The notes under the pieces: generated by a model
Seen by the model: the letters and a program-made list of their open reading frames with translations, nothing else
Databases searched by the model: none
What the model was told of the DNA's origin: nothing
Program-made: the position numbers and the translations under genes
Assembly (NCBI RefSeq): GCF_004087915.1
Contig: NZ_CP035108.1
Span: 2,914,001-2,978,000 of the forward strand
DNA from: Geovibrio thiophilus
Lineage (GTDB): Bacteria > Chrysiogenota > Deferribacteres > Deferribacterales > Geovibrionaceae
Direction: 5' to 3'
Length of the DNA stretch: 64,000 nucleotides
Shown: piece after piece, positions 1 through 64,000 of the stretch
Layout of the letters: each line of letters begins with the position of its first letter
Numbering within the stretch: the first letter of the stretch is position 1

Positions 1-2030
1 TCCATCGCTTCTCCATCCCTAAACAGGCGGAAGACGAGATATACGCGTCCTGTGTTGTCGGGCATGTTCCTGTGCGGCAGCGCTATTTCCGCTATGCGGT
101 TTATGCCCCATTTGATGCCGCCTCCGTTCTCCCCTCTGCCTTTGTTCAGGGGTATGCGGAATTTTGCGGGGCTGCTGCCTGTTATTTCGGTTTCCAGCTC
201 GTAACCCTTATCGAGTGAACCGTTAAAATCGCCTTCGATACGCAGGTACAGGTTCTCAGAATCGTAACCGAAGAACAGCTTTCTCAGCATGTTTGATGAG
301 GCGTGCATAGCTCCGGAGTCAAACTTGAGGTCAAATTCCCCGGCGCTGAGCCATTCAAAGAAGCTTGTCACCTCACCGTCCGGCATGGCGGTGAGGTAAT
401 ATTTCGGTTTCCTGATAAGTCCCGACTTGTAGGAGCGTTTTATGGGGATATACAGTTCCTGAGGAATCTCCGCGTCTAGGATTCTGTACGAGTTAATCAG
501 ATAACCCCTGAACAGTTTGTCGAACACATCCGCCTGAAGGCTGAAGTGGTCATCACCGAACCACCAGAACCAGTCGCTCCCTTCTGCTATATGTATCTCA
601 TTCATGGCTTTTTCTTTTTTTGCAGCATCCTGCGCCTTGTCCGCCGCCTGCCTTGCGGCATTGAGCAGCCGCCATGCCTCATTCTTTTCCCTGTGCCCCA
701 GCCATGTGGTAAAGTTGCCGTATATCCATGAACCCGCACGTATTTTTTCAAGCCTGCGTTCTGGAACATCCGCAATCTCAATAGCTTCGGACATGGTTAC
801 GGTTCTGATCCATTTTTCCCTGAGAAGCCTTTCATACAGCGCACGGAAAAATTTCTCCCCGTTTTCCGGATAGTATTCCCAAGCATTCTCGCCGTCCAGA
901 ATGACAGGCACGACACAGGATTCATCCACTGAATCGTATATAATTTTCAGCTTCGCCACAAAATCGTCCGCCGCCTTCGCCGCTTCCTGACCGCTGTAGG
1001 CGAAGCCTATCAGATCGCTTAATATTTTGTCACGGAAGAATATATTTATCCGTCCGCTTGCCGTTTCATAATGATGCCTGCAATAGAGTTTCTTTCTTTC
1101 GGCGGAGACTGAGAAATTGAGCACGGCAGAGCCCGCGAGAACGTCCTCGTCACTGGCTATCCATTTGACGCCGTTAGCGGAAAAAACCTCCGCCGCGCGC
1201 CCGCTTATGCTCCCCTCCGCCGGCCACATGCCCGAAGGTCTGCGTCCGAAGACTCTTTCATAATATTTCACAGCCTCTTCCACATGCCAGTACGGATCAC
1301 GCCCGAAATCGCCGAAGGCTGCGGGCATGGATATTTCCGGCAGGGCTTCCTTAGCGGAATCCAGATCCAGAAGCAGGGGCAGAATCGGATGATAAAACGG
1401 GGTGGCGGAAACCTCTATACTGCCTGTTTCCTGCAATTCCCTGTAAAGTGGGATGATCCGCTTCACCGATTCGCACAGAGTCTCCATCAGGCTGATTTTG
1501 TCCTCCTGAGTGAAGCCTCTGCCTTTCTTGATGAGGCTTTCTGTCAGCGGGTACTCTCTGCGGAAGAAATTACCGGTCCAACTGAGCAGATAAAGCACCT
1601 GAAGATCCAGTATTTCGGAATCGCTGAAAAGCCTTTCCGTGTTCTCAAACATTCCGCTGCGGCTGTTTTTGCTGTACAGCTCGGCGTATCTGCGGAAAGG
1701 AGCTATCATGTTTGCGAAGTTCGCCATGAAAAGCTGGGGCACAAGCCCGCATCTCTCCTCTGAAGTAAGCTCCGAAGGCGTTTTCCGCATGGTTTTAAAG
1801 AAAATGTCGTCAACGTTTATGTCTTCATAGTCCTTAAGCTGGACAAGAAGCGATGGGACAAGGTTGAATGTCTGCCTTATCCCCTTGTATTCTTTCAGGT
1901 AGGCGGGAATCTCGTAGTAGTCCTTCACGGCGTGCAGGAACACCCACGGCATGTGGTATGTTCCGTCCTGCCCGTCCCTGTAGAAAGGCTGGTGCATATG
2001 CCATAAAAACGCGAGATTCAGTTTCTTCAT
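1..2030 (-). CDS. Glycoside hydrolase family 57 (amylase/glucanotransferase type), 3' end outside window
   Basis: The reading frame starts at 2030 and stays open to the window edge, so at least 676 residues are present and the C-terminus is missing. The N-terminus reads LNLAFLWHMHQPFYRD, the typical GH57 opening. GMWPAEGS near position 1215 is GH57 motif 3 and carries the predicted nucleophile Glu. FFRDKILSDLIGF near 1015-1045 is motif 4 with the predicted acid/base Asp. VILDGENAWEYYPENG near 890 is the motif 5 region. Family members act on alpha-glucans such as glycogen or maltodextrin. There is no signal peptide, so it should be cytoplasmic. It starts 2 bases after the stop of the upstream nucleotidyltransferase gene and is probably translationally coupled to it. 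The exact substrate cannot be read from the sequence. Confidence 0.88.
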   Translation of the reverse strand, partial: MKKLNLAFLWHMHQPFYRDGQDGTYHMPWVFLHAVKDYYEIPAYLKEYKGIRQTFNLVPSLLVQLKDYEDINVDDIFFKTMRKTPSELTSEERCGLVPQLFMANFANMIAPFRRYAELYSKNSRSGMFENTERLFSDSEILDLQVLYLLSWTGNFFRREYPLTESLIKKGRGFTQEDKISLMETLCESVKRIIPLYRELQETGSIEVSATPFYHPILPLLLDLDSAKEALPEISMPAAFGDFGRDPYWHVEEAVKYYERVFGRRPSGMWPAEGSISGRAAEVFSANGVKWIASDEDVLAGSAVLNFSVSAERKKLYCRHHYETASGRINIFFRDKILSDLIGFAYSGQEAAKAADDFVAKLKIIYDSVDESCVVPVILDGENAWEYYPENGEKFFRALYERLLREKWIRTVTMSEAIEIADVPERRLEKIRAGSWIYGNFTTWLGHREKNEAWRLLNAARQAADKAQDAAKKEKAMNEIHIAEGSDWFWWFGDDHFSLQADVFDKLFRGYLINSYRILDAEIPQELYIPIKRSYKSGLIRKPKYYLTAMPDGEVTSFFEWLSAGEFDLKFDSGAMHASSNMLRKLFFGYDSENLYLRIEGDFNGSLDKGYELETEITGSSPAKFRIPLNKGRGENGGGIKWGINRIAEIALPHRNMPDNTGRVYLVFRLFRDGEAM

Positions 2031-2032
2031 AC

Positions 2033-4531
2033 TCAGGACTGTTCCTCCAGCCATGACTGAATTTTATCTATGTATTCATCCTGAAGCGCTTTTCCGTCCG
2101 CCTCTGACATGGATTCCACATAAACATGAACATTAGCCGAATACTGATCGGGAACCATATGCACCCATCCCATGGCGCCGAGCATTATCTTGATTCCGTC
2201 AAGGAACGATGCTTCCTTATCCATAGCCTCTTCGCTCATTTTACGCATCAGGAAGCCCTTGAGCTCCAGCGGGCAGTTGATAACGTTATGGACAAAGTAG
2301 TATGAGGGGATAAGCTTCATTATGTCCGAAACGCTTATATTCACCTTAGCCAGAAGTTCGAGGATCTTCACAGAGGCAAACATTGAGTCCGTGTTGGTGC
2401 CGTTGTCTGTAAACATGTAGCTGTTGCCGAGGCTGCCGACGAAATCGAAATTGCGGAGGTATTCGCTCTTCAGTCCGGAAATCTTGCCGCGGACTATGTC
2501 AATCGATTTAAGCTCGGAATCCATTACAGTGGGCGCGTAAGCGGGCAGATAAACCTTCATTTTCTTTTTGGCGGAGAGATCCATAATCTTGAGGATAAAC
2601 ATCAGCGCCCTGTCCGAGCGGAGGCTTTTCCCCTCATTAGTGATAATGTTCAGCCTTTCGCCGTGGGGATATACTACAAAGCCCAGATCCGCCTCCATGA
2701 CCTTAACTATCTCGGACACCTCTTTGATGGAGGTGGCAAGCTGGTGGATAGTTTTGGAGAGCTTCTTCTCGTCCTGATATGCGTTCAGGATTACCGAGTC
2801 CGTACCTGTTTTATTGAGTATCTCAGGGTAAACATTGTCCGTAGTGCCGTTCATCAGATCCACCACAAGCTTAAACCTGCGGGTTTTCACTAATGATATG
2901 TCTATGTTGCGCATGAAGCTTTCCCTGTAGAACTCCTTCACCATCGGCTGTTCGTAGATTTCGCCTATCTCCTCGTGGGAGGCGCGGCGGAAGTTCTCGC
3001 GGAAGAAAACACGCTCTATGTTTTTTTCAAAATTTGAATCGATTGGTGTTCCGTGCTCATCGAAGAAAAGAATCTCCGTGTGTGTGGAATCGGTCTGTGA
3101 CTGACGGAAATAAACGCCCGCAACCTCTCCGAAAGTGGAGAGCTTGTGAGTCATCACAGGCAGGGGCGACATGCGCACATCAGTTGCGTTTACCCCCGTT
3201 GAGAGCAGACCGCCGAGAAAGCAGCGCTTAAGCATGCGGGAGCCTCTGTGGTAATCACGGCTGAGAAGCACACGGGAGCCCGCCGGAAGCTGGCTGCCGA
3301 AGGCGGAACCGAGCTTCGCGGCAAGTTCGGGACTCATCTCCACATTTGTGCGGGCGGAAACCTTACCCCCCTCAAATATGGATTTTTTCCATTTATCGCC
3401 CCAGATCAGGTTGCTGCTGACTATTGAGCTTTCCTCTATCTGTTTGTTCGGCCAGACCATAACGTCTTTCTCGAATATGACGTAGTTGCCCACTTCCGTA
3501 TCCTGAGCGATAATGAATCCGCTTTCGCCAAGAACCTTTTTACCGAGCTTTACCCCATTGCAGAGAACGGCGTTTTTTATGTTGCAGGCGTAACCGGTTT
3601 CAACGTTTTCCCAGAGGATAGACGATTCCACAGAGGTATCATCCCCTATGGTGCAGCCGCTGCCGATTACAGTGTCCTTGATTTTGGCGTTTTTGCCTAT
3701 GACGCAGCCGTCACCGAGAAGGACAAGCCCCTCGAAAACCGCGCCCTCGCCCACTTCCACATCCTTTCCCATGTAGCAGATTCCGTTATCCTGCTCATTT
3801 GGCGTTCCGGAGAGAGGGAGTTCCACTTCGCCAGCCAGAATATCCTGCAATGCCGCACGGTATGAATCGGGATTGCCCACATCACGCCAGTAGCCTTTGG
3901 CGTTGTAGCCGTAAATCTTAGTTCCGCCGCCCATCAGCTTGGGGAACAGATCCTTGGAGAAGTCAAAGTTGCTGTTATCAGGTATATATTTCAGAACCTC
4001 CGGCTCAAAAACATATATGCCGGTGTTTATAGTATCGCTGAAAACCTCGCCCCAGCCCGGCTTTTCCAGAAAGCGGACTATCTGCCCTTCCTTATCTGTT
4101 ATTACCACACCGAACTGAAGCGGATCTGGCACAGAGGTTAAGGTTATGGTGGCTTTGGACTGTTTGAAGTCGTGGTAGCCTATAATCTCCTGAATGCTGA
4201 AATCGGTGATGAGGTCGCCGCTCACCACTATGAAGCGCTCGTCCAGATATGCTTCCGCCTTTTTCACGGCTCCCGCCGTTCCGTAATCATCGTCCGGCTG
4301 CACATAGCGGATATTTACCCCTTTGCTGCTGCCGTCGCCGAAGTAGTTTTTTATCACTTCAGGCTTGAAATAAAGCAGGATTACAATATCAACTATCCCC
4401 GCGTTTTTCAGGGAGTCGATAATGTACTCCATCATAGGTTTGTTCATAACCGGAATCATGGGCTTCGGAACGCTGGATGTCAGAGGCTGAATCCTTGTTC
4501 CGAATCCGCCGGCCATAACCACTGCTTTCAT
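2033..4531 (-). CDS. Bifunctional-looking sugar-phosphate nucleotidyltransferase / phosphoglucomutase-like protein
   Basis: This 832-aa protein has three parts. Residues 1-235 are a nucleotidyltransferase with the activating loop GGFGTRIQPLT and the metal-binding SGDLITDF. Residues about 250-370 are a left-handed beta-helix of hexapeptide repeats (IGKNAKIKDTVIGSGCTIG). The rest has the fold of phosphohexomutases. The N-terminal domain should make an NDP-sugar (GDP-mannose or NDP-glucose) from a sugar 1-phosphate. The mutase part looks catalytically dead: where TASHNP and DGDGDR are expected I find QTDSTHTEI and VVYPHGERLN. Similar fusions annotated as mannose-1-phosphate guanylyltransferase occur in other phyla. 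The start at 4531 has a GAGG ribosome site. The adjacent GH57 gene suggests a role in glucan or polysaccharide metabolism. Confidence 0.85.
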   Translation of the reverse strand: MKAVVMAGGFGTRIQPLTSSVPKPMIPVMNKPMMEYIIDSLKNAGIVDIVILLYFKPEVIKNYFGDGSSKGVNIRYVQPDDDYGTAGAVKKAEAYLDERFIVVSGDLITDFSIQEIIGYHDFKQSKATITLTSVPDPLQFGVVITDKEGQIVRFLEKPGWGEVFSDTINTGIYVFEPEVLKYIPDNSNFDFSKDLFPKLMGGGTKIYGYNAKGYWRDVGNPDSYRAALQDILAGEVELPLSGTPNEQDNGICYMGKDVEVGEGAVFEGLVLLGDGCVIGKNAKIKDTVIGSGCTIGDDTSVESSILWENVETGYACNIKNAVLCNGVKLGKKVLGESGFIIAQDTEVGNYVIFEKDVMVWPNKQIEESSIVSSNLIWGDKWKKSIFEGGKVSARTNVEMSPELAAKLGSAFGSQLPAGSRVLLSRDYHRGSRMLKRCFLGGLLSTGVNATDVRMSPLPVMTHKLSTFGEVAGVYFRQSQTDSTHTEILFFDEHGTPIDSNFEKNIERVFFRENFRRASHEEIGEIYEQPMVKEFYRESFMRNIDISLVKTRRFKLVVDLMNGTTDNVYPEILNKTGTDSVILNAYQDEKKLSKTIHQLATSIKEVSEIVKVMEADLGFVVYPHGERLNIITNEGKSLRSDRALMFILKIMDLSAKKKMKVYLPAYAPTVMDSELKSIDIVRGKISGLKSEYLRNFDFVGSLGNSYMFTDNGTNTDSMFASVKILELLAKVNISVSDIMKLIPSYYFVHNVINCPLELKGFLMRKMSEEAMDKEASFLDGIKIMLGAMGWVHMVPDQYSANVHVYVESMSEADGKALQDEYIDKIQSWLEEQS

Positions 4532-4623
4532 TATATTCCCTCGTCGCTTATGCTGTTTTTATTTCAGGGCGCAATCCAAGCGCCGCTTTTTTCAGTCTTC
4601 ATATACTGCGTTCTTCACTGCGG

Positions 4624-4992
4624 TCAGGCTTTGTTTTTCTTTATAACGGTCGTAATCTCGCTCAGGAGAGATTCCAGATCCGAAGGCGATTTAACCCAGT
4701 AGCCGTCAGCAAGCCATGTGGAAAAATCATCCTGATATGCGCTGTAGGCAGTGGCAAGGATCGTTTTCACCGTCTTGTATTTTCGGGTTATCTCCTGAAG
4801 TATGTCTATCCCGCTTTCGCCCTTAAGTTTTATGTCAAGAAGTATCACGTCTATCTTCTCTTTCTCAAGTATTTTAAAGCATTCGGCACTGTTTGAAGCT
4901 TCAAATACTTTATAGCCGCTGTCTTCAAGCTCTGTGCGGTAAAGCAGCCTGATCTCCGATTCATCATCGACAACCAATACCGAATATGCCAT
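4624..4992 (-). CDS. Single-domain response regulator (CheY-like receiver)
   Basis: This is a 122-aa stand-alone receiver. The acidic pair is in VLVVDDESE, the phosphoacceptor Asp is in ILLDIKLKGESG (about residue 53), the switch Thr is in ILATAYS and the conserved Lys is in WVKSPSD. There is no output domain, so it must signal by protein contact or act in a phosphorelay. It has a good ribosome site (AGGAGG, 6-base spacing). A promoter and a long leader with a perfect hairpin lie upstream, which suggests it is transcribed independently of rpe. No kinase gene is adjacent, so its partner is unknown. It lies 92 bases ahead of the nucleotidyltransferase gene and may be co-transcribed with it. Confidence 0.85.
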   Translation of the reverse strand: MAYSVLVVDDESEIRLLYRTELEDSGYKVFEASNSAECFKILEKEKIDVILLDIKLKGESGIDILQEITRKYKTVKTILATAYSAYQDDFSTWLADGYWVKSPSDLESLLSEITTVIKKNKA

Positions 4993-5180
4993 GTAAAACC
5001 TCCTGATTTAATTACAAAAATCCAAAATTAATCTTGCGGCAGGTACTTTTTAAGACTGAAAGTGCCCGAATACCGAAAAAGATTCGGGCACAGCCGCATG
5101 CCGTTTATTTCCATAACCCGTGTCAGCATGTATAGTTCCGCGGAGCTCCACGGTTAAAAAAAGCGCAGCAGATCTATTTG
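4993..5180 (-). promoter_or_regulatory. Structured 5' leader of the receiver gene
   Basis: About 187 bases separate the predicted transcription start from the receiver start codon. They include a perfect 10-bp stem (GTGCCCGAAT at 5062-5071 pairing with 5082-5091, loop 10) and a near-palindrome at about 5138-5153 centred on GGAGCTCC. No U-run follows the stem, so it is not a typical terminator. It may be a regulatory leader or the body of a small RNA. I could not match it to a known riboswitch. Confidence 0.4.
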
Positions 5181-5185
5181 TAAGA

Positions 5186-5215
5186 ATTATACCACGGTGC
5201 GGGAATGATGGGCAA
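5186..5215 (-). promoter_or_regulatory. Sigma-70-type promoter for the receiver gene
   Basis: On the minus strand TTGCCC (5210-5215) and TATAAT (5186-5191) are separated by 18 bases. The -10 is preceded by TGG, which resembles an extended -10. Predicted transcription start is near 5180. Confidence 0.55.
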
Positions 5216-5269
5216 TACGATAAAGAATTGTCTCGGTTTGAAAAATGTTAAAAAGTGTTACAGACAGGA

Positions 5270-5908
5270 TTATTTGAGGGATTTTATGGCGTCGGCGTAT
5301 GAGGATGCGCCGAAAACGTAGCTTCCGGCAACAACAGCGCCGCAGCCGGCATCTTTAAGAATTTTTACATTTTTATCAGTCACGCCGCCGTCAACCTCAA
5401 TAATGAGTTCAGGATTGAGCGTTTTTTTCATCTCGGCGAGTTTTGCGACCTTGCCTACAGAGCTTTCTATAAACTTCTGACCGCCGAAGCCGGGATTCAC
5501 GGACATTATAAGCACCATATCCAGAAACGGCAGAATCTCCTCCAATACCGACACAGGCGTATGGGGATTGAGAGACACTCCCGCCCGGCATCCGTGAACT
5601 TTGATCTCGCTCACTGTTCTGTGAAGGTGTGTGCACGCTTCATAATGCACAGTGATCAGACTGGAGCCCGCCTCGGCGAAATCCCTGATGTATCTGTCCG
5701 GATCGGTGATCATCAGATGCACATCGAAGGGTTTGTCTGTGGTTTTGCGCAAATGCTTGATAACAGGCGCGCCGAAGGTGATATTGGGGACAAACACCCC
5801 GTCCATGACGTCAAGGTGGATCCAGTCCGCCCCGCCTTCGTCAATGGCTTTTATCTCTTCCGCCAGTCTTGAAAAATCCGCGCTTAATATTGAAGGTGCA
5901 ACTATCAT
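5270..5908 (-). CDS. rpe: Ribulose-phosphate 3-epimerase
   Basis: At 212 aa this is the normal length for Rpe, a cytoplasmic (beta/alpha)8 barrel that interconverts ribulose 5-phosphate and xylulose 5-phosphate in the pentose phosphate pathway. The family signatures are all present: MIVAPSILSADF at the N-terminus, IHLDVMDGVFVPNITFG with metal-binding His and Asp, the VHLMI strand, MSVNPGFGGQKF, and EVDGGV with the second catalytic Asp. The C-terminal VAGSYVFG is the phosphate-binding segment. It is transcribed divergently from the transglycosylase gene, with about 107 bases between the starts. No other pentose phosphate gene is nearby. Confidence 0.97.
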   Translation of the reverse strand: MIVAPSILSADFSRLAEEIKAIDEGGADWIHLDVMDGVFVPNITFGAPVIKHLRKTTDKPFDVHLMITDPDRYIRDFAEAGSSLITVHYEACTHLHRTVSEIKVHGCRAGVSLNPHTPVSVLEEILPFLDMVLIMSVNPGFGGQKFIESSVGKVAKLAEMKKTLNPELIIEVDGGVTDKNVKILKDAGCGAVVAGSYVFGASSYADAIKSLK

Positions 5909-6015
5909 CGGGCTATGATATTCATCGGCGGATGAATGTCAACTAATTAAAGGCGCAAGCCTGCTTTTTGCAGATTAACATAGCGAATGTACTGAATGGA
6001 GCCGATAGATCATTT

Positions 6016-6999
6016 ATGAAAAAACTTTTAACTACACTCATTCTTGTTGCCTTAACCGGAACACCCTCCCTTGCCGTGCCGCTCACAGACGACGCCCTCG
6101 CATTTGCCGACAGGCTGCACACAAAATACGGCATAGACCCGCTGAAAACTGTTCTGCTTATCCAGAACGCAGAATACTCTGACAAGGCTCTCTCCCTCAT
6201 GGACAGGCAGTTCGAGAAAAGCGGCTGGGGTATCTACAAAAAAGGAATAGTAACTGATAACCGCAGCAATAAAGGCGGCAGATTCTATCTTGAGCACAGA
6301 CCCAGCTTAGAGCTTGCCTATATGCAGTACGGAGTTACCCCTGAGATAATAGCCGCCATACTCGCCGTGGAAACCAACTACGGCGACTATAAGCTGCCTC
6401 ACAGAGCTGTGGATGTGCTCTCCACACTCGGCTTTCACTATCCCAGACGGGCGGATTACTTCCGCTCGGAGCTTGAAGCGCTCATTGTGCACACCGAAAA
6501 AAGCGGCATAGACCCCTTATCCGTCAAAAGCTCATACGCGGGCGCTGTGGGCATACCTCAGTTTATGCCAAGCAATATAAACAAATTCGGAGTGGATTTC
6601 GGCGGTGATAACCTCATTGATCTGGTAAACAGCAGAACGGACGCAATAGGAAGCGTTGGGAACTATCTGGCTAAGTTCGGCTGGCAGAAGGACAAGCCCA
6701 CAGCCATAAAACTCAGCGGTGCAGGATTTGACAGCTTCCTAGGTCAGGGGTACGATCCGAAATTCACTGTCAAGGAACTTGAAGACGGAGGAATAATCTT
6801 TGCCCTGCCAGCAGATCCGGAGGAGAAAGTGAACGTAATCCGTCTCCGGACTGACAAAGGATTTGAGCATTGGGCGATATTCAGTAATTTCAGAACAATC
6901 ATGCGCTACAATAACAGCGCCAACTACGCTCTGGCTGTTCTTCTCATAAGCAAAAACATTGAAGAGGAAAGAAAGAGGCTGGAAGCGGAAAACCGGTAA
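6016..6999 (+). CDS. Lytic murein transglycosylase, MltB type (GH103)
   Basis: This 327-aa exported protein cleaves the MurNAc-GlcNAc bond of peptidoglycan to give 1,6-anhydro ends. I start it at 6016 because the residues from there (MKKLLTTLILVALTGTPSLA) form a clear signal peptide; an in-frame ATG at 5968 would bury that signal. The catalytic Glu lies in AVETNYG (about residue 119 from this start). SYAGAVGIPQFMPSN and the preceding LGFHYPRRADYF are hallmark MltB segments. There is no lipobox Cys after the signal, so it is probably soluble in the periplasm and not a lipoprotein like E. coli MltB. The ribosome site is weak (GGAG about 14 bases upstream). It is a single gene, convergent with the ABC transporter operon. 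Confidence 0.92.
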   Translation: MKKLLTTLILVALTGTPSLAVPLTDDALAFADRLHTKYGIDPLKTVLLIQNAEYSDKALSLMDRQFEKSGWGIYKKGIVTDNRSNKGGRFYLEHRPSLELAYMQYGVTPEIIAAILAVETNYGDYKLPHRAVDVLSTLGFHYPRRADYFRSELEALIVHTEKSGIDPLSVKSSYAGAVGIPQFMPSNINKFGVDFGGDNLIDLVNSRTDAIGSVGNYLAKFGWQKDKPTAIKLSGAGFDSFLGQGYDPKFTVKELEDGGIIFALPADPEEKVNVIRLRTDKGFEHWAIFSNFRTIMRYNNSANYALAVLLISKNIEEERKRLEAENR

Positions 7000-7024
7000 A
7001 TAATTCCTTATCTGACATGATGCC

Positions 7025-7097
7025 GAGACTGCTTCACTAAAGTCCGCGATGACAGCAGGTTATGTCACTGCGAGGAGCAAGGCGACGTGGCAGTCTC
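7025..7097. repeat. Dispersed inverted-repeat element, copy A
   Basis: A 73-bp element bounded by GAGACTGC and its inverse GCAGTCTC, with inner CGATGACA/TGTCACTGCGAGGAGC. A close relative is at 49750-49823. Shorter fragments occur near 30273-30323, 42141-42177 and 44779-44812. All copies lie between genes. It resembles REP/BIME-type elements. Confidence 0.6.
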
Positions 7098-7153
7098 AGG
7101 TTTGTGCCTTTGGCTGCAACTTAGGAGGCTTCGGGAAGCCTCCATGCCGTATC

Positions 7154-7879
7154 TTACAGTATCTGGCTGAGGAACTTCTTCAGCCTGTCGTTTTGAGGAT
7201 TGTTATAGATCTCCTCAGGAGTGTTCTCTTCGATTTTAAGCCCTTCATCCATGAAGATGACACGATCGGACACCTCACGGGCGAAGCCCATTTCGTGTGT
7301 AACCACAACCATTGTCATCCCCTCTCTGGCAAGGGTTTTTATAACATCAAGCACCTCTCCTATCATCTCGGGATCAAGGGCGCTGGTGGGCTCGTCAAAA
7401 AGCATAACCTTGGGGTGCATGGCAAGGGCTCTGGCTATCGCCACCCTCTGCTGCTGACCGCCTGAAAGCTGCGACGGGTAGCTGTCACGCTTATCTGCCA
7501 GACCAACTTTTACCAGCAGGTTTTCGGCTATTTTTACCGCTTCGCTCTGCTTTATCCCCTTGACCTTCAAGGGCGCGAGGGTGATATTGCCCAACACAGT
7601 CTTGTGGGGAAAGAGGTTGAAGCTCTGGAAAACCATTCCCACATCCTCACGGAGCTTGTTTATATTCGTTTTGGGATGTGTGAGTGAGTTCCCGTCTATC
7701 TCTATCTCTCCGGAGGTTACCCCCTCAAGGAGATTAAGTGTTCTCAGCATTGTGGATTTGCCCGAGCCTGAAGGACCGATGATAACCACCACCTCACCCT
7801 GAGCTACATCCAGATCGACACCCTTGAGCGCCTGAACGCCGTTGGGATAAGTTTTTACAACATCTCTTGCTTTAATCAT
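7154..7879 (-). CDS. Polar amino-acid ABC transporter ATP-binding subunit (GlnQ-like)
   Basis: This 241-aa ATPase powers uptake with the permease and binding protein encoded immediately upstream. Walker A is GPSGSGKST (residues 35-43), the Q-loop is in [12 protein letters not shown], the signature is [16 protein letters not shown], and Walker B is [12 protein letters not shown] followed by the switch His in VVVTHEMGF. These fit the polar amino-acid (PAAT) subfamily. It has a strong ribosome site (GGGGAGG). It is the last gene of the cluster zinc ribbon - binding lipoprotein - permease - ATPase and lies 15 bases after the permease. The substrate is probably glutamine, arginine or a related polar amino acid, but cannot be fixed from sequence. 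Confidence 0.95.
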
Positions 7880-7894
7880 TATACCCGCCTCCCC

Positions 7895-8839
7895 TTAATC
7901 ACTGCTTGCCATTCTCTTTTCAAGCTTCTGCACCAGAACGGAAAGCCCTGATGTGAGCACCAGATAAAGAAGCGCAACCGTGAACCAAGTCTCAAACGGG
8001 CTGAAAGTGGTGGCGCTTATCTCCCTTCCTGCCTTGGTGAGGTCGGTGATTGAAATAACCGAAACAAGGGAAGAGTCTTTGATAAGGGATATGAACTGAC
8101 CTGCCATGGGCGGCAGCGTTCTTTTGACAGCCTGCGGCAGAACGACATGTATCATCGCCTTGGTATAGCTCATACCCAGACTTCTTGCCGCCTCCATCTG
8201 CCCTTTGTGAATCGACTGTATCCCCGCGCGGACGATCTCCGCCACATATGCGCCGGTGAACACAGCCAGAGCCGCCACGCCCGCCGTAAAGCGGTCAAGG
8301 GAGAGAACGGTTCCGATGAAAAAATAGAATATGAATATCTGCACCAGAAGCGGAGTGCCCCTGATCAGCTCCACATAAAGGATCGAGAGCTTTTTAAACA
8401 GCGGATTGCGCGAAATTCTCGCCAGCCCCGCGAAAACGCCGATGATGATGGCGAATATTATTGAGAAAAAAGATATTTGAAGTGTGGTGGCAAGCCCGAT
8501 TAAAAGCGGACCTGCCTTCCACGATTTATTAACGGCAACAGTGTTCCCTTTCAGTACAGTGGCTCCGTCGCCCAGTTTGCTTTCCTGCGGCTTCTCCACA
8601 ACGAAGGGTTCTCCTCCGTCATGGGGGACAATGCTTATTCTCCCTTTTTCAACAACGGCTCTGCCGTCAAAAGGGGCTTTGACTGTCTCCTCCGCAGAAT
8701 AGATGATAAACTGCGGTATCCTGTTCCAGCGCCATTTGTAGTCGATCTTAAGGGTCGCCACATACAGAGCGCCGAGCATAGCGGCAATCAGCGCATAAAA
8801 CGCTATATTCCAAGCGAGGTCTTTTCCTGAACGGGTCAC
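7895..8839 (-). CDS. Polar amino-acid ABC transporter permease with extra periplasmic segment
   Basis: This 314-aa inner-membrane protein is longer than usual GlnP/HisM permeases (about 220 aa). Residues 12-30 form an additional N-terminal membrane helix, followed by about 75 hydrophilic residues of probable periplasmic location (including GDGATVLKGNTVAVNKSWKA). The standard permease core starts near residue 110 with LLIGLATTLQISFFS. The coupling EAA motif is EAARSLGMSYTKAMIHVVLP. It begins with GTG. The gene sits between the binding lipoprotein (17 bases upstream) and the ATPase. Permeases with such an N-terminal extension exist in this family; what the extra domain does is unknown to me. 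Confidence 0.93.
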   Translation of the reverse strand: MTRSGKDLAWNIAFYALIAAMLGALYVATLKIDYKWRWNRIPQFIIYSAEETVKAPFDGRAVVEKGRISIVPHDGGEPFVVEKPQESKLGDGATVLKGNTVAVNKSWKAGPLLIGLATTLQISFFSIIFAIIIGVFAGLARISRNPLFKKLSILYVELIRGTPLLVQIFIFYFFIGTVLSLDRFTAGVAALAVFTGAYVAEIVRAGIQSIHKGQMEAARSLGMSYTKAMIHVVLPQAVKRTLPPMAGQFISLIKDSSLVSVISITDLTKAGREISATTFSPFETWFTVALLYLVLTSGLSVLVQKLEKRMASSD

Positions 8840-8855
8840 TACAGCCTACTCCGTC

Positions 8856-9695
8856 TTATTCCTGAACGTCTTTCAGCCAGTCGCTGGTAAGGAACCATTT
8901 GTTGTATGTTTCCTCATAGAAGCCGTCACCCTTGACCTGTGCAAGGAAGTTGTTCAGCCAGTTCATGAAATCATAATCGCCTTTTCTGACCGCCCATGCG
9001 AGGGGCTCATAGGTGAAGGGATCATCAAGGAAAACAAGGTTTTCGCTGTTCTGTGAGAAGAAAGACGCGTTGTAGGGAAGGTCATAAACGAAAGCGTCAG
9101 CTTTTCCGTTGATAACTTCCATAACAGCTTCCTGCTCGGTTTCAAACAGTCTGATTGTTGCGTTGGGCATAAATCTCTTAGTTGCGTAGTCAGCGGTTAC
9201 GCCGAGTTTTGTGGAGATTATGTATTTGGGATCGTTAAGATCAGCATAGCTTTTAACAACGCCTTCGTGTTTTTTATGAATAAGTATAGTCTGACCTATT
9301 GTTATATAAGGGCTGGCGAAGTTAACCTGAACATTTCTTTCGGGGGTTACCGTCATGCCGGACATGATAATGTCAAACTTTTTAGTGAGAAGTGAAGGGA
9401 TGATTCCGTCCCACGCTGTGTTTACGAGAACAAGCTTAACACCAAGGTCTTTAGCCATTCTTTCAGCCATGTCAACATCGAAGCCGACTATGTCGCCCTG
9501 TTTGTTTTTAAGCTCGAAGGGCATATAACCGGCTTCAAGACCCACGTGAAGCTCGCCTCTTTTCACGATTTCGTCAAGGACGGAACCTGTCGCGGCGGGT
9601 GCGGGAGCGGCTTCTGTTGTTGATGCCTCTTTTTTTTCGGATGAGCATGCAAAGCTCATCAGCATTACGGCAAGAATTACCAGTATTTTTTTCAT
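8856..9695 (-). CDS. ABC transporter substrate-binding lipoprotein (amino acid, family 3)
   Basis: This 279-aa protein captures the substrate for the adjacent permease. It has a lipoprotein signal with lipobox SFAC (Cys 17), so it is anchored to a membrane by lipid. A low-complexity Ala/Pro/Thr linker follows. The SBP_bac_3 domain starts at about residue 40 (RGELHVGLEAGYMPFELKN) and includes GFDVDMAERMAKDLG. The C-terminal signature KGDGFYEETYNKWF is typical of the family. The ribosome site is AGGAGG. It lies 12 bases after the small zinc-ribbon gene. Confidence 0.95.
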   Translation of the reverse strand: MKKILVILAVMLMSFACSSEKKEASTTEAAPAPAATGSVLDEIVKRGELHVGLEAGYMPFELKNKQGDIVGFDVDMAERMAKDLGVKLVLVNTAWDGIIPSLLTKKFDIIMSGMTVTPERNVQVNFASPYITIGQTILIHKKHEGVVKSYADLNDPKYIISTKLGVTADYATKRFMPNATIRLFETEQEAVMEVINGKADAFVYDLPYNASFFSQNSENLVFLDDPFTYEPLAWAVRKGDYDFMNWLNNFLAQVKGDGFYEETYNKWFLTSDWLKDVQE

Positions 9696-9706
9696 ATTAC
9701 TTCCTC

Positions 9707-9877
9707 CTAATAGGATTTTCCTTCATCAAGAATTTCTGAGATAATCATGTTGGAGCCGCATTCCGGACATTTGCCGATCTGCTCTTTGGGGATGTATTTG
9801 ATTTGGGTGAACTCGCACTTCGGACACTTAACTTCGACAGCCTGAACCTTGTCTGAATCGGAATCTTTCCTGCTCAT
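9707..9877 (-). CDS. Small zinc-ribbon protein
   Basis: This 56-aa hydrophilic protein has two CXXC knuckles (CPKC and CPEC) spaced 19 residues apart, the pattern of a rubredoxin-like or FmdB-like zinc ribbon. I start it at the ATG at 9877 because AGGGAG lies 8 bases upstream; a longer frame reaching 9991 has no ribosome site and would add an implausible hydrophobic N-terminus. It is the first gene of the amino-acid transporter cluster, 12 bases before the binding lipoprotein. Its function is unknown. Zinc ribbons of this size often bind nucleic acid or mediate protein contacts. Confidence 0.7.
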   Translation of the reverse strand: MSRKDSDSDKVQAVEVKCPKCEFTQIKYIPKEQIGKCPECGSNMIISEILDEGKSY

Positions 9878-10041
9878 CCCCGAAACTCCCTGAAATAAAT
9901 TGGTCATACCCGTGTAAAAACTGCATACTATAATAAAACTGTTAAAAAATAAAGCTAATTGTGGCATAACACCTGTTATCTGTAGCATCACACTGTTAAA
10001 GGAGCCTTAAAATAAAACTGCTTAGGAAAATTCTGAGCGCT

Positions 10042-10683
10042 GTGGGGAAACCCACTATGGTGAAAGGGGCAAACGCTCTTGAGGAGAAGAATTTCTCAAA
10101 GGCTTACAGGATTTTTTCTGTCCTTGCGGATGAAAATGTGCCTGAGGCTGTGTTTGCTCTGGGAACAATGTATGAAAACGGATTCGGGCTCCCTCAGGAT
10201 CTCAGGCGCGCGCTGAAACTGTACATAGCCTCCGCCAGAAGAGGCGTAAACGAGGGTTCATACCGTGCGGCGATGATACTGATCAAAGGGGACACAGGTC
10301 ACAAGGATCCTTTGCTCGCGGTGAAGCTGCTTGAGGAAGCGGCGGAGCGGGGGCATGACAAGTCGCAGTATAAGCTTGGATTCTACCATCAGTCGGCAAA
10401 ATATGTGCTGCGGGACTATGATAAAAGCTTCGCCTATTACCGGAAAGCGGCGGAGCAAGGGAACTCGGACGCACAGAACAAGCTGGGACTCATGCACGCA
10501 GCGGGAAAGGGCACTCTGAAAGACTATGAGGAGGCTGTAAAATGGCTCACCATGGCTGCCGGACAGAGGCACCCTGAGGCGCTGTACAATCTCGCCTGCA
10601 TGTATCACGAAGGGAAAGGGGTAAAGGCAGACCTGAAGAAGGCTGTGCGGCTGTTCAGGCTTTCCATGAAGGCGTACGGGTAA
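10042..10683 (+). CDS. Sel1-repeat (tetratricopeptide-like) protein
   Basis: The protein consists almost entirely of about five Sel1-like repeats of 36 residues, e.g. AVFALGTMYENGFGLPQDL, AQNKLGLMHAAGKGTLKDY and ALYNLACMYHEGKGV. Such repeats are helical scaffolds for protein-protein contacts, often in signalling or envelope functions. There is no signal peptide. The start is uncertain: 10042 is a GTG. A strong AAGGAG lies exactly 7 bases before an in-frame ATA at 10012, which would add ten residues (KLLRKILSAV after the first). Either ATA is used as a rare start codon or an ATG was lost. The gene is divergent from the transporter operon and convergent with kdsA. Confidence 0.8.
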   Translation: MGKPTMVKGANALEEKNFSKAYRIFSVLADENVPEAVFALGTMYENGFGLPQDLRRALKLYIASARRGVNEGSYRAAMILIKGDTGHKDPLLAVKLLEEAAERGHDKSQYKLGFYHQSAKYVLRDYDKSFAYYRKAAEQGNSDAQNKLGLMHAAGKGTLKDYEEAVKWLTMAAGQRHPEALYNLACMYHEGKGVKADLKKAVRLFRLSMKAYG

Positions 10684-10689
10684 AAAGGG

Positions 10690-11493
10690 CTATCCCTTCA
10701 CCGCGTCCATTATCCTTTTCAGTTTTTTCAGTACATTTTCAAAGTCTTTCAGGGGGATCATGTTTGGACCGTCCGATTTGGCTTCCGACGGGTTTTCATG
10801 CGCTTCAAAGAAGAAGCCTTTTGTGCCAACTGCCGCAGCGGCGTAAGCCATCTGGGGCGCCAGTCTGCCGTCACCGCCGCTTTTTCCCGCCAGTCCGCCC
10901 GGTCTCTGTACGGAGTGTGTGGCGTCCATGACCACAGGGTAGCCGAGTGCCGCCATGTCTATAATATTTCTGTAATCCACCACTAGGTTATTATACCCGA
11001 ACATGCTTCCCCTTTCGGTAAGCATGATTTTTCTGTTGCCGGAATCCTCAACCTTTTTTACAGGATACTCCATATCAACGCCGGAGAGGAACTGCGCTTT
11101 TTTGATGTTGACTATTTTACCCGTATCCGCAGCGCTGATGAGGAGATCTGTCTGCCTGCACAGAAAAGCGGGAATCTGCACTATGTCAACGACGGAGCCA
11201 GTACGTTTTGCCTGCGAAGGTTCGTGGATGTCGGTTGTTACCGGAACATCGAATCTGGCTTTTGCTTCGGCGAGTATGTCGAGCCCTTCCTCAAGCCCCG
11301 GTCCTCTGAAAGATGTTATGGATGTGCGGTTCGCCTTGTCGAAGGATGCCTTGAAGACGAATGTGAATTTCTGTCTTTCGGTGATCTCTTTCAGCTTTTC
11401 GCAGAGTCTCATTATCATGTCTCTGCTTTCGATCACACAGGGACCCGCAATTATGAAGGGTTCTGCCTTAAGCTTTTCGTATAAATCTGTCAT
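10690..11493 (-). CDS. kdsA: 3-deoxy-8-phosphooctulonate (Kdo-8-P) synthase
   Basis: This 267-aa cytoplasmic enzyme condenses phosphoenolpyruvate with arabinose 5-phosphate to Kdo 8-phosphate for lipopolysaccharide inner core. Family motifs are present: IAGPCVIESRD at residues 14-24, TSFRGPGLEEGL, VTTDIHEP, QIPAFLCRQTDLL, the LTERGSMFGYNNLVVDYR segment, and DATHSVQRPGG. The Cys in GPCVIES replaces the Asn of the E. coli enzyme, so it belongs to the metal-dependent class. It lies 23 bases after the unrecognised secreted-protein gene and appears to be the last gene of that operon. Confidence 0.96.
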   Translation of the reverse strand: MTDLYEKLKAEPFIIAGPCVIESRDMIMRLCEKLKEITERQKFTFVFKASFDKANRTSITSFRGPGLEEGLDILAEAKARFDVPVTTDIHEPSQAKRTGSVVDIVQIPAFLCRQTDLLISAADTGKIVNIKKAQFLSGVDMEYPVKKVEDSGNRKIMLTERGSMFGYNNLVVDYRNIIDMAALGYPVVMDATHSVQRPGGLAGKSGGDGRLAPQMAYAAAAVGTKGFFFEAHENPSEAKSDGPNMIPLKDFENVLKKLKRIMDAVKG

Positions 11494-11516
11494 ATGAGTA
11501 TCTTCTTTGAGTGTAT

Positions 11517-13604
11517 TTACTGTTTTTCTACCGTGCCTTCAAAGACTTCACCGCTGATTACGATGCGGTATTTCAGCTTGTCGGGCTCCGTTTCCTTAAT
11601 GGGCGCTATGTGGAGGTCAAACTTTTCGGATGTCTGCTCCAGAAGAAGCTTCACGCCGCCCCTTATGTCGTTCATGGGTATTCCGTTCTTAATAAATCCT
11701 ATGACCGGATAAATGTCAAGGGGGTCGGTATTGCGTTTTCTGGTGACTGTGCCCTCGCCGTATATCTCCATGGAGGTTATAGTTTTGCCGGGCAGACGGA
11801 ACACCGCCTCGAAAACAGTGTCCGGTTCACCGTCAGATTTTACCACGTTTTTATCCCCAACCACGTCTCTGCCGCGCAGGTTCTTTATCCTGACAGCGAC
11901 CGGAGCTATCCTGTCCGCCTCATCGGAGGGAACATAGCGTATGGTTTTCAGCTTCGGCGCATATGCGGCGGGCTTAACATTATGCCCCGCGAAGGTGTGG
12001 CTTCCGGCAGAGGCTCCGCCCTGAAGTATCGGCGCCACAAGCACACCGCTTCTGGCGCTTGAGAACAGGTAGTCTGTCACATCCGCCTCTATTTCATAGC
12101 TTTCCGGCTTCATGACGGCATCGCCCGAGTAGCTCATTGTCGCGGGCACGGGTATTACTGTGCCGTCCGCGGTTTCCGTGATGTATCTGAAAAGGCGCAT
12201 TGAGCCTGACTGCTGCTGGGGAACATGGGTGAGTACAAGGCTTGCGCTTTTGATGAACACTTCATTAAACTCAGGTCTGTCCTTCTTCAGGGAGAATAGG
12301 ATTCCTGTTGTTTTTTCGTCATTGACGGAGATTGTCAGTGCGCCTTTTTCCGTGCGTGCTCTGCCCCCCTGTTTTACGAAACGGGAGAGTTCGGAATTAT
12401 CCTCATTGAGGTAGATATAGTCTGTTATCTCGGAGTATGAGTTCAGCGCCAGCTTCCATGATCCGCCGCCGCCGGTGCCTGTCCATGTGCCGCTGACGGA
12501 ATCGGAAGCGAGAGTGCCTTCAAAGTTTCTTGTGCATTTGAAGGATGAGCCTCCCGCACGGCAGTCCAGATTGAGCGTGAGCCTGCCGTTTTCGTAAGTG
12601 CCTTTCAGGGGATAGAGGCGCTGTTTGCCTTCCTCGCCCATCAGTGCCTTGCCGTGCACCGTATTCCCGTAGAATGCAAGCTTCCAGACTGAGCCCGGTT
12701 CCTGCGAACCGTCCGTCTTAAAGGTGTTCACGGTGAAGACTCCATCCTCGACAGAGGGAGCGGCGGCTTTATCCTGCTTTATCTCTTTCAGGTAGAAGTT
12801 TTTTGCGATGCTTACATTCTTCCTGCCGCCCATCTTGACTGAGTACTTGTAACTGCCGTCTGCGGCGGTTTTTATGGATTTTCCCGTTTCAAGAAATGCT
12901 ACTTCCGCGTTTGCGAGCGGTTTGGAGTCTTCAGAGAAGACCCTGCCCGTCACAGTGACCTCTTTCGGCTCCTCCTCAGTGAAGCCGAGAATATCCGAGC
13001 TGCGCTCAAACCCCTTGGCAGTTACGGAGAGGCTTATGTTCCGCACAAGGAAAAACTCAATGTTGGAGAGGATAAAACGCTGAATATTTGCGTTTATGTG
13101 CGCCGCCGCGTCCATGAGCGCAAAACCGTCGTCCGCCTGAATCTCCGCCACGAATATTTTGTTTAGGAACACAATTGTGAAATCCGCGTCATTGATATAG
13201 GCGGATTTGGGGATGTAGTAAAATACGCCCTTGTCGCCGAAGCCTATCTCCTGCACCTTTCCCTTGGGGGCTTTTTTCGCGAGATCCTCGTATTTGTCGA
13301 AGGCTGTAACATAGTTGCTGTATGCGTGGATCGATGCTTTCACATCGAATGTTTTTTTACGCTTGATATTCATTATCTGCTGAACATCCGGCGAGTAATA
13401 GGAGTAGGAGGAGGTGTACACAAACCCGTTTCCGGTTTTTGTTTCCGTGATTCCCGTTCCCAGCCAGCGTTCCTCACCGCCGGTGAGCTTTGCCGGCTTC
13501 GGGAAGAACGCCTTCACTGTTTCATCAAGCTTAAGCTTCGCCTCTGCCGCTCCCGTCATGGCGAACAGCACGGCAAAGAGAAGTAAAAAAAATTTCATGA
13601 CCAT
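11517..13604 (-). CDS. Unrecognised secreted protein with carboxypeptidase-regulatory-like domain
   Basis: This 695-aa protein starts with a clear signal peptide (FFLLLFAVLFAMTGAAEA), so it is exported. Residues about 1-200 are an unknown domain that may handle a substrate or sense a ligand. A beta-sandwich repeat of the carboxypeptidase-regulatory type follows (VTGRVFSEDSKPLANAEVAF ... KTAADGSYKYSVK). The remaining 430 residues look beta-rich, with a Gly/Ser/Thr segment near residue 370. I recognise no catalytic motif. Its start codon (13604, or 13598) immediately follows the aldehyde dehydrogenase stop and it has no strong ribosome site, which suggests translational coupling. kdsA follows 23 bases later. 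A surface or periplasmic role in envelope assembly is possible but is only inference. Confidence 0.7.
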   Translation of the reverse strand: MVMKFFLLLFAVLFAMTGAAEAKLKLDETVKAFFPKPAKLTGGEERWLGTGITETKTGNGFVYTSSYSYYSPDVQQIMNIKRKKTFDVKASIHAYSNYVTAFDKYEDLAKKAPKGKVQEIGFGDKGVFYYIPKSAYINDADFTIVFLNKIFVAEIQADDGFALMDAAAHINANIQRFILSNIEFFLVRNISLSVTAKGFERSSDILGFTEEEPKEVTVTGRVFSEDSKPLANAEVAFLETGKSIKTAADGSYKYSVKMGGRKNVSIAKNFYLKEIKQDKAAAPSVEDGVFTVNTFKTDGSQEPGSVWKLAFYGNTVHGKALMGEEGKQRLYPLKGTYENGRLTLNLDCRAGGSSFKCTRNFEGTLASDSVSGTWTGTGGGGSWKLALNSYSEITDYIYLNEDNSELSRFVKQGGRARTEKGALTISVNDEKTTGILFSLKKDRPEFNEVFIKSASLVLTHVPQQQSGSMRLFRYITETADGTVIPVPATMSYSGDAVMKPESYEIEADVTDYLFSSARSGVLVAPILQGGASAGSHTFAGHNVKPAAYAPKLKTIRYVPSDEADRIAPVAVRIKNLRGRDVVGDKNVVKSDGEPDTVFEAVFRLPGKTITSMEIYGEGTVTRKRNTDPLDIYPVIGFIKNGIPMNDIRGGVKLLLEQTSEKFDLHIAPIKETEPDKLKYRIVISGEVFEGTVEKQ

Positions 13605-15029
13605 TTAGTTAAGATTGAACATAACTGTTTTTAGTTCAGTCATTTCTTCCACGGCGAATCGGGGACCTTCCCTGCCTGTTCCGCTGAGCTTCACGCCGCC
13701 GTATGGCATCTGATCCACCCTGAATGTCGGCATGTCGTTCACCATCACTCCGCCCACCTCCATATGCTCTATGGCGTAGAAGGCGTTTTTGATGTCGTTG
13801 GTGAATATCCCCGCCTGAAGACCGAACTGGGAGTTATTCACCCTCTCCACAGCTTCCTCAAGGGTTCTGTATTTCATAAGGCATACGAGAGGGGCGAACG
13901 CCTCCTCGCTGACCACTGTCATTGTTTCGTCCACATCTTCAAGAACCGTCGGCTCAAGCATTGTTCCCCTGCGTCCGCCGCCGGTGAGAACTTTTGCGCC
14001 CTTTGCCGCCGCGTCTTTTATCCAGCTCTCAACCCTCGCCGCTTCGGATTCCTCTATCATGGGACCCACAAGGATTTTTTCATCCGCCGGATCGCCGAAG
14101 CCGCTTGCCTTAACGCTTTTTACGAACATATCACGGAACTCATCGTATCTCTTCTCGTGGATGTATATTCTCTGAATGCTGATGCACACCTGACCGGAAT
14201 TGGCGAAGCCGCCCACAACACATTTCGGCACGGCGTAGGCAATATCCGCGTCCTCATGGATTACCGCCGCCGAGTTGGAGCCCAGTTCAAGGGTAACCTT
14301 CTTGATCCCCGCCTTCGCCTTGATGCCCAGCCCAACTGACGGGGAGCCTGTGAAGGTGAGCATATTTATAAGCTCTGATTCCACCATGGCATTGCCTACA
14401 ACCGAGCCTGAGCCCACCACAAGGTTTATGCCGCATTCAGGAAGCCCTGCCTCAAGGAGAACCTCAGTGAGGAGCACGGCAGTGAGCGGAGTTGAGGAAG
14501 CGGGTTTCAGCACGATGGGGCAGCCTGCGGCGATTGCGGGACCGACCTTATGCGCCACAAGGTTTAAGGGGAAATTGAAAGGGGTTATTGCGCCTACAAC
14601 GCCTATGGGGAAACGTTTATAATAGCCGAAGCGGTTTGCGCCGGAAGCGGAAGCGTCATAGGGTATGAGCTCCCCGCCGAGACGCCTTGCCTCATCAGCG
14701 GCGAACCTGAAGTTCTCTGCTGTTCTGCCGGCTTCGCCTCTGGAAAAGACTATGCCTTTGCCCGCTTCGGCGGTTATTATTCTTGCGAAATCTTCTGAAT
14801 ATTTTGCGATGAGGGAACCTGTTTTATCCAGTATGTCCCCTTTCTGCTTTGCGGTGAGGGATGCCATTACCTTGCGGGCATTGAAAGCCGCTGCGATAGC
14901 TTTTTCCGTCAGGGCTCTGTCTGCGGTGCAAACCGTGCCCGCCGCTGAGCCGTCATAAGGGTTCTTTACCTCAAGGTATTTGCCGGTGTCGGTCCATTTG
15001 CCGTCTATGAACAGCTTCTTGAAACCCAT
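13605..15029 (-). CDS. NAD(P)-dependent aldehyde dehydrogenase
   Basis: This 474-aa enzyme oxidises an aldehyde to its acid. The start at 15029 is chosen because AGGAGG lies 5 bases upstream; a frame extending to 15068 adds a spurious N-terminus. The fold markers are GAITPFNFPLNLVAHKVGPA, KPASSTPL, the catalytic Glu in VTLELGSNSA and the catalytic Cys in FANSGQVCISIQRIYI, which is the normal ALDH active site. The sequence style resembles lactaldehyde/non-phosphorylating glyceraldehyde 3-phosphate dehydrogenases. The substrate is not predictable. A 14-bp perfect palindrome lies 54-67 bases upstream of the start. Confidence 0.92.
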   Translation of the reverse strand: MGFKKLFIDGKWTDTGKYLEVKNPYDGSAAGTVCTADRALTEKAIAAAFNARKVMASLTAKQKGDILDKTGSLIAKYSEDFARIITAEAGKGIVFSRGEAGRTAENFRFAADEARRLGGELIPYDASASGANRFGYYKRFPIGVVGAITPFNFPLNLVAHKVGPAIAAGCPIVLKPASSTPLTAVLLTEVLLEAGLPECGINLVVGSGSVVGNAMVESELINMLTFTGSPSVGLGIKAKAGIKKVTLELGSNSAAVIHEDADIAYAVPKCVVGGFANSGQVCISIQRIYIHEKRYDEFRDMFVKSVKASGFGDPADEKILVGPMIEESEAARVESWIKDAAAKGAKVLTGGGRRGTMLEPTVLEDVDETMTVVSEEAFAPLVCLMKYRTLEEAVERVNNSQFGLQAGIFTNDIKNAFYAIEHMEVGGVMVNDMPTFRVDQMPYGGVKLSGTGREGPRFAVEEMTELKTVMFNLN

Positions 15030-15082
15030 TTCGCCCTCCTGATTCGTGGGATGCGGAAACCTCAGCACTTAGGGCAGTGTTT

Positions 15083-15096
15083 CCTGATTAATCAGG
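15083..15096. promoter_or_regulatory. 14-bp palindrome upstream of the aldehyde dehydrogenase
   Basis: CCTGATTAATCAGG is a perfect palindrome with no loop, positioned as an operator for a dimeric repressor or activator. A possible -35 (TTGCAA on the minus strand) lies about 20 bases further upstream. No regulator gene is adjacent. Confidence 0.4.
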
Positions 15097-15134
15097 TTAC
15101 CAAAAAGGGCTTAATTTTGCAATGGGTGTCAATG

Positions 15135-16916
15135 TCAGTGAGTTGTTTCCGCCAGAGCCTCACTTATTGAGGCTACGGCTATTTTTTCCTCCGATGACTT
15201 GGCTTTCTTTTTCAGATCCGCCAGAATGTTCGCTATCTCATCCGGTGTATGTTCCCTCCTCCCTGAAGGAAGTTCTATAATTGCGGCGCTTATGCTTAAA
15301 AGAGGAAATACCGAGTCGTTCCCCTGCCTGTCCTTGCCTGTGTAGTAGCCCTGCTTGACCTCGGACGGTGAGTAGAAGGAGATTACAGAATCGGTGAATT
15401 TTTTGATTGTCTTCCTGATTTTGTCCACAGCCATGGCGCATACCATGCCGTTGCAGCTTATTCCGCCGAAGAAATCATCCCCGCCGATATGACCGATGAA
15501 TTCGTTTTTGCCGCTGAAATCCTTTTTAAGAATGTCAGAGAAAAGGACAATAGCCCTGTCCCCCTGACGGAAGCCGAAGCGGTCGTTGAACGGCTTGAAG
15601 TTGTCAAAATCGAAATATACAAGAAAATACTGGCTGTGCTCGTCCCTGAACGCGTCGTTGAGGTAGCCGTTTATCAGGCTGTTGCCGGAGAGCTTGGTCA
15701 GCGGGTTCATGTCACGGGCGAAGGCGAGATTCTTCTCGTTCAGCGTGTTGAGGAGTGACTGAGCGGTGAGAAAACCGAAATATTTCAGTCCCTTGGTGAT
15801 GATAACCCCGTCAGTTTCCTTATTTGCCACGAACAGCTCAAGGATCTTCTCAATGGGAACGTTAATCTCAACAATCGGGCAGGAGGTTATGAACTTGCGA
15901 ATATTCACAGTGAGCGATTTGTTATGCAGAAGCTCCTTGCCGAAGGGGTGATACAGATATTCCTTGAGGTTGCGCTCACTGATTATTCCAAGCGGCATGT
16001 CCGTATCATCCACGATGGGGACGATGGGCACGTTCATATGATTGCGGATATTTTCAAGCACCCGTTCGGCGGATTCGCTGACGTTCACCGGGCTGAGCTT
16101 TACTATTTCGTTTGATATGAGGTAGGCATCCTCACTGAGGTTGCGTTTGTCCGTCTGATCGATGTACTGCACCGAGCTGTAAACGGGCATAATATCTTTA
16201 ACATCAACGGAAGGCTTCTGTATGAAGTAACCCTGAATAAGGTCAAAGCCCATCTCCTTGCAGGTGAGGAACTCCTTCTTCGTCTCCACTCCTTCGGCGA
16301 CTATTGTTATGCCGAAGAAATGAGCAAGACCTGTCAGATTGCTGCAATACTTTTTCTTTTTGATGTCCTCGTCTATTCCCTGAATGAGAAACTTGTCTAT
16401 CTTAAGGAAGTTTGGCTCCGAATAGTAGAAAAGCTCGAAGTTGGCAAACCCCGCGCCGAAATCGTCTATGGCTATGCGGCAGCCGTACTGCTTCACATTT
16501 TCAAAAATATTCTTGGTGTTTTTTATGAAACTGTGCTTGTGGCGTTCGGATATTTCAAAGCAGAAGGCATCCGGCTCAAGATCGTTGGCTGTGAGGAGAG
16601 CCTTGGTGCGCCCCTTCGTGAAATCAGGCATGTTTACTATGCGTATGTCGTAGTTGTAAAAAAGCTTCATCTTGCGGAAGCCCTCTATGGTGCGGAACTT
16701 CATCATCGCCTTTCGCCTCAGTTCCAGATCCACCTCAAAAAGCAGGTTCTCCCTGAACGCAGTATCGAAAAACTCCGCAATGGAGTCAAAGCCGCATCTC
16801 TCCCAGCCGCGCAGGAGCGCCTCCACGGCAAAGGTTACGCCGGAAAAGGGATTTACGATCGGCTGGAATGCGTGTTCAACCTTTGATAAATGTTCTTTCC
16901 AATGCTGAGGAAGCAT
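15135..16916 (-). CDS. EAL-CBS-GGDEF cyclic di-GMP signalling protein
   Basis: This 593-aa cytoplasmic protein carries both cyclic di-GMP enzyme domains in reverse of the usual order. An EAL phosphodiesterase comes first (residues about 15-240), with FQPIVNPFSG, AVEALLRGW, IDDFGAGFANF and AEGVETKKE all retained. Two CBS motifs follow (about 260-390), likely to bind adenine nucleotides. A GGDEF cyclase is last, with FDFDNFKPFNDRFG and the active-site variant IGGDDFFGG. Both active sites look intact. I start at 16916, where AAGGTG precedes the ATG; the longer frame to 16967 has no better site. The gene stands alone between the aldehyde dehydrogenase and the restriction cassette. Confidence 0.9.
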   Translation of the reverse strand: MLPQHWKEHLSKVEHAFQPIVNPFSGVTFAVEALLRGWERCGFDSIAEFFDTAFRENLLFEVDLELRRKAMMKFRTIEGFRKMKLFYNYDIRIVNMPDFTKGRTKALLTANDLEPDAFCFEISERHKHSFIKNTKNIFENVKQYGCRIAIDDFGAGFANFELFYYSEPNFLKIDKFLIQGIDEDIKKKKYCSNLTGLAHFFGITIVAEGVETKKEFLTCKEMGFDLIQGYFIQKPSVDVKDIMPVYSSVQYIDQTDKRNLSEDAYLISNEIVKLSPVNVSESAERVLENIRNHMNVPIVPIVDDTDMPLGIISERNLKEYLYHPFGKELLHNKSLTVNIRKFITSCPIVEINVPIEKILELFVANKETDGVIITKGLKYFGFLTAQSLLNTLNEKNLAFARDMNPLTKLSGNSLINGYLNDAFRDEHSQYFLVYFDFDNFKPFNDRFGFRQGDRAIVLFSDILKKDFSGKNEFIGHIGGDDFFGGISCNGMVCAMAVDKIRKTIKKFTDSVISFYSPSEVKQGYYTGKDRQGNDSVFPLLSISAAIIELPSGRREHTPDEIANILADLKKKAKSSEEKIAVASISEALAETTH

Positions 16917-17037
16917 CCGCACACCTTCATAATAAAGATTCACGGAAATAATATCCGTATAAATCATTATTATATTTAAGTGTGTGAAGAGGGTGACAAA
17001 TGTTTGTTAATGATTTGTCAGAAGAGACTGCTCAGCA

Positions 17038-18102
17038 TTAAATACCTTGCTCTCGTTTTATGTCATTAATAAAATTTGACATAGGTCGCACATAATCTTT
17101 CATTCCGATATGTTCTAAGGCATGTTTGAGCTTGCGGCTATCATCTCGAAGATAAAAGATATGTCGTAACCCTCCTAATAGAGTGAGCTTATCGTCACTT
17201 AAATCTTCATCATAAGTTATCAAGTGCCATATTTCTTTTATTTTGTGTTTGCTCAAGATCTCAGCACTTGCGCTCGACACTTGCTTCCATCGTTCTCTTA
17301 GAGTTCTTTTGCATGAGATGCCGATTAACCATTTATCACTGCATTTAACCCATTTATCTATTTCTATGTCTGCTTGAAAATGTTCAGGTTTACTCTCCGC
17401 TTTTATGTTAAAGTAGCGAAGAAGATACTCAGTGACATCTTCTAAGCTTCCTCCTGCACGTCCTTTTCTTTTTTGTCCTAATCTTCTCTCAAACTCTTGT
17501 ATAAAAGCGGTAAGCACAATATCTGCATCAAAAGTCGGTAAGAAATCTATTTGATTCTTTAAGGATCTGTATTCTCTTACAACTGCGGTTCTTTCTGCGT
17601 TTAAGCATCCCTCAACCCCTGCATCATCCCAAATATTAATAACTGTTGCTAAAGCTTTTTCTCCAAGTTTATCTAAATATACCTTCGCAACAGACTCAGT
17701 AAATTCACGATCGTTATTTGGTATATCTTTTAGAGCGTTATTTATTGGGACAACAAAGTATTCAGAAGTAATAATGAATACTTTTATATCATCAACAGTC
17801 TCTATCTTCCCTAGAAGATCTTCGTAGAAAAGGTTTATTCTTTCCGTTCTTGAGCTTTGTCTTGAGAATCTGTGCTGTAAAATATCTTTTATTCCTGATT
17901 TACAAATGATCATTTTATCGTCATCTGATATTATCTTATCATCTAAGATAACTTTTAGTGTTTCACAAATGTTTAAAAGCAGCCGATTCTCTTTTCCTAT
18001 CGCACCATATTTATCGTTATTGATTAGCATCCTTGAGAACCAGTAAGCATTTCTCCAAGGGTTCTCCAATACAATAGATGGATCGATATTTTTTATTGTC
18101 AT
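17038..18102 (-). CDS. Type II restriction endonuclease (putative)
   Basis: This 354-aa protein is encoded 3 bases after a DNA methyltransferase gene on the same strand, the classic arrangement of a restriction-modification pair. A candidate PD-(D/E)XK nuclease core is in the C-terminal half: GGSLEDVTEYLLRYF, then HFQADIEIDKWVK and IGISCKRTLRERWKQ, where Asp ... Cys-Lys would fill the D ... xK positions. The recognition sequence cannot be predicted. The gene is clearly AT-richer than its neighbours and uses codons such as ATA, AGA and TTA heavily, which suggests acquisition by horizontal transfer. Confidence 0.75.
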   Translation of the reverse strand: MTIKNIDPSIVLENPWRNAYWFSRMLINNDKYGAIGKENRLLLNICETLKVILDDKIISDDDKMIICKSGIKDILQHRFSRQSSRTERINLFYEDLLGKIETVDDIKVFIITSEYFVVPINNALKDIPNNDREFTESVAKVYLDKLGEKALATVINIWDDAGVEGCLNAERTAVVREYRSLKNQIDFLPTFDADIVLTAFIQEFERRLGQKRKGRAGGSLEDVTEYLLRYFNIKAESKPEHFQADIEIDKWVKCSDKWLIGISCKRTLRERWKQVSSASAEILSKHKIKEIWHLITYDEDLSDDKLTLLGGLRHIFYLRDDSRKLKHALEHIGMKDYVRPMSNFINDIKREQGI

Positions 18103-18105
18103 TGA

Positions 18106-18876
18106 TTAGACCTCGCTCAGCCTTTTTTGAGCCATTTTGCAATACTCTTCAGATATGTCTATTCCTATGAAATTACGTCCCTGATTTCTTGCTGCGATGG
18201 CTGTTGTGCCACTTCCCATGAAAGGATCTAAAATAAGCTTTGCATGTGTACTCGAGACAATTCTTTCAATTAAATCAACAGGAAAGGGGGCTGGGTGAGG
18301 GTTATTCATTTCCTGCATAAATTCCCACACATCGCCATAACTGTTGGCTTTAGAAACTAGAGTAAATTTGGGCTTCGCAATTAAATAAATAACCTCATAA
18401 GTTGGCAGAAAATAGCCTTTATTAAAATTGATTCCGCCTTTTCGTCTCCAAATAATTATTTGCCTTACCGGAAAACCCGATACAATATCATGCCTGTCTT
18501 GGAGCAACCCACCTTGTACACGCCATTTGTGATTATAGAAAATTGCGCCATCATTTTTAAGCAAGCGCATCATCTCGCTTAGGCATTCGCGCTGCCATTT
18601 AACATACTCATCATATGGCATACTGTCGGCATGTTTATCATACCCATTGATAAGCTGGGCATTACTCCATTTCCCTCCTCTTCCATCCTTCATACCGTTT
18701 CCTGTTGAGTTTTTTAGGTTATAGGGAGGGGATGTGATAATTACATCAATACTTTCATCTGGAAGATGCTTCATTATTCCAATGGCATCACCACATATAA
18801 ATTTATTGATATATTCATTAATTATACCAAGCCTTTCGGACTGTTGATTTTTGACTAGCTGAAACTGATTCGACAT
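18106..18876 (-). CDS. Site-specific DNA methyltransferase (beta class, N6-adenine or N4-cytosine)
   Basis: At 256 aa this is a compact S-adenosylmethionine-dependent methyltransferase. The catalytic motif IV is DVIITSPPYNL (near residue 50) and comes before the AdoMet-binding motif I LDPFMGSGTTAIAA (near residue 217), the order of the beta class. GRNFIGIDISEEYC follows motif I as expected. SPPY is compatible with either N6-adenine or N4-cytosine methylation. It protects host DNA against the endonuclease encoded 3 bases downstream. The base composition is AT-rich like its partner. Confidence 0.93.
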   Translation of the reverse strand: MSNQFQLVKNQQSERLGIINEYINKFICGDAIGIMKHLPDESIDVIITSPPYNLKNSTGNGMKDGRGGKWSNAQLINGYDKHADSMPYDEYVKWQRECLSEMMRLLKNDGAIFYNHKWRVQGGLLQDRHDIVSGFPVRQIIIWRRKGGINFNKGYFLPTYEVIYLIAKPKFTLVSKANSYGDVWEFMQEMNNPHPAPFPVDLIERIVSSTHAKLILDPFMGSGTTAIAARNQGRNFIGIDISEEYCKMAQKRLSEV

Positions 18877-18923
18877 ATGTACCCTCGAAATATTTTGCTT
18901 TATGTCGGTTCATTTATCAACAG

Positions 18924-19448
18924 TTATTTCTCAATCCCTTCCCTTGCCTCCACTCCGCAGGAGAAATAATGCTTTATCTCCTTCATTTCGGTGATGAGGT
19001 CGGCAAGGTCCATGATTGAGGCGGGGGCGTTTCTGCCGGTGAGCACGAGTTCGGCAGTTTTCGGGCGCATTCTGATCATCTCCGCCACATCCTCCTCTCT
19101 TATGAGACCGAGGGCGAGTGCGACATTGATTTCATCAAGAATAACTATGTCATATTCACCGGACAGCAGAGCGGCTCCGGCTTTTTTAAGCCCCTCCTCA
19201 GCGAGGCGTATCTCCTCTGTGCACGGTTCACCGCAGATGAAGCGGTCATTTCCGTAGGCTTCCATGACAATGTTTTTTGCAAGGGAGTGAATCGATATGT
19301 TTTCGGAGTATCTGCCGCTTTTGAGAAACTGACCTATGTATACCTTGAGTCCGGCTCCGGCTCCCCTGAGGGCGAGACCGAGAGCGGCGGTTGTTTTGCC
19401 TTTACCTTTTCCCGTGTAAATCTGGACGAATCCCCTGTTCAGCGTCAT
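18924..19448 (-). CDS. Cob(I)alamin adenosyltransferase (CobA/BtuR/CobO family)
   Basis: This 174-aa cytoplasmic enzyme transfers the adenosyl group of ATP to cob(I)alamin to form adenosylcobalamin. The modified P-loop GKGKGKTTAALGLALR at residues 13-28 and QFLKSGRYSE are diagnostic for the CobA/BtuR type. DIVILDEINVAL is the Walker B-like strand. Length is slightly shorter than E. coli BtuR (196 aa) but complete. The restriction cassette is inserted directly downstream. No other cobalamin gene is in the window. Confidence 0.95.
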   Translation of the reverse strand: MTLNRGFVQIYTGKGKGKTTAALGLALRGAGAGLKVYIGQFLKSGRYSENISIHSLAKNIVMEAYGNDRFICGEPCTEEIRLAEEGLKKAGAALLSGEYDIVILDEINVALALGLIREEDVAEMIRMRPKTAELVLTGRNAPASIMDLADLITEMKEIKHYFSCGVEAREGIEK

Positions 19449-19502
19449 AAATAAAATCTCCGCCCGTGCTTTTTGTTTAAGATAGCTCAGACAAACTTAT
19501 GT

Positions 19503-20156
19503 TCAAGGTTTAAAATGCTTTTTGATTCTCGCCGCGTAATCTGCGCATATTCCGTTAACCGGACATTCGCCGCACTTTGGCGCGCGGGCTGTGCAGATCT
19601 CCCGCCCGAAGAGTATCACCTGATGCGACCATTCGGCGCTGCGCTCAGGGGGAATGATTTTAATGAGATCCTGCTCGATCTTCTCCGGGTCTGTGTTTCC
19701 GGTGAGTCCTATGCGGAAGGCGATACGCTTCACATGGGTGTCCACCACCACGGCAGGTCTTCCGAAACAGTTGCCGAGAATAACGTTTGCCGTTTTTCTG
19801 CCCACTCCGGGAATTTTGATCAGCTCCTCCATGGTGCCCGGCACTTCGCCGCCGTGGTTACTGACAAGCTTTTTGCCCATTCCGATTAGGCTTTTCGCTT
19901 TGTTGCGGAAGAAGCCCGTGGGCTTTATATCCCCGCACAACTCTTCCATATCCGCATCCGCAAGATCCTTGGGTGTGGGATATTTCCTGAACAGTTCCTC
20001 CGTCACTATATTCACACGCGCGTCAGTGCACTGGGCGCTGAGAATAGTCGCGGTGAGTAGCTGAAACGGGTTTTCATGCCTCAGTGAGCATTCGGCGTTT
20101 GCGTAGCGGCTGTCCAGAAACTCCATGAGTCTTAAAACTTTTGTCTTTTTATCCAT
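19503..20156 (-). CDS. nth: Endonuclease III, DNA glycosylase/AP lyase
   Basis: This 217-aa base-excision repair enzyme removes oxidised pyrimidines and cleaves the abasic site. It has the helix-hairpin-helix IPGVGRKTANVILG with the catalytic Lys, and VVVDTHVKRIAFRIGLT with the catalytic Asp. The C-terminal 4Fe-4S cluster ligands are in CTARAPKCGECPVNGIC. It overlaps the 3' end of the UbiD-like gene by 25 bases, so the two are probably translationally coupled. Confidence 0.97.
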   Translation of the reverse strand: MDKKTKVLRLMEFLDSRYANAECSLRHENPFQLLTATILSAQCTDARVNIVTEELFRKYPTPKDLADADMEELCGDIKPTGFFRNKAKSLIGMGKKLVSNHGGEVPGTMEELIKIPGVGRKTANVILGNCFGRPAVVVDTHVKRIAFRIGLTGNTDPEKIEQDLIKIIPPERSAEWSHQVILFGREICTARAPKCGECPVNGICADYAARIKKHFKP

Positions 20157-21397
20157 TCCCCGAATCCGTATGCGTTTTTATCTGCCTTCTTTATTATTTC
20201 GTTATCAGTTGAAATATGCAGTGTATCTTTTAATGTACAGTCGAAAATCATGCTTTTCTCACAGCCAATCAGCCGCCCGTTAGCGAAAAGACGAAGGCAT
20301 TCAGCGGTGTTCTCCGTGTCCGTATTTTCATCGAAAAGGCAGATACTTGCATATTTACTGAAAAAGGAATTGTCCGCAATCTTTTTTATATCAGCACCGC
20401 TTTTCAGGACAATGAAGATCATCCTCCCGAATATACCGAAGTCCGGAAAGCCGAACGAAACAAGCTCCGGCAGCTCTCTTTTCAGCGAGTTTGTGAGAAG
20501 CCTGAATGCCGAGTCCGCCAGAATGCCGTTCTCCGCAGGGGGCATCCCCGCCGCAGTGTTAGGGCAGAAAGCGTTTTGTGCATGATATGCCTTTTCAAGT
20601 GTAAACACCGGATAAGGCGCAGGTTCGCAGTAGCCGCCCGTGTAGTTTCCGAAGGGACCTTCCAGCGCTGTTTCTGTCAGCGATATTCTGCCGTGGAGCA
20701 CTATTTCCGAATCCGCGGGAACAGAGAGCCCGCCGAACCTTGCGGTTTTGAGCGGTCTTCCGGTGAGTGCGGCGGATATTTCAAATTCATCCGCTTTTGC
20801 GGGCATCACGGAAGCGAGCATCACTGACGGAGGCGCACCGAGACACACCGCAGCCTCTATGCTCTCCTCGCCTCGCTCTCCCGCCAGCCGCATATGCTCC
20901 GCCGCTCCGCTTGCGGGATAGCAGTGAACTATTGCCCTCTTCTCATCCAGAATCTGCATGCGGTACATGCCGCAGTTCTGTTGTTCCCCCTTGGTTATCA
21001 CACACGGAAGAGTGAGGGCGAATCCGCCGTCATGCTGCCATGTGCGTATGGCGGGCAGTGAGGTGAGGTCAGAAAATTCTTTATATCGGAAAGAGGGGTC
21101 GCTGACTGTTTCGGGCTTGAGTTCTTCGGGGAGTGTTTTATCAAGCAGACAATCCGGCGCATCACTGACGGACTTCAGCCCGACGGATTCCAGAACTGCC
21201 GCTTTTGAGCAGAAGGCGTTCATGACAAGGGGAAAATCCGAGCCTATGGGATTCTCAAAGACTAATGCGCATTCACCCGCCGCACGCCGGGCTATTTCCG
21301 CCGCTTCAAGGTCGCAGGAAACATGAACGGAGGTGTTTTCAAGCCTTCCGGTCTTTGCGAGATGACAGAGAAAAGCCCTGAAAGAATCCTTCTCCAT
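20132..21397 (-). CDS. UbiD-family prenylated-FMN decarboxylase, probably menaquinone pathway
   Basis: This 421-aa protein is short for the family (usually 450-600) but spans both ends. UbiD landmarks are the N-terminal DSFRAFLCHLAKTGRLE, NCGMYRMQILDEKRA (with the active-site Arg), the HCYPASGAAEH metal/prFMN segment, and LEGPFGNYTGGY, the usual EGPFGE(H/Y)TGYY loop with active-site Glu. UbiD enzymes remove a carboxyl group from an unsaturated or aromatic acid using prenylated FMN. The gene is followed by nth and preceded by the menaquinone methyltransferase gene, so a role in the decarboxylation step of the futalosine menaquinone route (MqnL-like) is a reasonable inference. Because several core regions look shortened, activity is not certain. 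Confidence 0.75.
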   Translation of the reverse strand: MEKDSFRAFLCHLAKTGRLENTSVHVSCDLEAAEIARRAAGECALVFENPIGSDFPLVMNAFCSKAAVLESVGLKSVSDAPDCLLDKTLPEELKPETVSDPSFRYKEFSDLTSLPAIRTWQHDGGFALTLPCVITKGEQQNCGMYRMQILDEKRAIVHCYPASGAAEHMRLAGERGEESIEAAVCLGAPPSVMLASVMPAKADEFEISAALTGRPLKTARFGGLSVPADSEIVLHGRISLTETALEGPFGNYTGGYCEPAPYPVFTLEKAYHAQNAFCPNTAAGMPPAENGILADSAFRLLTNSLKRELPELVSFGFPDFGIFGRMIFIVLKSGADIKKIADNSFFSKYASICLFDENTDTENTAECLRLFANGRLIGCEKSMIFDCTLKDTLHISTDNEIIKKADKNAYGFGEWIKRQKF

Positions 21398-21408
21398 GAT
21401 GTGCCTGC

Positions 21409-22095
21409 CTATTTGCGGCAGATTGTGGCGTCGCAGATTCCGAAGGTGAAGGGGTTGAACTCCGCCTCTCTGAAACCCGCCTCAAGGATCATTTTGCGGT
21501 AGGCATCTCTTGGGGGGAATTTGTACACGGATTCCGGCAGATACTCATAAGCCTTTCTGTTGCCGGAGATAAGTCCGCCGATGAAGGGGAGAATCTTTGT
21601 GAAGTACAGCCTGTAAACCCATGCGAAAAACGGGTTCTGCGGCTGGCTGAATTCCAGAATACAGGCTCGCCCGCCGTCCCTGAGAACACGGTGCATCTCC
21701 CTCAGTCCCTGCGCCTTGTCGGTAACATTACGGAAGCCGAAGGCTATCATTATGCGGTCAAAGGATTTATCCTTGAAGGGAAGACAATGGGCATCGCTGA
21801 CGCTGAATATTCCTTCGGGCATCTTCTGCTTGCCGATTTTCATCATATTGTGGCTGAAATCGCCGCCTATGAGGATCGCGGCCTTTCCTGTTTTCGTGAG
21901 TTCTATCATCATGTCCGCAGTGCCGCAGGCGAGGTCAAGCACAGTCTGTCCGTCCTGCACGTCCATGAGCTTTATTGCCTTCTTGCGCCACGCGACATCC
22001 GTGCGGAAGCTCAGAGCACGGTTGAGAAAATCGTATTTGGGGGCTATGTCATCGAACATCTGCTGGATGTCTTTAGATTTTTTTTCCAAGTTCAA
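21409..22095 (-). CDS. menG: Demethylmenaquinone methyltransferase (MenG/UbiE family)
   Basis: This 228-aa S-adenosylmethionine-dependent enzyme makes the last step of menaquinone synthesis. AdoMet-binding motif I is TVLDLACGTADMMIEL. The UbiE signatures are present as YDFLNRALSFRTDVAWRKKA and FDRIMIAFGFRNVTDKAQGL. The start codon is TTG: the first at 22095 sits one base after AAGGA, and a second TTG at 22089 has the better 7-base spacing. It lies 11 bases before the UbiD-like gene. Menaquinone fits an anaerobically respiring organism with many cytochromes c. Confidence 0.94.
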   Translation of the reverse strand: MNLEKKSKDIQQMFDDIAPKYDFLNRALSFRTDVAWRKKAIKLMDVQDGQTVLDLACGTADMMIELTKTGKAAILIGGDFSHNMMKIGKQKMPEGIFSVSDAHCLPFKDKSFDRIMIAFGFRNVTDKAQGLREMHRVLRDGGRACILEFSQPQNPFFAWVYRLYFTKILPFIGGLISGNRKAYEYLPESVYKFPPRDAYRKMILEAGFREAEFNPFTFGICDATICRK

Positions 22096-22112
22096 GTCCT
22101 TATCCGTTGTTA

Positions 22113-23684
22113 TTATATGAAACGGACGAACATGCAGGTGAAGTCGTCCTTCTGGGAATCCTTGTCCGTTACAAGTTCGTTATATAGGTTATTAACTATG
22201 TCTTTGCAATCATCTTTTATCAGCTTTTCCACCTCAGGCACAAGATTCTCGTGGGGGATGTACTCTATAACTCCGTCCGTATAAATGAAAAGAGACGAGC
22301 CTGCGGGAATCCTTACCGCAGTCTGTTTGTACTCGTCTTCAATTATCCCCAAAGGCAGAAAGCCTGATGAAAGCTCCAGATTTTCATCAGCGAATAGCAC
22401 GGCGGGCTCATGCCCGCAGGATATATAATCCAGCGTTTTCGCTTTCGGATCATACAATGCGAAAAACGCAGTGATGAAGCGGTCGCCGAAGCTTTTGCCT
22501 ATGAGAAATCTGTTGAGTGATTCCACAAGCTTCTCAAGTATCTTCTCATACCCTTCAAACGCGGAACAGAGAGATACATAAACGCTGAGAACGACAGTGA
22601 AGACCGCAGCCGAATAACCCTTTCCGCAGACATCAGCCACACAGAAGAATGTCTTGCCGTCCACATCGGATATATAAAAAAAGTCTCCCCCCGCGGTTCT
22701 GGCGGGGCAGCTTATTCCCTGAATCTCCACATCCCCGTACACCCGCACGTCTCGCTGGACAAACTTGTTCAGAATGTCTCCGGTGGTGCGCATTTCCATC
22801 TCTTCCATCTTGAGGCGGGTCATGGTTTCGTGGTTCAGGGCGTTTTCCACTGCGATTGATACGATGGATGAGACTATATCGGAAAATTCCTTGTCCGGCA
22901 CTATGTCAAACTGAATGTTAAAAAGCAGTATTACAATGTCCTGAGCGGGCTCAAACACCACGAAGAGGTTTTTTATGTTGTATTCTCCCGCGTCTATGCC
23001 GTATTCGATAAATTCCGTCCTGCGGTTTTCCATCACATAGTCGTAAAGGGGCATGTCATTTATTCTGATAAACTCTCGGACTGATACTTCCTCCAGCCCG
23101 ATAGCATTGAAATTCTCCTTGTGAATGGCGCACGCCGCCTCAGCGGAGAAAACCTCCATGAAGAAGTTTAAAGAAACAGCCAAGACCTCCTCAAGCTCTA
23201 TCGCCTTGAAGATCATGCTTCCTTTTTTTACAAAGTCTATCTTCTTCTGATAGTTGACATAAGTGTTCATGCTGCTGTCACGGGCCTTGAGCTCGTCCAG
23301 CCTGCTGCCCAGATACTGGGAGTAGGGCTCAAGCATGGTCAGGGCATCTCTCCCTGAGTCTTCGTGAAAGGTGATGCACGCCATCACGTTTCCTCTGCTT
23401 TCAAGGAAGAAAGATGAATTGATATTGATGATTTCGTCGAAAAATTCCACGGTTTTGCTGTTTTCGGAAACAGAACCGCCTTCGTAGCCCAAATCGAAAA
23501 TATCGAACGTGGCGGATGAGCGGGAGTGCCTGCCGGAGACGGCTTCGCAGAGGTTGCCGTCACACTTCCATATGGTGAACGCTCCGGATTCCTCCGCTTC
23601 GAGAAAGTTGTACAGCCTTGTGAAAAACTCGTTTGAGCTCTGGGAAAAAAAAGTGTCAAAAAGCTGCTTATTGAGTATCAGCAT
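22113..23684 (-). CDS. SpoIIE/RsbU-type serine phosphatase with N-terminal sensory region
   Basis: Residues about 320-520 of this 523-aa protein form a PP2C-SpoIIE phosphatase. Metal-binding acidic residues are in RTAGGDFFYISDVDG, VADVCGKGYSAAVF and IYTDGVIEYI. The first 310 residues contain no membrane helix and look like one or two GAF-like sensory domains joined to the phosphatase by a short coiled coil (ETMTRLKMEEMEMR). Such proteins usually dephosphorylate an anti-sigma-factor antagonist; none is encoded in the window. The gene overlaps the HDOD gene by 17 bases, so it belongs to the same operon as the upstream receiver and kinase-like genes. Confidence 0.88.
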   Translation of the reverse strand: MLILNKQLFDTFFSQSSNEFFTRLYNFLEAEESGAFTIWKCDGNLCEAVSGRHSRSSATFDIFDLGYEGGSVSENSKTVEFFDEIININSSFFLESRGNVMACITFHEDSGRDALTMLEPYSQYLGSRLDELKARDSSMNTYVNYQKKIDFVKKGSMIFKAIELEEVLAVSLNFFMEVFSAEAACAIHKENFNAIGLEEVSVREFIRINDMPLYDYVMENRRTEFIEYGIDAGEYNIKNLFVVFEPAQDIVILLFNIQFDIVPDKEFSDIVSSIVSIAVENALNHETMTRLKMEEMEMRTTGDILNKFVQRDVRVYGDVEIQGISCPARTAGGDFFYISDVDGKTFFCVADVCGKGYSAAVFTVVLSVYVSLCSAFEGYEKILEKLVESLNRFLIGKSFGDRFITAFFALYDPKAKTLDYISCGHEPAVLFADENLELSSGFLPLGIIEDEYKQTAVRIPAGSSLFIYTDGVIEYIPHENLVPEVEKLIKDDCKDIVNNLYNELVTDKDSQKDDFTCMFVRFI

Positions 23685-24768
23685 TCATTTCATCCGATTT
23701 TGTATTCAATATTTCGGCAACAGCATTATTCACGTCATCATAACTTTTGCCGAAGTTCTGCGCTATCTCGCCGATGATCTCCTGCCTTTCGTCTCTGTGC
23801 CGCTCTATTTTATTTGCGTAAAAGACTATTTTTGAGTAGGTATCTTCCGCCTTGGCGTGGTGGTTCATCACCGCTGTTGCAATGCTGTCCGCCACCGCCC
23901 ATTTTTTAAGGACTGTTCCGCCCACTGTGGAATGGTCAATTCCGAGCTGTGCAAGCTCATCCTCAGTTGTGTCCACCTCCTGTACGAGGAAATCCACAAG
24001 GATTGACTTGCCAATGTCGTGCATAAGCCCCGCGAGATACAGGGAATCCGCGTCCTCCCCGAGCATCTCCGCCAGTGATTCTGACAGCATGGCTACAGCC
24101 ACAGAGTGCTCCCATATGCGCTGTCCGGTGGATTTGTAGAGGTTAAAGTGCTTGTTGTAGTAGCCTTCGGTGGACACGGCGAGGGCAAGGTTTTTCACGG
24201 TATTTATGCCGAGCAGAACTGTCGCGCGGTCGATGCTGCTTATCTCCTGCCTGAGTCCGTAAAAGGGAGAATTGACCAGCTTGATTATTTTGGAAGATAT
24301 GCCCTGATCTTTTTTTATCTTAACTATGAAGTCCTTAATCTGCGAATTGTCGCTTCTGGAAAGCCGCAGAAGTTCCTTTGCCAGTGCCGGCAGTGCGGGA
24401 ATGCTCTCCGCCTTGGCGAGAACCTTAGCCTTCAGCGTATCGAGTTCCCCGCTGCTTTTGCCTTTATTTGTAGAGGCAAGAGCGACTGAGAGCTTCTTAA
24501 GAACGTCTTCTTTTTTCAGCGGCGGTGTGAAAATGCCCGAGATGTAATACTGGCGGATCGATTCCACTACCCGCCTGTCCTTGGTGGTGATGAAGAAGAA
24601 GGCGGACACGCTGAACTTCTTCGGCAGACGGAAGAGGGTTTCCAGACTGTCTATCTCTATAATCAGAAGGTCTTCGTCCCCCTCCTGAACGAACTGGCAG
24701 TCGTCCTTAAGCATAAGGAGAAACTGTTTCAGGTTGTCTTTTGAGCCTCTGTAAGCGATTTTTTTCAA
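23668..24768 (-). CDS. HDOD-domain signalling protein with degenerate receiver-like N-terminus
   Basis: This 366-aa cytoplasmic protein has a HDOD domain at about residues 115-310 (SIPALPALAKELLRLSRSD, SSIDRATVLLGINTVKNLAL, AGLMHDIGKSIL). The His-Asp pair is kept, although many HDOD proteins lose metal-binding residues. The first 110 residues look like a receiver fold without the phosphoacceptor pattern (LLIIEIDSLETL ... ITTKDRR). HDOD proteins typically act as protein-interaction hubs in motility, chemotaxis or cyclic di-GMP signalling. The start codon is TTG. It overlaps the phosphatase gene by 17 bases and follows the receiver gene by 17 bases. Confidence 0.87.
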   Translation of the reverse strand: MKKIAYRGSKDNLKQFLLMLKDDCQFVQEGDEDLLIIEIDSLETLFRLPKKFSVSAFFFITTKDRRVVESIRQYYISGIFTPPLKKEDVLKKLSVALASTNKGKSSGELDTLKAKVLAKAESIPALPALAKELLRLSRSDNSQIKDFIVKIKKDQGISSKIIKLVNSPFYGLRQEISSIDRATVLLGINTVKNLALAVSTEGYYNKHFNLYKSTGQRIWEHSVAVAMLSESLAEMLGEDADSLYLAGLMHDIGKSILVDFLVQEVDTTEDELAQLGIDHSTVGGTVLKKWAVADSIATAVMNHHAKAEDTYSKIVFYANKIERHRDERQEIIGEIAQNFGKSYDDVNNAVAEILNTKSDEMNADTQ

Positions 24769-24785
24769 GACCTGCCGCTCCTCTC

Positions 24786-25148
24786 TCAGCTTTTGAAGTT
24801 GCTGTTAATTTTATCTATAAGTTCCCTCGGACTGAACGGCTTGGTAAGGTAATACTCAGCTCCCGCGGCGTTGCCTTTTTCAATATCTCCCGCCTCAGCC
24901 ATAGCGGTAAGGAGGATTATGGGAGTGCCCGAGAGCTCCGCATCGGCTTTAATAGCCGCGCAGGCTTCCAGCCCGTCCATCTCCGGCATCATAATGTCCA
25001 GAACAATTACATCAGGCTTCTGCTCCTTCGCAATTTCCAGAGCCTGCCTGCCGTTTCCCGCCTCCAGAACGGCAAAGCCCGCTTTTTTCAGATGAAGAGC
25101 AACTACCTTCCGCAGCCTCAGCTCATCGTCTGCAATCAAGATTTTCAT
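24786..25148 (-). CDS. Single-domain response regulator (receiver)
   Basis: This 120-aa receiver has ILIADDELRLRK with the acidic pair, the phosphoacceptor Asp in VIVLDIMMPEMDG, the switch Thr in IILLTAMAE and the Lys in YYLTKPFSPREL. All phosphorylation residues are intact. I start it at the ATG at 25148 because GAGG lies 7 bases upstream; a TTG two codons earlier is less likely. The first 26 bases overlap the end of the kinase-like gene, which implies coupled translation and a functional pair. Confidence 0.93.
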   Translation of the reverse strand: MKILIADDELRLRKVVALHLKKAGFAVLEAGNGRQALEIAKEQKPDVIVLDIMMPEMDGLEACAAIKADAELSGTPIILLTAMAEAGDIEKGNAAGAEYYLTKPFSPRELIDKINSNFKS

Positions 25149-25734
25149 AGTCAAACCTCATGGATATGGAATTCGAGTCATATTCTAATAATATACCGAC
25201 TTTTTCAAACATTTCGGAGAAAATTTGTATAATTTCCGGAAAGCCGGTAAATCCGTTGCTGCATTTTATGGAGAGTACAGGGAGTTCCCCCTTGATCTCC
25301 AGTTTGCCCGAGGAGGTTTTGACTGCTTCGTAAAGTGTTATAAGAAAAATGCTTTTCAGCAGATAAGCGTTATTTCTGACTTTGAAATTCTCGTCTATAT
25401 CAAGCTCAAGGTCTGTTTCCGGAGTTTCGCTGAGAACGCATGTTTTTTCCAGAAGGTGTTCAGTGAGCTTGCCGATTTCGATTTCATCGTCACGTTTTTC
25501 GATTTCGTTTGCTATTATATATCTGAAAGTGGCACTCATTCCGCGATCGAAAAGGTCAAGCAGAAAGCCCGACTGCGCAACAAGCTCCATCATCTCTCCC
25601 GTGTCATCGTCAAACCCGTCCTTCACCGCCTCCATCATGGCGACGATGGTCGAGGTGGAAGTTCGTATGTTATGTGAGAAATATTTATAAACCTTAAGCA
25701 GGTCGGTGTTGCATTCTCTGGGTCTTTCGCTCAT
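25123..25734 (-). CDS. Histidine-kinase-like protein lacking a recognisable ATP-binding site (possible phosphotransferase)
   Basis: This 203-aa protein begins with a DHp-like helix whose H-box is VYKYFSHNIRTSTSTIV. The C-terminal part has the size of a kinase catalytic domain, but I see no N-box (NAxxA), no DxGxG and no GxGxG. It looks like a pseudo-kinase of the ChpT/Spo0B type, which receives and passes phosphate without ATP. That function is inference from architecture. It lies first in an operon with a receiver (overlapping 26 bases), an HDOD protein and a SpoIIE phosphatase. It has no signal peptide or membrane segment. Confidence 0.65.
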   Translation of the reverse strand: MSERPRECNTDLLKVYKYFSHNIRTSTSTIVAMMEAVKDGFDDDTGEMMELVAQSGFLLDLFDRGMSATFRYIIANEIEKRDDEIEIGKLTEHLLEKTCVLSETPETDLELDIDENFKVRNNAYLLKSIFLITLYEAVKTSSGKLEIKGELPVLSIKCSNGFTGFPEIIQIFSEMFEKVGILLEYDSNSISMRFDYENLDCRR

Positions 25735-25873
25735 TCTCGGGCTCCTTGCTGTAAAGAGAGATACTTAGATTATAGTTTATTCGTCCGCATTTTCAATGAA
25801 TTTACAGGGTTGCGGGCGGGTGATGTTTGCTTTAAGATGATTCGCTGAAGAAGTTTAACATCCGGAGGACCTA

Positions 25874-26287
25874 ATGGAAACGATTTTTACAAAGATTATA
25901 AACGGCGAAATCCCCGCCGCGAAGGTTTATGAGGATGATGATTTCCTTGCGATACTGGACATCCGCCCAGTGAATTTCGGTCATACGCTTCTTATTCCCA
26001 AGAAATATTTCGTGAATGTGTTTGACGCTCCCCTTGATGTTGCGGCGAAAATTTACCCTGTGCTCACGAAGATAGCCAACGGAATGAAAAATGCTCTTAA
26101 TTGTGACGGCGTGAATATTTACCAGAATAACGGAGCCGCCGCGGGGCAGGAGGTTTTCCACGCTCATCTGCATATTGTGCCCCGATACGAGGGAGATGAA
26201 ATGCGCTTCGCCGTCAAGCATGTAAGCTACGAAAATCCCGCCGCCATGCAGGAATTCGCCGCAAAGATCGCGAAAGAGATTAAATAA
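25874..26287 (+). CDS. HIT-family nucleotide-binding hydrolase
   Basis: This 137-aa protein has the histidine triad HAHLHIVPR that acts as nucleophile and phosphate ligand in HIT phosphoramidases. The N-terminal IFTKIINGEIPAAKVYEDDD is the common HINT-like beginning. HIT proteins hydrolyse adenosine phosphoramidates or acyl-/aminoacyl-AMP. The length is normal. The ribosome site GGAGG is 6 bases upstream of the ATG. It is divergent from the signalling operon. Confidence 0.95.
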   Translation: METIFTKIINGEIPAAKVYEDDDFLAILDIRPVNFGHTLLIPKKYFVNVFDAPLDVAAKIYPVLTKIANGMKNALNCDGVNIYQNNGAAAGQEVFHAHLHIVPRYEGDEMRFAVKHVSYENPAAMQEFAAKIAKEIK

Positions 26288-26377
26288 CGTTTTTGCCTGT
26301 TTTTGTCAGTTAACACGAGTTTTTCTGTTGCAAGCAGCGTGCTTGTTGCTTGCGTGATTTGAAATTATTGTGAGGGA

Positions 26378-26716
26378 ATGATGTCAAAACTGCCGAATTG
26401 TCCGCAATGCGGATCGGAATACACTTACGAGGACGGGGCGCTTCTTATCTGCCCCGAATGCGCCCATGAATGGAGCGCAGAAACGGAAGCCGCACCTGCG
26501 GAAACTGCCGTGCGTGATGCTTACGGAAACGAGCTTAACGACGGCGACAGCATCACTGTTATAAAAGACCTGAAAATCAAGGGCTCATCTCAGGTGGTAA
26601 AGGTCGGCACGAAGGTAAAGAACATCCGCCTTGTGGACGGCGACCACAATATCGACTGCAAAATTGACGGCATAGGCGCCATGAAGCTGAAATCCGAGTT
26701 TGTGAAGAAGGGTTAA
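26378..26716 (+). CDS. Zinc-ribbon YjdM/PhnA-family protein
   Basis: This 112-aa protein has an N-terminal zinc ribbon ([14 protein letters not shown] ... ICPECAHEW) and a C-terminal SH3-like domain ([20 protein letters not shown] ... [10 protein letters not shown]). That is the complete architecture of YjdM, historically called alkylphosphonate uptake protein PhnA, a name without proven function. Two ATG codons in tandem (26378 and 26381) follow GAGGGA; either may be used. Its last codons overlap the convergent DUF4143 ATPase gene by 4 bases. Confidence 0.92.
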
Positions 26717-27939
26717 TACATCATTCCGAACAGCCACAGCGGGATTCTGTTTCCGTAGCCTATTTCAATGTCGTCAGACACAATGAATGCGTTTTCAATA
26801 TTTTTAATCTGGCGGGAGCTTTTGCTTTTCCCGCCGATTTCAAATACTCTTCCATCCGCTGAATAGTCACCGTTTCTGGCGTATTCCACTGAAACAGGTA
26901 AAAAATTATCCTGCATGCGGTAATAGTTTCCGATTTGGTTAACGAAGAAAACCTCTCTCACTGTTCCTATCTCAGGTCTTGTACTGATGGCATAGAGAAT
27001 ATTCGGGTTAGCAATCAGCAGCTTCTCTGTTTTACGCACAACACCATCCCCTCTTCCCTCCGGTTTGATAAGATTTACCAACCCTGCCTCACGAAGATAA
27101 ATCAGATATTCGTTCATTGTGACTCTGTCAATGCCTGTAGCTCCCGAGAGCCCGGTTTTCTTCATATCATACGGAGGGGTTACTGCGAGCATGTACAAAA
27201 GTTTCTTTATTTGGTGGATCTTGGCGTATTTTATATCGCATACAAACCCCATATCAGTTTCGAGCACTTCTCTGACTGTATTTGCGAGCCGCATATGGAA
27301 GGTTGATTTATCCGCCAGAAAAAACGGATAACAGCCGTGTGAGAGATATTCAGCAAAATATTTGAGAATTTTAGGTATTTTGCCGAGTATTTCCCCTGCC
27401 GTGCCGATATGATCTGAAATTATGTCGGCTAATTGATATGGCGAAAGAAAATAACCGTAAGCAAGGTTCAGATATTCTCTGAACGACAGTCCGTCCAGAT
27501 GATAAAATACGGCTCTGCGGCTTAGGTCTGCATCCTGCATATTCATCTGAAGAAGGCTGGAACCTGAGAAAACAACCTTAAGATCCGGTCTTGTGTCATG
27601 TATTGCTTTAATGTGTTTTGACCAGTCCGGATATTTGTGCACTTCATCCAGACAGAGAAGCTCGCCTCCGCTTTTAGCAAATTCAGCAGCAAACTCATTC
27701 AGCGGCATCCCCTGAAAACGCGGGTTGTCAACGGATACATAAAGCGCATTTCCGTTTCCTTTATCAGCGGATTTGAGGAACTGCATCATAAGAGTCGTCT
27801 TGCCTGTTCCCCGCGCGCCTAATATGCCGATGCACGGGTTGTTCCAGTTGATCTTTCCGTAAAGATAACGGGCATTTTTCTCAGGTATTTTTTTAAGCAG
27901 AAGAGCCTGTTCCGCAAACCATATCTCAAAATCGAACAT
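26713..27939 (-). CDS. AAA ATPase with C-terminal DUF4143 domain
   Basis: This 408-aa cytoplasmic protein has Walker [11 protein letters not shown] (residues 41-50), Walker [12 protein letters not shown] and the sensor-like [11 protein letters not shown]. The C-terminal half is of the DUF4143 type ([33 protein letters not shown], a nuclease-like or structural fold). Proteins of this group are abundant in bacteria and archaea and have no established function. The ATG has only AGGTG as ribosome site, and this lies inside one arm of a 12-bp inverted repeat. The gene stands alone. Confidence 0.85.
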
Positions 27940-27944
27940 TACAT

Positions 27945-28007
27945 CACCTATGTAAAATATAACTTACATATTTTATCGTATCTTGTAAAGTACTATTTAC
28001 ATAGGTG
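27945..28007 (-). promoter_or_regulatory. Inverted repeat and paired operators upstream of the DUF4143 ATPase
   Basis: CACCTATGTAAA (27945-27956) is repeated in perfect inversion at 27996-28007. Inside lie two copies of TGTAA-N8-TTACA (27951-27968 and 27984-28001), with centres 33 bp apart, about three helical turns. In the mRNA the second arm contains the only ribosome-binding candidate (AGGTG), so a 12-bp stem would hide it. Both a DNA operator and an mRNA hairpin are possible. Confidence 0.55.
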
Positions 28008-28026
28008 CGTTTCCTCGCCCTCCCCC

Positions 28027-28058
28027 TTGACACCTTTATTACCGAGACCAATTATTAT
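28027..28058 (+). promoter_or_regulatory. Candidate promoter of the alcohol dehydrogenase
   Basis: TTGACA at 28027-28032 matches the -35 consensus. AATTAT at 28050-28055 (17-base spacing) or TATTAT at 28053-28058 could be the -10. The expected transcript would have a leader of about 85 bases. Confidence 0.45.
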
Positions 28059-28147
28059 TAATATAGACTGCTGGCAAAGGCATTGTCGGCAGTCATGATT
28101 CTGAGGAAAGCTTGAGGCGCGTTTCAACACAATTACGGAGGAACAGC

Positions 28148-29188
28148 ATGAAAGCTCTTATTTACAAAGGTCCCGGACAAAAAGCTCTGGAAGACCGCCC
28201 CATGCCGGACATTCAGTCCGCAGGGGACGCGGTAGTCAAAATTACCAAAACAACCATATGCGGAACGGATCTGCACATTCTCAAAGGCGATGTACCCTCA
28301 TGCACACCCGGGCGGGTACTCGGTCATGAAGGCGTGGGAATTGTGGAGAAGGTCGGCAGCGGAGTAGCCTCTTTCAAGAAAGGCGATCATGTGCTTATAT
28401 CCTGCATATCCGCTTGCGGAAGATGCGAATTCTGCCGTAAGGGCATGTTCTCCCACTGCACAACGGGCGGGTGGATTCTCGGCAACACCATAGACGGAAC
28501 TCAGGCGGAGTATGTACGCATACCCCATGCGGAAACAAGCCTTTACCACATTCCCAAGGGTGTTGATGAAGAAGCTCTCGTCATGCTCAGCGACATTCTC
28601 CCCACAGGTTTTGAGTGCGGTGTGCTCAACGGGCGTGTTGCCCCGGGAAGCTCTGTCGCCATAGTCGGCGCCGGTCCCATAGGGCTTGCCGCTCTGCTCA
28701 CTGCGAAGTTCTACTCACCTGCGGAAATCATCGTTATAGACCTTGACGATAACCGCCTCTCCGTGGCAAAGCACTTCGGCGCCACTCACACGGTAAACAG
28801 CGGCGACGGCAAAGCCATTGAAAAAGTTATGGAAATAACAGGCGGCAAAGGGGTGGACACCTCCATTGAGGCGGTGGGGATTCCTGCTACATTCGTTCTC
28901 TGCCAGAGGATAGTAGCAGCAGGCGGAACAATCGCAAATATCGGTGTGCACGGAGTGAAGGCTGATCTGCACCTTGAGGATCTCTGGTCGCACAATATCA
29001 CAATCACCACCAGACTGGTGGATACCGTGAGCACACCCATGCTGCTCAAAACGGTTCAGGCTCAGAAGATAGACCCCAAGCTTCTGATCACTCACAGATT
29101 TAAACTGGCAGACATGATGAAGGCTTATGAGGTGTTCGGACACGCCGCAGACACCAAGGCGCTTAAAGTGATCATCGAAGCCGAGTAG
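28148..29188 (+). CDS. Zinc-dependent alcohol dehydrogenase
   Basis: This 346-aa medium-chain dehydrogenase/reductase probably reduces or oxidises an alcohol/aldehyde pair with NAD(P). Catalytic zinc ligands are in TICGTDLHILKGD and GRVLGHEGVGIVEKVG. The structural zinc site is CGRCEFCRKGMFSHC. The Rossmann motif is VAIVGAGPIGLAALL. I start it at 28148 because GGAGG is 6 bases upstream; the frame extends to 28112 without a ribosome site. A bidirectional terminator separates it from the convergent aldo/keto reductase gene. Confidence 0.95.
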   Translation: MKALIYKGPGQKALEDRPMPDIQSAGDAVVKITKTTICGTDLHILKGDVPSCTPGRVLGHEGVGIVEKVGSGVASFKKGDHVLISCISACGRCEFCRKGMFSHCTTGGWILGNTIDGTQAEYVRIPHAETSLYHIPKGVDEEALVMLSDILPTGFECGVLNGRVAPGSSVAIVGAGPIGLAALLTAKFYSPAEIIVIDLDDNRLSVAKHFGATHTVNSGDGKAIEKVMEITGGKGVDTSIEAVGIPATFVLCQRIVAAGGTIANIGVHGVKADLHLEDLWSHNITITTRLVDTVSTPMLLKTVQAQKIDPKLLITHRFKLADMMKAYEVFGHAADTKALKVIIEAE

Positions 29189-29200
29189 AAAAAATGTACC

Positions 29201-29221
29201 GGCGGGGATAGACTCCCCGCC
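29201..29221. terminator. Terminator between alcohol dehydrogenase and aldo/keto reductase
   Basis: GGCGGGGA and TCCCCGCC form a perfect 8-bp stem with a 5-base loop between two convergent genes. On the minus strand a T6 run follows after 7 bases; on the plus strand the T content is weaker. Confidence 0.6.
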
Positions 29222-29231
29222 TTCGGGTCTG

Positions 29232-30221
29232 TTATTTATCCAGTGTTTTCATTCCTTCCGCTCCGTATCGGTCCCCTGCGATATGCTTCCAGTCAATTAT
29301 TTTTTCAAGCCGAACGACCTGTTCCGGAGTAAGCCGGAAATTGGCTGCGTTTATGTTGTCTTCCAGATACTTAAGACGTTTTGTGCCGGGGATGGGAACA
29401 ATGTCCTCACCTTTGGCGAGAATCCATGCTATTGCGAGCTGCGCAGGAGTACATCCGATACTCTCAGCCATCTTTTTGTATTCGGCAAGCATCATAGCGT
29501 TTTTACGCATATTCTCCCCCATGAAACGGGGATTATTTCTGCGAAAATCATCGGGCGCTAAGGATTCGGCAGATTCGATACTGCCGGAAAGAAAGCCTCT
29601 GCCCAAAGGACTGTAAGCCACGATTCCTATCCCAAGCTCTCTGCATGTGTCAAGCAGCCCGTTTTCCTCTATATCTCTTGTCCAGAGGGAATATTCCGCC
29701 TGCACAGCCGTGATAGGATAAACAGCGTGGGCTCTCTTCAGATTATGCGCGCTCACTTCCGAGAGACCGATGTGGCGAACCTTGCCCGCCTTTATCAGTT
29801 CAGCCATAGCGCTGACTGTCTCCTCTATTTCGGTTGATGGATCTTTTCTGTGCATGTAGTAGAGGTCTATAATATCAACACCGAGGCGCTTCAGACTGGC
29901 GTCGCATGCCTGTTTAACATATTCGGGGCTGCCGTTTACTCCTCTTTTTTCGGGATCATCGGAACGGACAATACCAAACTTAGTCGCGAGAACAATGCGG
30001 TCACGTATACCCTGAACGGCTTTTCCAACGAGGACTTCGTTATGTCCCCTTCCGTACATATCCGCCGTATCCAGCATTGTTACGCCTTTTTCCACTGCCG
30101 TACGGATGACTTTCACGGACTCAGCCTCATCCGCCTGACCGTAAAACTCGCTCATGCCCATGCAGCCCAGACCTATTTCAGCAGACTTAAGCCCTGTTTT
30201 ACCCAATATCCGTTCTTTCAT
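29232..30221 (-). CDS. Aldo/keto reductase
   Basis: This 329-aa NADPH-dependent oxidoreductase has the catalytic tetrad: Asp in [10 protein letters not shown] (with Tyr), Lys in [10 protein letters not shown] and His in LYYMHRKDP. The C-terminal [14 protein letters not shown] is the typical cofactor-binding segment. The ribosome site AGGAGG lies 6 bases before the ATG at 30221; the longer frame to 30251 has none. It resembles the YajO/IolS-type subgroup that acts on diverse aldehydes. It converges on the alcohol dehydrogenase gene. Confidence 0.95.
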
Positions 30222-30272
30222 GAAAAGCCTCCTTATCATGTTAAAGCTCAATACTTTATTGCTTTTTGAGTT

Positions 30273-30361
30273 CCTTCACCCTAAGGGTTCAGGATGACGT
30301 ATCGGAGAAAGCTAAGCAATCTCTTTTGTCATACACGGCGCAGTTCTGTCCATGGAACTGT
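30273..30361. repeat. Dispersed repeat fragments
   Basis: The first part (to about 30323) resembles the 7025-7097 family (TTCACCCT ... AGGATGACG ... AGCAATCTC). The second part (30334-30361) is a 28-bp unit CACGGCGCAGTT ... ATGGAACTGT found again at 42110-42137 and 44732-44759. It folds into a 7-bp hairpin and lies directly against the end of the chemoreceptor gene. Confidence 0.55.
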
Positions 30362-30362
30362 C

Positions 30363-32651
30363 CTACGTCCTGAATCTGTTCACAGAATCGTTCATTTCCT
30401 CAGCAAGCCTGCTGAGCCCGTGGAGGCTTTCGGAAACGGAAACAGTGTCCGAGCTGTTTTTCTCCACATCGCTTGAGATCCTGTGGATGCTTTCGGTAAC
30501 CGACTGAACAGCACTGTTCTGCTCGTTCACGGTAGTCTCTATGTTTGAGTTTGCCCTGTGGATGTCCTCCACTGATGAGACTATCTGAACAAAGAGTCCG
30601 TTTGCTCTTTCGATTACCTTTTCTCCGTCCCCGACGGTCTTTTCTGCGCTGTGCATCTGCGACGTTGCTTTACCGGATTCCTTCTGAAGAAGTGAGATTA
30701 TTCCGCCGATTTCAGTTGTGGCGGACTGCGTACGTTCAGCAAGCTTGCGCACCTCATCCGCAACCACGGCGAAACCCCTTCCCGCCTCGCCCGCTCTTGC
30801 CGCCTCTATCGCGGCATTAAGCGCCAGCAGATTGGTCTGGTCTGCTATATCGCTTATCACGCTTAATATTTCACCTATGCGGGAGGATGATTCACCGAGA
30901 CCGCTTATTATCTCCGCAAGGTCGTTAACCCCTTTTCTTATCTGCCCGATGCTGGTAACCACTTCATTCAGCGCCCCCATCCCTGTGCGGGTAACATCCG
31001 CAGCGGAATCCGCCTTTGTGAGGGCCTCCTGAACGTTGTCAAGCACCGTGCCGGATGTCACGGACATTTCCTCCATGGCGGAGGCTATTTCGCTTATTCT
31101 GCCGGACTGTCTGGCTAGGGATGCGGAAAGCCCGGCGGCAAGATCCGTTATCTCTGTGGAACCGGAGTTAAGACCTTCTGATTTATCTTTAACATCAGTA
31201 ACTATGGTCTGTACCATCCCGACGAATGTATTTATATAGTCTGTGAGAATTATGATTTCGTTCGACGATTTGCCGCCCGTCCCTGTGCCTATGTCAATAC
31301 GCTTGGTAAGGTCCGCATCGCCGGAGACAAGCTCCTGTATGCGCCCCGTAACAAGCCTGAGCGGTTTAAGCACTATGCTGCTTATGAAGAAAAGCATTAT
31401 GAAAACCACTCCGGCGGTTATCACGCAGCCGGTAAGTATAAGGGTCATTCTCAGACTGCGTGCGTCACGCAGGGCTTCCTTGTCGTCCATTTCAACCAGT
31501 ATGCCCCAGTTCAGCCCGGGAATATCCAGCTTCGCGTATGAGCTGAGAACTTTTTTGCCTGAATAGTCTTCCGTTATATGCGAACCGGTTTCCCCTTTAA
31601 GCGCACGCCTTGCGGATTCGCTCTCGGCGCTGAAAAATCCTATGACCGTGCCGAGCTTCTTCACCAGCGGATCTTCATTCTCCTTCACAAAACGGTTGTC
31701 GCTGCGCATGGTGAAGTCTTCTCCTATGATGTAGCCGTCGCCTGTGTCACCGAGACCCGCCTCTTTGTATTTGCCTCCGAAATTCATCACATCATCTATT
31801 TTTGTGATCGGCATCTGAAAAATCAGGACACCGAGGAGCACGCCGTTTTTATACACAGGAGAGGAGATGAAGGACGCGGGAAGATTGTAGCTTGGCTCAT
31901 ATGGTTTAAAATCGTTTATGTATGTCTCACCCTCCTTCAGCTTCATGCCCTTCTGAAATGCGTCACCCAGACCGGTATCCGCATAGGGACCGTTAAAAAG
32001 GTTGGTTGCGTAGTCTTTCTCCTTGAAAACAGTGTAGACAAGGTCGCCGCTTGTGTTGATAAGAAAAATATCGTAAAGGGAAAACTCTTTAAGCATCAGG
32101 TTGAATTCGGGGTGAAACCTGTCGTGCATTTCCGTGTAGGATGAATAAAAGCCTAAAGGACGGATCAGGTTGTTCTTCTCGCCTATTTCCTCAGGATTGC
32201 TTACTATGTACAGATACTGCGCTGCACGCCCGTTAGGGTTTTCGGGGATATACTCCGCAGCGGCTCTTCTGCGGGCGCTCTTCGGAACATCATAGTTCAC
32301 CCTGTCCAGATACAGATGCTCGTAATGCTCCTCCATGTCCTCACGTATGAGATCATAGATTATTCCGGTTTCCGCCTCAATAGAGTAGAAAGTTGTGCTG
32401 AAGCCTTCCAGCGCTTCCTTGACCTGCGTTCCCGCCGCAGAGGAGATTATCAATGAGGAAAGCTGTGAAAAATAGTCCTCAATGTGATTTTTCTTAGCTT
32501 CCCTGACGGAATCCATCTGGGCAAGCTTCATTTCGGCAGCCGAGCGAAAGCTTTTGTTAACAGTGATAAAGGTTATGACTGAACTCAAGAGAACCAGACA
32601 AAAAAATACAGCGCCAATAAGCCGCAGCTTAACGGAAGTATTTGCGAACAT
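30363..32651 (-). CDS. Methyl-accepting chemotaxis protein with large periplasmic sensor
   Basis: This 762-aa inner-membrane chemoreceptor has an N-terminal helix (residues 10-30), a periplasmic double-Cache-like sensor of about 360 residues (with [20 protein letters not shown] near 310), a second helix (about 400-425), a HAMP domain starting near [19 protein letters not shown], and a methyl-accepting signalling domain. The kinase-contact tip is [20 protein letters not shown] followed by [19 protein letters not shown]. There is no C-terminal receptor-modification pentapeptide. The ligand is unknown. The ATG has GAGG as ribosome site. No chemotaxis kinase is in the window, so it works with a core encoded elsewhere. 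Confidence 0.94.
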
Positions 32652-32808
32652 AAAAACCTCGCAGTCAAATTGACCTGAGGGTTACGATAAAAATAACAGG
32701 ATTAAATAATGAGTCTTAAGAATAATATCACAACATGCGATAAAGGAAAGGGTTTGTTATGAAATACAGCGATCCGGAGTACCGCGGACCGCTGTACTGC
32801 TGAAACGG

Positions 32809-34839
32809 TTACTCCGTCTTGAATCCGGAGGTCATCTGCATGAGGTCGTTTGCCTGCTTCTGGAGGTGAGCCACAGTTTCGCTCACCGTCTGCACGGCGT
32901 AAACGCTCTGCTCAACGCCGGTGGTGACACTGTCCAGCCTGTGGCTTATGTTTACCAGAGCATTGGTCTGCGCGGTTACGGACTGTGCCATTGTATCGTT
33001 CACTGATTTTATCTGATCCATGGATTGTACTATGCCGTCAAAGCTTTCCTTAGCTTCTCCTATGATGCTGACCCCTTTTTCCACGGTTACGGATGCCTTG
33101 CCCATTGTGTCGGTCACTGTTCTGGTTTCACTCTGGAGGGAGTTGATTATGCCCCCTATTTCCTGAGTGGCTCTCTGGGTTTTTTCGGCGAGTTTGCGCA
33201 CTTCGTCGGCAACCACGGCGAAGCCCCGCCCCGCTTCACCTGCTCTTGCCGCCTCAATTGCCGCATTGAGGGCCAGAAGGTTTGTCTGGTCGGCTATGTC
33301 GTCGATCACGCCGATGATATTTCCTATCTCCTGTGATGATTCGGAAAGGTTCTGCACGGTTCCGCCGAGTTCGGAAACCTTCTGTTTGATGTCTGTTATT
33401 ATTTTCATGGATTCATCAAGCTTGCGGGCTCCGTCTCTGGTTTTTTCCACGGTGCTGTCGGTCTGCTCCGCCACTTTTTCAAGGTTGTGTTCAACCTGAT
33501 CGGTGTTTTCCCGCACGGTTATTATCTCGCCGTTGATCTCCTTCAGCTCTGTGGTCTGCTGGGTGAAAGTGCTTGAGAATTCCTCCGTGGTGGAGGCAAG
33601 TTCGTTGTTTATGCTTGAAAGCTCTATGGTGCTTGATTTTACCTGATAGATTATGCCGCGGAGGTTTTCAATGAATATGTTCATGAATCTGGCGAGCATG
33701 CCTAGTTCATCCTCTCTGCTGAGAGAGATTTTTTTAGTGAGGTCCTTTTCGTCTGTCATTTTCTCTTTAAGGAAGATTATATCCTTGGACAATACGCCGG
33801 TTATCACCACAACCACAATACAGAGCAGGACAAGAGCGGAAACGTGTATCCACGCCAGATCGCTCATAACCGCTCTCTGATGGGCGAGAAATTCATGCTC
33901 CTTGGAGCCTGCGGCTATGACCCAGCCTGTCGCGTCAAAGGTGCGGTAGCTGAACATCATGTTCTCACCGTCTTTGGAGTAGATGATCTCGCCGTTTTCG
34001 GCTTCAATCATTCTCTTGATGTATTCGCTGCCCTCATCGTCCTTTTCTCCCAGTCCGTTCTGCCCTTCCTGCGTTTTGTGAAGGATATATGTTCCGTCGG
34101 AGTTGAGGATGAACGGAGAGCCTGTTTCACCTATTACCACACTGTTAAAGGCTTTTCGGAGATCATTCAGAAGAACCTGTTCCGAAATCCCCACATAGAG
34201 AACGCCGATGAGCTGATTATTCTCCATTATCGGCTCATAAACAGTCCAGTACCATGCGTTTACAACGAAGGCTCTGCCCTTGTAGGTTTTACCGGATGAT
34301 ACGGTGTGGTAAACCTCCGAATCTTTTGGGATGTAGGTATCCACCGCTCTTTCGCCGTCCGCCTTGTGGACATTTGTGGTTATGCGGAGCAGACCCTTGT
34401 CGAACGCCTGAAAAATCGTGGCGGTGAGCCCTTCGATATTTGCTTCCTCAACTATGCCGTCAACCATTTCAAAATCGGCATAAACCCTTTTGCCGTTATA
34501 ACGCATTAAGGGTATATGGATATTTTCTCTGCCGCCTGTGGTCTGGTTCACCGCTTCCACTGAGAGCTCTGAGTCAGTGTCCATAGTGAATGAGCCCCCG
34601 CTGTAGAGGACTGTTTTAAACTCGCTGAAGTTGGACTGAACAACTTTAAGCGACTGATCATAAAAAAGTGAGATAGTTTCCTTAAGCAGTGCTGCTGTTG
34701 ACGAAAGCTGGCTTTTTGTTTCTGCGAGCATCTCCTTCTTCACGCCGCCGGAAGTCATGGTCGCGAGTATAAAGAAGATAATTAGCAGAGGACCGCCGAA
34801 GAACAGAGAATATTTGACACGGATGCTTCTGATTTTCAT
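32809..34839 (-). CDS. Methyl-accepting chemotaxis protein with Cache sensor
   Basis: This 676-aa chemoreceptor has an N-terminal helix (about residues 8-30), a periplasmic domain of about 300 residues with Cache features ([57 protein letters not shown]), a second helix near residue 345, a HAMP-like linker and a cytoplasmic domain with the conserved tip [21 protein letters not shown] start it at the ATG at 34839, since the GTG three codons upstream overlaps the only GGTGGT ribosome site. It is next to another receptor but differs strongly in the sensor half, so they probably detect different compounds. Confidence 0.93.
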
Positions 34840-35061
34840 TTTTACCACCGGATATTAAAATTCATAAAAAGCTATTTTCCGGGTTAACGGAAGACACAAT
34901 CAGCGAAAAGGGAGGAGGACATAATTTGCGTGGCATATATCCTTCGGAATAACTTTTTATATACTTTGTATAAGGCTATAAAGTGTGCATCATATGTAAC
35001 AAGTCAAGAACTTTCTGTCAGGTTTATGAAAAATTAATGTCTGATGATATGGATTTAAAGC

Positions 35062-35086
35062 AAAGCCCCTGTAACGGCGGGGCTTT
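35062..35086 (-). terminator. Probable terminator of the MCE/PqiA operon
   Basis: AAAGCCCC and GGGGCTTT form a perfect 8-bp stem with a 9-base loop, 29 bases beyond the MCE gene stop. The U-tract after the stem on the minus strand is short. Confidence 0.55.
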
Positions 35087-35114
35087 ATTGCCTAAAGGTT
35101 AACTATACCCGAAC

Positions 35115-38100
35115 TTAATTATTTTTATCTGCTGTTTCGCTCAAGTCCGGCTCCCAGTTCAGCCATGATGATTTAGGATCTGCATACAGATTGAAAACCT
35201 CTCCGTTTTCTGCCTGTGCTCCGGTTTCATCGGGTGTCGCAAAGGAGATTCCACCTGCAAGCAGTGTTTTGAGTGACTCGGTTTTAACCTTTACGCCGAA
35301 AAGGTTAATCTTTGTCCCCACACCGCCGGAATTCCAGAAAACTGAATTATTTTTCACCAGACGCCGATATTTTTCATCAATAAACACAGATACTTCAACG
35401 TTCCGCCCGTCAGCGCTGAGTCTTATATTCTCCACACCGCCTGTTTCCATCTGTCTGTAGTAAACCGGAGAGCCTCTTTCAAGGGAATGGCGCGCGGGAG
35501 TGAGCAGCCTTATTCTCAGTCCTTCTTTACCCTCAAAGGGTGAAGGAGCTTCCGCGAGAGCTGTAAACTCTGTCTTTGCTTCGCCGCTGCCGCCTTTCAT
35601 GGCAATTTTTGTTCCTAAAACAGCCGAATCCAGATTTTCTATGCCGTCAGCGGAGATTTTCATGCCTTCCGTCCAGAAGAGCGCTCCTTCGGTGAGTCCG
35701 TCAGTAAATTCATCATGCACCAGAAGCGCCGTACGGGTTTTGCCGTCCTTTATCACAGAGCCTGCCGCATAACCTGCTTCTGCCTTGCCGCTCATCAGGG
35801 GGGCGCCTCTCTTTATCTCAACCTGATAGGGGAAGGATACATAAATCTTTGCCATATCAGCTTCCCGCGCCGATTTGGGATCAGGATACAGAACTCCCGT
35901 GCCGGAGTTTTTTTTGAAGTTGTCGAAGTATACAGCGTCCTCGATATAGGTCTTGACCGGCTTTGATTTAAAAGAGAATCCGGAGGTATCCGCACGGAAT
36001 TCCATGCCCCCTTCCAGCCAAAAGCGGGTTTTATCGCTCAAGAAACGGGCGAACTCAGGCTTAATGAACAGAGTAAGCTCAGGAATTCCGTTCCTGCCCG
36101 GCTTTACTCCGGTCACAGTGCCGGCATTCATATTGCGGTAGTACACGTCAGCCCCTTCGGCGGGAGGAACGGCGTTTGCCGCAGTGAGCGTTACGCTCCG
36201 TCCGCTGCCTGAGAGTGCGATAGCTTTTTCCCCATCGCTTCTGCTTTCAAAAAGTGTGTATGTATTATTGTCGCAGCGCAGCAGCCGTTCCTGAGGATTA
36301 AAGAAGGCGATGCCGCCGCCTATGGCTGTTTTCAATGCCGGAGCCTGAATCCTTAAGCCCGCGGCGTCCGCCTCGAAGCTTATTCCGCCAGACTTATAAA
36401 ATATCGAATAAGGGGTGACCAGCTCCGTATACTCAGGGTAGATAAACGCCTCCGCCAAGATTCCGCTGCCTGATTTATTCAGGGAGAAACCGCCGATCTC
36501 GCCGACTTTTATCCCCCTGAAATAGAGAGCGTCCCCTGCCGCAAGCTCTTCCGCAGTGCCTGCGGCAAGCCTGACGGTTTTGATGCCTGTATCTTTATAA
36601 TATGCCTTTTTTGCCTCTGCGGAGCTTTCATACAGATTCAGGGAGGATGTTCCCCGTCCGAAATGTTCCGCTTCTATTCCGCCCCTGATAAGCGCCGTCA
36701 GCGACGGTGTATCTATGGTAAGCCCTGTGGAGTCAAGGCGCAGATCCAGACCTTCCTTTCTGCTGAAGTACAGACCCTCCCCAGCCAGATTCGCGTAACC
36801 GGAATATATCACAGCGTCAAACTCCACGGAGCGGTTTTTAATCAGTCTCACATCCGTTATATGCCCTATTTGTATGTTCCTGAAATAAATACCGCTCATC
36901 ACGTCCAGAGAGCCTTTGTCTGAGGCGGAAAGGGTTATTCTGCGTCCGTCCGTTTCTCCTTTCGCAGGGGCGTATTCAGAGAGAGCAAACTCTGAGGCGG
37001 GTTCACCGCCGCCCGGATAAACTTCGATGTAAACTCCTGTGAGCACAGTGGAAAGCCCGCTTATTCCCGTTACGGAGAAGGAGGGTTTCACGAGGACAAA
37101 GCGGGAGTCTTTTCCCGCAAAGCTCTCATACTCTCTGTTCAGCCGGATATGGGCGTTAACCTCACTGTAATCCGCAGACGGACTGACATCTGTCACCAGT
37201 CCGGCGGGGAGCCCCATAAACATAACCGGAGTGCGTCCTGCTTTTATGCCGCCTGAGTTCTTCATGCGCAGTGTGATCACATTTTCCGAAAGCCTGCTCT
37301 GCTCCTCCGAGCCGTACAGGCTGAAGAGATGCCCGTTTTCAACCGGCGCTCCCGGCTCACCGGACGGATTGTCAAATGATACGCCGCCGCTGATGAGGCT
37401 TGCCAGCGGAGCCGATTCCAGACTGAGCCCCGCGGCGTCAAACTTCAGTTCCAGCCCGCCCACATCCCAGAATGCTGTGGACGTAGTTACGTACTGCTTG
37501 TAATCTCTGTTTACGGATATATTTACGTCATAAATCCCGCTTTTCGGATCGAACTTTACGCCTGTAACCTGTCCGGCGTTCATCCCCTTGAAGAAAACCG
37601 GAACTCCCTTTATCAGATACTGGTTTGACTTGGTCTGAAGGCGGAGTGTGAGAGCATCCTCGCTCAGGTCTGTATCCGGCGGCTCGCTTAAACCTATGAA
37701 ATAGGTCTGCTCCGCCAGCTCACTCATTTTTTCCATGTCAAATGTCGGGGGCTGCACTTCGATATACGAGCCTGAGATAAGGGTTTCAAGTCCGGTAATT
37801 TTATTAAAGCCCAGACGGGGCTTCACTATCCAGAACATCATCCCTTCCCGCGCGAGTATTTCCGCCTCCTTGGAGAGCATCACAACCGCTTCAACCTTAT
37901 CGGGGCTTTCCGCTATGCGCACGTCTTTGACCTTGCCCACATTGATGCCCCTGTACTTCACGGGTGTTTTCTCCGGCACAAGCTCTGAGCCGGAATCAAA
38001 CTGAATGATTATCTCCTTCCCCAAGTTTACGTAGCCGCTGTAGAGAAGCCACAGAGTGATGCACAAAGCAAGCAGCGGCGTGAGCCACACAGGCGAGAGA

Positions 38101-38144
38101 ATCCCCCGTCTAATTTTCAGACCTTCGGGCAGATTTGTGCTCAT
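35115..38144 (-). CDS. MCE-domain intermembrane transport protein (LetB/YebT-like, eight MCE repeats)
   Basis: This 1009-aa protein has one N-terminal membrane helix (PVWLTPLLALCITLWLLYSG) and then about 970 periplasmic residues. I count eight MCE repeats, from the openings VKYRGINVGKV, VFFKGMNAGQV, VMFMGLPAGLV, IYFRNIQIGHI, LYFRGIKVGEI, VYYRNMNAGTV, a degenerate seventh, and VYYRQMETGGV, and from eight matching ends (e.g. LETLISGSYIEV, LASLISGGVSFDNP, LKTLLAGGISFATP). E. coli LetB has seven, which stack as rings into a lipid-conducting tunnel between the two membranes. The ATG at 38144 has GGGGGA upstream; the frame to 38165 has none. It overlaps the upstream PqiA-domain gene by 4 bases. Confidence 0.92.
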   Translation of the reverse strand: MSTNLPEGLKIRRGILSPVWLTPLLALCITLWLLYSGYVNLGKEIIIQFDSGSELVPEKTPVKYRGINVGKVKDVRIAESPDKVEAVVMLSKEAEILAREGMMFWIVKPRLGFNKITGLETLISGSYIEVQPPTFDMEKMSELAEQTYFIGLSEPPDTDLSEDALTLRLQTKSNQYLIKGVPVFFKGMNAGQVTGVKFDPKSGIYDVNISVNRDYKQYVTTSTAFWDVGGLELKFDAAGLSLESAPLASLISGGVSFDNPSGEPGAPVENGHLFSLYGSEEQSRLSENVITLRMKNSGGIKAGRTPVMFMGLPAGLVTDVSPSADYSEVNAHIRLNREYESFAGKDSRFVLVKPSFSVTGISGLSTVLTGVYIEVYPGGGEPASEFALSEYAPAKGETDGRRITLSASDKGSLDVMSGIYFRNIQIGHITDVRLIKNRSVEFDAVIYSGYANLAGEGLYFSRKEGLDLRLDSTGLTIDTPSLTALIRGGIEAEHFGRGTSSLNLYESSAEAKKAYYKDTGIKTVRLAAGTAEELAAGDALYFRGIKVGEIGGFSLNKSGSGILAEAFIYPEYTELVTPYSIFYKSGGISFEADAAGLRIQAPALKTAIGGGIAFFNPQERLLRCDNNTYTLFESRSDGEKAIALSGSGRSVTLTAANAVPPAEGADVYYRNMNAGTVTGVKPGRNGIPELTLFIKPEFARFLSDKTRFWLEGGMEFRADTSGFSFKSKPVKTYIEDAVYFDNFKKNSGTGVLYPDPKSAREADMAKIYVSFPYQVEIKRGAPLMSGKAEAGYAAGSVIKDGKTRTALLVHDEFTDGLTEGALFWTEGMKISADGIENLDSAVLGTKIAMKGGSGEAKTEFTALAEAPSPFEGKEGLRIRLLTPARHSLERGSPVYYRQMETGGVENIRLSADGRNVEVSVFIDEKYRRLVKNNSVFWNSGGVGTKINLFGVKVKTESLKTLLAGGISFATPDETGAQAENGEVFNLYADPKSSWLNWEPDLSETADKNN

Positions 38145-38755
38145 TGTTCCCCCTTTTTGTCCCATATCAGGCGTGTATCGAAAGATTTTGAAGCAAGCAT
38201 CGTGGTTATGACCGTTGCGGCGAAGAAGGTTGCTCCCGCTCCGCCTTTTATCTGTATGAGAAAGCCCATGTTAACAAGCCCCGCCATTATTGTGATCACG
38301 TATATATCAAGCATGGACCATTTCCCTATAACCTCTATCAGGTGGAAGAGGCGTGTCTTGGCGGAGTTCGTCAGCCTGTCCTTCACTCTGAGAGCTGTAA
38401 GCAGATAAAAAATGCTGCCTAACTTAAACAGCGGCACAATAAAGCTTGCCACGAAGACAACCGCCGCTATGAAGTACATCTTATTCTCAAAAAGCTCTAT
38501 AACCCCGCCGAGAATAGTATTTGCGGATGAATCGGCGAAGGTTTCTATAGACATTACGGGCAGCATGTTCGCAGGTATGTACAGCAGCAGGGCTGTTATT
38601 GTCAGCGCCCATGTTTTCTGGAGGCTGTTTTTCCTGCGGGGATGAACAGTGCTCCCGCATACGGGACATCTGAGTCCTTCCGTTCCTGCGCCGGATGCGT
38701 CAATAAGCTGTCTGCACGAGAGGCACAATGCCGTGTTCATTTCAATATCAGTCAT
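38141..38755 (-). CDS. PqiA/LetA-domain membrane protein (second half-protein)
   Basis: This 204-aa inner-membrane protein has an N-terminal zinc ribbon (CLSCRQ ... LRCPVCGSTV) and four predicted helices (TWALTITALLLYIPANMLPV, a second near 90-115, and two after 140). In E. coli, LetA carries two such modules in one chain; here they are separate genes that overlap by 8 bases. LetA/PqiA proteins are partners of MCE tunnel proteins and probably load lipid. Its stop overlaps the start of the eight-MCE gene by 4 bases. Confidence 0.9.
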   Translation of the reverse strand: MTDIEMNTALCLSCRQLIDASGAGTEGLRCPVCGSTVHPRRKNSLQKTWALTITALLLYIPANMLPVMSIETFADSSANTILGGVIELFENKMYFIAAVVFVASFIVPLFKLGSIFYLLTALRVKDRLTNSAKTRLFHLIEVIGKWSMLDIYVITIMAGLVNMGFLIQIKGGAGATFFAATVITTMLASKSFDTRLIWDKKGEQ

Positions 38756-39368
38756 TTACTGCTGCCTTAAGACGAAACAGGAGAGTATCGTAATATACCT
38801 CGGTGATTGCAGTAAAGGCGCATACGAACATGAGCAGATATATTCCGTAGTCGAACGTCAGCTCGGACATGTCTATGAGCTTAACTATTGAGACCAGTAT
38901 ACCCACAAGAAAGACATCCGCCATGTGCCACTCCTGAAAAAAATTCGTAAGCCTCAGCACTGCGGTGAAGAAGGGAAATTTACGCCCCGCAAGAACCGCC
39001 AGCGATATATAAAAACAGGAAAGCAGAAAGCTCATGGGGATGATAACCGAAGTCAGCAGAACAAGGAATCCCACTGCGCCCAACCCTTCCTCATACAGAG
39101 TCCGTATACTCCCGAGCACAGTCGCCGAGCTGCTGAGGCTGCTCACTGAAATATCCAGCACAGGATAAAGCAGAGCGGGAACGAACAGCATAAAAGCGGA
39201 TATGCTGAACGCCGCCACATAAGCCACGGCGTTTTTCCCCTGCTTCTTAACCGTGCTGCCGCAGCGGGCGCAGGTTATCTTGTCATCAGTGTTTTTCGCG
39301 AAGGAGACAGCCCACCCGCAGTAAGCGCAGGCGGTGCACACCTCATCATGTCCGGTTAAAGGGTTCAT
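38748..39368 (-). CDS. PqiA/LetA-domain membrane protein (first half-protein)
   Basis: This 206-aa inner-membrane protein has a zinc ribbon (CTACAYCGWAVSFAKNTDDK, then CARCGSTV), followed by four predicted helices, including VAYVAAFSISAFMLFVPALL. It is the first gene of the operon PqiA-1, PqiA-2, MCE protein. I place the start at 39368 (or ATG 39374): a consensus promoter ends 7 bases before 39368, so any start further upstream would precede the transcription start. No ribosome site precedes it, which points to a leaderless mRNA. Confidence 0.85.
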   Translation of the reverse strand: MNPLTGHDEVCTACAYCGWAVSFAKNTDDKITCARCGSTVKKQGKNAVAYVAAFSISAFMLFVPALLYPVLDISVSSLSSSATVLGSIRTLYEEGLGAVGFLVLLTSVIIPMSFLLSCFYISLAVLAGRKFPFFTAVLRLTNFFQEWHMADVFLVGILVSIVKLIDMSELTFDYGIYLLMFVCAFTAITEVYYDTLLFRLKAAVND

Positions 39369-39374
39369 AAGCAT

Positions 39375-39403
39375 ATTATAAGGTTTTAAACGGCGTGTGA
39401 CAA
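39375..39403 (-). promoter_or_regulatory. Consensus promoter producing a probably leaderless mRNA
   Basis: On the minus strand TTGTCA (39398-39403) and a perfect TATAAT (39375-39380) are 17 bases apart. Transcription should start near 39368, which is the A of the predicted start codon of the first PqiA-domain gene. Confidence 0.65.
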
Positions 39404-39474
39404 GCCGCACGAATTTAAGAAGTGTTAAAAAACGGCAAAGGCACAGTTAACCATACGACACTTGATTACTTGCG

Positions 39475-39535
39475 GCTAATAAAGTTCAATTAGCTTAATA
39501 AATAGATTGACAGCAAAAGAGCATCAGTCTAGTAT
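39475..39535 (+). promoter_or_regulatory. Promoter and palindrome of the first TonB-dependent receptor
   Basis: TTGACA (39507-39512) and TAGTAT (39530-39535) are 17 bases apart. Just upstream is a perfect inverted repeat GCTAAT-N8-ATTAGC (39475-39494), positioned as an activator site. GCTAATAAA recurs upstream of the second receptor promoter. It does not look like a classical Fur box. Confidence 0.55.
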
Positions 39536-39694
39536 TTTCGTGTTCCGTGTCTTGATTTCCGCTGTTTAACAGACAAAGTCGGAAATCTCTTCCAGCTTGC
39601 GAACCGGTGCGGAGGCTTGGAAAATACAATGCACGGAAATCTTTCAAATACTATCCTTGAGAATCTTCTGAATTCCGAAATTAAAGGGGAGAAC

Positions 39695-41944
39695 ATGAAA
39701 AAAAACAGATACGGTTTTGGGCATATTCTTGCGCTCGGGCTCGCACTTTCGGTAACTTTCGGCGTTACGGGCGCATTCGCGGCCGATGAGGAGATCACTC
39801 TTGAAACAGTCGAAGTAGTCGGCACAGCGGCGGAGCAGGTTAAGCAGTCGCTCGGCTCTTCCATCATCACAAAAGAGGATATTGAAAAAAATCCTCCCGT
39901 TAATGACCTTTCGGAAATAATACGCCGCCAACCCGGCGTTAACCTTACAGGGAACTCCGCCTCCGGTTCCAGAGGTAACAACCGCCAGATAGACCTGCGC
40001 GGCATGGGTCCCGAAAACACGCTCATACTCATCGACGGACGCCCTGTTAAATCACGCAACTCCGTCCGCTACGGGTGGACAGAGGAAAGAGACACCAGAG
40101 GCGATTCCAACTGGGTTCCCGCCGAAATGGTTGAACGCATTGAAGTCCTCAGGGGACCAGCGGCAGCCCGTTACGGCTCCGGCGCCATGGGCGGCGTGGT
40201 GAACATAATTACCAAAAAACCCGAGGACAAATTTACAGGTTCAATGACATTCATGGGCAACATTCAGGAGGATGCGCAGGAAGGGGATTCATACCGCTTT
40301 AACGCTTCCGTTGGTGGCCCTGTGAACGATTCGGTTTTCTTCCGCATATACGGAGGCATAAACTACCGTGACGCGGACGCCAAAAGCATAAACGAAGGCG
40401 AAGCCGCTTACGGCGGCGCTGAAACTGTCGCCGGACGTGAAGGCTACCGCAACAGAGACATTAACGCACTTCTCACATGGGAAGTAAACAAGCAGCAGAC
40501 TGTGGAACTCACCGGCGGCTACAGCCGTCAGGGCAACATTTACGCAGGCGACTCAATGCAGAACTTCGGCAATGATTATACAGAATCGCTCTACGGTGAG
40601 GAAACAAACGTAATGCGCCGCAAGAACATAGCCGCCACCCACACAGGCGACTGGAACTGGGGACACACCCGTTTTGACATCAGCTACGACAGCACAGTGA
40701 ATACCCGTCTTAATGAAGGTCTGGCGGGCGGTCTTGAAGGCGAGATAACGGATACTCCCACCTATGAACCCGGCATGGCGGAATCAGAGTTTAATACGCT
40801 GCTCACATCCGTACAGGCGGATATACCCCTGAACCTGTTCGGGTTCGCGCAGACTCTCACTGTGGGTGCGGAATATCTCGGAGAATCGCTGGACGACAAA
40901 GGCTCACTGAGAAACTCGCCGGCTATGACATGGCTTAATATCGACCTTGAAGGCTATAACCCCGGCAAAACCGACGAGGATGTATACAGCTATGCCTTTT
41001 ATATTGAGGACAATATCTATCTCGGCAGCGGCGTAACGCTCACTCCGGGCGTGCGTGTTGACGAACATGAAACCTTCGGCAGCAATGTAAGCCCCAGCCT
41101 TAACGCGTCTTATGAGATCAACTCCAACTGGACAGTCAAAGGCGGCGTGGCAAGAGCATACAAAGCGCCTAATCTTTATCAGGGCAACCCCAACTACCTG
41201 CTTTACAGCAGAGGAACAGGCTGCTACGGCGGAGCAAGCTCACTGGGCGGCGGATGCTATCTTCAGGGTAACGAGGATCTTGATCCTGAAACAAGCATAA
41301 ACAAGGAGATAGGTATTGCTTACGACTCCGATTCATTCAGAGCAAGCGCCACCTATTTCCACAATGATTATGACAACAAAGTTTACGCAGGTAAAAAATC
41401 CGTGGCGACTGTTAACGGCAACAGAGACGTTTACCAGTGGGAAAACGCAGGCGATGCCATTATACAAGGTGTAGAGGGGAACGTCTTTGTCGCTCTCGGC
41501 AAAGACATTGATTTCAACACTAACGTCACTTACATGATCGAATCCGAGCTTAAAAGAACCGGTCAGCCCCTGAGCATTGTCCCTGAATACACAGTGAACA
41601 CGTTCATCGACTGGAGAGCCGCAGACAGGCTTTCTCTCGGGGTGAACGCCACTCTCTACGGCGAACAGGAGACCCCTTCCATAGAGATCAGAACGGAAAG
41701 AGAGATAGAGAAAGATACCATAGATCCTTACGCCCTTGTGGGAATAAGCGCAAAATATCAGGTATTTGAAAACGTGTCTCTCAGCGCGGGAGTTAACAAT
41801 ATTTTCGATAAACAGCTTAACCGCAAAGGCAACTCCGCTTCCGCCTCAGCCTCAGCCTCAGCCGACGGAGCCGAAAAAGCCAACGCATATACTTACAACG
41901 AAGTGGGCAGATCATACTGGCTGTCTATGACGACTGAGTTCTGA
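39695..41944 (+). CDS. TonB-dependent outer-membrane receptor (FepA/CirA-like), copy 1
   Basis: This 749-aa receptor has a signal peptide ending ALSVTFGVTGAFA, a TonB box in EITLETVEVVG, a plug domain (residues about 45-175; LSEIIRRQPGVNL, DLRGMGPENTLILIDGRPV, RIEVLRGPAAARYGSGAMGG) and a 22-strand barrel ending in an aromatic residue (SMTTEF). The long plug resemblance to FepA/PfeA suggests a ferric catecholate siderophore, but the ligand is not proven. A Ser-Ala repeat (SASASASASADG) lies in a late loop. The ATG at 39695 has GGGGAG; the frame to 39617 lacks a signal. It is paralogous to the next gene and followed by a shared 87-bp repeat. No TonB or ABC importer gene is near. Confidence 0.93.
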   Translation: MKKNRYGFGHILALGLALSVTFGVTGAFAADEEITLETVEVVGTAAEQVKQSLGSSIITKEDIEKNPPVNDLSEIIRRQPGVNLTGNSASGSRGNNRQIDLRGMGPENTLILIDGRPVKSRNSVRYGWTEERDTRGDSNWVPAEMVERIEVLRGPAAARYGSGAMGGVVNIITKKPEDKFTGSMTFMGNIQEDAQEGDSYRFNASVGGPVNDSVFFRIYGGINYRDADAKSINEGEAAYGGAETVAGREGYRNRDINALLTWEVNKQQTVELTGGYSRQGNIYAGDSMQNFGNDYTESLYGEETNVMRRKNIAATHTGDWNWGHTRFDISYDSTVNTRLNEGLAGGLEGEITDTPTYEPGMAESEFNTLLTSVQADIPLNLFGFAQTLTVGAEYLGESLDDKGSLRNSPAMTWLNIDLEGYNPGKTDEDVYSYAFYIEDNIYLGSGVTLTPGVRVDEHETFGSNVSPSLNASYEINSNWTVKGGVARAYKAPNLYQGNPNYLLYSRGTGCYGGASSLGGGCYLQGNEDLDPETSINKEIGIAYDSDSFRASATYFHNDYDNKVYAGKKSVATVNGNRDVYQWENAGDAIIQGVEGNVFVALGKDIDFNTNVTYMIESELKRTGQPLSIVPEYTVNTFIDWRAADRLSLGVNATLYGEQETPSIEIRTEREIEKDTIDPYALVGISAKYQVFENVSLSAGVNNIFDKQLNRKGNSASASASASADGAEKANAYTYNEVGRSYWLSMTTEF

Positions 41945-42028
41945 TTAATAAAGGCAGCCCGTACATCCTGTCGGGCTGCCTTACACGCTCGCGCCGTGAT
42001 AAACACGGCTTCGCTTCGCACGGCGCAG
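41942..42028. repeat. 87-bp direct repeat carrying a terminator, copy 1
   Basis: It starts at the stop codon of receptor 1 and is 86/87 identical to 44655-44741 after receptor 2. It holds a strong hairpin, AAGGCAGCCCG (41951-41961) pairing with CGGGCTGCCTT (41972-41982), then a second palindromic part around GCCGTG ... CACGGC. The first hairpin is a likely terminator. Confidence 0.75.
41951..41982 (+). terminator. Terminator of TonB-dependent receptor 1
   Basis: An 11-bp perfect stem with a 10-base loop lies 7 bases beyond the stop codon. The U-tract is weak, so it may act as a stabilising 3' hairpin instead. Confidence 0.6.
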
Positions 42029-42109
42029 TATTTGTCTTGCCGCTCCAAAAACTACATCCTGTGTTTTTGCCGCACACGCTCGCGCCGAACTTCGTTTGGC
42101 TTCGCTTCG

Positions 42110-42177
42110 CACGGCGCAGTTCCGTCCATGGAACTGTTTGTGTCATTGCGAACCCTGCAAGGGTGAAGCAATCTCTC
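42110..42177. repeat. Dispersed repeats between the two receptors
   Basis: 42110-42137 is the 28-bp CACGGCGCAG unit seen also at 30334 and 44732. 42141-42177 (TGTCATTGCG ... AAGCAATCTC) belongs to the 7025-7097 family. The 487-bp gap between the receptors otherwise holds only the promoter of receptor 2. Confidence 0.55.
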
Positions 42178-42330
42178 ATTTAATAACATAAAGCCGTACA
42201 TACTGTCGGGCTCGCTTCTGTTTTAGGGAACATTTTTTTGTTTCTTTTTATAAGCTTTTAAAATTAGTATCAGCAATAGATTAGTCTAGTTTTATTTAAC
42301 TAACATTTTTATAGCTAATAAACAATTTTA

Positions 42331-42360
42331 TTGACATAAATACGCGGAAACCTGTATTAA
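42331..42360 (+). promoter_or_regulatory. Promoter of the second TonB-dependent receptor
   Basis: TTGACA (42331-42336) and TATTAA (42355-42360) are 18 bases apart. Upstream AT-rich DNA (42290-42325) contains GCTAATAAA, also found upstream of receptor 1, and AACTAAC, so both may share a regulator. Confidence 0.5.
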
Positions 42361-42431
42361 GAGCAGGTAACAAATCATAGTTACTCACTAAATTATCCAG
42401 AGAATCTTTAGCATTCCAATAAGGGGAAATC

Positions 42432-44657
42432 ATGAAAAAAAGTAGCATCAGCTTCGGGCATATTTTTATGCCTTTGGCAGCATTTGCCGTCATCCTGCTT
42501 TCGGCGGGCGTTTACGCAGCAGAGCAGGACACAATTACTCTCGATGCAGTTGAGGTAGTAGGTACGGCTGAAGAACAGGCGAAACAGTCTCTCGGTGCAT
42601 CAATTATAACAAAAGAGGATATTGAAAAACGCCCTCCTGCCAACGATCTTTCCGACATAATCCGCCGTCAGCCCGGTGTCAACCTTACGGGAAACACCGC
42701 GACAGGAATGAGAGGCAACAACCGCCAGATCGATCTTAGAGGCATGGGACCTGAAAACACTCTTATACTCATTGACGGACGCCCTGTTATGTCAAGAAGT
42801 TCAGTCCGCTACGGTTGGGATGGCGAAAGAGATACCAGAGGTGACACTAACTGGGTTCCCGCCGAGATGGTTGAACGTATAGAAATTCTCCGAGGTCCGG
42901 CGGCTGCCCGTTACGGTTCCGGCGCCATGGGCGGTGTGGTAAACATAATAACAAAAAAACCGGAAGACAAACTCACCGGCTCAATGTCCTTCTACACGAA
43001 TATGCCTGAAGACAGCAAAGAAGGCGGTAACAAGAGAGTAAATGTTTCCGTAAGCGGTCCCGTCAGCAATTCTCTCTCATTCAGAGTATACGGAAGCAGA
43101 TCTGAATCCGAAGGAGACGCCCCGGATATTAACTCTGATGCGATAGATACTGACAGCGATACTTCGATAATAGCCGGACGCGAGGGTGTAAATAACAAAG
43201 ACATCAACGCAATTCTTTCATGGGTTGTAAATAAGCAGCAGATAATAGATTTCGGCGCAAGCTACAGCCGTCAGGGCAATGAATACGCAGGTGACGCCCT
43301 TCTGGGCGCTGTGGGGGCGGGTGATGCGGCGGCAAGAAGCATGCTTGGCGAAGAAACAAACATAATGCGCCGCAGAAGCTATTTTGTTACTCACAGCGGC
43401 AACTGGGACTGGGGTTCAAGCCGAGTGGATCTCAGCTATGAAGGCACTGACAATGTTCGTCTTGATGAAGGTCTCGCAGGCGGTTCAGAAGGCAAGATTA
43501 ATACCGCAGAAAACTGGAATCTCACTGAACTTGAAAATTACCGTGCAAAAGCAGAGGTAAACATCCCCGTTGTTCTTTTCGGTTTTCACCAGACAGCCAC
43601 TTTGGGCGCAGAATACCTTAAAGAAAAAATGAAAGACCCCGGCAACACAGGCAGAAACGCCACTACCACTGCTCCTGACTACGAAGCAGGCAACAGCGAG
43701 CTTGAACAGTACAGCTACGCAGCTTACGTTGAAGACAATATCTACCTCGGTCACGGCGTAACTCTGACACCCGGTGTAAGGATGGACTACCACGAAATCT
43801 TCGGCTCCAACGCCAGCCCCAGCCTCAATGCTATGTGGGAACTTAACAAAAACTGGACTGTAAAAGGCGGCATAGCAAGGGCATACAAGGCGCCGAACCT
43901 TTATCAAGGCAATCCCAACTACCTCCTTTCCAGCAATGGTAACGGCTGCGCATACAGAAATCCCTCCGGCTCATCTTCCTGCTATCTGTTGGGGAATGAT
44001 GACCTTGAACCTGAAATAAGCATAAATAAAGAGATAGGTCTTGCTTTTGAATCTGATATTTTCAATGCCAGCGCCACCTATTTCCGCAATGATTACGACA
44101 GCAAAATATACGCAGGCACTGAGCCAGTGGATTACACCGACAGATACGTCTATCAGTGGCAGAACGCTGAGGATGCTATAGTAGAGGGTGTGGAAGGCAA
44201 CGTATTTGTTGCTGTAGGCAAAGACATTGATTTCAATACGAATATCACTTACATGATAAAAAATGAGACAAAAAAAGACGGTCAGCCTCTCAGCATCGTC
44301 CCCGAATATACCATCAACTCTTTCGTGGACTGGAGAGCAACTGATTCCCTGCTCCTTGGGGTAAACGCCACTTACTACGGCAAGCAGGAGCCCAGAACTC
44401 TCAACTACAAAAGACCCGATGTTCCTCTTTCAGAAGAAGCTATGGAAAACCGCGACCCTTACTACATTTTCGGCATATACGGCACATACAAAATAATTGA
44501 TACCATTACTTTTAAAGCTGGTATAAATAACCTTTTCGATAAACAGCTTTACCGCGAAGGCAACGCATACAGCGTAACCAGCGGGGCAGGCGCAGGCGGG
44601 GACACTTACAACGAACCCGGCAGATCATACTACGTTTCTATGACAATGGACTTCTGA
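42432..44657 (+). CDS. TonB-dependent outer-membrane receptor (FepA/CirA-like), copy 2
   Basis: This 741-aa receptor has a signal peptide (MPLAAFAVILLSAGVYA), a TonB box (TITLDAVEVVG), a plug almost identical to that of receptor 1 (DLRGMGPENTLILIDGRPV) and a barrel ending YVSMTMDF. Divergence from copy 1 is concentrated in surface loops (e.g. DAIDTDSDTSIIAGREG; about residues 215-250 and 320-420), as expected if ligand range changed after duplication. RNGCAYR-type Cys pairs occur in a loop of both copies. The ribosome site is AAGGGG. Its own promoter precedes it, so it is transcribed separately from copy 1. Confidence 0.93.
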   Translation: MKKSSISFGHIFMPLAAFAVILLSAGVYAAEQDTITLDAVEVVGTAEEQAKQSLGASIITKEDIEKRPPANDLSDIIRRQPGVNLTGNTATGMRGNNRQIDLRGMGPENTLILIDGRPVMSRSSVRYGWDGERDTRGDTNWVPAEMVERIEILRGPAAARYGSGAMGGVVNIITKKPEDKLTGSMSFYTNMPEDSKEGGNKRVNVSVSGPVSNSLSFRVYGSRSESEGDAPDINSDAIDTDSDTSIIAGREGVNNKDINAILSWVVNKQQIIDFGASYSRQGNEYAGDALLGAVGAGDAAARSMLGEETNIMRRRSYFVTHSGNWDWGSSRVDLSYEGTDNVRLDEGLAGGSEGKINTAENWNLTELENYRAKAEVNIPVVLFGFHQTATLGAEYLKEKMKDPGNTGRNATTTAPDYEAGNSELEQYSYAAYVEDNIYLGHGVTLTPGVRMDYHEIFGSNASPSLNAMWELNKNWTVKGGIARAYKAPNLYQGNPNYLLSSNGNGCAYRNPSGSSSCYLLGNDDLEPEISINKEIGLAFESDIFNASATYFRNDYDSKIYAGTEPVDYTDRYVYQWQNAEDAIVEGVEGNVFVAVGKDIDFNTNITYMIKNETKKDGQPLSIVPEYTINSFVDWRATDSLLLGVNATYYGKQEPRTLNYKRPDVPLSEEAMENRDPYYIFGIYGTYKIIDTITFKAGINNLFDKQLYREGNAYSVTSGAGAGGDTYNEPGRSYYVSMTMDF

Positions 44658-44741
44658 TTAATAAAGGCAGCCCGTACATCCTGTCGGGCTGCCTTACACG
44701 CTCGCGCCGTGATAAACGCGGCTTCGCTTCGCACGGCGCAG
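44655..44741. repeat. 87-bp direct repeat carrying a terminator, copy 2
   Basis: It is 86/87 identical to 41942-42028 and likewise starts at the receptor stop codon. It continues into the 28-bp CACGGCGCAG unit (44732-44759), as if the extra spacer found in copy 1 had been deleted between two identical GCTTCGCACGGCGCAG segments. Confidence 0.75.
44664..44695 (+). terminator. Terminator of TonB-dependent receptor 2
   Basis: The same 11-bp stem as after receptor 1, AAGGCAGCCCG with CGGGCTGCCTT, with a 10-base loop. Confidence 0.6.
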
Positions 44742-44836
44742 TTCCGTCCATGGAACTGTTTGTGTCAGTATATTTAAAGACTGCTTCGTCGCTCCAATCC
44801 CTCGCAGTGAGGACAAGGGGAAGTTATTGCCGCTGA

Positions 44837-44867
44837 AAGAAAAACACCCTCCTTTATGAAAGGAGGG
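44837..44867 (-). terminator. Rho-independent terminator of the polyamine genes
   Basis: CCCTCCTTT and AAAGGAGGG form a 9-bp stem with a 3-base loop (44847-44867). On the minus strand TG and a T-rich tract (TTTTTCTTT) follow. It lies 31 bases beyond the nspC stop. Confidence 0.85.
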
Positions 44868-44897
44868 CGGGGGAGGATTTATGCAGTTGTTTACTTT

Positions 44898-46070
44898 TCA
44901 GCTTATTCTGTTCTTATAATCTTCGTAACCGAATTTTCTGATTACTTCAAAGGTTCCTTTCTCAAGGCTGAATGTGACGATCGAGGGGAGCTCCACTCCG
45001 TTGAAGTTTGTGTTCTTCACGAAAGAATACAGCGCCATATCGGTAAAAACCAGTCTGTCACCCCTTTTCAGCGGCGCGTCAAAATGATAATCCCCTATGA
45101 CATCCCCTGAGAGGCAGGAGATTCCGCCAAGACGATAGGTATATTTTCCGTTCTCGGGCTCGCCTGTGAGCTTCGGTCTGTACGGCATTGCCAGAACATC
45201 CGGCATGTGCGTTTCCGCCGAGCAGTCGCACACGGCTATGTCCATTCCGTTGTATATAGTGTCCAACACAGAGGTTATAAACACTCCCGCATTCAGCACC
45301 ACTGCCTCACCGGGTTCGAGGTAAACCTGTATATTATTGTATCTTTTCCGGAAATCTGTAATCAGGCGGCAGAGAAGCTCAATATCGTAATCGTCTCTTG
45401 TTATGTGATGTCCGCCGCCGAAGTTTATCCATTTCATCTGCGGTATGAGGTGAGAGAAATGCTTTTCAAAAGATGCCAGCACCCTTTCCAGAACATCCGA
45501 ATTCTGTTCGCACATGGCGTGAAAGTGCAGTCCGTCTATCCCTGTGAGGTCGACTCCTTCCAAGTCCTGCGGAGCCACGCCGAAGCGTGAGCCGGGGAGG
45601 CACGGGTTATACAGTTCCACCTCAACCTCGGCATGCCCGGGGTTAACCCGCAGACCTATTTCAATATGCCTGCCGCCTGCCTTTATCTTATCCCTGTGCA
45701 GATGCCACTGGTTCACGGAGTTGAAGACTATATGGTCGGAGTATTTTATTACCCGCTCCATCTGAGCGTATGTGAATGCGGGAGAATAGGTATGTGTCTC
45801 CCTTTTGAACTCCTCAAAGCCCAGTTGCGCCTCTATGGGACCGCTGGCGCAGACTCCGTGCAGATATGATGAAATAAGCGGAAACATCTTCGGCAGGGCA
45901 AACGCCTTGAGAGCAAGCATTATCTTCGCCCCTGTGCGCTTTTGCACTGAGTCAAGAATTTCGCAGTTGCGACGGATCACATCCTCACTGATCAGGTAAC
46001 AGGGCGTTTCCGCCCTGCCCGTTATTTCCTTCGGAAAATCTTTCAGCGTCTGTGCATATGAATCTGTCAT
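44898..46070 (-). CDS. nspC: Carboxynorspermidine/carboxyspermidine decarboxylase
   Basis: This 390-aa PLP enzyme (alanine-racemase fold) decarboxylates carboxynorspermidine or carboxyspermidine, the last step of the alternative polyamine route. The PLP Lys is in IMLALKAFALPKMFPL. GIDGLHFHAMCEQNSDV, MKWINFGGGHHITRDDYD and VCDCSAETHMPDVLAMPYRP, with the active-site Cys, match NspC. It overlaps the dehydrogenase gene by 4 bases (ATGA), so the two are translationally coupled. Confidence 0.95.
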   Translation of the reverse strand: MTDSYAQTLKDFPKEITGRAETPCYLISEDVIRRNCEILDSVQKRTGAKIMLALKAFALPKMFPLISSYLHGVCASGPIEAQLGFEEFKRETHTYSPAFTYAQMERVIKYSDHIVFNSVNQWHLHRDKIKAGGRHIEIGLRVNPGHAEVEVELYNPCLPGSRFGVAPQDLEGVDLTGIDGLHFHAMCEQNSDVLERVLASFEKHFSHLIPQMKWINFGGGHHITRDDYDIELLCRLITDFRKRYNNIQVYLEPGEAVVLNAGVFITSVLDTIYNGMDIAVCDCSAETHMPDVLAMPYRPKLTGEPENGKYTYRLGGISCLSGDVIGDYHFDAPLKRGDRLVFTDMALYSFVKNTNFNGVELPSIVTFSLEKGTFEVIRKFGYEDYKNRIS

Positions 46071-47284
46071 TCGGGAAGCTGACCTTCAAAATCCACAACC
46101 TGCCAAGGCAGACCGCATTTGTTAAGCTCATCCATGAACATATCGGGATCAAGCTGCTCCACGTTGAAAACGCCCGTGTCCTTCCATACATCTTTCAGCA
46201 TCATCATTGCGCCGATCATGGCGGGAACGCCCGTGGTATATGAAACCGCCTGCGCCTGAACCTCTCTGTAGGCTTCTGCGTGATCGCAGACGTTGTAGAT
46301 GTATTTCTTAATCTTTTTGCCGTCCTTCTCGCCGTCAAAAACACAGCCGATTACTGCAAGCCCCTTGTAGTTAGTGCCGAGACTGCCCGGATCGGGGAGC
46401 AAAGCCTTGAGGAACTGAAGCGGGATTATTTTGCAGCCGCCAAAATCCACTTCGTCAATACGGGTCATGCCCACATTCTCAAGCACTTTAAGGTGTGTTA
46501 TGTAGTTCTGTGAGAATGTCATCCAGAAGCGGATTCTCTCCAGACCTTTGATGTTCTTCACAAGCGATTCCATCTCCTCATGAAAGAGAAGATAGCTCTC
46601 TTTTTTGCCCGCCTCGGGATAGTCAAATGAGAAGTGAACGCAGCTGTCGTCAAGTATCGCGGGGGTTTCGATCCATTCTCCGTCCTTCCAGTGGCGCACC
46701 ACCTGAGTCACCTCACGGATGTTTATCTCAGGGTTGAAGTTCGTGGCAAACGGATGCCCGTGGTCACCTGCGTTGCAGTCGAGAATGTCGATTGTGCGGA
46801 TGCTGTCGTACAGGTGCTTCTGTGCGTATGCGCAGAAGATATTCGTCACACCCGGGTCAAACCCGCAGCCGAGAACTGCCATAAGCCCTTTCTCTTTGAA
46901 TTTATCCTGATAAGCCCACTGCCATGAGTATTCAAACTTCGCTTCGTCCTTAGGCTCGTAATTTGCCGTGTCAAGGTAGTTCACCCCTGTCTCAAGGCAT
47001 GCGTCCATGATCGCAAGATCCTGATACGGCAGGGCGACATTAAGCACAAGCTCAGGCTTGCAGTCGTTAATGACACGTACTATGTCGCTGACAACATCCG
47101 CATCCACAGCGTAGGTCTTCACATCGACGCCGTACATTTTCTTAACCTCTGCGGCTATAGCGTCGCACTTCCCCTTCGTCCTGCTGGCAAGAAAGATTTC
47201 CTTAAAAACGTCAGGATGCTGTGCGCACTTCTTCACAACAACATTACCTACGCCGCCCGCACCGATTATGAGCACTTTTGACAT
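46067..47284 (-). CDS. Carboxynorspermidine synthase (saccharopine dehydrogenase family)
   Basis: This 405-aa NADPH-dependent enzyme condenses aspartate semialdehyde with a diamine (putrescine or diaminopropane) to carboxyspermidine or carboxynorspermidine. The Rossmann motif is VLIIGAGGVGNVVVKK at the N-terminus. VLNVALPYQDLAIMDACLET and AVLGCGFDPGVTNIFCAYA are typical of this branch of the saccharopine dehydrogenase family. AAAGGAG lies upstream of the ATG at 47284. It is coupled to nspC and lies about 100 bases after speA. Confidence 0.94.
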   Translation of the reverse strand: MSKVLIIGAGGVGNVVVKKCAQHPDVFKEIFLASRTKGKCDAIAAEVKKMYGVDVKTYAVDADVVSDIVRVINDCKPELVLNVALPYQDLAIMDACLETGVNYLDTANYEPKDEAKFEYSWQWAYQDKFKEKGLMAVLGCGFDPGVTNIFCAYAQKHLYDSIRTIDILDCNAGDHGHPFATNFNPEINIREVTQVVRHWKDGEWIETPAILDDSCVHFSFDYPEAGKKESYLLFHEEMESLVKNIKGLERIRFWMTFSQNYITHLKVLENVGMTRIDEVDFGGCKIIPLQFLKALLPDPGSLGTNYKGLAVIGCVFDGEKDGKKIKKYIYNVCDHAEAYREVQAQAVSYTTGVPAMIGAMMMLKDVWKDTGVFNVEQLDPDMFMDELNKCGLPWQVVDFEGQLPE

Positions 47285-47386
47285 TCGCAAACTCCTTTAT
47301 TCATTAAAATGTTTTATATTTAATTTTTTTAGGAAAACTTTTTAGAAACAAAGCTTCCCTGTAACCCTTCAAAAAACTCACTTTGT

Positions 47387-49312
47387 TTATTCCCTTTCAA
47401 AGTACGTATACCCTCTTAAGCCTTCTTCAAAGCCTTCGAGAATCTGTTTGCGCTCCTTGGGGGTGATGAAGCCTTTGTTTATGGAGTCCTCCGCAAGCTG
47501 CTTCAGGCTTTTTCTGAGGGCTTTTACGTCATATTCCACATATGAGAGGACATCCGCAACGGAATCTCCCTCCAGTTCTTTAATGACCTGATAGCCGCCA
47601 TCATCGTTCACGTGGATTGTCGCCACGTTGGTATCCCCGAAGAGGTTGTGCAGATCTCCGAGGGTTTCCTGATAAGCGCCCACGAGGAACACGCCAAGGT
47701 AATACTCCTCACCGTCCTTCAGCTCATGGAGCATCAGTGCGTTTTTATCGTGCGCATAATCGGGGAAGTTGTCTATCTTTCCGTCGCAGTCGCATGTTAT
47801 ATCGGAGATGATGGCAGGATGCGTCGGTGCCTCATTAAGCCTGTGTATGGGCATAACAGGGAAGATCTGGTTTATAGCCCACACATCCGGCAGCGACTGA
47901 AACAGGCTGAAGTTGCCGTAATACACGTCATACAAAAGACGGTCTATGTCCTGCACGTCCTTGGGAACATGTTTAAGCTCTGAGCCGACTTTGGATATTT
48001 GTATCAGTATATGGCGCACAAGGTTCTCCGCCAGCGCACGGTCACGGAGATTTATCTGACCGTGCTTGAAGAGCTGACGAGCCTGATTTCTGTAGTACAG
48101 CGCATCGTTGCAGCACTCCTGTATCGCCTTGGGCGAAATCATGTCATGTGTGCTGAGAAGGTTCTGTATAAGCTCACTTGGGTTGTCCTTAACATCTTTG
48201 GGCAGCGGACTCGGGTGGAATGAGGAAACATCCAGCACATTAAACAGCAGAACTGAATAATAGGCGACAGTTACCCTGCCCGATTCTGTGATGATTACGG
48301 GATGAGGAATGTCATGCTTGTCCAGCACGGCGATTATGGATTCCACTATGTCGTAGCAGTATTCCTCTACTGAGTAGTTACGGCTTGAGTGGTAGTTTGT
48401 GTTGGAGCCGTCATAATCCACGGCGAGACCGCCGCCGAAGTCGAGATAGCCCATCTTGGCACCTTCGTTAACCAGCTCCTGATATATGCGGCAGGCCTCA
48501 AAAGCTCCGGCGCGAATATCACGGATGTTGGGGATCTGCGAGCCTATATGATAATGAAGAAGCTGAAGACAGTCCAGCATGTCGGACTGCTTGAGCCTGT
48601 CTATAACGTCTATAACCTGACTGATGTTCAGCCCGAAAACGCTTGCGTCTCCGCTGGATTCGCTCCACTGACCTTCCGCATGGGTGGAAAGCTTTATGCG
48701 CACTCCGAGATAGGGGCGAACCTTAAGTTTTTTCGCTCTTTCCAGTATAAGCTCAAGCTCTCCCGGAACTTCGATAACGAAAAAGCATTTAAAGCCCATT
48801 TTTACCGCATAAAGACCGAGATCGATGAACTCCTCGTCCTTGTAGCCGTTGCAGATAAGGCAGGCGTCCCTGTTCTGGAGCATGGATATGGCGGCAATGA
48901 GTTCAGGCTTGCTGCCCGCCTCCAGTCCGTGGTTGAAGTCCTTGCCGAACTGGGCTATGGCCTCAATTACCTGCTCCTGCTGGTTAACTTTTATGGGGAA
49001 GACCCCTTTGTATTCGTTTTTGTAGCCAGTGGCTTTTATCACGTCTCTGAAGGTGTTGTGCAGAAGCTTGATCTGCGAACCGAGAATGTTTTCAATCCTG
49101 AGGATAACAGGCATAGCAAGCCCTCTGTCCTCAACCTCTTTTACTATTTCATGAAGGCTTATCTGCGGTCCGTTCTCCTTGCCGAACGGGGTAACCACCA
49201 CATGCCCCTTCTTGTTGATGGAGAAGTAGTCCGCACCCCACTTGTTTATTCCGTAGAGTTCTTCCGCGTTTGAGATAGTCCAGTTTTTGATAAGCTCAGG
49301 ATTTCGCCACAT
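47387..49312 (-). CDS. speA: Biosynthetic arginine decarboxylase
   Basis: This 641-aa PLP enzyme converts arginine to agmatine. The PLP Lys is in GVFPIKVNQQEQVIEA. Other SpeA segments are GLEAGSKPELIAAIS, LHYHIGSQIPNIRDIR, YLDFGGGLAVDYDGS and the C-terminal MPIHRLNEAPTHPAIISDIT with DGKIDNF. Length equals the usual 630-660. No agmatinase or agmatine deiminase gene is nearby, so the route from agmatine to putrescine is encoded elsewhere. AAGGAGG lies 11 bases before the ATG and a consensus promoter is just upstream. Confidence 0.96.
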   Translation of the reverse strand: MWRNPELIKNWTISNAEELYGINKWGADYFSINKKGHVVVTPFGKENGPQISLHEIVKEVEDRGLAMPVILRIENILGSQIKLLHNTFRDVIKATGYKNEYKGVFPIKVNQQEQVIEAIAQFGKDFNHGLEAGSKPELIAAISMLQNRDACLICNGYKDEEFIDLGLYAVKMGFKCFFVIEVPGELELILERAKKLKVRPYLGVRIKLSTHAEGQWSESSGDASVFGLNISQVIDVIDRLKQSDMLDCLQLLHYHIGSQIPNIRDIRAGAFEACRIYQELVNEGAKMGYLDFGGGLAVDYDGSNTNYHSSRNYSVEEYCYDIVESIIAVLDKHDIPHPVIITESGRVTVAYYSVLLFNVLDVSSFHPSPLPKDVKDNPSELIQNLLSTHDMISPKAIQECCNDALYYRNQARQLFKHGQINLRDRALAENLVRHILIQISKVGSELKHVPKDVQDIDRLLYDVYYGNFSLFQSLPDVWAINQIFPVMPIHRLNEAPTHPAIISDITCDCDGKIDNFPDYAHDKNALMLHELKDGEEYYLGVFLVGAYQETLGDLHNLFGDTNVATIHVNDDGGYQVIKELEGDSVADVLSYVEYDVKALRKSLKQLAEDSINKGFITPKERKQILEGFEEGLRGYTYFERE

Positions 49313-49349
49313 CTAGTTTAAGGCCTCCTTAAAATGGTAAAAACAGGTT

Positions 49350-49378
49350 TATTTACGAAAAAACTGGGTATGTGTCAA
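49350..49378 (-). promoter_or_regulatory. Promoter of speA
   Basis: On the minus strand TTGACA (49373-49378) and TAAATA (49350-49355) are 17 bases apart. Predicted start near 49343, about 30 bases before the speA ATG. Confidence 0.6.
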
Positions 49379-49439
49379 TAAAATTATATGTCCGGTCTTT
49401 GAAAACGCTTATTCCGCATGGGCTTGAAAAATTTCAGAA

Positions 49440-49470
49440 AAAAGTCATATTTTGCAAAAGTATGACTTTT
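49440..49470. repeat. Perfect inverted repeat upstream of speA
   Basis: AAAAGTCATA (49440-49449) and TATGACTTTT (49461-49470) form a 10-bp stem with an 11-base loop that is itself partly palindromic (TTTTGCAAAA). On the minus strand a T6 run ends the second arm, so it may be a terminator for transcripts coming from the TetR side, or an operator. The surrounding 49471-49740 is AT-rich and I see no gene in it. Confidence 0.45.
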
Positions 49471-49749
49471 GATGCTTCGCTCTCATTGAAGATGAATGCT
49501 CATTCAGTGCTTTTTATGTTTTTTCCTGTAAAACTGACAATATACGCAGAGATTTTTTTAATATTTTTTTATTTTTCGCCAAGGCAGGAAGCTCTAAAGC
49601 CTGCGGACAGTAATGTTTTGGCTTAGTTACTGATAATATATGCAAAAGATACGGCAGACACCATAAAAACCGCATGACGGTAAAACGCGGGGACAGAGAC
49701 ACAGTGTTCCGGACTGGCGGCAAACTCGGAATGTGATATTGAATACAGA

Positions 49750-49823
49750 GGGGATTGCTTCACAAAAGCTCGCAATGACAAAAATTTATGTCACTGTAAG
49801 GAGCAAGGCGGCGTGGCAGTCTC
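49750..49823. repeat. Dispersed inverted-repeat element, copy B
   Basis: GGATTGCTTCAC ... CGCAATGACA ... TGTCACTG ... GGAGCAAGGCGGCG and GCAGTCTC closely match 7025-7097 in order and spacing. Confidence 0.6.
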
Positions 49824-49866
49824 GGCTTTTTGTACCCTTGATAACAGCCTCAAACGCTGGGACAGA

Positions 49867-49911
49867 AACCCCGCAGGAGGAAAACTGGTCATAAACCCCC
49901 TGCGGGTTTTT
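49867..49911. terminator. Terminator between the repeat and the TetR gene
   Basis: AACCCCGCAGG and CCTGCGGGTT form a stem with one bulge and a long loop. TTTTT follows on the plus strand; on the minus strand, downstream of the TetR gene, only TTT follows. No plus-strand gene is seen before it. Confidence 0.5.
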
Positions 49912-49975
49912 ATCGAAGAGAGCTTTTCAGCCCGTCTTTCCTGATTAAGACGCTTAAAAGATTAAAAAAGTTTAC

Positions 49976-50575
49976 TCATAATGGTTTTTTTTCTATGAAA
50001 CCCTCGGTATAAATTTTTTCAAGCCCTCTGACAGCTTTTTCGATGTCAGGCTCTTCCGCGCCGTCAAAGATCCATGTATCCATTATCGATGCCAGAGCTC
50101 CCCCTGTCACCGCTTTGAATATGAGGGGATCAACATTATTAAAATCGCCGTCCAGAGTTCCCTGCGCCCATATTGAGCTGAAATGCTCCTCTCCAATGCG
50201 CCTTGAAATTTCCGCATTGTGCTTATAAGTAGTAATCTCCTTCTGGTATCTTACGTAGTCTTTACGTGTCCTGTATATTTCAAAAACGAACCTTGAAGTA
50301 TCCCTCAGCTTTTCCGGCGCGCTTTTGCTGCTGCCGCGTATTTCCCGCAGACCGTCGATGATCGGCTCTATTGTCTGCTGCTCTACGAAGTCCATGAGGT
50401 CTTCTTTGTTTTTGAAATAGTTATAAAGTGTTCCCTTGGAGACCCCTGCCTTTGCGGCAACCTCCTCCATCGTCAGCTTTTCGCTGCCGGACTCATGGAG
50501 TATTTCCATAACGCTGTCGTACACTGTGTCTTTAATAAGCTTGTTTACTATCTGCCGCCTGTCTATCCTGTGCAT
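49976..50575 (-). CDS. TetR-family transcriptional regulator
   Basis: This 199-aa regulator has the TetR helix-turn-helix at about residues 25-55 (KLTMEEVAAKAGVSKGTLYN followed by YFKNKEDLM). The C-terminal ligand-binding region has no recognisable effector. The start at 50575 has GGAG 6 bases upstream; a TTG further up at 50599 is less likely. An inverted repeat just upstream overlaps the predicted transcription start, which suggests self-repression. The target genes are not evident, because the neighbours face other ways. Confidence 0.92.
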   Translation of the reverse strand: MHRIDRRQIVNKLIKDTVYDSVMEILHESGSEKLTMEEVAAKAGVSKGTLYNYFKNKEDLMDFVEQQTIEPIIDGLREIRGSSKSAPEKLRDTSRFVFEIYRTRKDYVRYQKEITTYKHNAEISRRIGEEHFSSIWAQGTLDGDFNNVDPLIFKAVTGGALASIMDTWIFDGAEEPDIEKAVRGLEKIYTEGFIEKKPL

Positions 50576-50600
50576 GGCAAACTCCGTCCTCTGACTCAAG

Positions 50601-50655
50601 GGTCATTAAGATGACTATATGGTCATTATTATAATGCGCAGTCAGGATTAGGCAA
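50601..50655 (-). promoter_or_regulatory. Promoter and operator of the TetR gene
   Basis: On the minus strand TATAAT (50628-50633) has TTGCCT (50650-50655) 16 bases upstream. The inverted repeat ATGAC-N6-GTCAT (50611-50626) covers the expected start site, and a third GGTCATTA half-site begins at 50601. Confidence 0.6.
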
Positions 50656-50719
50656 TGGGAATGTTGGGAAGGTTACAAATATTTACAGAAAAAGCCGGAG
50701 GAAGCCCGTTTTGGCGGGT

Positions 50720-51784
50720 TTATCTGTCGAAGTCATAGTCGGCGGGATTAAGCCCCATTTTGCGGATTCGGTTGCTCCACTGCTGCCTTGCGAGATTCTG
50801 AAGGTCTTTCACCTTGTCGTGTTCGTCAACAATCTCTATGCCGATCAGCGTTTCGATAACGTCCTCAAGGGTCACTATACCCGCTGTGCCGCCGTATTCG
50901 TCAATCACGAGGGATATGTGCGCCCTGTCCTTTATCAGCCCCGTGAAGTGCCTGCTGATTGATATTGATTCGGGCACGGCGTTTATGGGGCGTCTGAATT
51001 CTGAAAGAGGAGTGTCTTTCATATCACGCACGGCGTAAAGCAGTATATCGCTTCTGAGCACGAAGCCGGTTATGTCGTCCAGAGCTGTTTTATACACAGG
51101 AATACGGGAAAAAACCATTTCCGGATGCCTTGCCAGAACCTCACCGACAGTAGTGTCCTCTCGGAGGGCGAACATAACTGTTCTCGGAGTCATTATGTGC
51201 TTCACTGTGAGCTTTTTCAGCATGAAAAGATTGGTAAGAATCAGCGATTCCTGCTCACTGAACACGCCGCCTTTTATCCCCTGCTGTGTAAGAATAAGGA
51301 ATTCATCATGATTTATCACGCCTGATTCTTTGCTTTTAGGGAGTATTTTTGTCATCAGATTGGTGAGGAACACCAGAGGCTTCATGGTAAACATGGTAAA
51401 CCTGAGCACAGGAAGCATCGGGACGGCTATCTGTTTCCAGAAGACAGCGCCCAGCGTCTTGGGCAGAATCTCTGACAGAATGAGAATAAGCAGCGTGAGT
51501 ATCACGGAGATTACACCGAGATAGGCATCCCCGAAAATTTTGGTTGCCTGAGCGCCCGCACCGGCGGCGCCTATGGTGTGGGCTATGGTGTTAAGGCTTA
51601 AAATAGCGGACAGAGGCGCCTCTATGTCTTTTTTAAGCTCGGTGTATGTCTTGCCTGCCTTGGGGTTTTTCTGTTCAAGCTGAATGGCGTATACGGGAGT
51701 CATGCTGAGGAGAACCGCTTCCATTACGGAGCAGAGGAAGGAGAGCCCGAGGGCTACAATAATGTAGGTAAAGAGGGTTAGCAT
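50720..51784 (-). CDS. CNNM/CorC-type membrane transporter with CBS pair
   Basis: This 354-aa inner-membrane protein has a DUF21/CNNM domain with about four helices (residues 1-175; LFTYIIVALGLSFLCSVMEA, GVISVILTLLILILSEILPK) and a cytoplasmic CBS pair (VKHIMTPRTVMFAL, ISLVIDEYGGTAGIVTLEDV). The typical C-terminal CorC domain is short or absent. Relatives move Mg2+ or other divalent ions. I start it at 51784, where the first helix begins; AGGAG lies 16 bases upstream, a poor spacing, so a non-ATG start slightly earlier is possible. Confidence 0.88.
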   Translation of the reverse strand: MLTLFTYIIVALGLSFLCSVMEAVLLSMTPVYAIQLEQKNPKAGKTYTELKKDIEAPLSAILSLNTIAHTIGAAGAGAQATKIFGDAYLGVISVILTLLILILSEILPKTLGAVFWKQIAVPMLPVLRFTMFTMKPLVFLTNLMTKILPKSKESGVINHDEFLILTQQGIKGGVFSEQESLILTNLFMLKKLTVKHIMTPRTVMFALREDTTVGEVLARHPEMVFSRIPVYKTALDDITGFVLRSDILLYAVRDMKDTPLSEFRRPINAVPESISISRHFTGLIKDRAHISLVIDEYGGTAGIVTLEDVIETLIGIEIVDEHDKVKDLQNLARQQWSNRIRKMGLNPADYDFDR

Positions 51785-52028
51785 ACAGGTGCTTAAGTAA
51801 CTCCTGAAAAGATTTTTATAAATAATACAGAAAGGCACGGGCAGTGTCCATATAAATCGGGAAAATTTTAAGATTCGCATAAAAAGTGTTCGGATGGATT
51901 ATGAAAAAAGCACAAAATTATTAAAACTCTTTCAGTCCGCGATTCTTCCTGTTTGACTTGCAATAATACAGCGCAAAGAGTATTAATGGCATTACTTCAT
52001 ATATTAAATATCTACGGTCAGGAATAAG

Positions 52029-52958
52029 ATGCAGCAGAGCCAGCTTAAGGGTTCCAGATATGTGGTTCCTAAAAAAAATTTTATTTTAAGATTTGCCTAC
52101 AATCAGTTTCTCATTATTCTCGGCAGCATTCTTGCCGCCTTCGGATACGTGGTTTTTCAGGTTCCTTTTCAGATCGCTGCGGGCGGTATCAGCGGTCTTG
52201 CCATAATAATAAATGAATATTCAGGGCTCACGGTGGGCATGCTGTACTTTCTTTTCAATATTCCTCTGCTTGTTGTGGGATATTACCAGCTCGGCGGGCT
52301 GAAGTTCATCTTTTCCACAATCAACTCCGTCATCACCTTCTCCGCGGCTTCGGATCTGTTTGTGCGTCTGCTCCCTGTTTATATGGATGTTTTCCCCTTA
52401 TCACAGGATCTGCTCCTTAACTGCATATACGCCGGTGTTTCTGTCGGGCTGGGCGCGGGGATAATATACCGTGCGGGCGGAAGCATGGGCGGGACAAGCA
52501 TTCCCGCCAGAATCCTCCAGAAACGCATGGGGTTTCCCCTCAGCCAGTCTTATCTCTACACGGATATGATCGTGATTGTTCTTGCCGGATTTGTTTTCAG
52601 CTGGGAAAAGGCTATGCTTGCGCTGCTTACCCTTCTTCTCGGAGGTATGGCGTCCGATTTTGTGCTTGAGGGTGTGAGTCAGGTGCGGATCGCTTGGATA
52701 ATCACAGACAACCCAAAGGTAATGAGCCGCACTCTCATGGCGGAGCTTCAGCGCGGAGTGAGCATGTGGCAGATGACCGGAGCTTATTCGGACACTGAGC
52801 GCACAATGATTTACTGCACAGTGAGACGCTCGCAGGTTTCCGACCTCAAATTCCTCGTCGCAGCCATTGATCCCAAGGCTTTCCTTGTCATAGGAACGGC
52901 TCAGCAGGCATGGGGCGGAACCGGATTCACCCACCTTAAATCACCTTCCGGCAGATAA
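52029..52958 (+). CDS. YitT-family membrane protein (DUF161/DUF2179)
   Basis: This 309-aa inner-membrane protein has five to six helices in the first 220 residues. AAGGISGLAIIINEYSGLTVG and GAGIIYRAGGSMGGTSIPAR are family signatures. The last 80 residues form the DUF2179 domain (MYTVVxRSQ-like: MIYCTVRRSQVSDLKFLVAA), ending in a Gly-rich segment GTGFTH. The function is unproven. AGGA is the ribosome site. It is divergent from the CorC-like gene. Confidence 0.93.
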   Translation: MQQSQLKGSRYVVPKKNFILRFAYNQFLIILGSILAAFGYVVFQVPFQIAAGGISGLAIIINEYSGLTVGMLYFLFNIPLLVVGYYQLGGLKFIFSTINSVITFSAASDLFVRLLPVYMDVFPLSQDLLLNCIYAGVSVGLGAGIIYRAGGSMGGTSIPARILQKRMGFPLSQSYLYTDMIVIVLAGFVFSWEKAMLALLTLLLGGMASDFVLEGVSQVRIAWIITDNPKVMSRTLMAELQRGVSMWQMTGAYSDTERTMIYCTVRRSQVSDLKFLVAAIDPKAFLVIGTAQQAWGGTGFTHLKSPSGR

Positions 52959-53106
52959 CAATAATCATTTATTTCTAAAAAACCGGCAGGGAGCGGTTCC
53001 TTCTCTCTATGTCCACAGTCATTATATATAATGATTTTAACTTTACGTGACCCTCCCGTATTGCGTTTTTGTGAAAAATCAATATGATTAATGCCGAAGG
53101 CGGACT

Positions 53107-54480
53107 ATGAAAAGCTTTAAGCTGATTGCGGAAATATCTGATAGACCGCTTTTTCTGCTTGACGGTGAGGGAACTGTCCTCGGTTTTAACAAAAGAGCTT
53201 CCGAGCTTTACTCACTGTGCGCGGAAAATGCGGGAAATGTGAAGATTTGTTCTCTCTGCCGTAACACTGACAGACAGTGCTCTTTTTCAAATCTTTTCTC
53301 CGGCGGCTACAGACAGAAAATAACTCACGGAGCAGTACACAGGCTTGCGGCGGACAAATCCGTCAGAGTTACGCTGGAGCTTTACCCTTTTTCCGAAGAC
53401 GGAGAAGAGCCGGACGGGAAGATAATCTGCGCCGTAAGGCAGACAGAGAACGAAGTGTTCCCCTCTGAGAGCGGGGAGAAGGTTCCGTTTGTGCTCAACA
53501 GTCTTTCCGCCATGGTTTATGTGATAAACCCCTCAAACAGCACCATGCTTTACATAAACAGCCACGCGCTGGAAGCTCTGGGGTGCGGAGAAAGCTGGCA
53601 GGGCGAAAAATGCTGGAAGGTGATACACGGTCGTGATGAAAAATGCTCCCACTGCGGCATGGACAGTGAAAGCTTTTCGGAATCATCCGCTGAGGAAGTG
53701 TTCAACAACCGCACCGGAAGATGGTATTTTGAAACAGGACGGCTCATCGGGTGGGACGGCGGCAGATCTGCCCGACTTGTCATAGCTCACGACATAGACG
53801 AAAGGAAGAAGCTTGAGCTTCTCCGTGAGGATGTGGAGCGGATAATGCGCCATGATCTCAAAACGCCGCTCAACGCCATTTATCTCCTCGGGCAGACTCT
53901 TGAAGCCTCATCCGAATCTGAGGACACACGGTTTCTTGCCTCAAAAATAATTGAATCATGCTTTCAGCTTAATGCGATGATAAATCTCTCTCAGGTGCTT
54001 TACCGTCTGGAGAGGGGAGACTATACTGTTAAGAAAAGGGACGTTCTTCTCGATGAACTTCTCGGAAGGGTCTGCTCACACCTTGAAGGTCTTGCCGCAT
54101 CCTACAGAGTGAAGATCAGAAAGGTTTTTCAGGCAGACACACCCGGCGGTTTCATTGTCAGGGCGGATGATCTTCTTCTGTACTCATGCCTTTCCAACCT
54201 TGTCACAAATGCGATCGAAGCCTCGCCGGAAGGGGAAACAGTTCAGGTTGAATGTGAAAAAACCAACGGACGGGACGTAATCGCGGTGAGCAACAAAGGG
54301 GAGATCCCCCGGGAAATTGTAGACAGGTTTTTTGAAAAATACATAACAAAAGGCAAGACAGCGGGAACAGGACTGGGCACATACTCAGCAAAGCTTCTGG
54401 CAGAGGCGCACGGCGGAACCATCTCTTTTATGACCGGAGAGGGCTTCACCCGAGTAACCGTCAGCCTGCCTGCGGACTAG
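53107..54480 (+). CDS. Soluble PAS-PAS sensor histidine kinase with cysteine-rich PAS domains
   Basis: This 457-aa cytoplasmic kinase has two PAS domains, a HisKA domain with the phosphorylated His in IMRHDLKTPLNAIYLL, and an HATPase domain (N-box NLVTNAIEASPEG, then TAGTGLGTYSAKLLAEAHGG). PAS 1 contains ICSLCRNTDRQCSF and PAS 2 contains CWKVIHGRDEKCSHCG. The second Cys pattern occurs in many bacterial PAS domains; a redox or metal-sensing role is possible but unproven. No membrane helix is seen. Its end is 15 bases from the convergent receiver gene, which could be its partner. Confidence 0.9.
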   Translation: MKSFKLIAEISDRPLFLLDGEGTVLGFNKRASELYSLCAENAGNVKICSLCRNTDRQCSFSNLFSGGYRQKITHGAVHRLAADKSVRVTLELYPFSEDGEEPDGKIICAVRQTENEVFPSESGEKVPFVLNSLSAMVYVINPSNSTMLYINSHALEALGCGESWQGEKCWKVIHGRDEKCSHCGMDSESFSESSAEEVFNNRTGRWYFETGRLIGWDGGRSARLVIAHDIDERKKLELLREDVERIMRHDLKTPLNAIYLLGQTLEASSESEDTRFLASKIIESCFQLNAMINLSQVLYRLERGDYTVKKRDVLLDELLGRVCSHLEGLAASYRVKIRKVFQADTPGGFIVRADDLLLYSCLSNLVTNAIEASPEGETVQVECEKTNGRDVIAVSNKGEIPREIVDRFFEKYITKGKTAGTGLGTYSAKLLAEAHGGTISFMTGEGFTRVTVSLPAD

Positions 54481-54495
54481 CCCGCTTCTATTTCA

Positions 54496-54849
54496 TCAGG
54501 CAAACGCCGCTTCAAGACTCTTCATAAGCTCCTTTGTATCGATCGGCTTGTAGAGGATCGTCACTCCCGCATCATCAAGCTGCTTGGCTTCATCACGGTA
54601 AGCGGTGGTGACGATGATCGGGGTCACGGTATTCTGCTCCCTTATTTTTCTAATCAGCTCGAATCCGCTCATAACCGGCATCGAAAGATCAGTCACTACG
54701 GCGTCCACCTTATTCGCCTCAAAGAGCGAGAGAGCATCCCTACCGTTGCTGGCAATGAGAGTATCCGGGTATTTCTTGCTTATGAATTTTCCCAGTATTT
54801 TCTGTATAATTATGTCGTCTTCAGCGTAAAGGATCGTCTTATTATTCAT
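54496..54849 (-). CDS. Single-domain response regulator next to the sensor kinase
   Basis: This 117-aa receiver has ILYAEDDIIIQKIL with the acidic pair, the phosphoacceptor Asp in AVVTDLSMPVMSG, the switch Thr in IIVTTAYRDEA and the Lys in ILYKPIDTKEL. The start at 54849 overlaps the stop of the upstream Cache kinase by 8 bases, so it is that kinase's likely partner. A longer frame to 54957 lies inside the kinase gene and is not needed. No output domain is present. Confidence 0.93.
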   Translation of the reverse strand: MNNKTILYAEDDIIIQKILGKFISKKYPDTLIASNGRDALSLFEANKVDAVVTDLSMPVMSGFELIRKIREQNTVTPIIVTTAYRDEAKQLDDAGVTILYKPIDTKELMKSLEAAFA

Positions 54850-57067
54850 CTGCAATATCCTGACTAAGTGTAATTTCCACTCCTGCACCGCCTTCGGGGT
54901 TGTTGTAGATGCGGATTTTACCTCCCATATGTTTTTCGATGAGAAGCTTGGTGACATACAGCCCTATGCCTGTTCCCCTTCCCTGAGGCTTGGTAGTATA
55001 ATACGGATCGAAAACTTTTGACAATGTTTCGTTTGCAATTCCCGTCCCGTTATCTTTTACATTTAGTTTAATGATCCCATTATAGCAGGATAATTCTATA
55101 TTTATCATTCCTTTTAATTTTTTTTCCGTCAGAGATTTTTCTTCCACCGCATATATTGCGTTGCTGACAATATTCATCAGCGCCTGCCGGAACTCGCCCA
55201 CATAGCCGAAGGCGGATACATACGCCGCACCGCACACAGGCATACTGTAGTCATCCATGCAGCTCCGCTTTTCGCCGTCGCAGTCACACGTATATGTCAG
55301 ATTGATGTTCTTTGAGGACATCTGAGCGCTGAGCATCCGCAGGAGATACGCAGTCTCCTCCGCAACATTAAATTTCTCCTGCTCCTTGGACGGGAGAAAG
55401 AACGAGCGGAAGTTGTCGATGGTGTCGGACATCTGAGAGATGAGCATCATAGAAACAGATTCAAACTCACTCAAATCCTTCTCCGTAAGCACTTTCTCCT
55501 TTATTCTCTCGGCTGTGTCCTGAATATATATGCCCAGAGCGTTCAGCGGCTGACGCCACTGGTGGGCTATGGCGTTTATCATCTGCCCCATGTCGGAGAA
55601 TTTTTTCTGCTGCTCCAGATGCTTCTCCGTCTTCTGCCTTTTTTCTATCTCCTCCTCAACCTTGACTGTGAGGTGGCGGTTCATGTCCTCCAGTTCGGCA
55701 TAAGCTCTTTCCAAGTCGATTTTGAGACTATTTTCCTCCGTCACGTCACGACAGAAGATTATGTTCAGTCTGTGTGATGGAAGCGAGGCGGCGTCAGCCT
55801 GAACCTGAATCCGTTTTCCGTTTGCGGTTCTGAAGGTATACATCCCGCTGAGCCTTCCTGTTTCCGTGAGAGATTTTCTGATTGCTTCTTTGGTCTCCGG
55901 AGACTCGTAGTGAAAAAGGGAGATAAAGTTCATCAGCATCATTTCCGGATCGCTGTAACCTGTCAGTTCTTCCGCCGCAGGGTTGGTTTCAAGCAGATTG
56001 AGGTTTGAATCGGTCACGAACACGGCGAGAGGAGCGTTCACAATATAACCCCTGCACTGCGCCTCTTTGCGTTCAAGCTCCTTTATGGTTCTCGCGTATT
56101 TCCTTTCCAGACCGCCTATCATTTCCCTGAAGCCCTTTCTTATTATGAAAAGGATAAGGATAACAATGAAAGCGGTCGCGGCGGCGCTTTTATACAGGTA
56201 AGCACGCACCCATTTTATCTCTTCGGTAACATCAAGAGCGAAAAGAAATATTCCGGTATTTTCGCCGCTGAACTCGGTTATCTGCATGTCGCTTATTAAA
56301 AAGAATATCCTGCCGTCAACCTTGAGCAGTTCAGGGAATCCGCTGCCGTTGAGCTTTCCGTATATCTTTTCAAAAAGCTCCGGAGAGGTGTTGAAGATTT
56401 CAAATTTGTCTGAAGACACCTTGTTGTTGATCTTCATTTTGTAGTGATCAGAGCTCTGCATGTTTAAAAGGATGCTCGCAGCGTAAGAGGTAAGGCTTGA
56501 AATCCTTGCTGCGATGAAGCCTGCGTCTATGGCTGTGTCAAGAGCGCCGATGAGCTCGCCGTCTCTGTAAACAGGGCTTATCACCCTCAGCGACAGCCCG
56601 TATCTGCCTGTTTCAAAGCCGGATTGCTCCTCGCCCGTTTCAAGAGTTTTCTTAATCATGGGTCGGGAAGCGAGAAGGTTATCGCCGAACTGGTCCGGCT
56701 GATGCGCGCGGTAGAAGGATGTGCCGTCCGCCAGCAGAAGGTGTATCACCGTGCGGGTATTGCCGAAGTCGCCTCTGAGATGACTAAAATACTGCTCAAG
56801 AAGCTGAGCGGTTTTTGCCTTGTCCTGCTCATAGAAAGCCTCTGAGATCTCTTTGTCGGAAAGTATGCCTGAGTTGGCGTTGCGAAGTATGTCTATGAAA
56901 CGCTTGGGAATATCTGTCACCAGACCCTGAAGCCTTGTCTTGTCCCGCTCCGTCATAAGCTCAAAGGCACGCTGATTCCTCAGCAGGGATGAGCCTATGA
57001 AATAAGCGCAGAGAACAAGGATCAAAAAAGTAACGAATAATGATACTTTTCTTGAAACGGGAAACAT
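54842..57067 (-). CDS. Membrane sensor histidine kinase, Cache-PAS-HisKA-HATPase
   Basis: This 741-aa kinase has helix 1 at about 10-27, a periplasmic Cache-like domain to about 285 (TVIHLLLADGTSFYRAHQPD, YGLSLRVISPVYRDGELIGA), helix 2 at about 290-310, a PAS domain (about 340-450), a coiled coil, the H-box NAIAHQWRQPLNALGIYIQD, and HATPase motifs NIVSNAIYAVEE, DNGTGIANE and GRGTGIGLYVTKLLIE. Everything needed for phosphorylation is intact. It lies 79 bases downstream of the 10-heme cytochrome gene on the same strand and overlaps the receiver gene, so it may be co-transcribed with the respiratory cluster. The ribosome site is GGAG. Confidence 0.92.
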   Translation of the reverse strand: MFPVSRKVSLFVTFLILVLCAYFIGSSLLRNQRAFELMTERDKTRLQGLVTDIPKRFIDILRNANSGILSDKEISEAFYEQDKAKTAQLLEQYFSHLRGDFGNTRTVIHLLLADGTSFYRAHQPDQFGDNLLASRPMIKKTLETGEEQSGFETGRYGLSLRVISPVYRDGELIGALDTAIDAGFIAARISSLTSYAASILLNMQSSDHYKMKINNKVSSDKFEIFNTSPELFEKIYGKLNGSGFPELLKVDGRIFFLISDMQITEFSGENTGIFLFALDVTEEIKWVRAYLYKSAAATAFIVILILFIIRKGFREMIGGLERKYARTIKELERKEAQCRGYIVNAPLAVFVTDSNLNLLETNPAAEELTGYSDPEMMLMNFISLFHYESPETKEAIRKSLTETGRLSGMYTFRTANGKRIQVQADAASLPSHRLNIIFCRDVTEENSLKIDLERAYAELEDMNRHLTVKVEEEIEKRQKTEKHLEQQKKFSDMGQMINAIAHQWRQPLNALGIYIQDTAERIKEKVLTEKDLSEFESVSMMLISQMSDTIDNFRSFFLPSKEQEKFNVAEETAYLLRMLSAQMSSKNINLTYTCDCDGEKRSCMDDYSMPVCGAAYVSAFGYVGEFRQALMNIVSNAIYAVEEKSLTEKKLKGMINIELSCYNGIIKLNVKDNGTGIANETLSKVFDPYYTTKPQGRGTGIGLYVTKLLIEKHMGGKIRIYNNPEGGAGVEITLSQDIADE

Positions 57068-57146
57068 ACAGGCTCCGTTAAGTCAAAGATAGCAATAAAG
57101 TATTATAGCCCATATTTCGATGATTTACACACTAATGTATTCGGAT

Positions 57147-58427
57147 CTATTTTCCGCGCGTATCCCCTCCCTGCACAGCATCCTTCAGCTGTTTCCATTT
57201 TTTTACGGAAAGTTTTTTATAGCGCTGATCATCATCTGTGATACGCTTGTATTCCGCATCGTTAATAAAGCGTCCGTTTGTGACCTTAAATTCCTTTCCG
57301 CTGTGGAAGCTCTCAATCTCCAGTCCGTCCTTTTTCAGGTCGAAGATCCGCTCCTCCTCCGTTTCACGCATCAGACGCTTATTGTTTTTATGGCAGCTTT
57401 CACACATCACAACCTCCCGTCTGACTGTATGCGGAAAAAGAGCCTTATAATGGTCTGCCAGCATTTCGTTCTCTTTCCCTTTGGCGCCTTCACCCACTAC
57501 ATATGTAAAAAACGCTATATACTGAGGACGTACGGGTGAGTATTTCCCCCGTGAGTTCACCCCGAGAGGCGGCGGAGAATAGTCCTTGGTGTGGCTGCTT
57601 TTGGCGTATTCGTTGTTCGGCGTTTTCACCCAGCGGAAGTAATCGTCATATTCTGTATTGCGGAAGCGTATCCAGAAGGTGCCGTATTCCTGTGAAGCCC
57701 ATGCCGAGTGGCAGGTGTAGCACTCCATTTTCTCCATATGCTCGGGGATCGAATGCTCTATTGATGAGGTTCTGCTGACCTTGTGGCAGTCTGTGCAGGT
57801 TTTTGAGAAAGGCTTGCCTTCGGCGAGACTCTGCATGGAGTGGCATTCTGAACACTGCATCCCCTTTTCATGGTGGACATCGGGGAGCATTTTCGCGTAA
57901 AGCCCGTCATTATGCTCAATCCCTCTGTCGTAACGCTCATGGTCGTCCCGCACACCGAGACCCGTGTATTCAATACCAGTGTAATAGCCGCTGTGACATG
58001 TAGTGCATGCTTCAGTTTTCGGTTTAACTGTATCATGCACGCTTTTCCCCTTATGGCAGTCTGTGCAGGAGGAGACATGGCAGGATGAGCAGTTCTTAGC
58101 GTAAAACGCAGGATCTTTTTTACCGTATGATTCGTGGACGAACTTCTGCTCCGCATCCCGCTTGTGCATGGGGCTGTTCAGCATGCCCCTGTAGTCTGCG
58201 TGGCAGGTGAGACATCCCTGCGCTCCGGTGCGGAACTCTGCCGCCTTTGCGTAGTGGGTGTCGTTTTTTATATGGCACGATGTGCATGAGGCATTTTTAT
58301 GAGCATCAGTAAGCTTTACCTTGTGACAGTCAGTACAGGTTTTGCCCTTGGTATCGATCTGTCCGCCGTATGCCGCGCTAGTCAGCAAGAAGAGGCTTAT
58401 GCACAGAATCGGAAAGAATCTTTTCAT
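57147..58427 (-). CDS. 10-heme periplasmic c-type cytochrome of the ext-like cluster
   Basis: This 426-aa protein has a signal peptide (FFPILCISLFLLTSAAYG) and ten CXXCH motifs in the first 350 residues; the closely spaced CSSCHVSSCTDCH places two hemes next to each other. There is no lipobox. The last 70 residues are Lys/Asp/Glu-rich and contain no heme. Multiheme cytochromes of this kind relay electrons from the inner membrane to extracellular acceptors or to metal or selenium oxyanions. The start lies inside the preceding cytochrome gene (50-bp overlap), so expression is coupled. I cannot say whether it corresponds to one defined Ext cytochrome. Confidence 0.93.
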   Translation of the reverse strand: MKRFFPILCISLFLLTSAAYGGQIDTKGKTCTDCHKVKLTDAHKNASCTSCHIKNDTHYAKAAEFRTGAQGCLTCHADYRGMLNSPMHKRDAEQKFVHESYGKKDPAFYAKNCSSCHVSSCTDCHKGKSVHDTVKPKTEACTTCHSGYYTGIEYTGLGVRDDHERYDRGIEHNDGLYAKMLPDVHHEKGMQCSECHSMQSLAEGKPFSKTCTDCHKVSRTSSIEHSIPEHMEKMECYTCHSAWASQEYGTFWIRFRNTEYDDYFRWVKTPNNEYAKSSHTKDYSPPPLGVNSRGKYSPVRPQYIAFFTYVVGEGAKGKENEMLADHYKALFPHTVRREVVMCESCHKNNKRLMRETEEERIFDLKKDGLEIESFHSGKEFKVTNGRFINDAEYKRITDDDQRYKKLSVKKWKQLKDAVQGGDTRGK

Positions 58428-60234
58428 AGTCTATCTTTTTCCCGTAGATTTTATTGTCGCCCTTGTCATGGCAGATTATGCAGCGGTTGGCATCGAATAT
58501 CCGGCTTATCTCAGCAGGGGTAAACACCCTTGAGTGTTCCCTGACAATGTCTGAGGTTACGGACATCTTACCGTTTTTCAGCGTGTACAGCGAATCCAGA
58601 GGCTTGTCGCACTGGTCGCACATGTATGAACTGTCGATATTTTTCTTCGTGACCGATACCAGCCCCTGCCCGAATCCCGCAAACATGAGATCAGAATGGC
58701 ACTTGCGGCAGGTGATTGCCTTTTTGCCTGTGTTATGTCCGTAAAACGGGGCGAACTTAAACTTCCTGCCCCCCTTATAGTTGAAAACATGCTCTTTGAT
58801 TACCGCATTCCCTTTTTCATCCAGCACAGTGAGGAAGGTCTGGCAGCCCGGAGTGACGGGAGCTATTTTCCCTCTCTGATTCAGTCCCATGGGGAACGGG
58901 AAGAACGAGCGGAAGTCCTCTTTCTCGCTGAAAAGACCCTTGGTCTCTTCCATTTTCACCCAGTCCATCATCGTCTGCGATTTGTCATAGGTGGTGTGGC
59001 AGCCGTAGCACTGGATTACCGTCTTTGAGTGGCAGGTGTAGCACTCCATGCGCTCATGCCCGTACACTGCGTGGTCTGCCGTGTTCGTCACAGTCTTTAT
59101 CTCAAGGCGCTTGCCCTCTCTTTTGGTGTAGAGAATGAACCTGCCGCCTTCCTTTTTTACGTTTGAATACATCCGCCCCTTGGAGGTAAGCACCATATCG
59201 TCGCCGTAGTTCGCTTTTACCTTGTAATACTGCGATTCCCTCAGCGGAGAGTCGCTTTCTTTGGTAATTTTTGCTGTTTTCGGCAGATCTTCCGGTGTTC
59301 CGTGGCAGTCCTCGCATGCTGTCTCAAGCTGCCGGTACATATTTTCATACAGATAGCCGTCCCCCATCATATCCCGTGAGGTATGGCAGTCTATGCACTC
59401 CATGCCGTATTCCCTGTGAATGTCCGCCTGCATATGGCGTATATTGCGTATGCCGTCCATCAGTTCAGGTCCCGGTATGCCGCCGTCGGTAGGAACGAGT
59501 GAGTTGTTGCCGTCGTATTCTCCCCTGTACGAGAGAGCTATGCGCCCGCTTCGGTTATGGCAGGTGAGGCAGACATCGTCATTCGGAAGAGGATTGATTA
59601 CGTGCTTTTCAGGGTACGGTTTCTTACCCAGAATCGTTTTATCACCGCCTGCGTAAGCTCCGTCCACGCTGTGGCTGAAATGACAGGCAGCGCAGCCGGA
59701 GGAATGGTGGGCACGGTAGCCTATGAGTTTGTCAAACCCCACATGGCAGCTTGAACAGAACTTCCTGTACAGTTCGCCGGACAGCTCCTCAAGCTCTGTA
59801 ACCTTCGGCAGAACAACCTTGTTTCCTTCAGCGTCGAACCCTTCGGAACCGCCGGTGCTGTAATGTTTTCCTTTGTAGTCATCCCATGCCTGCTGGGCGT
59901 TTTTAATTATTCCCGTGTTGGTGTACATCAGCGTGGTGTTCACTCTGTCATGCTGATACTGGTGGCATTTGCCGCAGCCCTTGTCCCAAACCTCCGGAGC
60001 GGAGGGATTGCGTCCGCCGAGCATGTCCTTGTGTGCGGCGTCCTTGTCTCTTGTGCCGGAATTTCCGGCGTGGCACTCCGTACAGGCGAATTTATGGTTT
60101 TCGGAAGCGTCCTCTATACCAGCATGACACTCAGCCGCAGTGCAGGACTGCACAGCGTTCTTCGACGCTGCAAGAGCATTTCCGGAAAGCATAATTAATA
60201 TAATCGGAATTAGAAGAAACAATTTTCTGCGCAT
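58378..60234 (-). CDS. 12-heme c-type cytochrome of the ext-like cluster
   Basis: This 618-aa exported protein has a signal peptide (LIPIILIMLSGNALA) and eleven CXXCH motifs plus one CX4CH (CTAAECH, near residue 31), so up to twelve hemes. A twelfth CXXC near residue 560 reads CDQCD, where Asp replaces the heme-binding His. GLNQRGKIAPVTPG has a relative in the neighbouring cytochrome (GVNSRGKYSPVRPQ), which suggests the two share a common ancestor in their C-terminal halves. The protein is a candidate for the ExtKL-type electron carrier of the selenite/tellurite reduction cluster. There is only a weak ribosome site. It is in the operon ExtH, porin, small protein, cytochrome, cytochrome. Confidence 0.93.
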   Translation of the reverse strand: MRRKLFLLIPIILIMLSGNALAASKNAVQSCTAAECHAGIEDASENHKFACTECHAGNSGTRDKDAAHKDMLGGRNPSAPEVWDKGCGKCHQYQHDRVNTTLMYTNTGIIKNAQQAWDDYKGKHYSTGGSEGFDAEGNKVVLPKVTELEELSGELYRKFCSSCHVGFDKLIGYRAHHSSGCAACHFSHSVDGAYAGGDKTILGKKPYPEKHVINPLPNDDVCLTCHNRSGRIALSYRGEYDGNNSLVPTDGGIPGPELMDGIRNIRHMQADIHREYGMECIDCHTSRDMMGDGYLYENMYRQLETACEDCHGTPEDLPKTAKITKESDSPLRESQYYKVKANYGDDMVLTSKGRMYSNVKKEGGRFILYTKREGKRLEIKTVTNTADHAVYGHERMECYTCHSKTVIQCYGCHTTYDKSQTMMDWVKMEETKGLFSEKEDFRSFFPFPMGLNQRGKIAPVTPGCQTFLTVLDEKGNAVIKEHVFNYKGGRKFKFAPFYGHNTGKKAITCRKCHSDLMFAGFGQGLVSVTKKNIDSSYMCDQCDKPLDSLYTLKNGKMSVTSDIVREHSRVFTPAEISRIFDANRCIICHDKGDNKIYGKKIDYEKILSDSVHKPLLAD

Positions 60235-60292
60235 GAACCTATCTTAAGCTTTTATTATTTTTTTGGGAAGTGAAAGCGGTTTGGATGAGGCA

Positions 60293-60310
60293 GGGCGGAC
60301 AAAGCCGCCC
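60293..60310 (-). promoter_or_regulatory. Intercistronic hairpin between extJ-like and cytochrome genes
   Basis: GGGCGG and CCGCCC form a 6-bp stem with a 6-base loop, extendable by a few bases with mismatches, in the 106-bp gap. No U-run follows on the minus strand. It may stabilise or process the operon mRNA, so that small protein and cytochromes reach different levels. Confidence 0.4.
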
Positions 60311-60340
60311 CGCCAAAGTATAACCTTATAGAACAGTCGG

Positions 60341-60559
60341 TTAGCAGCCCTGAAGCTGGAAACCGCCTTTGGGGGAACCGAGTGCTTCAACTTTTACATC
60401 ATCGCCTTTTTTAACGTCGATGTCTTTGTCGAGTTTGATGGTGATAGTCGTACCCTGTTTCTCAACAACTTTTCCTTTGGACTGTTTAACAGCCGCAAAA
60501 GCCGCTCCTGCTACAACAAGAGTAAGAGCAAGCGCAATTACAGTGATTTTCTTTTTCAT
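60341..60559 (-). CDS. extJ: Small exported protein, ExtJ-like
   Basis: This 72-aa protein has a signal peptide ending ALTLVVAGAAFA. The mature 50 residues form a small beta-rich domain (GTTITIKLDKDIDVKKGDDV) and end in LQGC just before the stop. Its place between the porin and the first cytochrome, its size and its export match ExtJ of the selenite/tellurite reduction operon. Its function is unknown. A C-terminal Cys is also the last residue of the rhodanese gene product. The ribosome site is AGGAGG. It lies 18 bases after the porin gene. Confidence 0.7.
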   Translation of the reverse strand: MKKKITVIALALTLVVAGAAFAAVKQSKGKVVEKQGTTITIKLDKDIDVKKGDDVKVEALGSPKGGFQLQGC

Positions 60560-60577
60560 ATCAATTTCCTCCTAGGA

Positions 60578-61813
60578 TTAGAATCTTACCTGCAGGAACA
60601 TTTCAAAGGTGTCGTAATCCTGCTTATTGGTATCTGCTCCGACCTCTTCGTCGAAATCGGTAATTGAGTACTGACCTACTATTTTAATATCGTTGCCGGC
60701 GAGGTAGTAGTTCGCGCCGAAAGCGTAGAAGTCAACCGTGTTGTCAGTGTAGCCGTTGAGCATGGCGTATTCAAAGCTGTCGTATCTGCCGAAGAGCTGG
60801 AGCTTGCCGGGACCAACGTTCATGGGGAGCATGTAGCCCGCTTTCACATAGTAGCCTTCTCTCTGACCGTTCGCACCGTTGAATGTACCCGCCGCAACGT
60901 TGTCAGTGAGTGCGGAGTCAGGGTCAGCGCCTTTGTGAAGGTCATCAAGGTCTATGTCAAGGTAAGCGCCGGACAGAGTAAAGGTACCTGCGGCTGTGGG
61001 CATTTCAGCGAAGAAATCCAGAGAGTATGCGCTGTAGTCAACTTCATCGGTTCTGTTTGTGGTATCGCCGTAAGCAACGTCAGCTTCGTACTGGTATGAA
61101 CCGCCGACGGTGAGGACTTTTTTCTCGCCGAGGTATGAACCCTGATAGCCGTAGCCTGTTTCCTTATCAAACATAGTGAAGTGCAGACGTCCTGTGTAGC
61201 GGAAGCCGGAGTTGGGAACATAGCTGCCCTCATCGCCTTCGCCGCCGGATTCACGCCCTTCCATTACATCAAGCCTGTACTGAAGGTAGTCGTCAGCAAG
61301 GTTGCCCCATACCGCAACACCGTAGTCTCTGCTTGTTTTGAAGGGAGCAGCGACAAAGAGCGAGCGGTCGAAGTTAAGGGGCGTGAAGCAGCCTTCAAGG
61401 TTCTCCCTTGTGAGGTTGTGCTTAAATTTACCGAGCGTTACGTTGAAAGCGTTGTTCTGAGCGTATCTTATCTGCGCATCGAGAACATAGAAATTCTCAT
61501 CGTCAGTGAGCGAGTCTTTCACGCCGAGAGGGTTAACAGCCTTGTCATCAAGGTACTCTGTCTGAAGATAGAAGCTGAGCTTGTCGTTGTAAGTGCCGAT
61601 GAAGCCGAATCTGTTTCTTCTGAAATTGAAATCGGCGGTGTCGTCTTCACCCTGATCGCCTGAGCCTGTGTTTCTCATCGTAACGCCGAACTGACCTTCA
61701 TAGAAGAACTTAAGGTATTTGCCGTCACCGAGTTCGATCGGTTTGAAGGCAAATGCCGAGCCTGCCATGAGCATCACAACCAGAAAAAATGTAAAAAACT
61801 TTATATTTCTCAT
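60578..61813 (-). CDS. extI: Outer-membrane porin, ExtI-like
   Basis: This 411-aa outer-membrane beta-barrel has a signal peptide (LVVMLMAGSAFA) and alternating polar/aromatic strands, and ends with the aromatic C-terminal signature FLQVRF used by the barrel assembly machinery. It has similarity in style to OprP-type phosphate/oxyanion porins (FNFRRNRFGFIGTYNDKLSF, DYGVAVWGNLADDYLQYRLD). A single Cys occurs in NLEGCFTPLNF. In Geobacter sulfurreducens, ExtI is needed for selenite and tellurite reduction, which suggests entry of the oxyanion or electron conduction through the pore. The ribosome site is GGGAG. It lies 23 bases after the rhodanese gene. Confidence 0.85.
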   Translation of the reverse strand: MRNIKFFTFFLVVMLMAGSAFAFKPIELGDGKYLKFFYEGQFGVTMRNTGSGDQGEDDTADFNFRRNRFGFIGTYNDKLSFYLQTEYLDDKAVNPLGVKDSLTDDENFYVLDAQIRYAQNNAFNVTLGKFKHNLTRENLEGCFTPLNFDRSLFVAAPFKTSRDYGVAVWGNLADDYLQYRLDVMEGRESGGEGDEGSYVPNSGFRYTGRLHFTMFDKETGYGYQGSYLGEKKVLTVGGSYQYEADVAYGDTTNRTDEVDYSAYSLDFFAEMPTAAGTFTLSGAYLDIDLDDLHKGADPDSALTDNVAAGTFNGANGQREGYYVKAGYMLPMNVGPGKLQLFGRYDSFEYAMLNGYTDNTVDFYAFGANYYLAGNDIKIVGQYSITDFDEEVGADTNKQDYDTFEMFLQVRF

Positions 61814-61836
61814 GTTTTATCTCCCTCTTGAATTAA

Positions 61837-63157
61837 TTAGCAGCCGCTGCCTATGCTGTCGCCGATACCGTCACTGCCTTCACCGGCGGGTACGGTATTG
61901 TGATATTCATAGTCTTCTTCGTAAATTTCGTTGCCTGTGCCTGTGTAGTTCCAGTCAACGAATACACCGGCTGCGCCTATGAGTGCTGCCTGACCGCCTG
62001 TTGCGCTGAAGCTGTAAAGAGATGTGTCATAGGCGGGTATAAGCCCCTGAAGAGGACCGTCAGCCTTGAACGCGTTCCACTGGTTGTTTGAACCGTCATA
62101 CAGAACAACAGGTACGCCGAGAACATCTGTGAAGGCAGTGTACAGTGCAGAAGCGGAAAAACCGGCGCCGCAGTGTACATATATTGTTTTGCCTTCAAAA
62201 AGGGCAAGAACGTCATCCCATGTGGTAACTGTGGCAGGATTGCTGTCTGCTGCGTAGGAAGCGTTGATGTTTGCGATTATCGTTGCTTTGATGGTGTCGG
62301 CGTCATTGAACTTTCCGTTCACGTGAACAGAACCTGCGCCAAGAAAGAATGAATGCTCTGTTTCTATATTTCTGCCGGCTGCTGTTGTAGTCTGAGCGAA
62401 AATGACGGGTGAGCCGTTTTCAACTGCGTCTATAACCTCTTTTTATGGAGGCTCTGAGCTCGCCTTTCAGGACAGGAAGTTTCCTCACACTGAAAGTACT
62501 GTCAGCGGGGTCGTAAAGAGAAGCGACAGTTGTCGGCGCAAGAGCGGGATATGCCGCAGCGAAGGCTGCTGTGCCGCCGTCAAGAACCTTGACTTTAGCT
62601 TTTGAAAAGCCCCAGTATGAAAATATCCAGTAGCTTCTCCAGACATCATACTGGCTGCCGGTGCCTGTACCTGTGAGGACTATGACAGTTTTCTCGTCTA
62701 CACCGAGATCCTGAATCATGGAGTCAATTCTTTCTCCGGTAATCATCATGGAGCTTGACGCGCCGTGTCCGGCTCCGCTGTTGTATGCTGTGGTATCAAG
62801 CGGACCTTCGGCTCTGTTATCGTTATAGCCGAAAGAAGAAATTGCCGCTTTGGATACTGAACCGGTTATTTTAGGTGCGGTCAGGGATGTATAGTCTGTC
62901 ATTACATCAAAAACAACAACGGGCGAACCGTCAGCGGTTTTGAAACCGTTGTCGATCCATGCCGCAACCGTTTCAGGCTGCACAAGGGATGATTCGTTGG
63001 AGTAGTAGCCTTCCCACCAAGAATACGCAGGCGGGTTGCTTTCGTAAGATGTGTCGACCGAGCCGCCGCTTCCGCAGGCAGCGACCATGCTCATAAGAGC
63101 CGCGATTGTTGCGAGTAAAATGAAAGAATAAAATTTCCTTAAACTGCAGAACTTCAT
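61837..63157 (-). pseudogene. extH: Rhodanese-like lipoprotein, ExtH-like, with one frameshift
   Basis: The gene starts at 63157 (GGAGG ribosome site) and encodes a lipoprotein signal with lipobox MVAAC, then two rhodanese modules. The first frame stops at residue 245. The second module continues in another frame, which restores the sequence EVIDAVENGSPVIFAQTTTA, down to the stop at 61837. Removing one A from the run of five at 62440-62444 joins both parts into a 439-aa protein. The C-terminal module has the active-site loop YVHCGAGFSASALY with the persulfide Cys, while the N-terminal one has TGTGTG and no Cys, as in many tandem rhodaneses. The product ends in SIGSGC. It may be a sequencing error, a true mutation, or a site of slippage. 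Confidence 0.8.
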
Positions 63158-64000
63158 AAGTTTCCTCCGTTTTTTTGCTGTTTTACAGGAATTTTTGCCG
63201 GATAGAAGTTTGGATTGACCTCCTATTGATATTATCTATAGCGGCAATTAAAAATTAAATACGTCAATGCAGGCTCCGTTCTGTCCGTTTGTTAAATAAA
63301 AGATGACAAAACGTTCCGTTTTCTTGACTGATTATCTGCATCTTGCGGCTAAATGTCAATAAATACTCACAGGTTATTTTGACAGTTAATATGGATAATT
63401 CTAATATCATGATTTCACTATATTTATTTAAATTTCTAATATTATTGCATTTATTCCAAAAAGATCATACGCGCTAATGTAAAGATTAGGTAAAAAAAAT
63501 ATGTTTTTTATGCGGAATTAAATCAGCAAACAGTGGTATTGGTGAAACAATACTCAGTAATATCTCGTATCATATTGTGAAACAGTGGTATTTATACATA
63601 AGATCAATATCTGCATACGTGTTGATCCGACGCACCGATTTACCAGAAATTTTTGAATACAAAGGTTTTTTTATGAGCACCCGTAAAGGTGATAAAAATA
63701 TAACCTATTGAAGCGCTGGTGTTTATTCATATCCTATCAGTTTAGCAGGAATTAACACGGAGAGCTTTCGGGCGTGACGCAGCCTGATTCAGGCGTCTGA
63801 GTATAAATAATTATAAAACAACAAGTAATTCATATTCAGCTACTAGGGATTATGCTATTATATTTGTCGATATGTCGTAGGGTTTACAGTTTGTCATCTG
63901 CGTTTTTATATGTTTTTCCGGAGTGATGTGTATATTTATAAGATAAGCTGTGGCGGCACGGCACTTCATCATGCTATGTATTATTAACCGCACGGAGGCT
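63158..64000. other. Intergenic region upstream of the ext-like operon
   Basis: About 840 AT-rich bases with no convincing gene. A weak candidate for the operon promoter on the minus strand is TTTAAT (63254-63259) with GATAAT (63231-63236). Direct repeats AAACAGTGGTATT lie at 63528-63540 and 63580-63592, with a related GTGAAACAATACT between them. A hairpin (GCCTGATTCAGGC with flanking GAC/GTC) is at about 63776-63797. The last bases (about 63995) show GGAGG, so a plus-strand gene may begin beyond the window. Confidence 0.6.
63528..63592. repeat. Pair of 13-bp direct repeats upstream of the ext-like operon
   Basis: AAACAGTGGTATT occurs at 63528-63540 and 63580-63592, 52 bp apart, with GTGAAACAATACT at about 63542-63554 as a partial third copy. 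The spacing is close to five helical turns, as for a regulator that binds on one face of the DNA. Confidence 0.5.

Follow-up and report, generated by a model that had tools for sequence, protein, structure and literature searches.

The window (the whole 64,000-nucleotide stretch of Geovibrio thiophilus DNA analyzed here) holds extH, extI, extJ, extM and extN, genes of what is truly an Ext system, though a variant one: it lacks ExtKL, includes PsrABC, is split between two loci in the genus, and has a frameshifted extH in the window genome. On balance, we lean toward reading Ext as a chalcogen uptake-and-reduction system, for selenite/tellurite or polysulfide, made up of an OprP-like pore, a rhodanese, thiol-bearing arms, multiheme wiring and a Psr-type reductase, of which the window would hold the outer half. 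This reading is favored by the matches to Ext models, the joint location of extO, extPQ, extS and psrABC in the own genome, the one-run synteny in relatives, the clade formed by PsrA, the kinship with 2vpw and SrrA, the predicted ExtI fold, the Gly-Cys ends of ExtH and ExtJ, and the phenotype of the Geobacter extI mutant. Against it stand the extH frameshift, the position of psrABC, which does not adjoin extHIJMN in the genus, the separability of extHIJ and PsrA, and the partial Fe and Mn oxide reduction of a G. sulfurreducens strain with extHIJKL only.

The ext genes of the window

The features are listed in Table 1. In a profile search, ExtI, ExtJ, ExtM and ExtN each scored above the NCBIfam equivalog cut-off of their models, which is far beyond chance. 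The genes for the ExtH-like rhodanese lipoprotein, ExtI, ExtJ, ExtM and ExtN follow the same order as in extHIJKLMNOPQS of Geobacter sulfurreducens (GSU2940-GSU2930), where ExtM (12 hemes, GSU2935) and ExtN (10 hemes, GSU2934) come after extHIJKL (PMC5877670). The sequence-only reading had proposed an ext-type cluster from the Geobacter extHIJ order, and had named two checks, a profile search of the small proteins, which could refute it, and a comparison of gene order across the Deferribacterota and Geobacter. The search bears the proposal out: both ExtI and ExtJ hit the models made for them, ExtH remaining below its cut-off of 200. As for gene order, extHIJ runs are found in relatives within the Deferribacterota.

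Table 1. Features of the window cluster and of the second locus. Positions are those of the window, except where the own genome (G000) is named; bit scores and cut-offs refer to NCBIfam models.
Feature	Position	Strand	Remarks
extH-extI-extJ-extM-extN	57147-63157	-	five genes, all confirmed
extH, rhodanese-like lipoprotein gene, frameshifted	61837-63157	-	matches ExtH model NF040901 in two pieces
A5 run, frameshift site	62440-62444	-	one extra A; alignment with congener loci L028, L029
Codon of rhodanese active-site Cys (YVHCGAGFSAS)	62170-62172	-	downstream of frameshift
Codon of ExtH C-terminal Cys (...GSGC)	61840-61842	-	downstream of frameshift
extI, outer-membrane porin	60578-61813	-	411 aa; NF040900, 510.6 bits (cut-off 150); Pfam Porin_O_P
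extJ, small exported protein	60341-60559	-	72 aa, ends LQGC; NF040942, 59.7 bits (cut-off 52.5)
extM, dodecaheme c-type cytochrome	58378-60234	-	618 aa; NF040943, 928.6 bits (cut-off 800)
extN, decaheme c-type cytochrome	57147-58427	-	426 aa; NF040967, 483.6 bits (cut-off 200); 10 CxxCH
Promoter-like TTGACA-17-GATAAT, candidate	63331-63359	-	about 170 bp upstream of extH; 11/12 consensus matches
Histidine kinase/response-regulator pair	57067-54496	-	about 80 bp downstream of extN; dCache_3/PAS kinase and receiver-only regulator
psrABC-extO-extPQ-extS operon	L114 2974-9503 = G000:C1:2440973-2447502		outside window; divergent ArsR-family gene upstream
extO, Rieske protein	2445318-2445731 (G000)		intact
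extS, tetraheme	2446747-2447484 (G000)		263.8 bits (cut-off 100)

The layout first described for the cluster was five closely spaced genes on one strand with one overlapping pair. All the genes, the common strand and the overlap (50 bp between extM and extN) are there; the rhodanese gene is split by a one-base frameshift, and the spacing is not uniformly tight, given the 106-bp gap between extJ and extM. This gap contains a G+C-rich inverted repeat, located by eye at window positions 60288-60314 (GGCGGGGCGGC..GTCCGCCCTGCC), which could tune cytochrome expression.

The heme counts of 12 and 10 were correct. In ExtM they consist of eleven CxxCH motifs and one CX4CH (SCTAAECH), which occupies the site of the first CxxCH in most relatives; the loss of a heme at this site is thus ruled out, since the CX4CH stands in for the CxxCH. 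The further claim, that these cytochromes form a set different from that of Geobacter, has to be dropped, as the 12- and 10-heme proteins are Geobacter's ExtM and ExtN; only extHIJ and extKL had been compared. The real differences from Geobacter are the lack of the 5-heme ExtKL and the location of extOPQS elsewhere in the genome. An apparent NCBIfam ExtO match in the window does not represent a Rieske protein: the model concerned, NF040968 (416 positions, named as the ExtO iron-sulfur subunit), matches the decaheme ExtN and looks mislabelled.

In a simple motif check, no lipobox-like motif was found in ExtM or ExtN of this genome, so ExtM appears non-lipidated here, unlike Desulfuromonadia ExtM, which have lipobox-like N-termini. 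The rhodanese is the only lipoprotein found in the cluster, and no outer-surface lipoprotein cytochrome was seen among its products.

A second locus and the arrangement in relatives

The own genome is a single contig of 2,997,552 bases, in which ExtO, ExtP, ExtQ and ExtS are all encoded next to psrABC, 0.53 Mb from the window cluster. ExtP and ExtQ are fused into one cytochrome-b protein, ExtPQ; their scores (177.4 bits against a cut-off of 290 and 113.9 against 150, respectively) are below cut-off, and their identity is taken from position and homology. A frameshift in extO, suspected from ORF picking, was ruled out. The pentaheme selenoprotein cytochrome ExtKL had no match in the own genome and exceeded its cut-off in none of the 51 Deferribacterota genomes; a full Geobacter-type Ext set is therefore not claimed. 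Compared with the G. sulfurreducens system, the window genome thus lacks ExtKL, has PsrABC beside extOPQS and a fused ExtPQ, is split into two loci, and has no LysR gene adjoining extH.

The psrABC genes encode proteins of 734, 201 and 311 aa. PsrA aligns over its length with the Psr/Phs enzyme 2vpw, its best solved relative (508 bits), and its best NCBIfam model is PhsA (463.7 bits, below the cut-off of 694), while PsrB and PsrC match TtrB/DsrO-like and NrfD models. Judging from these matches, the ext-linked molybdoenzyme can be assigned to the Psr/Phs/Srr type, its partner subunits being FeS and NrfD-like. A single lineage takes in PsrA, PhsA and the selenite reductase SrrA (PMC7331816). The ext-linked copy has the three-gene A-B-C layout and the NrfD-like anchor in common with PsrABC, PhsABC and SrrABC, but ext-linked copies form a clade of their own and fall below the PhsA cut-off.

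Among the 51 genomes of the phylum, ExtI is found in 21 and ext-type PsrA, defined by a score of 778 bits or more against the own copy (the next paralogue has 420), in 15. All fifteen also have ExtP and ExtS, and PsrA sits with ext genes every time. In a maximum-likelihood tree of 33 sequences, the 15 ext-linked PsrA form one clade (support 100/100), separate from the ordinary Psr paralogue that these genomes carry as well and that is also present in genomes with no ext genes. The sister of this clade, on a long branch (96/94), is a PsrA from a Geobacter MAG, encoded near the ext cluster there.

The typical arrangement with ext-linked PsrA is extHIJMN-psrABC-extOPQS. Outside the genus, six genomes of its family, including Seleniivibrio and one assigned to Denitrovibrio, carry H-I-J-M-N-psrABC-O-PQ-S as a single run, into which a transposase-like ORF is inserted between N and psrA in Denitrovibrio. 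In Deferribacter desulfuricans (G011) and the f5 genomes, the run is H-I-J-psrABC-O-P-Q-S and M-N adjoins it; in G013, these genes form two blocks near each other. psrABC-M-N-O-PQ-S occurs without H-I-J in two genomes, and the Mucispirillum-type genomes keep ext genes without a member of the ext-linked PsrA clade; hence, neither HIJ nor ext-linked PsrA strictly needs the other. In two Mucispirillum-type genomes, a distant molybdoenzyme of 838-839 aa adjoins extO-extP (L125 2323-8495; L040 13108-18001), which suggests more than one reductase partner for the ExtO/P module. As a separate observation, the ExtS match of G023 (L113, G023:C1:1402496-1403245) contains one TGA, and an overlapping ORF of 252 aa (L116 8503-9261) reads open.

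The presence of the system outside Geobacter, put forward in the sequence-only reading, holds for the Deferribacterota. It is not new, as ExtI homologues were named in Deferribacter, Denitrovibrio and Desulfurispirillum in 2018 (Jahan et al. 2018, PMC5877670). What appears to be new, on the strength of the comparisons above and of the protein ends described below, is the absence of ExtKL, the ext-linked PsrABC clade and its linkage, and the Gly-Cys ends of ExtH and ExtJ.

The predicted ExtI pore and the terminal cysteines of ExtH and ExtJ

An AlphaFold2 model of ExtI, built from 25 sequences, has 16 long barrel strands (pLDDT 81.5, pTM 0.80). Its best PDB matches in a fold search are OprP and OprO, with TM of about 0.62-0.65 and a best E of 5e-15; a phmmer search of ExtI against the PDB returned nothing. 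The predicted 16-strand fold and the Pfam family Porin_O_P are thus common to ExtI and these phosphate and pyrophosphate porins. Identity with them, however, is only about 15-17%, and ExtI belongs to a dedicated family linked to rhodanese and cytochrome genes. The model suggests ExtI is a 16-strand, OprP-like solute pore. MtrB-type conduit barrels are wider than a 16-strand OprP-like barrel, and the model, which predicts no barrel wide enough to enclose a multiheme cytochrome, argues against a cytochrome-filled conduit. The predicted pore agrees with the normal Fe(III) citrate reduction of a Geobacter extI mutant, which loses selenite and tellurite reduction (PMC5877670), and with the loss of selenite uptake and ExtH localization reported for a Geobacter extI mutant (Jahan 2019, according to PMC8981825).

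ExtH and ExtJ have unrelated sequences. Gly-Cys makes up the last two residues in 54 of 59 distinct ExtH and in 55 of 56 distinct ExtJ proteins. In the first set, these ends are found in 24/29 ExtH and 23/23 ExtJ; in the Desulfuromonadia set, which comprises the best-scoring matches from 244 genomes, they are found in 30/30 and 32/33, respectively. There is slight overlap between the sets, L164 and L165 being the ExtJ of L071 and L067, and sequences that are related do not count as independent. As a background, among the other ORFs at the same loci of the first set (466 with a length of 150 aa or more), only 2 end in Gly-Cys. Apart from its terminal Cys, the ExtH tail is a variable Gly/Ser-rich linker, which makes this residue stand out. 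In most Deferribacterota ExtJ, the terminal Cys is the sole Cys, as in the window (codon 60344-60346). The predicted structure of ExtJ is only a low-confidence hairpin. Four ExtH-type rhodaneses have no terminal Gly-Cys (L040 11266-12600, L125 418-1953, L044 3398-5005 and L069 4590-6950), and two of these do not adjoin extI.

SoxY and DsrC each have a reactive Cys at the end of a flexible C-terminal arm. Given this way of working, the Gly-Cys tails of ExtH and ExtJ may, by analogy, act as chalcogen carriers. The likeness would be one of a Cys at a flexible C-terminus, with no sequence relationship shown; unlike in SoxY and DsrC, no residue follows the Cys in ExtH and ExtJ, and these are two unrelated proteins. 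We found no paper that mentions these ends, which is weak evidence of novelty since the subscription literature was thinly covered.

Proposed chalcogen uptake and competing explanations

In the chalcogen reading, an anion would enter through the ExtI pore, and ExtH, held in place by ExtI, would take the chalcogen onto its active-site Cys. The Gly-Cys arms of ExtH and ExtJ could then hand it on, protein-bound, for reduction by PsrABC and/or ExtM and ExtN. Electrons would flow from menaquinol to the NrfD-like PsrC, and also through the Rieske/cytochrome-b module ExtOPQ with the tetraheme ExtS; in the genus, the second locus would thus supply the inner half. In the Deferribacterota, the linkage of pore and rhodanese to a molybdoenzyme of the Psr/Phs/Srr lineage gives a direct candidate for the terminal reductase; in Geobacter, extI has a phenotype and the selenite/tellurite reductase is unproven. 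Reduction of selenite or tellurite by the window host, as the sequence-only reading proposed, may follow from this scheme.

A serious rival to that substrate is already in print. In two S0 reducers, Deferrivibrio metallireducens and Deferribacter desulfuricans, a molybdoenzyme operon adjoins one that encodes a rhodanese along with a "phosphate-selective porin", and polysulfide uptake has been proposed (PMC11896075, 2025). By its description, this neighborhood is the H-I-J-psrABC association found here in D. desulfuricans; its proteins were not identified as Ext there, and ExtM, N, O, P, Q and S go unmentioned. One and the same system appears to lie behind the Ext genes discussed for "selenite" in Geobacter and the genes discussed as "polysulfide porin and rhodanese" in the Deferribacterota, which joins two literatures. 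No paper was found that ties Ext to this work on Deferribacterota molybdoenzymes and polysulfide, a weak sign of novelty given the thin coverage of the subscription literature.

Under polysulfide or elemental-sulfur respiration, polysulfide would pass through the ExtI pore, be bound by the rhodanese ExtH and be reduced by PsrABC, with selenite as a side substrate. The closeness of PsrA to the PhsA model and to a solved Psr/Phs enzyme fits this, as does the fact that sulfur is the usual rhodanese substrate. Yet most Deferribacteres bearing psrABC do not reduce S0, and other acceptors have been suggested for them (PMC6896113); G010, taken as the S0 reducer D. autotrophicus, has neither ExtI nor ext-linked PsrA; and the ext mutant phenotypes found concern only selenite, tellurite and metals. 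We regard this alternative as possible, though rather unlikely.

It is improbable that the system is a decaying remnant, being lost from the window organism and non-functional. One reason to consider this is extH, which in the window genome is FRAMESHIFTED, an extra A relative to two congeners shifting the frame. The first ORF spans 62420-63157 and the remainder, 61837-62421, lies in another frame, whereas in the congeners G021 and G022 extH is a single ORF of 439 and 447 aa. The spread of the genes over two loci in the genus and the patchy occurrence of ExtI in the phylum point the same way. However, extI, extJ, extM, extN, extO, extPQ, extS and psrABC are all intact ORFs, the congeners are intact, and evolution past the shift is of the coding type: 71 of 92 base differences from G021 fall at third positions, with 90% amino-acid identity. 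The shift is therefore either recent or a homopolymer base-calling error. The active-site rhodanese Cys, encoded past the shift, is kept in 29/29 ExtH.

The two pieces of ExtH score 116.8 and 50.7 bits against NF040901, and the intact ExtH of G021, at 155 bits, is also below cut-off. This does not exclude an Ext system, since 10 of 18 Desulfuromonadales extHIJKL regions also have a divergent rhodanese (PMC6148476). Selenocysteine read-through was ruled out as an explanation of the split gene, given that the remainder is read in a different frame and that the congener genes have one base fewer; a programmed frameshift is unsupported, as the congeners need none.

A porin-cytochrome conduit for extracellular electron transfer, with ExtI as the sheath of ExtM or ExtN and ExtH as its partner on the outer surface, is very doubtful. 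In its favor, extHIJKL is listed among the putative outer-membrane conduits of G. sulfurreducens, where a strain with extHIJKL alone keeps part of its Fe and Mn oxide reduction (PMC6148476). Against it, known conduit barrels are wider than the predicted one, the cluster has no evident outer-membrane cytochrome, and Fe(III) citrate is reduced normally by the extI mutant (PMC5877670). The extracellular acceptors that had also been suggested for this cluster are weakened by the same points and by the uptake defect described in PMC8981825, the partial oxide reduction being what still speaks for them.

Within the chalcogen reading, we tentatively propose a new envelope relay, in which the Gly-Cys arms of ExtH and ExtJ would carry Se, Te or S from the rhodanese by the OprP-like pore to a periplasmic reductase, with the Psr-type molybdoenzyme (Deferribacterales) and ExtKL (Geobacter) as alternative terminal modules fitted to a single conserved uptake system. 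This predicts the terminal Cys of ExtH and ExtJ to be essential, and PsrABC and ExtKL to be exchangeable.

As for regulation, the region upstream of extH (window 63158-64000, about 0.84 kb) is A+T-rich and non-coding, and lies within one continuous 83% match to the congener G021. The promoter-like element in it is a candidate only, as sites in the overall promoter scan were no commoner than in shuffled sequence. No Rfam element was found in window 54-64 kb. The kinase/regulator pair follows extN in 3/3 genomes of the genus, in the place where other genera of the family have psrABC, and is a possible sensor for the substrate.
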